This document shows positions 1 to 34,642 of a DNA stretch of 34,642 nt, piece by piece. The position numbers and the translations under genes are program-made. The notes under the pieces were generated by a model that made no database searches, was not told where the DNA came from, and saw only the letters and a list, made by a program, of their open reading frames with translations. The stretch lies in the IMG/VR virus record IMGVR_UViG_3300028008_000055, positions 1 through 34,642 of that record; one strand, given 5' to 3'. Source of the DNA: a virus. The stretch's first letter is position 1, and each line of letters starts with the position of its first letter.

Positions 1-868
1 AGTCTGAGGTGTTTGCTGTAAAACCTCTCATCGTATCTACTAAATACCAATCGCTTGAGGCTGTAGAGTTTTTTACCATCAACCACTGAGGCTCAAACCC
101 TAAGTCAATCTCAGGCCCATTTGTAGATCCATTGCCCGTATAACTCCCACACTTAATAATACTCTCGCTGCCATCGTCTCCAAAGCCTCCTGCGTCTGAG
201 GCGAATAGGTAGGCGACGTAGTTTTCTCCCGAGCCGTTCAAAACCCCGAGATTTCTAAGATAAAATTCCGTGCTTGTCGGCTCATAAGTCCAATGGGTAG
301 AGTTAGCCGCAGCGCCAGTGCTATCTAGCTCAAGTCTTTTTGTTATTCCTAAAGAGCTATGATAGACCTGCCAAGCTCGGTTTGATGTGCTTAAATTTTT
401 AACAATTATAACAGCGGGGGCTACTCCAAGATTGTGAGAAACCGCACGCCCAGTAACACCATTCCCAGTATAAGTCACAACATCAAAGAACTTCTCAGCT
501 TTGCGGAATGTCCAAGAGGCAACCGTTTCTGCGTTACCGTTTATGTCTTGTTGGTCATAAATAGAAAAACCATCAGAGTTAAAAGACGTAATTGCATTTG
601 TAATGCCAGTTTCTGCGGGTAAGTTTTCATTGCTTTGCAAATAGCTTGTGTTGCCACGCTCAGTATCAATTAAAATATGCGCTCTTGCGGTTGATCTTCT
701 TTTGAACCAAACCAAACCACCTTCACCGGACAAATCAATCCCGTTAGTAATGGTCTGTGTAGAATTGTTACCAGTATACAAATAAGTCGAGAAGACATCC
801 TCAACGTACAATGCACCTGCACCTGCATTACCCGCAGCCGCTGTTAGAGCTTTAGTTAATTTGCTCAT
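1..868 (-). CDS. Tail fibre protein, N-terminal part (runs off left edge)
   Basis: An open frame of 289 codons begins at ATG 868-866 and runs off the left edge without a stop. A TTAGGAG Shine-Dalgarno lies 8 bases upstream. The protein starts MSKLTKALTAAAGNAGAGAL and continues into VEDVFSTYLY and a concanavalin-like module ending in RKAEKFFDVVTYTGNG, then a second module with SGVSHNLG-like beta-strand repeats (AVSHNLGVAP). The last codons (GFTANTSD) continue in frame into the gene at the right end (position 1 equals 33834), giving a composite fibre of about 648 residues ending at 32758. It should form the distal, host-recognising part of the virion. The fibre role is inferred from repeats and position beside a tail-assembly chaperone. 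Confidence 0.75.
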   Translation of the reverse strand, partial: MSKLTKALTAAAGNAGAGALYVEDVFSTYLYTGNNSTQTITNGIDLSGEGGLVWFKRRSTARAHILIDTERGNTSYLQSNENLPAETGITNAITSFNSDGFSIYDQQDINGNAETVASWTFRKAEKFFDVVTYTGNGVTGRAVSHNLGVAPAVIIVKNLSTSNRAWQVYHSSLGITKRLELDSTGAAANSTHWTYEPTSTEFYLRNLGVLNGSGENYVAYLFASDAGGFGDDGSESIIKCGSYTGNGSTNGPEIDLGFEPQWLMVKNSTASSDWYLVDTMRGFTANTSD

Positions 869-877
869 GCGTTACTC

Positions 878-1426
878 CTAAACGTAACTACCAGTGTAAG
901 CGCCGTAGAGCGTAGTGGAGACTTTCCAGAACACCAGTGTGTCCTTAGCAGTCAGTGTAGGTGCTACGTTGCCACCAGAGGTTACCCAAGTCATTGTAGG
1001 CCACGTGACTGTGTAGGACGCACCTGCTTCGAGCTGTAGGACGATAGCGTCACCAGAGCTTAGGGAGTCTGTGAAGGTCGTGTTAGCCGCTAGAGTCTTG
1101 GTCTGTACTGCGCCGTTGGTAGCATCGAATGCTGTCCCGGTCAGAGCGTAGACGGTGTCTCGGATGGTCTTGTTAGTAAACGTGTCAGTGCTAGTCGCTG
1201 TGACTAGGGCTGTGACTCCATCTAACAGATTAAGCTCTGCTGCGGTAGAAGTTACCGTTGCCCCCGCAATCTTAAGCGTAGACAGGTTTGGCGCAATGGC
1301 CGTAGTGCCGTCTAGCAGGTCATCGATCAGGTCCAGGTCAGTATTAAGCTTAGTACCCCAGGTGTCGTCAGATGCACCGACCTCGGGTTTAGTTAAGCCA
1401 TAGGTTGTGGTGGTTGTATCAGCCAT
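878..1426 (-). CDS. Tail or fibre-associated structural protein
   Basis: This 182-residue protein begins [20 protein letters not shown] and contains the phage-fibre signature [11 protein letters not shown] near residues 63-73, followed by TDTFTNKTI. These phrases recur in many phage tail-fibre and tail-spike proteins in their N-terminal or linker parts. The C-terminal half is beta-rich and ends with a small domain around [16 protein letters not shown] Shine-Dalgarno sits inside the end of the upstream gene, two bases away, so translation is probably coupled. It lies immediately before the fibre gene. The precise role (fibre adaptor or accessory fibre) is inference. Confidence 0.6.
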
Positions 1427-1428
1427 CG

Positions 1429-2037
1429 TTAGTCACCTCGGTAATCAGATTCCGTCCAAGTCTCGGACGCATTTATTTGCTCTATCCATTTGTACCTAGC
1501 GAACGTGCCGATTTCTGACCCGGCGTTATCACTAGCAGCGAATGGTCTAATTCTAACATAGTTTATTGCTACTGAAGCCGTGGAGGCTCCTGCTGCTGCC
1601 CCAACAATCGCCAAGAATGCCTGAGCTGCGACTGTTGCAGTGCTCGTGTCTGCCGTACCGCCTAGCCTTACCCGGACACCTACCATTGATGTGCTAGAGG
1701 TAGGTGTGTCTGCTACTACTGCATTCTTGATGCGCTCGTAGTCGGCCTGTGTAACGCTAGAGGTCACAGAGACAGCAGATGCGCCCTCCCAGATCTCTGG
1801 GTAGCCGTAGCGGGCCTCACTGTACGGCCCAGTGCCGTATCCAACCCGGCGCTTTACTAGCCTGGGATCACTAGCACCAGAAACAACGCTAACAGAGATA
1901 GAGGCTAGCTTGGTATACGCGCCAGACACGGTAACAGAGGCCGCTGAGCTGTCTGCTACGGATGCCTCATATACCTGCGGATAGCCATACCTTGCTACGT
2001 TGTATGGACCAGTGCCGTAACCGGCTCTCAGCGCCAT
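1429..2037 (-). CDS. Virion protein with duplicated GYGTGPY motif
   Basis: The protein has 202 residues. Its N-terminal half carries two copies of a motif, [15 protein letters not shown] near residue 6 and [15 protein letters not shown] near residue 67, each followed by a Ser/Ala/Val-rich segment. The C-terminal half is Ala/Thr-rich and ends in [19 protein letters not shown]. No enzyme motif is visible. The start codon shares one base with the stop of the preceding gene (TAATG), so it belongs to the tail operon and is translationally coupled. I take it as a small tail-surface or fibre-adaptor protein. The family was not recognised. Confidence 0.55.
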
Positions 2038-2420
2038 TAGTCTAGCGTGATGTCCAGATCACCAGTAGGGATGCGGAAAACGTCCCCAGTGGCAATAGCC
2101 TTGGCAGTAGTCAATACTGCGTGGACTAGCATAGTGCCGCCGCTTGATGCAGTGAATACGCCTATGTGGCTCACAGTGCCCCAATCAGCAGTAGCAGCAG
2201 GGAACTCTACCGCGCCGCTGTTACTTGCGGTATCACCTGTCACAGTGAACGTGGCCGCTGTGCGAGCGTATGAGCCGCCTGAGACCTCTGTACCGGCAGC
2301 GCCAGTGTCAGTAGGGTCGGATGTAAACAGGCCGATATACCACGCTGTAGGGCGTGTGACTGCGTCTGCTGTTAGTCCCCATGAGAGGACGTCTGTTTCG
2401 AACGAGTTAGTAAAGCTCAT
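2037..2420 (-). CDS. Phage tail protein, small beta-rich family
   Basis: This 127-residue protein contains ADAVTRPTAWYIGLFTSDPT at residues about 19-38, then GGSYARTAATF and WGTVSHIGVFTASSGG. That pattern is typical of a small beta-sandwich protein widespread next to phage tail genes and usually labelled tail fibre or tail protein. It begins directly after the stop of the adaptor gene (TAG then ATG) and its stop overlaps the next start, so the four genes from 3041 leftward form one coupled unit. The family resemblance is from memory of the motif. The structural role is inferred. Confidence 0.55.
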   Translation of the reverse strand: MSFTNSFETDVLSWGLTADAVTRPTAWYIGLFTSDPTDTGAAGTEVSGGSYARTAATFTVTGDTASNSGAVEFPAATADWGTVSHIGVFTASSGGTMLVHAVLTTAKAIATGDVFRIPTGDLDITLD

Positions 2421-3041
2421 CTAATAGCTCCTGATCTTTAAACGTAAACCAGAGCCGCCAGACTTGGCCTTGTTGCTCTGTAAATTAGTTCCTGCTACAG
2501 CACCAGAGTATAACACACTCCAGACCTGCATTCGGGCGTCGTCCTTCAAGTACGGGGCAGACTGAGTCAGCGATCCGTACAGGTAGGCATCCGGGGACAT
2601 CTCTAGCAGCCAGTTGGAGGCGTTAGAGTCTGATAGTGGCTCTAGCTCTGCGTAGTACAGTAGCTCGCCGCTGTAGGTAGTATCTGGCGTAGGGTAGACC
2701 TCAATGGCCTCACCTGACACAGCGTAGTAGCGTGGCTTACCCTGTGCGTCGTTTGTTTCCATGCGGTATTGCAGCATGTCGTCTAGCGATAGCAGCTCTA
2801 GCCTTGATGATCTACCGTCGTCTAGGTGGAAGCGAACAGGCTCGAGGAAGTCTGCCGGTAGCTGCGAGTACCTAGTATCTATCTGGCCCTCGGAACGCTT
2901 CTGCATCTTGTAGTGACGCACCTCACGCTCCATCTGGGCCTCTGCTAGAGAGATGAACGTAGGGATGATCGCCGTTAGGTCGTCCCGGTTGAGGAAGTCA
3001 GCTATTGTAGACTTCAGCTCTGTGTATGTTGTGATTGCCAT
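2421..3041 (-). CDS. Head-tail adaptor protein, SU10-like
   Basis: This 206-residue protein begins with an alpha-helical segment (YTELKSTIADFLNRDD, then FISLAEAQMEREVRHYKMQ) followed by LPADFLEPVRFHLDDGR and a beta-rich half (PRYYAVSGEAIEVYPTPD, LLYYAELEPLSD). This is the layout of the SU10-type head-tail adaptor found with DUF5309-type capsids, as in this genome. It would form the ring between the portal and the tail. It begins shortly after the 500-aa virion gene and its stop TAG abuts the next ATG. The capsid, portal and adaptor of the same phage type support each other. Confidence 0.7.
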   Translation of the reverse strand: MAITTYTELKSTIADFLNRDDLTAIIPTFISLAEAQMEREVRHYKMQKRSEGQIDTRYSQLPADFLEPVRFHLDDGRSSRLELLSLDDMLQYRMETNDAQGKPRYYAVSGEAIEVYPTPDTTYSGELLYYAELEPLSDSNASNWLLEMSPDAYLYGSLTQSAPYLKDDARMQVWSVLYSGAVAGTNLQSNKAKSGGSGLRLKIRSY

Positions 3042-3054
3042 GGTTGTGTCCTGT

Positions 3055-4557
3055 TTACATCATCACGTCGAATATAGACTGCGGATTGTACACCTTAGTC
3101 TTGGGCGTAGATGACAGATCAAGAAGGCCTCTGATTGCGTCCCTGGCAAAAGAAGGCATCGCCAGTTCTCTTTCGCCTGTTTCAATGTTGCGACGATATG
3201 GCAGTAAGTCGCCGTATTCGTAGCCCTGTTGTGGTTGAGGGTCTATGCCAAGCGTTTGCATCTTCTGGTTAACCACAGCGTTGTGCCTTGCTATGGCCTC
3301 GTCCTGCATCGGGTTGACGCTATCTGCACCGCCCATAGATGTCATTCCTAGCAATCCTGTAGCAGCCCCTACTTCTGGTCGACTGTAGAGAGACTTGCCT
3401 GTCTCTAAATAGGTTCTAATGTTGTCTAGCCACTTCTGGTCAGTAGGTTGCCCTACGTTTTTGCCTCGAATGTTAGCAGCAACAATAGCTTGGTTGTGGC
3501 TAAAAGGCTTGGGCACATTTCCAGAGCCTGCCTTTGGCTTAGTCATTTCTTTTCTAAGGCTATTGTAGACGTCAGGCATCATCACTCTGAATGGTACGCT
3601 TTGCTCTAGCCCGCCGTAGTAATCACCTGGCATTCCTGAGTCGTATGATAGGTGAGTGTCTATAGGCCTGATTGCTTCATCTATTCTTGGCGTGTACATA
3701 GACATGCCTGCGTCGCCTAGCTCTGTGCCGCTAAGAGCTTTGTCGTTTACCGCATCAATGGTCTCTCTGTAGATTGGGAAGCCCTTATCTCTATAGTCGG
3801 CTTTAGACATAATCTTCGTAAAGGCAGTTCTCATCTTACCAATAGACTTAAAGCCACCTTGGCCCATTAACTGATCCATTGCGTTAGGGTCGTCTAGTCC
3901 TACCCATTGCGGATACTTATCCCTAAGCTCGGCGTCAAAAGCAGCTTTATCTTGCTTGCTAAGCGGCAATTGATTGACCTGTGTCATCAATGATTGAGCG
4001 GGAGGAGTGCTGAAGTTTGTAGAATCGTCCCCCATTCGATTATAGACAGCTAGAGGCTCTTTCTTAGAGTCCTTAGCCATCTTAATCTGGCGATTATGAG
4101 CACTTTTAGCTATATCTCTGCTAGATGCCCACCCAAGGCCTTGATCAGCATTCTGCTGACTAAACCTGTAACCACCCTGCACTGGAACCTCACCGACATT
4201 CTGCCCACCGACCATTCTAAGCAGGCCAATGTCAGAGGGATCGCCACGGTTAGCTATCAGCAATCTGTCCATCATGTCTTCTGGCTGAACGATTCTTCGC
4301 TCGCCTAGATCCGCTCTTTCAAAGTCAGTGCGGAATTGATTTTGAGCAGCGTTCATCTCTCGCTGAGCGACAGCAGGGTTCTCTAGCGTTTTCTGATACT
4401 TGGTTGCGGCTGACTTGACAGCGGATGGGTTACCGGCAGACTCTGGCTTGAGGAATCCAGTAGATACAAGCCTATCAGTCAGCGTCATGCCTGCGCTTTC
4501 TAAGGAGTCTGTGATGTTAGCCAATAGTCCTGCGACTATTTTTGCCTTGCCTGCCAT
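3055..4557 (-). CDS. Uncharacterised 500-aa protein next to terminase
   Basis: No family was recognised for this 500-residue soluble protein. It starts MAGKAKIVAGLLANITDSLE. The middle is rich in polar, helical sequence, with conserved-looking blocks GGYRFSQQNADQGLGWASS (about residue 127), DKYPQWVGLDDPNAMDQLMG and RGFPIYRE-like DKGFPIYRETIDAVND. The C-terminus resembles a processed linker (RRNIETGERELAMPSFARD). There is no transmembrane segment, signal peptide or obvious enzyme motif. A GAGGA Shine-Dalgarno precedes the start, partly inside a hairpin. Its place between the large terminase and the adaptor suggests an internal virion or injected polyvalent protein. This is an inference only. 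Confidence 0.5.
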   Translation of the reverse strand: MAGKAKIVAGLLANITDSLESAGMTLTDRLVSTGFLKPESAGNPSAVKSAATKYQKTLENPAVAQREMNAAQNQFRTDFERADLGERRIVQPEDMMDRLLIANRGDPSDIGLLRMVGGQNVGEVPVQGGYRFSQQNADQGLGWASSRDIAKSAHNRQIKMAKDSKKEPLAVYNRMGDDSTNFSTPPAQSLMTQVNQLPLSKQDKAAFDAELRDKYPQWVGLDDPNAMDQLMGQGGFKSIGKMRTAFTKIMSKADYRDKGFPIYRETIDAVNDKALSGTELGDAGMSMYTPRIDEAIRPIDTHLSYDSGMPGDYYGGLEQSVPFRVMMPDVYNSLRKEMTKPKAGSGNVPKPFSHNQAIVAANIRGKNVGQPTDQKWLDNIRTYLETGKSLYSRPEVGAATGLLGMTSMGGADSVNPMQDEAIARHNAVVNQKMQTLGIDPQPQQGYEYGDLLPYRRNIETGERELAMPSFARDAIRGLLDLSSTPKTKVYNPQSIFDVMM

Positions 4558-4565
4558 GTTATGTC

Positions 4566-4590
4566 CTCATGTACCGATGACATGAGTATA
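4566..4590 (-). promoter_or_regulatory. Hairpin overlapping an extended -10 and the next ribosome site
   Basis: Between the terminase and the 500-aa gene is an inverted repeat, CTCATGT (4566-4572) and ACATGAG (4580-4586), with a 7-base loop. On the minus strand the 3' arm runs into the GAGGA Shine-Dalgarno of the gene starting at 4557. A TGTTATACT extended -10 sequence (4593-4585) overlaps the 5' arm, but no good -35 is visible. It may be a weak promoter, a translational switch, or just an RNA stability hairpin. Confidence 0.35.
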
Positions 4591-4597
4591 ACACAGA

Positions 4598-5875
4598 CTA
4601 AGCGATCCCTCGGATGTTGCGACGAATAGGTGCTCCCCAGACATGTGTAGGCTTGTAGCCCACTGCTAGGTAGCGGAAGGAGTCTGCTGCGTGTGAGGTC
4701 CAATCGTGTAGAGGTCTGCCGCGCCATGCCTTGCCGTTCTCGTCCCAATCCCTGCGGTACTGCCTCAGAGCGTCAATGCCACGCTCGCACTTCTCTTGGT
4801 CGAACCAACACTGCGGGATCATTGAGCGGACCTGCTGTATGCCGTCCTCGATGCTGAGCATAGGCGCCACTATGACGCTGTTCAGGCCTAGAGACTGTAG
4901 GACCTCGAGCCTAGACTTGCCGGTGCCTAGCTCCTTGACCCGGACGTCGTGCGGCAGGATATGTTGGTCGTAGGTGTAGCCCTTACCCTGGAGCACCTGC
5001 ACATAGTGGTCTAGAGCGCAGCCAGAGTTCTCGTAGTAGTCAATGATGCGGATCTCTTTGCCGATATACTGCGCGAACCAGATCACGGTCGTGTCGGCCA
5101 TACCAAGGTCCCATGAGGTAACCACAGCAGCAGACTTGTCATAGGGCACAGCGCATAGCTTGCCTTCTGTCTTGGCCTGTAGCATCTCTAGGGCGTAGTA
5201 GCTGCCCTCTATGTGTATACGGAAGTCACCCTCCCAGACGTGCTGATAGATGTCCGGGCGCTTCTCTAGATCCTCTAGCCTTGCTTGCTCTAGTACGTCA
5301 GGGAACCACGGATTGTCAGACCACTGGAGTTCGGCGATCTTGGCGTCCTTTGGCGGGTCCTCACGGAATCGCTTGTGCGTTGCCGAGTTCTTACTCTCCG
5401 GGTTCCACGTCACCCAGATCTCAGAGTCGTGCTCTCGGACCGACGGGATGAGCTTCTGCCATGCTGTCTCGCTGACACTCTCCGCCTCATCTACCCAGGC
5501 TAGCAATAGACGCGACTTAGACTTAAGGGAGTCCACGTTAGTTCGGAGGCCCGCAAAGGCGTAGTTAATCCTGCCGTCCTTGCTGCGGATGTAACGCTCT
5601 CCGACCTCGTAGTAGTCAGCCAGGAACTGCACGGAGCCGATAGCCGCCTTGATCTCCTCGAGGGATGACTCACTGAGAGAGTTGAGGTGCTCACGACCAC
5701 AGAGGATGATGCCTTCCCTACCCGCCTTGCCTTCCTGGTAACCCCTTAGAGCTGTCATCAGGGCGAAGGTGCGAGTCTTGCCAGAACCACGGCCACCATA
5801 GGCGCCACGGTATCTAGCCTTGCCCTCAAACACGGGCACTAGCTTGTCAGGGATATCAATCGTCGCTGCTGTCAT
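4598..5875 (-). CDS. terL: Terminase large subunit (PBSX type)
   Basis: This is the DNA-packaging motor ATPase and headful nuclease. With the ATG start at 5875 it has 425 residues. Walker A is GGRGSGKT at 27-34 and Walker B is LLLAWVDEA at about 123-131, with DE at 129-130. The nuclease half carries SWDLGMADTTVIWFAQ, then DHYVQVLQ, HDVRVKELGTGKSRLEVLQ and the terminal DWTSHAADSFRYLAVGY, as in PBSX-family terminases. I prefer ATG 5875 because GGAG lies 9 bases upstream. A TTG at 5899 would add 8 residues with no clear ribosome site. It overlaps the small terminase gene by 20 bases. Confidence 0.95.
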   Translation of the reverse strand: MTAATIDIPDKLVPVFEGKARYRGAYGGRGSGKTRTFALMTALRGYQEGKAGREGIILCGREHLNSLSESSLEEIKAAIGSVQFLADYYEVGERYIRSKDGRINYAFAGLRTNVDSLKSKSRLLLAWVDEAESVSETAWQKLIPSVREHDSEIWVTWNPESKNSATHKRFREDPPKDAKIAELQWSDNPWFPDVLEQARLEDLEKRPDIYQHVWEGDFRIHIEGSYYALEMLQAKTEGKLCAVPYDKSAAVVTSWDLGMADTTVIWFAQYIGKEIRIIDYYENSGCALDHYVQVLQGKGYTYDQHILPHDVRVKELGTGKSRLEVLQSLGLNSVIVAPMLSIEDGIQQVRSMIPQCWFDQEKCERGIDALRQYRRDWDENGKAWRGRPLHDWTSHAADSFRYLAVGYKPTHVWGAPIRRNIRGIA

Positions 5876-6248
5876 CTGCCCGCACTCCACGCAGTACAAT
5901 ACTGGTCGGAGCCAATGCGCCGTCAGAGCTTGTCACGTCCTGCTCAACGCGATCTGAGTAGCCGTGCTTGGTAAGTATGAGCTTGGTAATAGTCGGGTTG
6001 AAATCGCCTGTGAGGCCGTTAGAGAACAGCTCCTTGGCTTGTCTAGCCATTAGGTCCTCTAAAATGTCCGAAAATTCTGCGTTCTCGCCCTTCCATTTGT
6101 AGACTGTGGACCTTGATACATTTAGATACACAGACAATCCCTCAATGGTTGGGATCACTTCACCGTGCAATAAATACTCTTTTGATGCGTATCTACCTGC
6201 CTGCTCTATTAAAGCGTCGGTCAGCTTAGATGGGCGTCCTGCGGTCAT
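5856..6248 (-). CDS. terS: Terminase small subunit
   Basis: This 130-residue protein begins MTAGRPSKLTDALIEQAGRY and carries a helix-turn-helix (TIEGLSVYLNVSRSTVYKWK, about 34-53), then EFSDILEDLMARQAKELFSN and ITKLILTKHGYSDR. That order matches the gp3-like small terminase family, which recognises the packaging site on the phage genome and loads the large subunit. Its ATG overlaps the TGA of the upstream 52-aa gene (ATGA), and its 3' end overlaps terL by 20 bases, so the pair is coupled. Confidence 0.85.
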   Translation of the reverse strand: MTAGRPSKLTDALIEQAGRYASKEYLLHGEVIPTIEGLSVYLNVSRSTVYKWKGENAEFSDILEDLMARQAKELFSNGLTGDFNPTITKLILTKHGYSDRVEQDVTSSDGALAPTSIVLRGVRADDSSDD

Positions 6249-6403
6249 AGTCTTATTCCGTAGTGGCGTTCGAGGTGACGTACAATCTTAACGATCTCGT
6301 CGAAGTAGGTTTCTCTATCGACAGGGTAGCCCTTGCTGCGTAGGACGTCTTTGATCTCGTCCCTTGTCAGTGGTATGGGCTTATCCTCGTCGATTACTAT
6401 CAT
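6245..6403 (-). CDS. Small conserved-type protein upstream of terS
   Basis: The frame encodes 52 residues, starting MIVIDEDKPIPLTRDEIKDV and ending with EIVKIVRHLERHYGIRL. It is charged and probably helical, with no known motif. The case for a real gene is its context. Its ATG overlaps the TGA of the preceding small gene (ATGATAG) and its own TGA overlaps the terS ATG in the same ATGA arrangement, making a translational relay into the packaging genes. An accessory packaging role is inference. Confidence 0.65.
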   Translation of the reverse strand: MIVIDEDKPIPLTRDEIKDVLRSKGYPVDRETYFDEIVKIVRHLERHYGIRL

Positions 6404-6561
6404 TTCGGTGCTTCTGCGCTACTTGCCTTTGGGCTTTCGCTTTTTGCCTTTTCCGTACATGACTCAGTCTCCTGCTTGCCTTTGCCGAATATCTGGTCCC
6501 AATTAGACTCGAACTTGTCCTTGTCTATCTTGAGTGGCCGTCTGCCTGAACCCTTACCCAT
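6400..6561 (-). CDS. Small basic phage protein (MGKGSGRRP type)
   Basis: This frame encodes 53 residues beginning MGKGSGRRPLKIDKDKFESN, followed by WDQIFGKGK and a Ser/Lys/Glu-rich tail. The N-terminal pattern (a G-S-x-R-R-P turn, then an acidic helix ending in WD-IFGK) is common in very small phage proteins near packaging or replication genes. The function is unknown. It overlaps the upstream gene by 8 bases and its TGA overlaps the next ATG, so it is the first of three small coupled genes before terL. Confidence 0.65.
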   Translation of the reverse strand: MGKGSGRRPLKIDKDKFESNWDQIFGKGKQETESCTEKAKSESPKASSAEAPK

Positions 6562-6763
6562 ATAAGTCACCGTGCTTAGGATCTGCCGCAGGATTTACCT
6601 GCCTCGAGTGCCTACTTACTTGGCTATGCCCGGCACATATACCTGTTGGTATTTTCTCAATCTTACCACCATTTGCCAAGAATTGCATAACTTCTTGATC
6701 TAGCTGCTTTTGCTTTGATCGCTTGTCAACAAATACTGGCGTCTCTCTTCTTCTAAAATCCAT
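6554..6763 (-). CDS. Hypothetical small protein (LANGGKIEKIPTG motif)
   Basis: This 69-residue protein begins MDFRRRETPVFVDKRSKQKQ. It then has a helix, LDQEVMQFLANGGKIEKIPTG (about 21-41), a motif I recognise from many small uncharacterised proteins in aquatic phages. It is basic overall and could bind DNA or RNA, but no defined fold is visible. The start overlaps the end of the CHC2 gene by 11 bases, and its stop overlaps the next start by 8 bases. Confidence 0.6.
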   Translation of the reverse strand: MDFRRRETPVFVDKRSKQKQLDQEVMQFLANGGKIEKIPTGICAGHSQVSRHSRQVNPAADPKHGDLYG

Positions 6764-7196
6764 ATGCCTGCTCTTTTAGCGGGTTCCAATCAGAGTTGTC
6801 TATCTGATCTATGCCCTTACGCTTTCTCTCGTCTCGTCTAGCGAGCACTACCTTAAGGTTCTTACGGTCGCTGTACTTCATTCGCTCACCGCGCTCTAGA
6901 GCCGCTTTGGCTATCATGATAAGGCCATCGTCTGCGTCCCTGGTCTTCTTGAGCATCCAGTGAGGATCGTGCAGCATCTCTCGTTTTTCGGAGAATAGCA
7001 CGTCTATCGGTAACCCTATAGCCTCTACCAGGTCTCGACCATTAGCTCCACACGAGTGGCAGTGAGCCAAGACCTTACCCTCCTTCTCTGCGATAGACAT
7101 TGACGGATTTTTGTCACCATGCACCGGGCAGCATGCCGTATATTTGTCACCTGACTTGCGAACCTTATCAAGCCTGTCCAGAATTTCTGCGAGCAT
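6753..7196 (-). CDS. CHC2-type primase zinc-finger protein without a catalytic domain
   Basis: This 147-residue protein has a primase-type zinc ribbon: C23-P-V-H26 and C46-H-S-C49, within YTACCPVHGDKNPSMS and VLAHCHSCGANGRDLVEAIG. It reads template DNA in primases of the DnaG/T7 gp4 type. The rest is a short, basic, helical tail (ALERGERMKYSDRKN, VVLARRDERKRKG). There is no TOPRIM or helicase domain, and no separate primase gene was found. It overlaps the helicase gene by 29 bases. It may recruit a host primase or act as a partner of the helicase. The zinc site is plain. The partner is inferred. Confidence 0.8.
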   Translation of the reverse strand: MLAEILDRLDKVRKSGDKYTACCPVHGDKNPSMSIAEKEGKVLAHCHSCGANGRDLVEAIGLPIDVLFSEKREMLHDPHWMLKKTRDADDGLIMIAKAALERGERMKYSDRKNLKVVLARRDERKRKGIDQIDNSDWNPLKEQAYGF

Positions 7197-8643
7197 GTGC
7201 CCTCCTTATCATCTTGTGCTTTATGAAACCGAGCACGTCATCGCTCTTAGGCTTCCTTGGTATCTTGTCTATGCCCTTTGGCCAAACCTTAAATTTCTCT
7301 CTGTAGGTGTATGCTGCCCAACCTTCGTTGTATCCCTGGTCTAAACTGTACCCGAGCAGCTCTTGATAGAACCGGGTCTTGTCTTCCATCGTAACCTTTT
7401 CGACTTTCTGTAGGATCTGATCGTCGTGGTAGATAGACTCATTCTTTGGTATCTCATAGCCGCAGCCAAAACAGCGTCTGCCGGTAAACAGTGTGCTGCA
7501 CTGCGGGCAGGTGTTCATTTTCGGCTCTTTCTCTTCTTTCTTTACTTGGTTCTCTTCCCTAAACTTCTTCTCCCCATCATCGAGGCTGATCGGCACGATG
7601 TCCTCTGGGAATCCGTGCTTGCGAAGGTTGCCGCTAAAATCTAAGTAAACGCTATCCTTCTTCTTGCCCTCATCTGTGCGCCATATGCGGCCTGCTCTCT
7701 GCACGAACAGCAGCTTAGACTTCGTGGGGTACATACAGCAAAGCAGGGACACCCCTGGATCATCGTATCCGACTGAGAGGATCATCGAGTTGCAGAGTAG
7801 CTGAAAGTCTCCTGCCTTGTGCGCCTCATAGAGTGCTATCCGCTCGTCCTCTGGCGTGTATCCAGATATATGCTCTGCGGTGATGCCGTTGGCGTTGAGT
7901 GCCCGACAGAGGGCCTTAGACTGCTCTATTGACGGCGAGAAGCATATGCCACGCCTACCCTTTCCGTGCAGCTTGATATTCTCAATGACGTCACCCTCAA
8001 GCACCGTGTCGGCCTCAATCGCCTTAGCTAGCGCCTTGGGGTCATAATCGCTGCCGCCAGTAGGTAGCGCTCTAGTCTTAATCTTAGAGGTGTCTATAGT
8101 GTGCCCGGCGTAGTAGTTCGTCGGCACTAGGTAACCTTGCTTGATCAGCTCACGAGGCGTGATGGGCACCACCAGGTCGGTAAAGATCTTGCCTAGTCCT
8201 TTGCTCAGCGGTGTCGCGCTAAGTCCGCAGTAGTAGGTGCCAATATTCCGTCGGTCCATGAGTTCCTGAAGGCCACGGTAAACGGTGTGCGCCTCGTCGA
8301 TTATCATGATTGAGTAGTCTGGGATATTCTTTTTGCGAATCAGTGTCTGGACCGAGCAGACTTGTATCAGGCTGTTGGGGTTGTAGCGGTAGTCCTGACC
8401 CTGCATGACAGAGAAGTCAGCGCCGAGCTGCTCCAGAGCTGTGCATGCCTGAGATACGAGCTTAATGCGGTCGCAAACAAAGAATCCACGCTTGCCACGC
8501 TTAGCTGCCTCCATGAGTATCCAACAGGCCACTAGCGTCTTCCCGAATCCACAGGGTGCGCTTAGGATGGGTCGCTTGCCCGCAGCGAGGGATGCCCTGA
8601 CCTGGTTGATGGCGTCAATTTGATGGGGTCTAAGCTCAATCAT
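7168..8643 (-). CDS. SF2 DEAH-box helicase with C-terminal zinc ribbon
   Basis: This 491-residue ATPase unwinds or remodels nucleic acid, probably during phage replication. It shows LRPHQ at 4-8, Walker A APCGFGKT at 29-36, DEAH at 116-119, SAT at 142-144 and QRAGRIWR at 315-322. This is the layout of the SSL2/RAD25-like phage helicases. After the helicase core comes an acidic/basic linker and a zinc ribbon with C379, C382, C391 and C394, then a helical C-terminus. It starts 8 bases inside the preceding zinc-finger gene and overlaps the CHC2 gene. With no polymerase in the window, this is the main replication enzyme encoded. Confidence 0.9.
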   Translation of the reverse strand: MIELRPHQIDAINQVRASLAAGKRPILSAPCGFGKTLVACWILMEAAKRGKRGFFVCDRIKLVSQACTALEQLGADFSVMQGQDYRYNPNSLIQVCSVQTLIRKKNIPDYSIMIIDEAHTVYRGLQELMDRRNIGTYYCGLSATPLSKGLGKIFTDLVVPITPRELIKQGYLVPTNYYAGHTIDTSKIKTRALPTGGSDYDPKALAKAIEADTVLEGDVIENIKLHGKGRRGICFSPSIEQSKALCRALNANGITAEHISGYTPEDERIALYEAHKAGDFQLLCNSMILSVGYDDPGVSLLCCMYPTKSKLLFVQRAGRIWRTDEGKKKDSVYLDFSGNLRKHGFPEDIVPISLDDGEKKFREENQVKKEEKEPKMNTCPQCSTLFTGRRCFGCGYEIPKNESIYHDDQILQKVEKVTMEDKTRFYQELLGYSLDQGYNEGWAAYTYREKFKVWPKGIDKIPRKPKSDDVLGFIKHKMIRRAHARRNSGQA

Positions 8644-8773
8644 TTTCTACTTTAAATACCTTCTCACCACAGAAAAAACAGACGACTTCTTCAACTTCTG
8701 TATCTGAATGCATCTGGTGCTCGTGTCCGTTTTCACAGCTCACTATAACTAGGTCCTCTGGTACATAATCCAT
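8636..8773 (-). CDS. Small zinc-ribbon protein
   Basis: The frame encodes 45 residues beginning MDYVPEDLVIVSCENGHEHQ and containing CENGHEHQMH and CFFCGEKV, which could hold one zinc ion. I chose ATG 8773 because a perfect AAGGAG lies 7 bases upstream. A longer version from ATG 8836 would add 21 mainly basic residues and read through a repeated leader. The stop overlaps the helicase start by 8 bases. It probably binds nucleic acid or protein, but the family was not recognised. Confidence 0.65.
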   Translation of the reverse strand: MDYVPEDLVIVSCENGHEHQMHSDTEVEEVVCFFCGEKVFKVEND

Positions 8774-8781
8774 CACTTTCT

Positions 8782-8864
8782 CCTTAATGCGCCTTTTGTG
8801 ACGCTTTTTACATTTTAAGAAACATATATGGGTCATTTAGCACCTTAATGCGCCTTATATGACG
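8782..8864 (-). repeat. Two direct repeats, each in front of an ATG
   Basis: A 22-base unit at 8782-8803 recurs at 8843-8864 with 20 matches (61-base period). Read on the minus strand, both copies carry GGCGCATTAAGG, which includes a Shine-Dalgarno, and each ends 6-8 bases before an ATG (8773 and 8836). The pattern looks like a duplicated translation leader. The upstream ATG opens a 21-codon extension in the same frame as the zinc-ribbon gene. It may be a duplication scar or a binding site. Confidence 0.6.
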
Positions 8865-8876
8865 ATTTTCGACACT

Positions 8877-9287
8877 TTATCGCGCCTGATTGTAAAAAAT
8901 ATGTCGACCAATCTGCCGACTAATGCTTAGCCTTTCGCCTTCTACCCAGTAGGGCTGCACGTCGTCCCGGTGGTAGTAAGTAGCTCCATTCGTTATATCC
9001 ACAAGATTGGGCCAATTCACCGCAATACTTAGGGCTAGTGTGTATGCCCCTTCGTCTAGTATTACTTCAGGCTTACCGTCGCAGTAATAGCTAAAATGGC
9101 ACTGATTTCGTAGAGGATGCCCTGCCCAATACCTGCCCTGCTTAACCACCTCGCAAGGCGTGTCGGGAAAATACGGGCTATGCGTTCGATTAATGATGAC
9201 GTTGGCCACTGCGACCTGGCCCGACAGAGGCTCTGAGCGACTCTCGTAGTATATGGCAGTAGCCAGGCAGACTATCGCGCTAATCAT
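8877..9287 (-). CDS. Cell wall hydrolase, SleB type
   Basis: This 136-residue enzyme matches the core of SleB/CwlJ-type hydrolases, which cleave peptidoglycan glycan strands. Conserved features are CLATAIYYESRSEPLSGQVA with the catalytic-type Glu15, VANVIINR, CHFSYYCDG and ATYYHRDDVQPYW. There is no signal peptide, so export would need a holin or virion delivery. It overlaps the small exported protein upstream by 8 bases. A separate lysozyme is encoded at 15105-15548, so this one may serve entry, or act as a second endolysin. Confidence 0.85.
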   Translation of the reverse strand: MISAIVCLATAIYYESRSEPLSGQVAVANVIINRTHSPYFPDTPCEVVKQGRYWAGHPLRNQCHFSYYCDGKPEVILDEGAYTLALSIAVNWPNLVDITNGATYYHRDDVQPYWVEGERLSISRQIGRHIFYNQAR

Positions 9288-9459
9288 TATTCTGCTCGCA
9301 CTTGTAAGTTATCTCAAATTCGGTTTGATCAACCCTAAGAAGTTGCTCTCCAAGCCAGACCCGGCCGTTTAAGTTGCAGGTTGCTTCAGTAGGAAATGCC
9401 CTAGTCTCTATTGTTGTTTGACCGGCAATAACTATTTTCAAAATCAATAACCATTTCAT
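9280..9459 (-). CDS. Small exported protein with two cysteines
   Basis: From ATG 9459 it has 59 residues, with an N-terminal hydrophobic signal-like segment (MKWLLILKIVIAGQ) and a short domain with two cysteines (ATCNLNGRVW and ITYKCEQ) that could form one disulphide. ATG 9459 is chosen because it overlaps the previous TGA as ATGA and has GAGGTG upstream. A GTG at 9465 would add two residues. It is tightly linked to the SleB hydrolase gene, so a periplasmic or lysis role is possible. Confidence 0.6.
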   Translation of the reverse strand: MKWLLILKIVIAGQTTIETRAFPTEATCNLNGRVWLGEQLLRVDQTEFEITYKCEQNND

Positions 9460-9653
9460 TTGCACACCTCGTCATAGGTTCGCTTGTAGTCAGGCCAACC
9501 AAGAGTCTGATCGGCCTTGTTGATCGCTACCATCTCACAGTACAGAGCAGTCTCGTGGCTCTCTATATCTTGATCGGTAGCACCTGCTACTAGCAACACA
9601 GTGAACAGGGCTAGAAATGCGGTGAGGGACCAGATGGTTTGAAGTAGGCTCAT
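9456..9653 (-). CDS. Small membrane-anchored or exported protein
   Basis: This 65-residue protein has one N-terminal hydrophobic segment (WSLTAFLALFTVLLVAGA, about 8-25). It is followed by a periplasmic-type tail with two cysteines, TALYCEMVAI and GWPDYKRTYDEVCK. The tail pattern is familiar from small phage inner-membrane or secreted proteins of unknown role. Both ends are coupled to neighbours by ATGA overlaps. It sits just upstream of the other small exported protein and the SleB hydrolase, a group that may work at the cell envelope. Confidence 0.6.
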   Translation of the reverse strand: MSLLQTIWSLTAFLALFTVLLVAGATDQDIESHETALYCEMVAINKADQTLGWPDYKRTYDEVCK

Positions 9654-10012
9654 AGTGGCAGCTTCCCATTGTAGTGAAGGTCAATGCAGCTCTGAGCGTA
9701 GGCCTTGAGAGTGTCAAACATTGCGTCGTGCAGCATTGCCTGAGCCTCAGTGCTGTCTTGCAGGGTTCCACGGAAGGCTAGTTTAAGAAGCGTCTCAGAG
9801 AGAGTGGCTGTGCAGATCTCGTTGAAGATTGCAGAGTCTAAGTGCTCGCCGCAGTCAGCGAAGCAGAACATATCAACGAGCATGCCCTCTATGTCTTCGT
9901 CAGAAACTATGTCCCAATCAATGTGGTCTTCACGCTCGTAGTGAGCCAGGCCTTCTGTCTTGAGCCACTGGATGACGTTAACGCGATGATCGAAGTTAGT
10001 TATGGTTAGCAT
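9650..10012 (-). CDS. Hypothetical acidic protein
   Basis: No family was recognised for this 120-residue acidic, helical protein, which starts MLTITNFDHRVNVIQWLKTE. It has three cysteines in MFCFADCG and EICTATL and no signal or membrane segment. Translation is well supported by AAGGAG seven bases upstream, just downstream of a stable UUCG hairpin. It is in the early region, and its stop overlaps the next start as ATGA. Confidence 0.6.
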   Translation of the reverse strand: MLTITNFDHRVNVIQWLKTEGLAHYEREDHIDWDIVSDEDIEGMLVDMFCFADCGEHLDSAIFNEICTATLSETLLKLAFRGTLQDSTEAQAMLHDAMFDTLKAYAQSCIDLHYNGKLPL

Positions 10013-10026
10013 GTTGTTCTCCTTAT

Positions 10027-10040
10027 GCCCCCGAAGGGGC
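10027..10040 (-). promoter_or_regulatory. UUCG-loop hairpin before ribosome site
   Basis: On the minus strand the sequence reads GCCCC-UUCG-GGGGC, a five-pair GC stem with an unusually stable UUCG tetraloop, immediately followed by AUAAGGAG of the gene at 10012. There is no U-tract, so it is probably not a terminator. RNA stability, processing, or protection of the downstream message is more likely. Confidence 0.6.
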
Positions 10041-10045
10041 GGTGG

Positions 10046-10240
10046 TTATATTTTGTTTATTTCCCAAGCGCGGTCTGTTTGAGTACACCAACAAAACACG
10101 TTTCTTTCGTCATCCCAGTTACAGTTAATAGCTTTGCGTAGACGCCCACTCACTTTAGCCTGTAAGAACTTCCTGCATTCTTTTTTGCTGCCCTTAAATA
10201 TGGGGGTGTCTGTGTGGAATGCGTGGGTGACTTTGTACAT
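10046..10240 (-). CDS. Hypothetical small basic protein
   Basis: From ATG 10240 it has 64 residues beginning MYKVTHAFHTDTPIFKGSKK, with CRKFLQAK and a Trp/Cys-rich end (NVFCWCTQTDRAWEI). AAGGAG lies 7 bases upstream. A GTG at 10300 would lengthen it by 20 residues but would put the start within the promoter at 10279-10307, so the shorter form is right. It is the first gene behind that promoter. The function is unknown. Confidence 0.6.
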   Translation of the reverse strand: MYKVTHAFHTDTPIFKGSKKECRKFLQAKVSGRLRKAINCNWDDERNVFCWCTQTDRAWEINKI

Positions 10241-10278
10241 CTTCGTTCTCCTTGGGTGTTTTCGTTGCTGTTGGGAGT

Positions 10279-10307
10279 ATAATGCTACAACCAAGGACAA
10301 GTGTCAA
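10279..10307 (-). promoter_or_regulatory. Sigma70-like promoter P1
   Basis: The minus strand has a perfect TTGACA (10307-10302), a 17-base spacer and CATTAT (10284-10279). The start site would be near 10272, about 30 bases before ATG 10240. It is followed by the strong AAGGAG of that gene. Host RNA polymerase is expected, since no phage polymerase was seen. Confidence 0.7.
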
Positions 10308-10320
10308 CAGATTTGTTTAC
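10305..10320 (-). promoter_or_regulatory. Shared promoter element, copy 1
   Basis: The plus-strand bases CAACAGATTTGTTTAC begin three bases into the -35 box of P1. They match CAACAGTTTTATTTAC at 15097-15112 in 14 of 16 positions, at the same offset from that promoter's -35. GTGTCAAC/GTTTACAC around it also form an imperfect inverted repeat (7 of 8). It may be a repressor or activator site, possibly for the small HTH protein at 13629-13835. Confidence 0.55.
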
Positions 10321-10331
10321 ACTTTATTGGA

Positions 10332-10508
10332 TCACTTTGTATCAATTTCGCGCTCTCTGAGAATAGCCTGCTCGAAGGCATGGCACTCAGGGCAGTACCA
10401 TCCAACCCGGTAGGGCACATAGGTGTCGTCTGTAGAGCGGTGGTTGAATCCGATTACTTCACCGGCAGTCTTACCGCAGGGGCAGGGTTTCTCTGACAGG
10501 TCACTCAT
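10332..10508 (-). CDS. Small zinc-ribbon protein (CPCG/CPEC)
   Basis: This frame encodes 58 residues beginning MSDLSEKPCPCGKTAGEVIG, then WYCPECHAFEQAI. The CPCG and CPEC pairs form a typical four-cysteine zinc ribbon. Two ATG codons stand in tandem (10511 and 10508). The second has GGAG seven bases upstream and is preferred. It overlaps the upstream gene by 8 bases. It probably binds DNA or protein. The specific role is unknown. Confidence 0.7.
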   Translation of the reverse strand: MSDLSEKPCPCGKTAGEVIGFNHRSTDDTYVPYRVGWYCPECHAFEQAILREREIDTK

Positions 10509-10869
10509 CATTAAACTCCGAGTTATATTGATAAGGCTCTATTTCACTTCCGTACTTAGCGGCAAGCTCCATAATCAGCGTAGGGATGGGCTTTCTGTTC
10601 TTAAATGACAGATATTTCAGCTTCTCATACTCTTTGGTTGTAAGGTGGAATTTTAGGAGGTGGTATGTGTCTTCCTCCTCCTTGGCCTCTAGCTCATTCC
10701 TGGAGTGGTACAAATTAGATTTAGTAGCTAGAGCGTTTTCTCGGATCAGGTCTTGTCTCCAACCCTTGGGCGGGGGCCACGGCACACCAATACTTGCTAA
10801 CGCTCTTTTAGTAAAACCACCAACAGGCGTTCTCAACGCATCTATGATATCGCTTGTTTCATTGCTCAT
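10501..10869 (-). CDS. Hypothetical early protein with possible RHH-like C-terminus
   Basis: This 122-residue protein has an N-terminal block GGFTKRALASIGVPWPPPKG with a Pro-rich turn, a charged helix, and a C-terminal part FHLTTKEYEKLKYLSFKN then TLIMELAAKYG. That end resembles a ribbon-helix-helix strand-helix-helix pattern, but weakly. AAGGAG lies 7 bases upstream of ATG 10869. It is the gene nearest to the 657-base non-coding region, so its leader would overlap any structured RNA there. No function can be assigned. Confidence 0.6.
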   Translation of the reverse strand: MSNETSDIIDALRTPVGGFTKRALASIGVPWPPPKGWRQDLIRENALATKSNLYHSRNELEAKEEEDTYHLLKFHLTTKEYEKLKYLSFKNRKPIPTLIMELAAKYGSEIEPYQYNSEFNDE

Positions 10870-11394
10870 TGCTTTCTCCTTTATTTTAGGCAGCAGTGCC
10901 CATTTTCCCCCGCAAACACACCTACGGCATTAGGTGTTCTTACGCTCCTCGAAAGGAAGGCCACTAGACCTGGTACTCATTACGACGATCCACAATGGTG
11001 AACCGCTCCCCCGCCAGACTTAACTGGACGCTATTTCAATGCCTAACTCACGACCTGGTGTGTGTGTGTTTGCGGGTTCCTGTTGACATGGGCGGGTCAG
11101 CGCAGGAGTTTTAGGTCGCTCGTCTCTCCCATTTCTGGGGCTGATTTACAGGGTCAGCTAACCATGAGCCAAGAGTACGTCTGGCTTTGCCGCACGGTTA
11201 TGATCAAATCTGGTAGAAAGATATGTTGATGAACACAACATATGGTGTACAATAGCCCTTGTCGGGTTTCTTGCTACACTTTCTTCGCAGTTTGAACTAG
11301 CCGGGATTCAGGGCCTTAACACCCCACCGACATTTAACTTTTACAGATTACTCTTACGGAAATGATTCTGCAAGCGAAAATGTAAATTCATCAG

Positions 11395-11451
11395 TTATGC
11401 TTTAGCTATTTCTTTTTGTTGTTGTGGTATATTGCTACTAGGTTGATTCAT
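11395..11451 (-). CDS. Possible 18-residue leader peptide
   Basis: ATG 11451 opens MNQPSSNIPQQQKEIAKA and stops at 11395. A GGGAG Shine-Dalgarno stands 5 bases upstream within AAGGGAGAACA, very like the ribosome sites of other early genes. The ribosome site is in the loop, and the ATG in the 3' arm, of a 7-bp hairpin (TGATTCA/TGAATCA). It could be a leader peptide or a chance frame antisense to a plus-strand RNA. Confidence 0.35.
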   Translation of the reverse strand: MNQPSSNIPQQQKEIAKA

Positions 11452-11522
11452 TGTTCTCCCTTGTTGAATCAGTCTTGCGATAAAAGCCATTTGAACCCAG
11501 GCGTCAAACCCTGGGTTTTTTT
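11440..11522 (+). ncRNA. Candidate short plus-strand sRNA with anti-SD loop
   Basis: An extended -10 (TGGTATATT, 11425-11433) could start a plus-strand RNA near 11440. It would hold a hairpin TGATTCA (11444-11450)/TGAATCA (11465-11471), with a loop containing TTCTCCC, and then the terminator. The loop can pair with phage ribosome sites of the form GGAGAAC. No -35 is visible. It could also be the 3' end of the larger RNA. Confidence 0.35.
11494..11522 (+). terminator. Rho-independent terminator facing the plus strand
   Basis: AACCCAGG (11494-11501) pairs perfectly with CCTGGGTT (11510-11517) across an 8-base loop, followed by a run of seven T residues on the plus strand (11516-11522). The other side lacks a T-run, so it only works for plus-strand transcripts. 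No plus-strand gene precedes it, which points to a non-coding RNA. Confidence 0.8.
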
Positions 11523-11526
11523 ATGC

Positions 11527-11742
11527 CTAGTGGAGTTGATCAGTTTCGTCAGACTCCCAAAAGTCTATTAGCCTCACATAGCAGTCGGGGTTCTCATCAA
11601 AGAAGTCTTGAGTGGTTGAGATCATCACGGCCATCGTAACAATCGCTCGGAAGTCTTCGTGATCAATGTTCTGCATGCGCTCAGTTAGCCAATCGTTTAT
11701 CTCTTCAAAATCCATCATTTCGACTTCTGTTACTTCGCTCAT
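11527..11742 (-). CDS. Hypothetical acidic protein downstream of ninG
   Basis: This 71-residue acidic protein begins MSEVTEVEMMDFEEINDWLT and ends RLIDFWESDETDQLH. It is predicted helical, with one hydrophobic central stretch (FRAIVTMAVMISTT) that is too weak for a membrane segment. No family was recognised. Its ATG overlaps the ninG stop (ATGA), so it is co-translated with ninG. It is the last gene before the non-coding region. Confidence 0.6.
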   Translation of the reverse strand: MSEVTEVEMMDFEEINDWLTERMQNIDHEDFRAIVTMAVMISTTQDFFDENPDCYVRLIDFWESDETDQLH

Positions 11743-12320
11743 CTGAACTTCCTCTCGTATAGCCTAGCCTTGGCTGAAAATATGCGCTTTAAGCGCCTTA
11801 AGTATTCTATTGTGAACTTTTTAGGGGTGTTGTCGCATTCGAGCTGATTGAGCCTGTCTTCGCCGATATGGGTAATTAATCGCTTGCGGTACTCAACAAT
11901 GTTGCCTGATAGGTAACGGTTACACTTTTTACACTGACCGAAACAATTCATTGTGTTGAATCGTAAATGACTTGCGCTACCACGGCTGCGGTAATGCCCT
12001 GCGTCGAATGTACCGCCACGAACCATATCGCCAGGTAAGCATCCACAGCTTATGCACTGCTTGTGCTTATCTCTGACCCGGATGTAGGAGTTGAATGCGA
12101 CTTGAGCCTCTTTGATGTAATCTGAGGCGGTCTTGAGGGAGTCTAGCTTAGCCTTGGTGTCTCGCTTAATAACCTTCCTGGCGATCTCTTTGGCAGGCTT
12201 AGACTTGGTGAATTCTATTAGGTGCTCGAAGCTACAGAATGACTTTATGCCACCCATGACAGCTTCGTCCACCGGAACCTTCTTTCTGCAATGAGCACAG
12301 CGCCGGGTGCTACCTTTCAT
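11739..12320 (-). CDS. ninG: NinG-like recombination endonuclease
   Basis: This 193-residue protein matches lambda NinG (Rap), a junction endonuclease that helps phage recombination. Visible features are an N-terminal zinc site CAHC (8-11) with C29, then AFNSYIRVRDKHKQCISCGC, GTFDAGHYRSRGSASHLRFN, CFGQCKKCNRYLSGNIVEYR and the C-terminal basic helix IEYLRRLKRIFSAKARL. The order and length (lambda NinG about 204 residues) agree. It sits in a recombination module with Erf-like and SNase genes and overlaps the small coiled-coil gene upstream by 11 bases. Confidence 0.9.
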   Translation of the reverse strand: MKGSTRRCAHCRKKVPVDEAVMGGIKSFCSFEHLIEFTKSKPAKEIARKVIKRDTKAKLDSLKTASDYIKEAQVAFNSYIRVRDKHKQCISCGCLPGDMVRGGTFDAGHYRSRGSASHLRFNTMNCFGQCKKCNRYLSGNIVEYRKRLITHIGEDRLNQLECDNTPKKFTIEYLRRLKRIFSAKARLYERKFR

Positions 12321-12441
12321 TGATAAACTCGGCGACCAGTGTTTTGAGGTCCTCTAGATCAGCCAATAGCCGGTCCAGATCTCTGAGCTTATCCATAAAC
12401 TCATCAACCTCGGCCTCGTCCATCTCTATGTTAATCTTCAC
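12310..12441 (-). CDS. Small acidic coiled-coil protein, GTG start
   Basis: The frame encodes 43 residues from GTG 12441, including MDEAEVDEFMDKLRDLDRLL and ADLEDLKTLVAEFINER. It is a continuous heptad-like helix. GAGG lies 7 bases before the GTG. It overlaps the nuclease gene by 11 bases and ninG by 11 bases, filling the gap between them exactly, so it is likely real. Similar short coiled coils occur in many phage early regions with unknown roles. Confidence 0.6.
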   Translation of the reverse strand: MKINIEMDEAEVDEFMDKLRDLDRLLADLEDLKTLVAEFINER

Positions 12442-12829
12442 GCTTGTACCTCGAGCGGTTCTCTAAATGAGCTGCCTCTACTTCATCCTTGCTTTGACCG
12501 TAGTAAACCACTGCCAGGTGCTCGTTGATTAGGGCCTTATTAACTGACCCTGCGTGATCACTTATGATTCCTAGGTATCGCCCGAACTTTCCTTTGCCTT
12601 GGGTGCTGAGAGTGTAAGTCCCGCCAAGCTGTAAGAATCTAGAGGCAAATTTCTTTGCTGCAATTCCTGCCGCTTTCTCTTCCTTATCTCTGCTACGGCA
12701 CTCGGGGCAATCCACGCCAAAAAGACGGATACGCTCATTATGAATCCAATGATTAAAACCAAGATCAATATCAACATCGATAGTATCTCCATCAACGACA
12801 CGGACAATTTTGCATTCATATTCATACAT
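12431..12829 (-). CDS. Staphylococcal-nuclease-like nuclease
   Basis: This 132-residue protein is a single SNase domain, cutting DNA or RNA with calcium. It shows VVDGDTIDVDIDLGF with Asp15, RIRLFGVDCPE with Arg35, Asp40 and Glu43, and GKFGRYLG with Arg84. These match the calcium ligands and the catalytic Arg/Glu/Arg of the family. There is no signal peptide, so it acts in the cytoplasm, perhaps in host-DNA breakdown or recombination. It overlaps both neighbours by 8-11 bases. Confidence 0.9.
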   Translation of the reverse strand: MYEYECKIVRVVDGDTIDVDIDLGFNHWIHNERIRLFGVDCPECRSRDKEEKAAGIAAKKFASRFLQLGGTYTLSTQGKGKFGRYLGIISDHAGSVNKALINEHLAVVYYGQSKDEVEAAHLENRSRYKRED

Positions 12830-13016
12830 GGTCCCAGTACCTCTCGAACTTAAGTGCGTTTATTGTTCTCCAGGCTCGCCTTTGAGTTACTGGGTCCATT
12901 GACTCCAGACGACTCTCTAGCAGCTTAATACTAAATACGCTGCGGTTAACAGAGTGCCTCTGAGCCAATTCCTTAACATCCTTCGGGTACTTGTACACAG
13001 TCTGTAAGTCTTTCAT
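12822..13016 (-). CDS. Hypothetical small basic protein
   Basis: This 64-residue protein begins MKDLQTVYKYPKDVKELAQR, followed by HSVNRSVFSIKLLESRLESM and RRAWRTINALKFERYWDHV. It is helical and basic and could be a small DNA-binding factor: ELAQRHSVNRSVFSIKL has the spacing of a helix-turn-helix, but the match is poor. It overlaps the nuclease gene by 8 bases and the upstream gene by 4. Confidence 0.6.
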   Translation of the reverse strand: MKDLQTVYKYPKDVKELAQRHSVNRSVFSIKLLESRLESMDPVTQRRAWRTINALKFERYWDHV

Positions 13017-13339
13017 CTTAGCCCTGCCTCTGCTCTTGCTCGAGCATTCTTAGAACGCTCTGCCTCGAACTCCATATTCATCACCGTAAATTGATGACGA
13101 AATCTGACAGCTCGTTCAATTGCTACCTTTAAACCATCAAGCAGATCAACGTAGCGAGGATGAGCGTAGGCGTACCGCTCTTGCTTTGCTATAGGCATCT
13201 TAGCATCAGCTGTCTCTGCTTCGATCATTAGCAGGCTCTTCAGCGTCTTGCGATATTCCATGAGGTGACACTTGTCAGCCTCTGCCGCTGCGTGGGCCTT
13301 TGAGACCCTGGCTAGCTTCTCGAAGAATTCTTCTTTCAT
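13013..13339 (-). CDS. Hypothetical helical protein
   Basis: From ATG 13339 it has 108 residues, starting MKEEFFEKLARVSKAHAAAE, with a conserved-looking block QERYAYAHPRYVDLLDGLK and an Ala/Arg-rich coiled C-terminus. Proteins of this pattern are common, uncharacterised parts of phage early regions. ATG 13339 is chosen because GGAG lies 7 bases before it. An ATG at 13354 would add five residues and contains that ribosome site. The function is unknown. Confidence 0.65.
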   Translation of the reverse strand: MKEEFFEKLARVSKAHAAAEADKCHLMEYRKTLKSLLMIEAETADAKMPIAKQERYAYAHPRYVDLLDGLKVAIERAVRFRHQFTVMNMEFEAERSKNARARAEAGLR

Positions 13340-13433
13340 ATGATATCTCCACATGTTTTTTGGTAAGTTCTCGGTGCTGCTCTGGCACCTTAGCTAAAGC
13401 CTCTAGCCGCTCTTCTCTAGTCGTCAAAGTCAT
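13275..13433 (-). CDS. Hypothetical small protein (EALAKVPEQHREL motif)
   Basis: The frame from ATG 13433 encodes 52 residues, starting MTLTTREERLEALAKVPEQH and continuing RELTKKHVEISYERRIL. The motif is familiar from small phage proteins of unknown function. An alternative ATG at 13463 adds 10 residues and has a distant GGAG. The 3' end overlaps the next gene by about 65 bases in another frame, which is long for this genome, so the exact product is less certain. Confidence 0.5.
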   Translation of the reverse strand: MTLTTREERLEALAKVPEQHRELTKKHVEISYERRILREASQGLKGPRSGRG

Positions 13434-13632
13434 AATGTGAGCAGCGTATTGTCTCGGCCTCATAATTAAATATCTCCGCTATCAATTCATCACCCTTAAG
13501 CTCTTCAGTAGGTATTACTACAAAACCTCGGTTGGTAATTACAAGCGCGTGGTCTGCCTCTGCTCTCTGAGTCAGCCACGCAGCATCCGTAATAGCCTTC
13601 TGAGGATCTTGGAAAATCCTCTGGTGCTTCAT
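13417..13632 (-). CDS. Hypothetical protein
   Basis: This 71-residue protein begins MKHQRIFQDPQKAITDAAWL and contains a beta-like core (ADHALVITNRGFVVIPTEEL) and an acidic end (IRCSHYDFDD). No family was recognised. The core reads like a small alpha/beta protein that could bind a regulator. Its start overlaps the stop of the HTH gene as ATGA, so both are made together. Confidence 0.55.
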   Translation of the reverse strand: MKHQRIFQDPQKAITDAAWLTQRAEADHALVITNRGFVVIPTEELKGDELIAEIFNYEAETIRCSHYDFDD

Positions 13633-13835
13633 ACCTTACACATCCTTACAAACGTGTTCAGATTAACCCCCAGGGCCTCGCTCACCTCAGCGCAAACATT
13701 CAGCCTAACATCGGCCTGGTTTCGCAAGTAATGGACGCGCTGCCTGTGGACCCCTAGCCTCGTCGCTAGCTCAGCAGACGAGACCTTTTTCTTTTCTTGC
13801 AGCTCAATTAGAGCATTGCCAAAGTGAATAGCCAC
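13629..13835 (-). CDS. Small Cro/XRE-like HTH regulator
   Basis: From GTG 13835 it has 68 residues, including SSAELATRLGVHRQRVHYLR (a typical HTH_3 helix-turn-helix) and VSEALGVNLNTFVRM. A perfect AGGAGG lies four bases before this GTG, so it is preferred over the GTG at 13850. It is the only recognised transcription regulator in the window and could act on the shared element at promoters P1 and P2. That target is inference. No integrase is present, so lytic control is more likely than lysogeny. Confidence 0.75.
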   Translation of the reverse strand: MAIHFGNALIELQEKKKVSSAELATRLGVHRQRVHYLRNQADVRLNVCAEVSEALGVNLNTFVRMCKV

Positions 13836-13843
13836 AATGCCTC

Positions 13844-14113
13844 CTACCACGGAACGTCAGACGAAAAAGGGTCATCTACAGGATCAGCAGACGCTACAGG
13901 TGCGGGGGCAGGGGCAGAGTCTTGCTTAGCCTGCTTGCGCTTAACCTTGTGACGGAAGTACCCCTTTTTGCCATTTTGGGGCGGGTACCACTTAGAGTCT
14001 AAGAATAAGGGGATGCCTTCAAAATCTAGACTGCCATTAAAATCGTACTGCCAATCTTCTGCTTTCTTATCGTTCTTAAAACTTACGCCGGTGTTAGTGT
14101 TGTCGTATTCCAT
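13844..14113 (-). CDS. Putative single-stranded DNA-binding-type protein
   Basis: This 89-residue protein begins MEYDNTNTGVSFKNDKKAED, with a small beta-strand domain (WQYDFNGSLDFEGIPLFLD, GYFRHKVKRKQAK). It is followed by an Ala/Pro linker and the acidic tail DPVDDPFSSDVPW. A compact beta domain, a flexible linker and an acidic tail with a terminal aromatic are the hallmarks of SSB proteins, whose tails recruit partners. It is next to the Erf-like recombinase gene, which fits. No OB-fold was proved, so this is an inference. Confidence 0.55.
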   Translation of the reverse strand: MEYDNTNTGVSFKNDKKAEDWQYDFNGSLDFEGIPLFLDSKWYPPQNGKKGYFRHKVKRKQAKQDSAPAPAPVASADPVDDPFSSDVPW

Positions 14114-14264
14114 TTGATGCCTTCCAGTTTGAGTTAATAAGTTTATTCAGTGCGACACAGTTGTCGCATATCAAGTAATCGTTACGGATCTTGATTCTTT
14201 CATTACAGCATTCGCATAATTTATAGCGCTTTCCTTTCTCAGCTTTCCTTAGCCTCTGGCTCAT
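14094..14264 (-). CDS. Small zinc-ribbon protein (CECC/CDNC)
   Basis: From ATG 14264 it has 56 residues beginning MSQRLRKAEKGKRYKLCECC, followed by YLICDNCVALN. The C-x2-C pairs would form a zinc ribbon, and the ends are basic, so nucleic-acid binding is likely. A G-rich GGTGG ribosome site is nearby, and an ATG four codons earlier is an alternative. It overlaps the recombinase gene by 26 bases and the SSB-like gene by 20 bases. Confidence 0.6.
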   Translation of the reverse strand: MSQRLRKAEKGKRYKLCECCNERIKIRNDYLICDNCVALNKLINSNWKASNGIRQH

Positions 14265-14862
14265 CTCCACCCCCATTAGCTGTGCGGAATTCGGTAGAAT
14301 GAATGACCTCCCGCTCCTTGGTAGTAAACGGACCACCCTTGCTAGGCGCTTTCCAGAGTAGAGTCTTAACGTCGTTGTCTAAAGAAAACCATTCCTCGGA
14401 CGCAGAGCTTAGATCACCTAATGATATGCCTGCCTTAATAGCCATGATTGACTCGCCATAAGCAAGCATCGTAGCCGTATTCTCAATAAGTAATTCGTAA
14501 ACTTCTTTCTGAGATATTCCTGCTTTAGCTTCGTTCTGCTGAGATATAGCGTTGGCAACCTCATCAGCAGTAGCGTACTCAGTACCACCCAAACCAAACG
14601 CCGCAAGTGCTCGGCCAATAGCTGAGGTCTCGCAGTTCTCGACGTGTGAGGTCTTGTTGATGTTGGTAGAGCCACGCACCTCGTGAGCTAAGCCAGTAGC
14701 AATTAACTTGCCGTTGTCGCTTATTGACGCCTTAACTACCACGTCTTCACCTTCCCATCGGACAATCTCTGTCTCAATAGTTAGGTTAGCTCCCTTTGAG
14801 CGGAAAGCAGCAACACGCTCTGCGACGGTGTGATATTGCTTGCCGTGGATATCTACAGGCAT
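14239..14862 (-). CDS. Erf/Rad52-like single-strand annealing recombinase
   Basis: This 207-residue protein has the conserved block HTVAERVAAFRSKG, IETEIVRW, VVVKASISDNGKLIATGLAH, INKTSHVENCETSAIGRALA and AFGLGGTEYATADEVANAI. The pattern belongs to phage annealing recombinases of the Erf-like type, which pair single strands during replication and genome repair. The C-terminal part is a less conserved regulatory region. The neighbours (SSB-like, NinG, SNase) complete a recombination module. Family assignment is from memory of the motif and not from a search. Confidence 0.65.
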   Translation of the reverse strand: MPVDIHGKQYHTVAERVAAFRSKGANLTIETEIVRWEGEDVVVKASISDNGKLIATGLAHEVRGSTNINKTSHVENCETSAIGRALAAFGLGGTEYATADEVANAISQQNEAKAGISQKEVYELLIENTATMLAYGESIMAIKAGISLGDLSSASEEWFSLDNDVKTLLWKAPSKGGPFTTKEREVIHSTEFRTANGGGDEPEAKES

Positions 14863-15041
14863 GACGGCTCTCCATTAAGTTGCTCAATGCGAGTCTTAAG
14901 CTCGGTGCGGTAGAGAGAGTTCATTTCAGACTGATACTGCAAATACTCAGCAGAGTTCTTAGGATACGGATTAGCATCAAAGCCCTCACCGTATAGGTAA
15001 TCTGAAAAGGCCTGAGCCTTGGGGAATTCTTTAAAATCCAT
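14853..15041 (-). CDS. Hypothetical first gene of the early operon
   Basis: This 62-residue protein begins MDFKEFPKAQAFSDYLYGEG and contains ANPYPKNSAEYLQYQSEM and LYRTELKTRIEQL. The pattern of Asn-Pro-Tyr-Pro and acidic helix is shared by small phage proteins. AAGGAG stands 7 bases before ATG 15041, and promoter P2 lies just upstream, so it is the first gene of the leftward early unit. The function is unknown. Confidence 0.6.
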   Translation of the reverse strand: MDFKEFPKAQAFSDYLYGEGFDANPYPKNSAEYLQYQSEMNSLYRTELKTRIEQLNGEPSCL

Positions 15042-15070
15042 GTCGTTCTCCTTTTGTTATTGGAGAGGAC

Positions 15071-15099
15071 AGTATATAGATCAGTTTACATCATCGCAA
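15071..15099 (-). promoter_or_regulatory. Sigma70-like promoter P2
   Basis: The minus strand has TTGCGA (15099-15094), a 17-base spacer and TATACT (15076-15071). It lies between the lysozyme gene and the early operon, with a start near 15064 and ATG at 15041. A CGCAAC/GTTGCG inverted repeat (15095-15119) overlaps the -35 box. Confidence 0.65.
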
Positions 15100-15112
15100 C
15101 AGTTTTATTTAC
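15097..15112 (-). promoter_or_regulatory. Shared promoter element, copy 2
   Basis: CAACAGTTTTATTTAC on the plus strand, beginning three bases into the -35 of P2, matches the element at 10305-10320 in 14 of 16 positions at the same offset. Part of it lies within the stop region of the lysozyme gene (15105). It is a likely operator or activator site. Confidence 0.55.
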
Positions 15113-15548
15113 CGTTGCGAATCATTTCTGTTAACTCAATAGCTCTAGATCCGACCTGCTTCGCCCACAGTGAGCGCATAAACTCGTCGGCGCTTTGGCT
15201 ATAGTCTGCTACCTCCATAGCGGAGAGCGCCTTCTTAAACAGTCTCAGGCGTGTAGCCCCAAGATTAAAGCCAATGTCTATCAGTGCATTCTTTCGCACA
15301 TCGTCTAGGCTATCGAACCAGGGGTACTCTTCGCTTAGCTCTTTTATGACCCGGAGGATGTCACCCTCGAGCAGCATGTCCACCTCTTCGTCGCTGAGGC
15401 CTATGCCGCCATTGGGGTCTATGTTTCGACCTATGCCGATAGTCCAGTGACCCGCCGGGCACATGTAGGCAACATGACGACCATTCTTTTTGACTTCGCC
15501 CTCGTGGCGCTTGAGCATGTCTATTAGCAGGCTATTCTTCGTCATCAT
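15105..15548 (-). CDS. Endolysin, GH24 lysozyme
   Basis: This 147-residue enzyme is a T4-lysozyme-type muramidase. It has LLIDMLKRHEG with catalytic Glu16, CPAGHWTIGIGRNID with Thr36 of the GIG turn, GLSDEEVDMLLEGDI, IGFNLGATRL and FMRSLWAKQVGSRAIELTEMI. The residue aligned with the T4 Asp20 is Cys30, a change also met in related phage lysozymes. No signal or SAR segment is seen, so a holin is needed. It ends the lysis cluster. Its start overlaps the upstream gene by 17 bases. Confidence 0.9.
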   Translation of the reverse strand: MMTKNSLLIDMLKRHEGEVKKNGRHVAYMCPAGHWTIGIGRNIDPNGGIGLSDEEVDMLLEGDILRVIKELSEEYPWFDSLDDVRKNALIDIGFNLGATRLRLFKKALSAMEVADYSQSADEFMRSLWAKQVGSRAIELTEMIRNGK

Positions 15549-15729
15549 AGGAATAATTCATCTCTTGGCAAAGCATTTGAGAGGCAGAGGATAAGACGCC
15601 GATTACGGCGAAGATAGACATCCCATCTTCTAGAAGTTCTGCAATTAGCTCATGCAGCCCTGTGTACATTCTTTCGGCTAGGACGTCCTGCTTATCGGTG
15701 GTGTTTAACTGTACGACATTATCGCTCAT
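15532..15729 (-). CDS. Hypothetical helical protein in lysis cluster
   Basis: From ATG 15729 it has 65 residues starting MSDNVVQLNTTDKQDVLAER, then LHELIAELLEDGMSIFAVIG and VLSSASQMLCQEMNY. It is a soluble, amphipathic helical protein. ATG 15729 is chosen because it overlaps the previous TGA (ATGA), while an upstream ATG at 15744 would add five residues. It is co-translated with the lipoprotein gene before it and the lysozyme after it. The role is unknown. Confidence 0.6.
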   Translation of the reverse strand: MSDNVVQLNTTDKQDVLAERMYTGLHELIAELLEDGMSIFAVIGVLSSASQMLCQEMNYSYDDEE

Positions 15730-15971
15730 TTGGTCACCATGCACGGATCGGGGAGAATAATGCCAGTAGACAGCAGTAGGGCCGTTCTGGCGGCTTTTCT
15801 GAAGTATGCCACAGGTTTGCCGCAGTACATCTTAAAATCGCTCACAGCGCCCCTAGTGATGTCTCCTGGGTCGTATCCGTCCTTGAGGTTCTCTGTGATG
15901 GCGCAGCTAGCTGTTGCAGAAAACAGTAGTGAGATTGCAATAGCCCGCCATATCGTGGTCGCTGATCGCAT
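15726..15971 (-). CDS. Putative small lipoprotein
   Basis: From ATG 15971 it has 81 residues with a signal peptide (RAIAISLLFSATASC), where TASC is a plausible lipobox, then a mature part with ITENLKDGYDPGDITRG, FKMYCGKPVAYFR and PDPCMVTK. In phages, small lipoproteins beside a lysozyme are often spanin subunits or envelope accessory proteins. It overlaps the lipase gene by 65 bases, so its N-terminus is read in another frame inside that gene. The spanin role is inference. Confidence 0.55.
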   Translation of the reverse strand: MRSATTIWRAIAISLLFSATASCAITENLKDGYDPGDITRGAVSDFKMYCGKPVAYFRKAARTALLLSTGIILPDPCMVTK

Positions 15972-16572
15972 CACCTATACCTCTGTCTCTTCGGACAAAC
16001 TTTTCTGGAGGGTTTATCCAGGTCTTACCCCAGTTATCGAAGTAGACCATAGTTTGGCCTGCGTCTGGGCAGAACCCAATAGAGGGGATTCGAGCCACCA
16101 TGTCAGAGCCGTGAACGAATGAGACCTGAGACTTAAGGTCTCTCATCTTAGCCTTTGAGGGCCGCAGGAAGACGTTTGGCTTACCGAAGGTGATCAGCCT
16201 GACGTTAGGGAAGAATCGGCAGCAGTGAGCTGATAGCTCTGCTAGGGCACCGCCTAGAGAGTGGCCTACAAATATAATCTCTTTCTTAGGGTCTAGCTTA
16301 GATGAGATCTCTTTCCAGACCGATCTGTGAGCCATCATGAAACCGCCATGCACCCACCGGTTATTGTAGCGCCAAGGGAATGCCGTCAGGTTAAAGATCC
16401 AATCTCTAGCCTGCTGTGTTCCCCGGAAGACTACATATTGGTGTCTGGCATGCTCAATGATATATGCCGTGGTCGAGGTCTTGGAGTTTTCTATCCTGAT
16501 AGCTCCGTCCATATCCTCATCGTAGGCCTTGAGAGCGTACTTAGCTGCCTTCTTGATCAGTCTCTTGTTCAC
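15907..16572 (-). CDS. Class-3 lipase family alpha/beta hydrolase
   Basis: This 221-residue protein is a lipase-3-like esterase. It has the elbow FVGHSLGGALAELSA with Ser105, then Asp157 in FVHGSDMVARIP and His206 in SDHDMAGY, giving a complete catalytic triad. VVFRGTQQARDWIFNL near residue 47 matches the oxyanion-side motif of the family. There is no signal peptide. It is embedded between two small lipoproteins and a lysozyme, so a role in membrane or lipid attack during lysis is likely. An acylhydrolase used on host polysaccharide or lipid during entry is an alternative. Confidence 0.85.
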   Translation of the reverse strand: MNKRLIKKAAKYALKAYDEDMDGAIRIENSKTSTTAYIIEHARHQYVVFRGTQQARDWIFNLTAFPWRYNNRWVHGGFMMAHRSVWKEISSKLDPKKEIIFVGHSLGGALAELSAHCCRFFPNVRLITFGKPNVFLRPSKAKMRDLKSQVSFVHGSDMVARIPSIGFCPDAGQTMVYFDNWGKTWINPPEKFVRRDRGIGDAISDHDMAGYCNLTTVFCNS

Positions 16573-16738
16573 AGGTGATCTCTATTCGGTTAGGAGCCAC
16601 AGAGGTCGCTACGGCCTCACGGTTAGCTAGGCGCTGCGTTTCTGGCAGGTCGCAATACTTCTGAACCGCATTAGATACAACATCCAATGACGAACAGTTA
16701 GCTAAGAATAGAACAGGTACTAGCAGTAGATATTTCAT
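16541..16738 (-). CDS. Small lipoprotein, Rz1-like candidate
   Basis: From ATG 16738 it has 65 residues: signal peptide MKYLLLVPVLFLANC with a lipobox LANC, then SSLDVVSNAVQKYCDLPET and APNRIEITCEQETD. The two later cysteines and size recall small phage outer-membrane lipoproteins. A spanin outer-membrane subunit is a reasonable guess, although proline richness, typical of Rz1, is absent. The start at 16738 is nearer the usual signal than an ATG at 16762. It overlaps the lipase gene. Confidence 0.6.
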   Translation of the reverse strand: MKYLLLVPVLFLANCSSLDVVSNAVQKYCDLPETQRLANREAVATSVAPNRIEITCEQETDQEGS

Positions 16739-16740
16739 AA

Positions 16741-16992
16741 TTACCCCATTGTGTTGAACCATGTCGTGATTCCGGCCACCACCACAACCCAGAAAAGACG
16801 TTCAGCGAACCTGCCGCTGACTGCATTAATTGCCATCGTGTCTATCTTTGATTCTATAGCAGTGATCTTGTCATCAATAGCTGACTGACGTTTAAACACT
16901 GTAGAAATTTGCTCTTCAGCCCTGGCTAGAGAAATCATAGTCTCGCTGAGCCTGTCTATTTTAAGCTCTACTCGCGTCAGTCGGTCTTCCAT
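16741..16992 (-). CDS. Holin-like coiled-coil protein with C-terminal membrane segment
   Basis: From ATG 16992 it has 83 residues. A coiled-coil (MEDRLTRVELKIDRLSETMI, DDKITAIESKIDTMAI) is followed by one C-terminal transmembrane helix (LFWVVVVAGITTWF). That layout matches the XhlA-like holin accessory family, which helps release endolysin. ATG 16992 shares one base with the stop of the phosphoesterase gene. The single membrane segment makes it a holin candidate and not proven. It opens the lysis cluster. Confidence 0.65.
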   Translation of the reverse strand: MEDRLTRVELKIDRLSETMISLARAEEQISTVFKRQSAIDDKITAIESKIDTMAINAVSGRFAERLFWVVVVAGITTWFNTMG

Positions 16993-18176
16993 CACATCAC
17001 CACGTTTGCTTGATCGTACTCTCGAGGAATCTCGTAGGTGCAAGTCATGAGCTTGCCTCCCTCTGCCTTATAAACAATTAGGTCCATAGTGTGATTTGAA
17101 CCATATCCCATGCTTGAGTGCCAACGGTCCGGTGGGGGCAAACAACCGTGCTTGGACACTATTACTCCCTCAAACTCTTGGATACTCTGGTGGTGAAAAT
17201 GGCCCACCAAGAATTGCCTGTGAGTCGTCTCGCCCCAATCTTTAGGCATATCTCTAGGCATGATCTGAGCAAGTTTAGCGGCCTTTATCTTATCTCCGTG
17301 ATGGATGCCTAGCAGCCACTTATTCCATCTCACATAATGCACATACTGAGATGATTTTAGCACATTTACTCTTGGCTCAGACTTAAAGTAAACCTCAAGC
17401 ACTACCTGAATAGCCAGGCTCGTATGATCGTCGTGGTTTCCCCTGGCGACTACCAGAGTCACGTTGTCGCATTTAGTAAGCATCTGCTCAACGCCGTTCA
17501 TTAGAACCTGGGCGCATGCTCTGAGCTGATCCTCGTAAGAGCACGACATGTCTACCAAGGTGCCCTTCGTGGTGGTAGAAGGGTTTGCTCGGTCTGAGTG
17601 TGCCAGGTCTCCCAGACTGACTAGGAGGCCGTTTTTAGCTTCTGGCATCTGCTCAACGAGCCTAAATATCGCCTCGTCGATCTCTTGGGTGGCCTTGCCT
17701 ACATTAAAGTCTCTATCACCTGTCTCTTTCCTGAATGCGAGCGCCCCAACGTGCGCATCACCGATTATCACGGTAGGCATAAGGTCATCTTTGCGAACCT
17801 TCTTGCCTTTGGCCTTTCGCTTTACTGGGATAACGCCCTGACAGAGCTGCTCCACGAAAGCATTAAAGGCGTCTGCCTTCTCGGCCTCTGTGGCAGTCCT
17901 TTTCGTTTTTAGCCAGGTCTTGTTCCCATCTGGGTCAGCACTGTAGACACTGCGACCAGTCACTGTCTCACCTGGTCCCACTAGGTGGGTGCTGTCCCAA
18001 TGCGCTGTGTAGCCCGCCGCAGCCGCAGCGTTTTTAACCGCACCAATATGGTCGCGTACTGTAGACGGAGAAACGCCCAAGACACCCGCCGCTTTAGCAA
18101 CAACCTCACCGCAGTCTTGCCAAGCCTTTATAGCCTCGCGTTGGCGTTCTGTTTTAGCGTAATCTAGTAGGCTCAA
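16992..18176 (-). CDS. Calcineurin-like phosphoesterase with N-terminal HTH
   Basis: From TTG 18176 this 394-residue protein has an N-terminal helix-turn-helix (AAGVLGVSPSTVRDHI, about 30-45) followed by a metallophosphoesterase core. Metal motifs in order are IGDAHVG, SLGDLAHSD, VARGNHDDHTS, GIHHGD and GHFHH. It would hydrolyse phosphodiesters, possibly DNA or RNA ends. The HTH suggests DNA targeting. TTG is supported by AGGGG seven bases upstream and by overlapping the upstream stop (TTGA), with no in-frame ATG nearby. Enzymes of this kind are common in aquatic phages, with unknown substrates. Confidence 0.85.
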   Translation of the reverse strand: MSLLDYAKTERQREAIKAWQDCGEVVAKAAGVLGVSPSTVRDHIGAVKNAAAAAGYTAHWDSTHLVGPGETVTGRSVYSADPDGNKTWLKTKRTATEAEKADAFNAFVEQLCQGVIPVKRKAKGKKVRKDDLMPTVIIGDAHVGALAFRKETGDRDFNVGKATQEIDEAIFRLVEQMPEAKNGLLVSLGDLAHSDRANPSTTTKGTLVDMSCSYEDQLRACAQVLMNGVEQMLTKCDNVTLVVARGNHDDHTSLAIQVVLEVYFKSEPRVNVLKSSQYVHYVRWNKWLLGIHHGDKIKAAKLAQIMPRDMPKDWGETTHRQFLVGHFHHQSIQEFEGVIVSKHGCLPPPDRWHSSMGYGSNHTMDLIVYKAEGGKLMTCTYEIPREYDQANVVM

Positions 18177-18637
18177 ATTAATACCCCTGCTACAGCCATA
18201 ACACAGGCTAATAGAATCATTCCAATAAAGGCATAACCTATGCCGTCAATAATAAGGCGCTTTCTTTTGGCTCTTGCTTCCGCAGCGGCTAAGCGACTCT
18301 GTCGTATCGTTCTCCTGGTCTTTAGCATCTCGTTATAAAATGCTTCACCAGGACCATAGAGCACAATGATCTCTCTAAGCTGAGTTTCCATCTGCTGAGT
18401 CTTGTGCTTCGCCATCTGGATCTCTAGAGCTTGGGCCTCGACTGACGAGCCTCTGAGAAACTTAGGGCCATGCTGATTCTCTTTCTCTATCTCAAGAATC
18501 TTCTCTTTAGAGTCAAAGAATTTGCCTATGTATTGCGCCGTGTCTTCTATCTCACGACCGGCATTCACCGCTTTGGCAACCATGTTATAAGCGCGAGTCG
18601 CACCAGATATACACGCTGTTATGGTTAGGGGGTCCAT
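18173..18637 (-). CDS. Membrane-anchored protein, conserved phage type
   Basis: This 154-residue protein begins MDPLTITACISGATRAYNMV, has a long charged middle (REIEDTAQYIGKFFDSKEKI, KHKTQQMETQLREI) and ends in one transmembrane helix (IGYAFIGMILLACVMAVAGV). Similar proteins occur in many phages near head genes and have no known function. Their helical, membrane-bound form suggests an assembly or lysis-control role. Its ATG overlaps the stop of the previous gene by one base. Confidence 0.6.
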   Translation of the reverse strand: MDPLTITACISGATRAYNMVAKAVNAGREIEDTAQYIGKFFDSKEKILEIEKENQHGPKFLRGSSVEAQALEIQMAKHKTQQMETQLREIIVLYGPGEAFYNEMLKTRRTIRQSRLAAAEARAKRKRLIIDGIGYAFIGMILLACVMAVAGVLI

Positions 18638-18849
18638 TAGTACGGCCTCACTTTCTCAGGGTCTGCCCTTCGTGGTAAACAATAGGCAGCAAGGGCGATG
18701 CCTCTCGGCTCGTATCTAAGTGTCCGCTCTACCTTTCCTGTGACAATCGCATTTGCAAAATAGTTGCATCTATTGATGTCATAGAAGTACATGTCCGAAG
18801 ACTGAACTTCGCCATTCACTAATACCATTAATAGGAATAGATGCGTCAC
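18637..18849 (-). CDS. Small exported protein, GTG start
   Basis: This 70-residue protein begins at GTG 18849, with a short hydrophobic N-terminus (THLFLLMVLVNGEV) that could be a signal. The two cysteines in INRCNYFANAI and AAYCLPRR suggest one disulphide. AAGG lies about 8 bases before the GTG. The function is unknown. It is coupled to the next gene by a one-base overlap. Confidence 0.5.
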   Translation of the reverse strand: MTHLFLLMVLVNGEVQSSDMYFYDINRCNYFANAIVTGKVERTLRYEPRGIALAAYCLPRRADPEKVRPY

Positions 18850-18859
18850 TTGTCATACC

Positions 18860-19141
18860 TTAGTAGCCTTTTACTAGCAGCTTCTTGTAGTCAGGATCTG
18901 ACAGCTTGCGACGGATGTACTTGGCGTACTCTTGAGTGCCGATAGATGCACCGCACTCGCGTGACCATTGCTCAGCAATGACCAGGGGGATAGATCCTAC
19001 CCAACGTGCTTTGGCATCGCCGTGCATCGAAGGGACGTGATCTCTTAAATCATGAATCTCTTTTAGGATTCCGCTTACGTCTTGGCTTCGGACTACCTGT
19101 ATCTTGTTGTCCTCCGCTGTTATCTTCTCGTTTATTGACAT
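18860..19141 (-). CDS. Hypothetical protein near capsid genes
   Basis: This 93-residue soluble protein contains SGILKEIHDLRDHVPSMHG, VGSIPLVIAEQWSRECGA and YAKYIRRKLSDPDYKKL. The pattern IPLVIAEQW-REC is one I recall from small head-region proteins of aquatic phages. It is proposed to act in head assembly or maturation. Its 5' end overlaps the upstream gene by 92 bases in another frame, which is unusually long, but each protein has a plausible composition. Confidence 0.55.
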   Translation of the reverse strand: MSINEKITAEDNKIQVVRSQDVSGILKEIHDLRDHVPSMHGDAKARWVGSIPLVIAEQWSRECGASIGTQEYAKYIRRKLSDPDYKKLLVKGY

Positions 19142-19277
19142 CTTCTACTACCTCAAAGAATCCTGTTTCTAACACCTTCTTAACCATCTCAGGAGTGACT
19201 TCAACAATATCACCCACTTGGTAGCGAGCACCTTCTATCCACGGTTGACGTGGGCTAGTGCAGATAATTTTTGTCAT
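19050..19277 (-). CDS. Hypothetical head-region protein with basic tail
   Basis: This 75-residue protein begins MTKIICTSPRQPWIEGARYQ, then VGDIVEVTPEMVKKVLETGF, and ends in a basic Lys/Arg-rich tail (PKPRRKRNPKRDS). The first part is a small beta/alpha fold common among head-associated phage proteins. The tail may touch DNA. Its 3' third shares 92 bases with the next gene in a different frame. Function unknown. Confidence 0.5.
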   Translation of the reverse strand: MTKIICTSPRQPWIEGARYQVGDIVEVTPEMVKKVLETGFFEVVEDVNKREDNSGGQQDTGSPKPRRKRNPKRDS

Positions 19278-19288
19278 ATGGTTACTTC

Positions 19289-19546
19289 TTATTTCTTTGT
19301 AGACTTAGCGCCACTACACTTCCACCGCTTTCGGCTTAGGTTGTTAGGCGTGTTAGGGTCGTTCTGCTTTGCTTTCGATAAGCGCTTCTTGATCCCGAGA
19401 GATCTAGCGCAGTATGAGTCACCCTTGCTAGTTCCGGGTTTAACTCTGGCCCCACCATCGCTAGCCTTACCGGCCTGCCCATAGCTGACCTTCTTGCCCG
19501 ACGCCGTGACCTTTACTTTGGCCTTACCCTTTCTTGGTGTTGCCAT
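19289..19546 (-). CDS. Basic protein, DUF6321-like
   Basis: This 85-residue protein is rich in Lys, Gly and Ser: SYGQAGKASDGGARVKPGTS, then YCARSLGIKKRLSKAKQ and NTPNNLSRKRWKCSGAKS. I recognise the pattern from small phage proteins annotated DUF6321 that sit beside capsid genes. Its positive charge and two separated cysteines suggest a capsid- or DNA-associated structural role. It lies just downstream of the capsid terminator. Confidence 0.55.
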   Translation of the reverse strand: MATPRKGKAKVKVTASGKKVSYGQAGKASDGGARVKPGTSKGDSYCARSLGIKKRLSKAKQNDPNTPNNLSRKRWKCSGAKSTKK

Positions 19547-19562
19547 GCTTACCTCATAGAAA

Positions 19563-19592
19563 AGGCCGAGACCCCCGAAGAGATCTCGGCCT
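19563..19592 (-). terminator. Terminator after the capsid gene
   Basis: On the minus strand AGGCCGAGA pairs with TCTCGGCCT (9 bp, bases 19592-19563) across a 12-base loop containing TTCGGGGG, followed by TTTC. It lies right after the capsid stop (19600). The T-run is short, so termination may be partial, with the effect of setting high capsid output relative to the following genes. Confidence 0.7.
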
Positions 19593-19599
19593 ATCCGAC

Positions 19600-20562
19600 T
19601 TAGCTCACGTCAGCGATAACGCCGTGTGCTGCTTCGTTGTCTACCTGTAGACCGAACTCTACAGAGATCAAGCGACGCTCGGCATGGCCGGTACGCGCTA
19701 GAGGCTTCTGTGAAGTAGGCTTGAGGTATGCTACTCGTGCGTAGTTAGGGTCGAGGACCAGAACGTCGCGTGAGCGGCTGAAGCGTGAAGGAACAATCTG
19801 TAGCTCACCGAAGTCTGAAATGTAGACGTCGATTGCAGCGTTCAGCTTGCTGTCTTCTGCTTCTTTGAAGCGTGTAGCGTTGCCTGTGAAGGCAGAGATA
19901 GTCTGCTTCTGTGAAGGGCCACAGATTACGACTGAAGGCTCAGCGCCCTGTGTCCAACAATCAGCGATAACGCTCTTGAGGAGAGTTTCAGTGATTGCTC
20001 GCTGTGTACCATCAGTTGCCGCTGCATCAACGTAGCCTGCATCGCCAGAACCTGAAGTAGTACCATCAGCACCACCAGTTCCACGATCAGCGTTAGTGCG
20101 GAGGAACGCAGGGAGGCCCGCAGATGAGCGAGCTGTGCCAGACGCACCGGCAGAACCTGCTACGTTGTCACAGAGCATAGACTCCATGTCACGCTTAAGC
20201 TCTTTCAGCTTGTAAGCGATCTGCTTGGCAGTAGTCTGTGCATCGCCTGCGCCGTTTACAGCGTTGGCAGTGTCAGACACTTCTACGACCTTGTCAGAGA
20301 TCTGCGTGTAGTTGCCCTGACGGACAGCGTTAGTTGGTGCATCGTTACCTGGAGCAGACTCGCCCTCGATTACACGGTTTGCAGTGCTAGCTGCTGCTAG
20401 AGACACTACACCCCACTCGAAGTAAGTGTTGTCCACGTTGCGACGGCCAATAGCAGACATCACAGGTGTGTCAGTTGGAGAGATAGAGATCATCGCGTCT
20501 TGCAGATCTTCTTTGATGGTTGAGACGTCATAGGTCTCGTTAGTGTTAGCTGTTACGCCCAT
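19600..20562 (-). CDS. Major capsid protein (SU10/DUF5309-like)
   Basis: This 320-residue protein forms the HK97-fold head shell. It shows MGVTANTNETYDVSTIKEDL, SISPTDTPVMSAIGRRN, then SDKVVEVSDTANAVNGAGDA, LKELKRDMESMLCDN and the C-terminal VLVLDPNYARVAYLKPTSQK, LARTGHAERRLISVEFGLQ. This matches the SU10/DUF5309-type capsid family. It is preceded by scaffold and portal genes and followed by a terminator. Confidence 0.9.
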   Translation of the reverse strand: MGVTANTNETYDVSTIKEDLQDAMISISPTDTPVMSAIGRRNVDNTYFEWGVVSLAAASTANRVIEGESAPGNDAPTNAVRQGNYTQISDKVVEVSDTANAVNGAGDAQTTAKQIAYKLKELKRDMESMLCDNVAGSAGASGTARSSAGLPAFLRTNADRGTGGADGTTSGSGDAGYVDAAATDGTQRAITETLLKSVIADCWTQGAEPSVVICGPSQKQTISAFTGNATRFKEAEDSKLNAAIDVYISDFGELQIVPSRFSRSRDVLVLDPNYARVAYLKPTSQKPLARTGHAERRLISVEFGLQVDNEAAHGVIADVS

Positions 20563-20581
20563 AATAGTTCACCTAAAGTAG

Positions 20582-21568
20582 TTAGCTTAATAAGAATTTG
20601 GCTACATCATCGATGCTGCCGGTCTTTTTCATCCGAGCTTGAGCGTTATGTCGTTGCTTGGCTGCGCCTGTTCTACCGGTTTTCTTAGTGCCTGGTTTGA
20701 CCATTGGTCGTGCGTTACTGGCTTTCTGCGTGGCCTTAGACTTACCCTCAACGAGTTGGTCATACTTCATAGCCTTTTGCAGTACCAGGATCGCCCGGTG
20801 GTCCATAACCTCAGATAGCTCTGACTCGGAATAACCGAGCTTGCTACCAAACTGTACTAAGTCTTCCTTGAGCTTAGATGCCGTTTTGGCGTCACTAAAC
20901 TCTGGTATCGCTTGCGCTAGCTTCTGCATCTCACCTTGGAGATAGTGCTGCTGTGCAATTTGCATCTGGTTATTCTGAGATTCCGTAACCTGCTGAATCT
21001 GATACTGCTGATTCTGATAGTTTTGGAGTGCCTCGTCATAAGATAGTTTCGCGTCCATGTAGCCTATAGGGTCGTTGTTAAACAGTTCCCTAGATGGTGG
21101 CACAGGGGCGCTAGCTAGCTGTCCAGATTGCGCTTGCTGCAACAATTGTGACAGTTGCTGCCGCTCATTTAAGAGAGCTTGGTATACACCTTCGGCTTCT
21201 TTCTTAGCTTCGGATGCTTCCTTCATTCCCTTTTGGATATAAGCTTGGCCACTGAAGGATTGCTTTAGGTCGTCTAGGGTTACTTCACGTTCCTCGCCAT
21301 CTACTTTGACGGTGTAAAGTTCCTGCTGACCGGCGTCTTCAGCCTCTTCTGCTTCATCCTCATCTTGATCATCAGACTCATCCGGGTCATCCCCATCATC
21401 AGCCGTATCATCAAGATCCTCTCCGTCCTCGTACTCATCTGCATCGTTAGACTCCGCTTCGGGTTGGTCTAGCAGATCTTCCTCGGTTGGATTTTCTTCA
21501 CCTTCATTGCCCATAATTAGGCTGTCTGCGACGGAGTCTATGCTGCCGTCCATATCAGTCGTATCCAC
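20582..21568 (-). CDS. Scaffold protein
   Basis: This 328-residue protein has an extremely acidic N-terminal third (EYEDGEDLDDTADDGDDPDE and similar). A short beta region (LYTVKVDGEEREVTLDDLKQ) follows, then a Gln/Glu-rich coiled-coil middle and a basic C-terminal end (ARPMVKPGTKKTGRTGAAKQ). That order is typical of phage head scaffolds, with the basic end binding capsid. GTG 21568 is chosen because AGGA lies just upstream. An ATG at 21553 would lose five residues. It lies between the portal and capsid genes. Confidence 0.8.
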   Translation of the reverse strand: MDTTDMDGSIDSVADSLIMGNEGEENPTEEDLLDQPEAESNDADEYEDGEDLDDTADDGDDPDESDDQDEDEAEEAEDAGQQELYTVKVDGEEREVTLDDLKQSFSGQAYIQKGMKEASEAKKEAEGVYQALLNERQQLSQLLQQAQSGQLASAPVPPSRELFNNDPIGYMDAKLSYDEALQNYQNQQYQIQQVTESQNNQMQIAQQHYLQGEMQKLAQAIPEFSDAKTASKLKEDLVQFGSKLGYSESELSEVMDHRAILVLQKAMKYDQLVEGKSKATQKASNARPMVKPGTKKTGRTGAAKQRHNAQARMKKTGSIDDVAKFLLS

Positions 21569-21585
21569 GGTCCTGATTCCTTTTG

Positions 21586-21816
21586 TTACTTACGTTTCTC
21601 GAAGATCTTCTCGTCCGTTATAGCGGATTGGAGTCGTCCCTCGATCTTGCTTAATGCACTCACTATGGAGTGCGCTTCTTCCCTGAGTTCTGAATCCGTC
21701 GATCCAGAGTTCAAGAAAATGTTGACCTGCTCGTCCCTCAGTTCGTCCATGACGGTCCTGAAGTTCTCATCTGCCAGTAAAGCCCTGGCTCGAGCAGCTC
21801 GCTGTTTGATATCCAA
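21586..21816 (-). CDS. Small helical protein between portal and scaffold
   Basis: This 76-residue helical protein, from TTG 21816 after the portal stop (TAATTG), begins MDIKQRAARARALLADENFR and continues TVMDELRDEQVNIFLNSGST and IVSALSKIEGRLQSAI. Similar small helical proteins commonly sit between portal and scaffold genes in podoviruses, with unknown roles. GAGGTG lies five bases before the TTG. It may aid portal or head assembly. Confidence 0.6.
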   Translation of the reverse strand: MDIKQRAARARALLADENFRTVMDELRDEQVNIFLNSGSTDSELREEAHSIVSALSKIEGRLQSAITDEKIFEKRK

Positions 21817-23877
21817 TTATACACCTCTTGGAGCGCGTTGGAGCGCCCTGAGCTTCTCTGTTTCGACACTGGTCTCATACTTGCCGTATATCTCAGCGGT
21901 CTTGAGCATGAGGTCTTGGTCCATCTTATCACGCTCCAGGTCATCCTTAGCAGCGGCTTTTGCCATCTCCATCTGCATCTTAGCGGAGTCAGACGCAGCC
22001 TTAGCCTGAGCCTTCATCTGCTCAGCCTGTAGATAAGCTTGGTTTGGATCTACCTGCTCCTGTGCCGCTGCTGCCTGAGCCTCTGACGCCATCTGCTGTA
22101 GAGCCGCCTCAGTCTGTGGGTCCATAGGAGCAAAGTAGCGGTCAGTGTTACGAACGCCAGACATAGAAAGGATGTCGCCCAGAGAGTTGCGGATCTGCGT
22201 CATTGTGACCAATCCGTTCTGCGGACCATAGGTCTGGTACATCTGGATCTGCATCTGTAGAGCTTGGTTGAGCGCAGCGATCTTGGTCTCATCCTTGCCG
22301 GTGCCCAGACCGACGTTGATAGAGACGTCCATTGCTGAGTTCCACACCCGAGGATCAACCGGGATGAACCTGCCATTGAGGCGCATCATCTCTTCGTCGG
22401 TTGTGTTCTTAATCATGAGGTCTAGCATGAGCTTGAACATCTGACGCATGCCACCCTCTGCGAAGTTCCTAGCAATAACCTCTACCTGCCCGGCACCTGC
22501 CTGCATAGTATTCGCTACTGCCGTCGCTGTCGCGTTCTGAAGAGCGTCTGGGTCTAGGCCTAGTGATGCCCTAGATACGCCGGTCTTCTGCTCTGTCTGC
22601 TCGTCCATGTACTGCATAGCGGGCAGGGTGCTACCTGCAATGAAGGGCACCGAGAGGTCTTGTATAGCGCCCATCTGCTTAACCCGGACAATTGCACCAA
22701 TCTCGTTATTGAGCACGTCGTCCATGTTAGTCAGGTCTTCTACTACCTGCTGTCGTGGCTGATTAGTCAGGGCCACGTTGTCTAGCATGCCACGGAGCAT
22801 TGACGTAGATGCGTCTTGGTCGTTCATGATCAGGTCAGCGATAGAGCGGCCATAGAATGCGTGAGGCTCTGGGTCGCACTCGAACACAGCGAAAGGCACG
22901 TTGTCGCAAGGCATGAGGTCTAGCAGCTTGTAGCCGTTACCGCCCATTGTAAACTTGTGCAGCAGAGGGACGCCCGTACCGTCCACATCAACGCGCATGT
23001 AGGCCTCAGTGATAAGGACCACCTTCATTGATGGGTCGTTATAGTCTTCCTCTGCTCGGTCGCGTGAGTAGCCTCGACGTGCGAAGTCTTCCTCGTCTAC
23101 TAGGCTGTCAGTCTCTGATATCCCTGACAGCTCTGAGATCTCGTCAAAGTCAAAGCCCATAGCAACAACATCTGCCACACGCATCTCTGTGCGGTGAGCC
23201 ACCACATAGGCGTCTTCAATGCTGCGAGCGTTACGGTCCACAAAGAACTCTTCGGGAGGGACAGACTCAACACAGAGCTTACCGTCGTCGTGGGTCTTGA
23301 TGATCTTGATGTCGTGCTTGCGGGTCTGCACCTGCATGCCCATCTGATCCATCTCAACCTCAATAACCTCTGAGTGCTCGATGACCTCGATGTCGTCCTC
23401 GTTAACAATGAGAGCGAACTCTTCGTCGTTGAGATTAGTGAACGTGTAGGTCTTGCCTGTTTGGTACTCTTCCCAGTAGATCTTAGCAATGCCATTCTTT
23501 TTGACTAGGGCATCGTGGAACACGTCAGAGAGAACCTTGTAGCCGTTGATCTCACCAAACTTCCAGTGCATGTAGGACGTCGCTTGCTCTGCGCCTTGGG
23601 TGTCTTCTGGTCCACGAGGCACGAACTCGACCGGGCGCTCAGTAGACAGGAATATACGCATGAGGCTAGGCTTGATGCCACGGATAGCGTCACGGACCTT
23701 TGTAGCGACTACTCGTGAGCGGCCATCCTCAAAGCCAAGGTCTGTCTCGCCATCGAAGTAGCGTTGAGCCTTAATGCGATCTGGTGCTATCTCTGACTCA
23801 ACAAAGTCCACCGCATCAGTTATGGCGCTCGCTACAATGCTTTCGATTTCGTCATCTGTGAGTTGCTTTGGCTTCAT
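21817..23877 (-). CDS. Portal protein
   Basis: This 686-residue protein forms the dodecameric channel at the head vertex through which DNA enters and leaves. It matches P22-like/SU10-like portals: RYFDGETDLGFEDGRSRVVA, VRDAIRGIKPSLMRIFLSTE, VEFVPRGPEDTQGAEQATSY, then MEVESEVIEVEMD-like acidic strands and VPPEEFFVDRNARSIEDAYV. The later part has the stem-like PFAVFECDPEPHAFYGRSIA and a long helical C-terminus (AEQMKAQAKAASDSAKMQME). It is next to scaffold and ejection genes. Confidence 0.9.
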   Translation of the reverse strand: MKPKQLTDDEIESIVASAITDAVDFVESEIAPDRIKAQRYFDGETDLGFEDGRSRVVATKVRDAIRGIKPSLMRIFLSTERPVEFVPRGPEDTQGAEQATSYMHWKFGEINGYKVLSDVFHDALVKKNGIAKIYWEEYQTGKTYTFTNLNDEEFALIVNEDDIEVIEHSEVIEVEMDQMGMQVQTRKHDIKIIKTHDDGKLCVESVPPEEFFVDRNARSIEDAYVVAHRTEMRVADVVAMGFDFDEISELSGISETDSLVDEEDFARRGYSRDRAEEDYNDPSMKVVLITEAYMRVDVDGTGVPLLHKFTMGGNGYKLLDLMPCDNVPFAVFECDPEPHAFYGRSIADLIMNDQDASTSMLRGMLDNVALTNQPRQQVVEDLTNMDDVLNNEIGAIVRVKQMGAIQDLSVPFIAGSTLPAMQYMDEQTEQKTGVSRASLGLDPDALQNATATAVANTMQAGAGQVEVIARNFAEGGMRQMFKLMLDLMIKNTTDEEMMRLNGRFIPVDPRVWNSAMDVSINVGLGTGKDETKIAALNQALQMQIQMYQTYGPQNGLVTMTQIRNSLGDILSMSGVRNTDRYFAPMDPQTEAALQQMASEAQAAAAQEQVDPNQAYLQAEQMKAQAKAASDSAKMQMEMAKAAAKDDLERDKMDQDLMLKTAEIYGKYETSVETEKLRALQRAPRGV

Positions 23878-23886
23878 CGAATAGTC

Positions 23887-26163
23887 CTATTGTCTAATTT
23901 CGCCGAATTCTTCGGTGATAGCTGAAGGCGCTGCGCCTATTGTACCGTAAGCGCGAGCAATCTCGATGGCCTCTGCTTCGGATAATTTTTTAGTGTTTTG
24001 ATATTTCCTAATCAAACCAATAATTCGTCTTGCCTCAGCTCCCCTAGTGTTGATCAAAGACCTAGCTATATCAGCAAACACTTGGTTAAGCTCTTCTTGA
24101 GCCATATTTTCAGTTTGGCCGGTAAGGTTCTGCACTACTTTTCTAGCAGAGCCAGGTATATCACCAGTAGCTAATGACTGTATTACGCCAGGCTGTGAGG
24201 CTTGTTCTACTTGGCGCTGTAGTGCTTGTCTTGGGGCTGTTGCGCTTCCCCTGGCAACGGTTCCTTCGATGCCGATAACCTCAATGCCTCTGTCTAGCTC
24301 TTGCATAAGCTTATCAACCTCGGATTTAGGGAGGATTAGCTTGAGCTTGCTCTGAGAGTCTCTACTGCTTAGCAGGCTTACCGCTTGCTTAACTTCTTGT
24401 AAATCAGCGTCTGGGTTGGCTATCGTTGCTCGCGCCCTAGATATTGTTTCATCTATGTTGGTGCGAACCATTCTTGCTAAAGATTCTTTAATCTGCGCCC
24501 TAGCTCCTGTGTTAGCAGACGCTAATAGCTGTGTAATATCCTCGACAGTAGTGCCTTTTCCAAAAAACTGAGTTCCTAGCCTTATCGCCTGCCTTTCTTG
24601 AATTGTATCCATTCCAAGATTTACAGCAGCCCTATAACCAGGCACAGCATTTTCAATAGCATTGTTTAATTGACGGTAAAGAAGGCTAGCTGCCGTTCCT
24701 TCATCCTTCAATACACCAGTTAATGGGTCTTTGCTGTCTTCTGCTATATTACCCAAGGCTCTTTTTATGTAATCTAGCTGCATCACATTAGGCAATTCTC
24801 CAATCGAAACAGTTCCGTCATCGTTCAAAACAAAGTTAATTTGTCTAGACTGAGGAATATTCAGATCAGCAGCCATCATCTCATTAGCACGAATTAATGC
24901 TTGGTTTTTTATTCTTGGGCTAATTCTGTCTAAAACACCTAAGACTTCCTCGCCAGAAGCGCCAGTTGCGTAGCTTATAGGCTTCTCATAGGCTTTACGG
25001 TAGGCGGCCTCTCTAGCATCTTTAGTTCTTGCTCCCGCCTCTTCTACGATTGTTCTCACGCCTAGGCCTCTTGTGCCTAGCGTCTCATCAAGAGTTGACT
25101 CCATTGATTCTCGGCTTTGCTGCCTCATCCCTGGTAATGCTCTTTGTAGCTCTGCTAATGCAGCGCCACCTTGAGCAGCAGAGGCATCAAGTAATACCGC
25201 TGTAGCGGGTCCTGCGGAGGCGAGAGTAAATTCTTCGCCAAGGTCTCTAATCCTTCTCTGAGCACCCGCAAGGTCTCCACCTGCAATAATGGTGGACCTA
25301 ACAATGCCTGCCGCCGTTTCTGAGATACCTAGCTCTTTAGCTAGCTCTGGTAGGCCTATGTTCTGAAGGTTTCGCATTGCTACGGACTCGATAGCACCTT
25401 GCACGGTGCCTCCGAAAGTTCCTGTAGCAGCTCCTAGCATGCCTCCAGATATAGCCCTTTGTTTTCTTTGCTCAGAGGTTTCTCCTTCACCGTAACCAGA
25501 GATAGTTCCTTCTACACCGCCTAACAATGCGCCCTGCAATACTCTCTCGCCAGTTCTAAGAAGTGGTGTTCTAGCTCTTGCAGGTAAAGCATACATTCCT
25601 GCGCCTGTTCCTAGTATCCCGCTAGTTGTTTGCAAAGCTATATCTGTAACAGGGGCAGCTCTCTGCATAGACTGCTGCATAGTCTTAGCTCTTGCTTCCG
25701 CTTCAGGGCTAATCATGCCTGCGGCCTCATCAAGATAGCTGCCGACAAACGGAATTCCTCGAGTAATAGAAGAGCCATAAGCAGCCATAGGATTCTGCTT
25801 AACAATATCCTCTGCCATTCTCTGCTGATACATTTCGCCAGGAAGCTCTCCTTGACGCATGCGAGCTAACTCTTCTAGGTCCGTAGTCGCATAAGCGCCA
25901 CTAACATAACCTTGCTGACCAGTAGGCGTAGAATAGAATTGACCCTCTTGTGGACCCGGCTCAAACTGAGTACCTAAAGGCATGCGAGGCTGTGCTGCAT
26001 AGCCACTAGCGGTTCTGCCTGTTTCACCAGTAGACTGTGCTACTCTTTCCTGCTGACGAAGTTGAACATAAGCTCTCTCCAATCTGGATTGCGCTTCCTG
26101 CTCCGATTCAGCATCTACGTTATAGTCTTTTCCGTCTGGGCCTGTAAGCTTAAAACTTGGCAT
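23887..26163 (-). CDS. Internal virion or DNA-ejection protein candidate
   Basis: This 758-residue protein begins MPSFKLTGPDGKDYNVDAES, followed by a Gln/Arg-rich coil. It has Gly/Ala-rich hydrophobic stretches (GILGTGAGMYALPA, GALLGGVEGTISGYG, GGMLGAATGTFGGTVQGAIE) that could insert in a membrane, then long helical parts. Large Gly-rich, helical proteins next to the portal are typical of ejected internal virion proteins of podoviruses. There is no recognised catalytic motif. The role is inferred from size, composition and location. Confidence 0.6.
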   Translation of the reverse strand: MPSFKLTGPDGKDYNVDAESEQEAQSRLERAYVQLRQQERVAQSTGETGRTASGYAAQPRMPLGTQFEPGPQEGQFYSTPTGQQGYVSGAYATTDLEELARMRQGELPGEMYQQRMAEDIVKQNPMAAYGSSITRGIPFVGSYLDEAAGMISPEAEARAKTMQQSMQRAAPVTDIALQTTSGILGTGAGMYALPARARTPLLRTGERVLQGALLGGVEGTISGYGEGETSEQRKQRAISGGMLGAATGTFGGTVQGAIESVAMRNLQNIGLPELAKELGISETAAGIVRSTIIAGGDLAGAQRRIRDLGEEFTLASAGPATAVLLDASAAQGGAALAELQRALPGMRQQSRESMESTLDETLGTRGLGVRTIVEEAGARTKDAREAAYRKAYEKPISYATGASGEEVLGVLDRISPRIKNQALIRANEMMAADLNIPQSRQINFVLNDDGTVSIGELPNVMQLDYIKRALGNIAEDSKDPLTGVLKDEGTAASLLYRQLNNAIENAVPGYRAAVNLGMDTIQERQAIRLGTQFFGKGTTVEDITQLLASANTGARAQIKESLARMVRTNIDETISRARATIANPDADLQEVKQAVSLLSSRDSQSKLKLILPKSEVDKLMQELDRGIEVIGIEGTVARGSATAPRQALQRQVEQASQPGVIQSLATGDIPGSARKVVQNLTGQTENMAQEELNQVFADIARSLINTRGAEARRIIGLIRKYQNTKKLSEAEAIEIARAYGTIGAAPSAITEEFGEIRQ

Positions 26164-26171
26164 AATTTTCC

Positions 26172-27395
26172 CTAGTTAGCAGGCGTAATAGCCGGGTCTA
26201 TATCGGTGATTGTGCTTCCAGAGCCTAGCTGCGGAGTCATATTAAAGAAGCCTGGAATAATGTTGTTTATTGCCGCCCTTCTCTCCGGGGAATACAAAGA
26301 CTGCGTCCTAAGCTTGCTCATCTCTTGCGCGTATTTCGTAGGAGTGATTTCCTGAGAATACAGCTTATTTATAAGATCTTGCTCTTTCCTGGCAATGTCT
26401 GCTTTGGCTTGGAACATCTCATTAGTTAAAGCTCTGCCTTGTGGTTTTTGAGTAAAGCTTGGCAGTGATGAAACATACTGCGCCATCTCTCTGTCAGATG
26501 TAGAGCCTGATCCGGTCTCTCGCATTGTTGGCGCGATTCTATTAATCATTGACTGAGCAGCAGACATTCTGCCGTCAGGGTCTGCCAGAAGATTAGATAA
26601 ATTAGGATAGTTTTGTCTTACATAAATATCGAACAAGCTTTGGTCTTGGCTGTTTTGAAGCTCAGTTATGGTGTTGATTTCATCAGCTAATCTAATTTGG
26701 GCGCTAGCTGCCGACTGCACTGTATCAACATTACCAACGGCTCCTTTAACAAGGTCACCAAAAATTGCTTCATCAAACCCTGGTGTTCCAGGCGCTTCGA
26801 ATATAGTTCTACTAGCGTTAGCTGATTGGAATTCACCAAAAGACATTGGTGTTTTTCCTGCCGCCCTTTCTTGTCGAACGTAATACTCATAATTCTGCTG
26901 AGCAGCAGGAGGCGCTTTAGGTGCTGCCAGTTTGCTCTTTAGATACTCAGCCATAATTGCAGCGGCCTGAGCAGGGTTGGCTTCAACCATATCGGCTAGC
27001 TCATCCTGCCCTTCTCTGCGAAGTTGCTCTGCCGTCTTGTTGGCTTGAGTTCCCATAAAGTCCATAGCACGACGCTGCTCGATGTTAGCCGCTGCCTGCT
27101 GCATAGCTACCTGGTTAGGGTTCATGGTCATGCCGCCGAAACCAATTACTAAACGATCAGCAAAGTTCGGGTCCTGAACACGGCTCTTAATGCCACCACC
27201 AATAGCACCAAGGATTCCCATAGCGCGACTGCCTAGAGTCTGAGGCGGCTGTGGAGGCGCAGGCTGATTAGCCATCTGATTAAGTCTGCCTAGATTGTCT
27301 GCCTGATTAAGCGCCGACATATCTGGCATAGGGGTCTGACCCATTGCTCCGGGTAGATTCGGCTGAAGCCTGTATTCATCTAATAAACCGGCCAT
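26172..27395 (-). CDS. Putative internal virion protein
   Basis: This 407-residue protein begins MAGLLDEYRLQPNLPGAMGQ, with Pro/Gln-rich linkers, a Gly-rich hydrophobic patch (GILGAIGGGIKS) and a helical C-terminus. It has no recognised domain. The Gly patch and helices recall an injected virion protein, and it is adjacent to the 758-aa gene and to the small Met/Gln-rich protein. A structural role is inferred only. Confidence 0.55.
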   Translation of the reverse strand: MAGLLDEYRLQPNLPGAMGQTPMPDMSALNQADNLGRLNQMANQPAPPQPPQTLGSRAMGILGAIGGGIKSRVQDPNFADRLVIGFGGMTMNPNQVAMQQAAANIEQRRAMDFMGTQANKTAEQLRREGQDELADMVEANPAQAAAIMAEYLKSKLAAPKAPPAAQQNYEYYVRQERAAGKTPMSFGEFQSANASRTIFEAPGTPGFDEAIFGDLVKGAVGNVDTVQSAASAQIRLADEINTITELQNSQDQSLFDIYVRQNYPNLSNLLADPDGRMSAAQSMINRIAPTMRETGSGSTSDREMAQYVSSLPSFTQKPQGRALTNEMFQAKADIARKEQDLINKLYSQEITPTKYAQEMSKLRTQSLYSPERRAAINNIIPGFFNMTPQLGSGSTITDIDPAITPAN

Positions 27396-27405
27396 AATTC
27401 TCTCT

Positions 27406-27717
27406 CTACTTGAATAGGTCTAGCAGACCCTTTGCCTGCTTCTTGGCTTTCTTGCCGATTGCACCAGGGGCCTCCATGATGCGAGCAGGCATAGCCATCA
27501 CGTTTTGCCCGGCGTACTTCATGCGATCACCAATGTCATCAGGGTTGAGGCCAGACATTACCATCTGCTGACGCCTCATCTCCTCGTCAGCCTCTGAGCG
27601 CATTGGCATATTCACCATAGGCTGCATGGGCTGATAGGGAGCCATTTGAGGGGGCAGGTACTGGCCTTGTGGCTGCATCTGCATCTGCTGAGATGTGACG
27701 TAGTCTGGATAGTTCAT
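27406..27717 (-). CDS. Small Met/Gln/Pro-rich virion protein
   Basis: This 103-residue protein has a strongly biased N-terminus, with many Met, Gln and Pro (YVTSQQMQMQPQGQYLPPQM), and a basic C-terminus (IGKKAKKQAKGLLDLFK). It is probably disordered at the N-terminus. The company of internal virion genes suggests a small structural linker or DNA-associated virion peptide. No known family. Confidence 0.5.
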   Translation of the reverse strand: MNYPDYVTSQQMQMQPQGQYLPPQMAPYQPMQPMVNMPMRSEADEEMRRQQMVMSGLNPDDIGDRMKYAGQNVMAMPARIMEAPGAIGKKAKKQAKGLLDLFK

Positions 27718-27721
27718 TTTA

Positions 27722-29227
27722 TCATCCTGCTACTTGAGCGCCTAACTGCAAATAGTCGAACAGTCCTGGCTGCTTGCTAGTGGTCTGAGTCTGAGCGTTA
27801 GTCTGAGAGCCACCGAACGCGCCTAGCTGAGTCTGTAGAGCTTGCTGAGGTGCGTTTGTGTATCCTGCGTACTGTGCTCTACCTGCGTCTATCAGAGCCT
27901 GATTAGCTGCCTGCTGCTGTAGACCTGCCTGAGCAATGTCTTGCTGTACGTTGCGAACCATTCCGAACCCGAGGTTGCCGATGTTAGCTAGTTGACCTGC
28001 CGCCTGTAGACGCTGACCACCTGCCTGTAATCCTGCTGCTTGGTTAGCTGTCTGAGCCTGCATCATTGCCGCTTGGTTAGCCAGAGCTGCTTGGTTGCTA
28101 GCATTTGCACCGAACTGCGAAGCTTGGTTTGCTGCTGCTGCGTTCTGTAATGCTGCTACGTTCTGTGCTTGAGCGCCAAACTGAGCTGCTTGGTTTTGAG
28201 CCGCAACATTAGAGAGGTTGGTTTGTGTTCCTAGTTGAGCGTTCTGTAAGTTTGTTTGAGTGCCTAGCTGAGCGTTTTGCAGTCCGGCAACATTCTGAGC
28301 CTGCGCTCCAAACTGAGCAGCCTGATTAGCCGCTGTCATATTAGCAAGATTAGCTTGAGTGCCTAATTGTGCATTTTGTAGGCCTGCAACATTCTGCGCT
28401 TGGGCACCGAATTGAGAAGCCTGATTAGCCGCCGCCTGATTAGCCATCTGCGCTTGCTGACCAAGGTTCGCAGTTGTAGTCGCTGCCTGTAAGCCTGTAG
28501 CTTGATTAGCAAGTCCTGCCTGCATGCGTGTAGCGATGTCCTGCTGCGCTGCCTGCTGAGCCTGAGTGAAACCTGCTTGACGCAATCCTGCCGCTGTACG
28601 AGCTGCCTGCTCTGCAAATGCACGATTAGTCTCTGCCTCTGCAATACCCTGGCGTGAACCACCGAATGCGCCTGCCGCCTGAGCTTGCGCTCCAGTGACG
28701 TTCTGCTGCATCAATCTTTGACGCTCTAGGTCAGATAGAGACTGCTGTACTACCTGGCTCTCGTAAGGATTAAAGTAAGGGTCTAGGCTAGTGCCTGCAA
28801 GTTGCCCTGCCTGCACTCTTTCCGCTGTAACAGGACCCACCCCGGCGATACGCTCTGCGTCATATCCCTGTGCCGCCGCTCTCTCCGCTGCTGCTCTTTC
28901 GGCTGTATAACCTTGGGCTGTCGCTCTCTCTGCTGCTGCTCTCTCTGCTGCCGCTTGCTGCGCTGTGTAGCCTTGAGCTGCTGCTTCTCGAGCTGTGTAA
29001 CCCTGAGATCCTGCTTGAGCTGCTTGGATGTTTATAGGAGTGATACCCATGCCCGCAGCAGTTCCTGTGGCAGCCTGACCCAAAGTATTAGCTATTGTCT
29101 GAGCAGCATTACCATCAACAATCGGATTGCGAGTAGTAGCACCGCTAAAGGTGTTAAATTGCTGAGGTTGGTTAGCCTGAGCCATATTAGGCCGAGGAGT
29201 CATTGTGTTGCTAGCCGGACCCGCCAT
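27722..29227 (-). CDS. Ala/Gln-rich repeat virion protein
   Basis: From ATG 29227 it has 501 residues, dominated by repeats. The N-terminal part has AQGYTAERAAAERAAA-like units in tandem, and the middle has copies of QAAQFGAQAQNVAGLQNAQL, with degenerate forms. It is almost wholly helical. ATG 29227 has AGGAG seven bases upstream. A start at 29308 would overlap the upstream gene by 71 bases. Extended helical Ala/Gln-rich proteins suit DNA-ejection or tube-forming roles. That role is inference. Confidence 0.6.
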   Translation of the reverse strand: MAGPASNTMTPRPNMAQANQPQQFNTFSGATTRNPIVDGNAAQTIANTLGQAATGTAAGMGITPINIQAAQAGSQGYTAREAAAQGYTAQQAAAERAAAERATAQGYTAERAAAERAAAQGYDAERIAGVGPVTAERVQAGQLAGTSLDPYFNPYESQVVQQSLSDLERQRLMQQNVTGAQAQAAGAFGGSRQGIAEAETNRAFAEQAARTAAGLRQAGFTQAQQAAQQDIATRMQAGLANQATGLQAATTTANLGQQAQMANQAAANQASQFGAQAQNVAGLQNAQLGTQANLANMTAANQAAQFGAQAQNVAGLQNAQLGTQTNLQNAQLGTQTNLSNVAAQNQAAQFGAQAQNVAALQNAAAANQASQFGANASNQAALANQAAMMQAQTANQAAGLQAGGQRLQAAGQLANIGNLGFGMVRNVQQDIAQAGLQQQAANQALIDAGRAQYAGYTNAPQQALQTQLGAFGGSQTNAQTQTTSKQPGLFDYLQLGAQVAG

Positions 29228-29237
29228 AGTGGTGCTC

Positions 29238-29726
29238 CTAGTTGATTCGTCGGCCGTTGGCGAAATCGCCACCACCGTAACCGCCGCCGTAGCCACCTGT
29301 TTCATCAATCATGATATCGAAACCGGGAATGCGAGTTACATCAGTGCCAGTGCCATAAGGATTAACAAACTGCTTTTCGATCAGAGCAGCCTGACCAGGT
29401 CGTCGCGCTTTGAGTTCTGCTACTGCCTGCTCGTAAAGAGGTGCAGATGAGTAGCCTCGGACGCCACCGTCAAAGGTCTGTGCTTGAGGCATACCGGCCA
29501 TTGCGTCCATCTGAGGCATTAGGCCAAAGGCTGATCCAAAGTTAGCCGCTGACTGCATAGCTGCTGCCTGCATAGGCGTGAACGCTGCAACGTCAGGGCC
29601 GTAGTAGGGAGTGTAGCCGATCTGGCTGATTTCTTTGCCCTGGGCGATGTTGGCCCTAGATGCGTCCTCGATGTACTTGGGTATCTCTACCTGTGTAGTT
29701 TGGCTGCCGCCTTTTCCACCTGACAT
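29238..29726 (-). CDS. Virion structural protein, conserved podovirus type
   Basis: This 162-residue protein begins MSGGKGGSQTTQVEIPKYIE, followed by DASRANIAQGKEISQIGYTP and AAFTPMQAAAMQSAANFGSA, and ends in a Gly-rich patch (GGYGGGYGGGDFANG). I recall this N-terminal phrase from small structural proteins of aquatic podoviruses. It is probably an internal virion or tail-connector part. It starts one base after the stop of the gp13-like gene, which suggests coupled translation. Confidence 0.6.
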   Translation of the reverse strand: MSGGKGGSQTTQVEIPKYIEDASRANIAQGKEISQIGYTPYYGPDVAAFTPMQAAAMQSAANFGSAFGLMPQMDAMAGMPQAQTFDGGVRGYSSAPLYEQAVAELKARRPGQAALIEKQFVNPYGTGTDVTRIPGFDIMIDETGGYGGGYGGGDFANGRRIN

Positions 29727-29727
29727 A

Positions 29728-30087
29728 TTAGATTTCCTTGCTCAGTGTTAGTAGTGTCGGCTCCCACCCAAACGGTGCTAGGGCCTTCTTCCATCCCATC
29801 CTGCCCGCAAGAGTAAGTGCTTGGCAGTTTTGTGCTTTTGCCCACCGTATGACGTCTTCGTGCATGTCGGTGATCTGGTCTAGCTCTCCTCCTGCGAGGA
29901 ATATGTGTAATACCCTTTTTCTTGGATATACCGCTAGCTCCGTAACAATGCACCCGCGCTCGGCAGGCCATAGCTGCATATTGCCTGACAGTATACCATC
30001 AAATACGTCTTGTAGGTCGTGAGTACCGCCGCCATAGGCTAGTGCGTCCTCAATCCACTTAGAGCACCTAACAAATTCGTCTACGAT
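29728..30087 (-). CDS. T7 gp13-like internal virion protein, non-AUG start
   Basis: The protein contains MQLWPAERGCIVTELAVYP, KRVLHIFLAGGELDQIT and GRMGWKKALAPFGWEP, like T7 gp13 (an acetyltransferase-fold internal protein). The first ATG is at 29979, but the open frame continues 36 codons upstream with clearly similar sequence (VDEFVRCSKWIEDALAYGGG, THDLQDVFDGILSG), as family members begin. No ATG, GTG or TTG opens it. GGAGG lies 7 bases before an ATC at 30087 (a GTC three bases earlier is an alternative), so a non-standard start is suggested. It overlaps the upstream gene's stop. Confidence 0.65.
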   Translation of the reverse strand: MVDEFVRCSKWIEDALAYGGGTHDLQDVFDGILSGNMQLWPAERGCIVTELAVYPRKRVLHIFLAGGELDQITDMHEDVIRWAKAQNCQALTLAGRMGWKKALAPFGWEPTLLTLSKEI

Positions 30088-30752
30088 GACACAACCTCCA
30101 ATACAGACAGTGTTACCGATGGCGCAGCAGGAGAGAATGCTGTAGCAGCCGAGCCGTGCAGATCTGCGTCTAGATCATCAGTAGCAAACATAGCTTGCAA
30201 GTAATCTCCTGCCGTAACAGAGAAAATCGCAGACCGGCAGACAGTCTTGCGTTGATCGTTATTGTGTAGAGTATCTACCAAAGTAGTATTAGGCGCGTTA
30301 GTACCGTTAATGCGAGGCCAGAAATAGAACGTCTTGGTGCTAGCTGACTCTGAGTGCATCTCGGCAGTGAACGTAATATGAAACACGCCAGACTTCGTAA
30401 AGTTAATCTTAGATGAGTCAGTGCCATCAACAGAGATGCCGTTTGCAGACACCGTAGTGTTCCAGGTTATCTCTGTGGCGGTGTCTACAGTTGTAGCCGC
30501 ATGGATCGTCGTGTCTACAATATAGGCGTAGTGAACCTGCCCTCCACCCAAAGCTAATGGCCACCACGCTAGGTCCTTGGATATTACTGGGTACTTTCCA
30601 TCGCGCTCCCACATCAATAGGCCGTCTTCAGTAGCCTTTTCGGTTGCGCCCTTATGGCCCAGTAAGTTTCTGGTTCGACGCAAGTGCTGCAATAGTCGGT
30701 TAGCCCATGTCTGCCAGGCCCCGCCTGTTGGCTGTGGCAGGTTCTCGTTCAA
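30081..30752 (-). CDS. Virion surface protein with C1q/TNF-like domain
   Basis: This 223-residue protein begins with a basic helix (TWANRLLQHLRRTRNLLGHK). A C-terminal beta-sandwich follows: ITWNTTVSANGISVDGTDSS, FTKSGVFHITFTAEMHSESA, KTFYFWPRINGTNAPNTTLV and FSVTAGDYLQAMFATDDLD. The last pattern is the C1q/TNF-like jelly roll common in phage receptor-binding and decoration proteins. It may be a tail-tip or head decoration protein. It lies between the propeller tail protein and the gp13-like protein. Confidence 0.6.
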   Translation of the reverse strand: MNENLPQPTGGAWQTWANRLLQHLRRTRNLLGHKGATEKATEDGLLMWERDGKYPVISKDLAWWPLALGGGQVHYAYIVDTTIHAATTVDTATEITWNTTVSANGISVDGTDSSKINFTKSGVFHITFTAEMHSESASTKTFYFWPRINGTNAPNTTLVDTLHNNDQRKTVCRSAIFSVTAGDYLQAMFATDDLDADLHGSAATAFSPAAPSVTLSVLEVVSS

Positions 30753-32230
30753 CGCCTACCTCCCGCCACTATATCTAAGCGATTGATGCCTACGCGCCAA
30801 TCTGAGAGCCTCTCGCCCTCTACACGGATGCGTAGCTGCCTGCCAGTGAATCTCAAGCTAGTCGGCGATGACATTGGGTAAGGGCCGTACTCTCGCTCGA
30901 CGTCGTTAGGGTAGAACCTAGTCTTGAAGGTAGCCGTAACGTCACCCGCTGTGCGCTCGTCTGGGATCATCTCAACCACCGAGGCTATCTGATCACCAGT
31001 TCCGATCATGATAGGACCACTCTCAGCGAACGGAGTCAGAGAACCATAAGACAGTCCGACCTCGTGCTCGTAGATCTTGTTGTCGTCAGCGTCTGCCCAG
31101 ATAGGATGACGGAATGCGCCGTGATCCACGCCAGAGGTTCTAGCTAGGGACCCGATTGACCAAGTACCCTCTACAAAGTTGTAGACCACATAGCGGTCGC
31201 ACTCGTTAGACGCACCAGATGGATAGAACCACCAGATCTCGCCGTAGCGTGAGTTGGTGACAGCGAACGCCTTAGACTGCTGTGAGACGTTTATGTCTGA
31301 GAATACATAATCAGAGACCTCAGACTGCACCTTAGCGACTGACCCGCCAGAGTAGCTAAAGAATGCCCTGCGACCCATCCACATAGCACCGAGGTCAGTT
31401 GTGGCGACCGCCTTCTGCGAGATAATCCCACACGAGGTGCCAACGCGCTCTATACCGTAGACGTAAGGAGGACCTTGGTAGCTTGCGACGTGCGCATCGA
31501 TGTTAGTCAGGATCAGTGACTGACCACGGACCCGGATGCCGCACATGATCTCGCCGGCAGTCTGTAGCTCTAGGTCACCCGCCTCGTTGGTAGCAGATGG
31601 CGTCCAGGTAGTGTTGTCTTCCTTATCGGACCACTGCACTAGACGAGGATTACCACCGGCACCTAAGCAGAACAAGAAGCGTTCCTCGGTAACCATAAGC
31701 GCGATGTTGCTTGTAGGTGCGTTGGCCACCACAGCAGCAGGTGTGCCAGAGTTCAGTTGCCACTCGTAGATCTTGCCATCGTCCCTAGTACAGCCGACAA
31801 GGTACTCACCCCAGTTGTCTAGCGACCAAGTAGTAGCAGGCAGAATAGTCTGATTGTCTAGGCGCTCTGTGCCGTAAGTGTCAAAGCCGTAGGTTGACGC
31901 CCCGTATCCAGTGTAAGCAGACGCGCTTTCCCTGCCCGCAGTAAACCCAGAAGGCGTGATGTCGTAACGGACACCGCCCTGGTTCCAAACGTAGAGAGAG
32001 CTGTACGACCCACCGGCAATGTAGCGAACATTAGAGTTATCTTTCCACGTCAACATGCCACGGACAGAGTTATCCGCAGCGTTGTCGCTCTTCAGGCGCC
32101 ATCCACCCACAGGCCGCATGGTTCCGTCAATCCACCGAATCAGGTTAGCATCACGCCACCTGTTCGATGATTGAAGGTCCGTGCCATTGCGGTAGATGCC
32201 CGCCGGTATATCCAGGGGAGTCAACGGCAT
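30749..32230 (-). CDS. Tail nozzle / stabilisation protein, beta-propeller
   Basis: This 493-residue protein begins MPLTPLDIPAGIYRNGTDLQ, followed by a series of WD-like blades such as VGGWRLKSDN, MWMGRRAFFSYSGGSVAKV and EIWWFYPSGASNECDRYVVYNF. It ends in a beta-domain (LRFTGRQLRIRVEGERLSDW). The layout matches propeller-type tail-tube or nozzle proteins of podoviruses (T7 gp12 / P22 gp10 class), which lengthen the tail below the adaptor. It follows the tail-fibre chaperone. Confidence 0.65.
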   Translation of the reverse strand: MPLTPLDIPAGIYRNGTDLQSSNRWRDANLIRWIDGTMRPVGGWRLKSDNAADNSVRGMLTWKDNSNVRYIAGGSYSSLYVWNQGGVRYDITPSGFTAGRESASAYTGYGASTYGFDTYGTERLDNQTILPATTWSLDNWGEYLVGCTRDDGKIYEWQLNSGTPAAVVANAPTSNIALMVTEERFLFCLGAGGNPRLVQWSDKEDNTTWTPSATNEAGDLELQTAGEIMCGIRVRGQSLILTNIDAHVASYQGPPYVYGIERVGTSCGIISQKAVATTDLGAMWMGRRAFFSYSGGSVAKVQSEVSDYVFSDINVSQQSKAFAVTNSRYGEIWWFYPSGASNECDRYVVYNFVEGTWSIGSLARTSGVDHGAFRHPIWADADDNKIYEHEVGLSYGSLTPFAESGPIMIGTGDQIASVVEMIPDERTAGDVTATFKTRFYPNDVEREYGPYPMSSPTSLRFTGRQLRIRVEGERLSDWRVGINRLDIVAGGRR

Positions 32231-32240
32231 GGAGTGCTCC

Positions 32241-32750
32241 TTAAGGTGCTACCGGCCAGTTAGCTTCTTCCAGGTTCGGGAAGTTTACGTGAGTAGTAAT
32301 ATCACGAAGAGCTTGACGGTATGTGGCCCACTCTGCTGCCAATGCTATTCCAGTTTCAGCAGACTTGATAACCATCCAATCAGTCTCGGCTAGTTTAGCA
32401 TCACGCTGTCTTCTTACAGACGCAGCAGCCTCAATGTTCAATCTGGCTTGGTAGTCATTCTCTTGGTCAGTCTTGGTGACTAGATTGCCTTCTTCGTCAG
32501 TGTAGTCTTGGAACATATCCACGACCTTCCACGCCTGTACCCAGTTGCCTTTAGCGTCTTGTGTAGCACCGTCTCTGACTGCCTGTGTGTAGCCTGTGAC
32601 TTCTGGCTTAGGCGTTATAAATACAGGGTCTATGCCAAGAGCTGAGCAGACGTTAGCGTCCCACACTCGTGGCAGTGATGTGTTGCTGTTGAGTTTGCGG
32701 ATTTCACCTTGTGATTTTAGTTCACCGCTTGAACGTACTCGATATTCCAT
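32241..32750 (-). CDS. Tail fibre assembly chaperone-like protein
   Basis: This 169-residue protein has an N-terminal beta part (GELKSQGEIRKLNSNTSLPR) and the C-terminal motif of phage tail-assembly chaperones: RRQRDAKLAETDWMVIKSAE, then EWATYRQALRDITTH. It is thought to help fold fibres, and it directly follows the fibre gene's stop (32758), as such chaperones usually do. A role in fibre assembly is well supported by motif and place, although not by direct similarity in sequence search. Confidence 0.75.
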   Translation of the reverse strand: MEYRVRSSGELKSQGEIRKLNSNTSLPRVWDANVCSALGIDPVFITPKPEVTGYTQAVRDGATQDAKGNWVQAWKVVDMFQDYTDEEGNLVTKTDQENDYQARLNIEAAASVRRQRDAKLAETDWMVIKSAETGIALAAEWATYRQALRDITTHVNFPNLEEANWPVAP

Positions 32751-32757
32751 AAGTCAC

Positions 32758-34642
32758 CTATGCTATTGCTATATATGAATACTCACTGCCAGCTTCATTA
32801 AAATTACCATTCACGCCACCAAGCACTCGTATTCCATTTGTAATTGGGTCTATACAATCATTGCTTGCGTAATAGGCTCCGCTACTAATCCTTATTCTAG
32901 GGTCATTTCCAGCAACGATGCCCAAAGCACTATTCCACATAATCCAATGTGCATTACCACTGGTTCCAGAATCTAATTTTTTGACTATAAAAAGTCTTGG
33001 AGCAAACCCTAAAGTAACATCAACATTGCTTGAGCTTCCGCTATATGTTCCAATTTTGCTAACTCCATCAACCGAGGCTAATAAATAAGCAACAATTTTT
33101 TCACCGCTTCCATTCAAACCTCTTTCGTTACCTACTCTAAATGTGGTTGATGTAGGAGAAGACGGAAATATATTTGATATGTTTGTGGATGAAGGTATGC
33201 CATTTGAATTAAACAGCATATAGTCTCCTTCAAAACTTCCAAAAGGACTCCCTAAGTACGCAAACCAATTGTCTGTATTTGTTAGCGACTTAACTATTAT
33301 CAATTCGGGCGTTACTCCAAGATTGTGATTTATGTCTCTGTTTGACGTTCCATCACCACTCCAAGCAACGACATCAAAAAAACCACTAGCTCTTGTAAAC
33401 CCTAAGACTTGTCTTGGACTAAACCCACTAACACTATTTGCATAATATGGTGCAAAACCATCCATATAATCCCATTCGGTTGTCGCTGATGTATTGGCAG
33501 CTGCGTCAGAAGTTGGGGTTAAATAACCTTTGCCAATCAGCCTTGTAAAAATTTTAACGCCGTCACCATTAAGAAATTGCCAACCCCAATCAGCCAAATT
33601 TCCTGTTGTTAGCTGTTGGTAATCAGTAGTCTCTGAATAGCTTCTTACACCAAAAACCTCAGTCCCCGACTCAGGAGTCTTTATTGGGCGGCGTATGGCT
33701 ATGTAGATGTAGGAATTGCCTGATACATTCGGATTATAAGTAGCATTAACTAACTTAAATCCAGTTGAATTTATGGAAAAAGCGTTTGACCCGTCTTCTG
33801 CGTTAGACAGGTTTGCCATTAAACGTTGGTAAGAGTCTGAGGTGTTTGCTGTAAAACCTCTCATCGTATCTACTAAATACCAATCGCTTGAGGCTGTAGA
33901 GTTTTTTACCATCAACCACTGAGGCTCAAACCCTAAGTCAATCTCAGGCCCATTTGTAGACCCATTACCAGTATAACTCCCACACTTAATAATACTCTCG
34001 CTGCCATCGTCTCCAAAGCCTCCTGCGTCTGAGGCGAATAGGTAGGCGACGTATGTCCACCCATCCCTATTTACAGTGTTATCAGTCCCTACCGTAAATA
34101 CACTATCTGTAGGTGTTGTATCATTCCATTTAGTTACGTCATCAAGCGCAGCAGTCGTTTGATTAAGGCGAATTTCATGGGTGTTGCCCAACGATTTATG
34201 GTAGACCTCCCAGTTAACATTTGCATTTGTAGATTTAACTATCACCATTCCCGGAACAGAGCCAAGATTATGCGCCACAGTCCTTCCTGCAACACCATCC
34301 CCAGTATAAGTCACAACATCAAAGAACTTCTCAGCCTTGCGGAATGTCCATGAGGCGTAGGTACTGCCTGCGATAGTTACATCGTTATCCGCACCCGACC
34401 AAGAGTATCCGTCTGAGTTCATTGTAATAGAATAAGATTGGTTTGCTGCTGCGGCAGTTTGGTCTGTCATTAATCTAGAAGAAGCACCACGTTCCGAATC
34501 AAAAAGTATGTGCGACCGAGCATCTGTTGCTCTTCTTTTTGTCCAAACAAGACCACCTGAGTCTGCAAGGTCAATTCCATTAGTAATCGTTATTGCAGAG
34601 CTAACCCCGTCATACAAATAAGTCGAGAAGACATCCTCAACG
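32758..34642 (-). CDS. Tail fibre protein, C-terminal part and second allele of the N-terminal region
   Basis: The frame is open to the right edge, where it reads VEDVFSTYLYDGVSS, so the true start is off the window. It ends at 32758. Four related beta-rich modules follow one another: FDVVTYTGDGVAGRTVAHNL, SYTGNGSTNGPEIDLGFEPQ, FDVVAWSGDGTSNRDINHNL and KIGTYSGSSSNVDVTLGFAP. Each includes an IVK/MVK strand and an NLG or LGF turn. This modular, lectin-like build is typical of fibres, where modules are swapped. Bases 33834-34642 are the homologue of bases 1-806 in the same frame, giving two variants of one region. Confidence 0.75.
   Translation of the reverse strand, partial: VEDVFSTYLYDGVSSAITITNGIDLADSGGLVWTKRRATDARSHILFDSERGASSRLMTDQTAAAANQSYSITMNSDGYSWSGADNDVTIAGSTYASWTFRKAEKFFDVVTYTGDGVAGRTVAHNLGSVPGMVIVKSTNANVNWEVYHKSLGNTHEIRLNQTTAALDDVTKWNDTTPTDSVFTVGTDNTVNRDGWTYVAYLFASDAGGFGDDGSESIIKCGSYTGNGSTNGPEIDLGFEPQWLMVKNSTASSDWYLVDTMRGFTANTSDSYQRLMANLSNAEDGSNAFSINSTGFKLVNATYNPNVSGNSYIYIAIRRPIKTPESGTEVFGVRSYSETTDYQQLTTGNLADWGWQFLNGDGVKIFTRLIGKGYLTPTSDAAANTSATTEWDYMDGFAPYYANSVSGFSPRQVLGFTRASGFFDVVAWSGDGTSNRDINHNLGVTPELIIVKSLTNTDNWFAYLGSPFGSFEGDYMLFNSNGIPSSTNISNIFPSSPTSTTFRVGNERGLNGSGEKIVAYLLASVDGVSKIGTYSGSSSNVDVTLGFAPRLFIVKKLDSGTSGNAHWIMWNSALGIVAGNDPRIRISSGAYYASNDCIDPITNGIRVLGGVNGNFNEAGSEYSYIAIA
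33834..34053. repeat. End repeat shared with the left edge
   Basis: This stretch matches bases 1-220 in 217 positions. The first 127 bases are identical and the mismatches are at left positions 128, 134 and 137. After it, the copies diverge until the last 31 bases of the window, which match 776-806. The spacing differs by exactly three bases. This fits an assembly ending in two alleles of a circular genome, or two adjacent paralogous genes. Confidence 0.85.

Follow-up and report, generated by a model that had tools for sequence, protein, structure and literature searches.

What is encoded, if anything, by the longest gap in a phage genome whose predicted genes all lie on the minus strand? The question is raised by positions 10870-11526 of the window, that is, the complete 34.6-kb virus record analyzed here, which encodes an SU10-type portal and capsid genes. 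This gap of 658 nt had been described in the initial annotation as the only long gene-free region; it is indeed the longest one, but a second-longest gap of 379 bases without genes is found at 29309-29686. The same annotation proposed that the gap holds a large structured non-coding RNA, and one of its arguments was a perfect 13-bp helix joining 10909-10921 with 11064-11076. This helix is present in the window sequence, but the chance of finding such a 13-mer, which had been put at about 0.003, turns out to be about 0.02, and because an inverted repeat of at least 13 bases arises in 1 of 60 dinucleotide shuffles the helix is by itself indecisive. Single-sequence folding was mildly better than that of shuffled sequences, with z values of -1.97 for the plus strand and -1.29 for the minus strand.

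A homologue search of IMG/VR, using neighboring proteins and conserved motifs as queries, recovered the RNA in about 25 distinct uncultivated phages, which range from close (97%) through intermediate (79-86%) to distant relatives. The non-redundant set comprises 25 relatives, and the alignment employed for the structure test has 24 members. The DNA of one relative, L002, is 86% identical to the window in the gene-free block and 75% identical in ninG, a difference that argues for strong constraint on the gene-free block. A conserved protein frame, the finding that the initial annotation had opposed to its RNA, does not run across the region: on both strands the longest stop-free runs are short and the frames differ between members. 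A covariance model of the 123-position core also recovers members outside its building set, namely L277 (E 7e-25), L082 (9e-7) and L088 (4e-18), the last being nearly identical to L085, which was in that set. In L082 and L068-L072 (between ninG and helicase) the first hairpin and the promoter are common, while the downstream domain is seemingly different; counting these divergent cases, the RNA family probably extends beyond the members analyzed here. Pattern matches in genome contigs (L160-L180) were judged to be due to chance, given that the flanking conserved motifs are missing. Family members measure about 350-520 nt, and the RNA of the window about 445 nt (10893..11338, minus strand).

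The structure tested on the 24-member alignment consists of 72 pairs in 16 helices. Paired cells amounted to 89.5% (76.3% in shuffles), 40 pairs were changed on both sides (26 in shuffles) and the double-sided changed cells numbered 224, compared to 68 +/- 6.5 in shuffles. The covariation score of 0.383 (0.160 in shuffles) was reached by none of the 500 shuffles. When the partners were slid by 1-3 columns all measures collapsed, leaving 30-45 changed cells; the structure was partly drawn from the tested alignment and is consequently favored over the slid versions, yet its double-sided change still lies far outside the shuffles. An all-pairs covariation test with a tree-based null retained 4 canonical pairs in 3 helices at E <= 0.1, and it is the low power of this test with 25 sequences that gives weight to the structure-targeted counts.

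Read from its predicted start at about 11338, the minus-strand RNA would open with a hairpin (11300..11331, helix 1) in which 100% of the cells are paired and the changes are one-sided only. This is followed by a covarying hairpin that occurs in GCC/GGC and UUC/GAA types (11167..11186, helix 3) and by two neighboring hairpins (11128..11158) that are part of the covariation tests. A long-range helix between 11113..11119 (5' strand) and 11050..11056 (3' strand), helix 6 of the structure test, comes next in the 5' to 3' direction and encloses a hairpin at 11078..11107 with six double-sided pairs (helices 7 and 8). The other long-range helix, P, pairs 11068..11076 (5' strand) with 10909..10917 (3' strand); seven of its nine pairs are double-sided (helix 11), and in the window it extends to the 13 bp mentioned above. 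Between its strands lie a covarying hairpin whose four pairs are all double-sided (11014..11027, helix 12), a G-U-rich hairpin of nine pairs (10985..11006) and two neighboring tetraloop hairpins (10946-10957 and 10958-10971), the second of which is double-sided in all pairs. At the 3' edge, the loop of the 11078..11107 hairpin can form a pseudoknot. This pairing had been placed at 10898-10902 with 11089-11093; it does exist and covaries, one base off the proposed position, as GCCCAT at 10898-10903 with ATGGGC at 11088-11093, the 3' half reading AUGGGC on the RNA. Most members carry the AUGGG/CCCAU variant, replaced by GACGGG/CCCGUC in L201-L206, by GACCGG/CCGGUC in L207 and by GGGA/UCCC in L208. 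The predicted pseudoknot closes the conserved fold at its 3' end and is independently supported; beyond it, conservation declines over some 15 nt, to about 10885. Several lineages are suggestive of a two-state switch, with two copies of CCGAC as alternative partners of the 5' GUCGGUGGG strand; it was set aside as it fails to extend in L208.

Which strand carries this RNA was the point on which the initial annotation had to be revised. It had assigned the RNA to the plus strand, opposite every gene, and in favor of that reading both strands allow the helices to be drawn and a terminator is present on the plus strand. However, folding gives a better score for the minus strand than for the plus strand, and in a count of the pairs for which G-U on one strand corresponds to A-C on the other, the tested helices read as minus RNA gave 140 G-U versus 20 A-C cells (48 versus 4 in the hairpin at 10985..11006). 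The G-U argument originally used for the plus strand thus points to the minus strand once homologues are included. Likewise, when the minus strand is read, a GAAA tetraloop caps the hairpin at 11128-11139 in 24 of 24 members, and 27 of the 48 loops of the two hairpins at 10946-10971 are of the UNCG or GNRA type; no GNRA or UNCG loop appears in these three hairpins on the opposite strand. These counts, the fold scores and the tetraloops assign the RNA to the minus strand, on which the genes lie and where the promoter described below also has a fixed position. Plus transcription is probably limited to about 11260 onwards, and a large plus-strand RNA is considered very improbable; the conserved plus promoter and terminator had been taken as support for it, an argument overturned by the tetraloops and the G-U/A-C count. 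The same evidence bears on a DNA-level element, either a single-stranded origin or a packaging site, with the hairpins acting as DNA. Its location adjoining replication genes would suit such an element, but a DNA hairpin should have neither the G-U bias nor GNRA/UNCG loops confined to one strand, and this explanation is hardly credible either. As for the proposal of a large structured non-coding RNA itself, it is borne out by compensatory changes in 40 of the 72 pairs and by the covarying pseudoknot, and comparative sequence analysis makes it nearly certain that the gap RNA is genuine and structured and that it belongs to the minus strand.

The sense RNA very probably has its own sigma70-like promoter. 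The best sigma70-like site is found 60 bases upstream of a conserved GTCGG, in the same place in 25 of 25 members, with p values of 0.01-0.04 in 15 of them; examples are TTGAAA-17-TAACAT, TTGCAA-17-TACTAT and TTGTCA-17-TAATAT. The window's own version, TTGCAG-17-TAATCT (11345..11373, minus strand; -35 at 11373-11368, -10 at 11350-11345), is weak, with p 0.22. On the minus strand no terminator follows the pseudoknot, and T-runs of at least 5 within the RNA are absent from 22 of the 25 members, so that the sense transcript probably enters the operon or gets processed.

Downstream of the RNA, the window encodes an SF2 DNA helicase (7168..8643, minus strand; Pfam ResIII, DEAD, Helicase_C) and a CHC2 zinc-ribbon primase-like protein (6753..7196, minus strand; Pfam PF01807, PHROG DNA primase). 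In homologues with enough sequence, the strand of the RNA also carries an SF2 helicase 3' of it, either immediately adjacent or no more than about 2.4 kb away. By contrast, the first downstream gene varies by lineage (helicase, a 122-aa protein or a small zinc protein), and upstream of the RNA there is either a ninG operon or divergent recombination genes. Since the flanking genes vary while the helicase stays, the role of the RNA is expected at the level of the operon or locus and not of one start codon. This arrangement raises the possibility that the RNA acts in cis as a 5' leader, regulating how the helicase-primase operon is expressed without priming replication; it could be an antisense-regulated leader, a put-like RNA for processive antitermination or a translational switch based on the pseudoknot. 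Such a leader would account for the RNA having its own promoter and no terminator after it, for its constant location on the helicase strand and for a next gene that often begins within tens of bases. On the other hand, the first downstream gene is not conserved, which makes control of a single start codon unlikely, and the scarcity of T-runs makes intrinsic attenuation inside the leader unlikely too, a candidate that was rejected for this reason. Overall, the leader explanation is regarded as rather doubtful.

A second transcript is suggested by the plus strand. The terminator that the initial annotation assigned to its structured RNA is present as a hairpin (11493-11518) plus a T-run, but most likely ends a short antisense RNA instead. 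This Rho-independent terminator (11493..11524, plus strand) is conserved and, in all full-length members examined, is located immediately upstream of the sense promoter, a position from which it probably ends an antisense RNA; the corresponding hairpin of L085, L087 and L206 is flanked by T-runs on either side. With the upstream genes being divergent in several lineages (L139, L149, L153, L189 and L195), there is no other obvious transcript for it to stop. A probable antisense promoter, TTGATG-16-TACAAT (11226..11253, plus strand), lies inside the sense RNA and is found at one position in about 20 of the 25 members. Divergent members have near-consensus versions (TTGACN-17/18-GATAAT, namely TTGACC-17-GATAAT and TTGACT-18-GATAAT), while the usual promoter is missing from L158 and L195. 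From the conserved promoter and the conserved terminator, it is likely that a short plus-strand RNA (11260..11520 in the window) starts inside the sense RNA and reads back over its start, and over the first hairpin, to the terminator. This antisense RNA would measure about 130 nt in most relatives and be longer in the window because of a 124-base segment, 11392-11515, which parts the sense promoter from the terminator. The segment is absent in L059/L137, its junction lying at the T-run of the terminator. The predicted antisense overlap stops short of the pseudoknot domain. Two minor observations concern this transcript: its segment is weakly like Rfam ar14, an alphaproteobacterial sRNA, with below-gathering matches at L141:1284-1401 (E 0.002) and L206:2422-2520 (E 0.04), both on the opposite strand, and the L206-type terminator loop carries CCUCCC, resembling an anti-Shine-Dalgarno loop.

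The initial annotation had wondered whether the RNA belongs to GOLLD or ROOL. Neither these nor any other Rfam family gave a covariance-model match at the gathering score: Rfam 15, with the RNAI model included, had 0 matches in the window and 10 relatives, and permissive searches (E <= 10 or E <= 5) returned nothing credible, only weak terminator-like sRNA matches. DNA searches found no credible homologue in named phages (three members as queries) or in plasmids (window as query), and a covariance-model search with strict filters and no positive control found none in 667 genomes, of which 298 belong to a single alphaproteobacterial family and 369 to a gammaproteobacterial class. The gap RNA is, as judged from its sequence relatives, a new family of large phage RNA with an intricate predicted fold. 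GOLLD is associated with tRNA genes in phages. ARAGORN finds neither a tRNA nor a tmRNA in the window, and the RNA described here is tied to a replication operon and has no Rfam match, features that separate it from GOLLD and ROOL despite being, like them, a large, ornate, structured RNA borne by phages (PMC12286853). A related explanation is that of a trans-acting structured RNA, GOLLD/ROOL-like, cut from the operon transcript, in which the antisense would only set its level. The size, the many tetraloops, the closed pseudoknot fold and the conservation amid changing neighbors would all fit; nevertheless, the RNA is always tied to replication genes and has no terminator, recognized processing site or Rfam match, and we consider a trans-acting role improbable.

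In plasmids such as ColE1 and IncB/IncI, structured RNAs under antisense control are a recurrent feature of replication genes. The window RNA is not assigned to GOLLD, ROOL or ColE1 RNA II and, by anatomy, appears most like an antisense-controlled replication RNA. Like ColE1 RNA II, it would be a long sense RNA with its own promoter (by sequence) next to replication functions, and, like RNA I, the predicted short antisense starts about 80-110 nt inside and reads back past the sense start. Unlike that pair, it has no sequence match to them, its transcript appears to continue into protein genes, it has a 3' pseudoknot fold and a terminator upstream of the sense promoter, and priming at a fixed origin, which in the ColE1 type goes with a persistent RNA-DNA hybrid and RNase H cleavage, is only proposed here. 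The repZ leader of IncB/IncI-alpha, with RNA I, combines an antisense RNA, a leader pseudoknot and a downstream replication gene. The window RNA resembles it by description in these three respects, but its pseudoknot is far from the antisense overlap and its first downstream gene varies. The put antitermination RNAs of HK022 are structured phage leaders of about 70 nt at the head of an operon, a description shared by the window RNA, which is about 445 nt long. A phage precedent is provided by non-RepA mycobacteriophages, whose prophages rely for replication on a region from which a non-coding RNA is expressed (PMC7157519). These RNA-based origins (Alma, LadyBird and others) belong to temperate cluster A actinobacteriophages with parABS and extrachromosomal prophages (PMC7157519). 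An origin of this type is expected to suffice for autonomous replication and to lie next to parABS. By description they are likewise phage non-coding RNAs, a few hundred nt in length, with a link to replication in the absence of repA, but no parABS is found in the annotated part of the window phage.

It is by analogy with these plasmid antisense systems and the mycobacteriophage region that replication control is ranked first, ahead of control of operon expression and, last, of a trans-acting RNA. As a tentative leading model, an antisense-gated sense RNA may control or start phage DNA replication. An antisense RNA expressed from inside the sense RNA, and crossing its start, would anneal to the initial 75-100 nt of the growing sense RNA and affect the formation of the fold further downstream. 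Once folded, the sense RNA would act in cis, beside the helicase and primase genes, in the simplest case serving the replication machinery of the host as an initiator or primer made of RNA; gating of the helicase-primase operon is the nearest alternative to that role. Counted in favor of a replication role are the fold, the promoters, the plus terminator, the constancy of the helicase, the conservation, the mycobacteriophage precedent and the lack of a recognized polymerase or initiator, none having been recognized among the window genes tested. Counted against it are the absence of origin-like DNA (no conserved DNA marking an origin, including a downstream element, was seen outside the RNA), the lack of a GC-skew switch near the RNA, a transcript that seems to enter protein genes, an antisense overlap that falls short of the pseudoknot, the two members without an antisense promoter and the weak promoter of the window. 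More specifically, an RNA-based, antisense-controlled origin might exist in small (about 34 kb) phages, with a structured RNA replacing the initiator protein; the phage in question encodes a zinc-ribbon primase along with an SF2 helicase, and no polymerase has been recognized in it. This last proposal is, in our estimate, unlikely.

The RNA family described here is kept across phages with shuffled neighbors yet always ahead of helicase/primase genes. If the RNA starts or gates replication, it would constitute a compact and testable RNA-based replication switch, and an RNA-based phage origin would then be found beyond mycobacteriophage prophages and on a new RNA fold. Even if it were a mere leader, it would represent an undescribed class of phage RNA with a likely antisense partner, and a new large fold with a covarying pseudoknot is well suited to structural work.

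Three further features of the window were observed. Its ends (1-806 and 33834-34642) overlap imperfectly through a DUF7483 tail gene, being 98.6% identical over 220 bases and falling to 75%, which probably means that the map is circular and nearly complete with a tail gene that varies, or else that strains are mixed. Two neighboring 90-base repeats, 80% alike, lie at 28256-28444 within an ORF of 528 aa, and a class 3 lipase-like gene (Pfam PF01764) is carried by the phage at 15907-16572.
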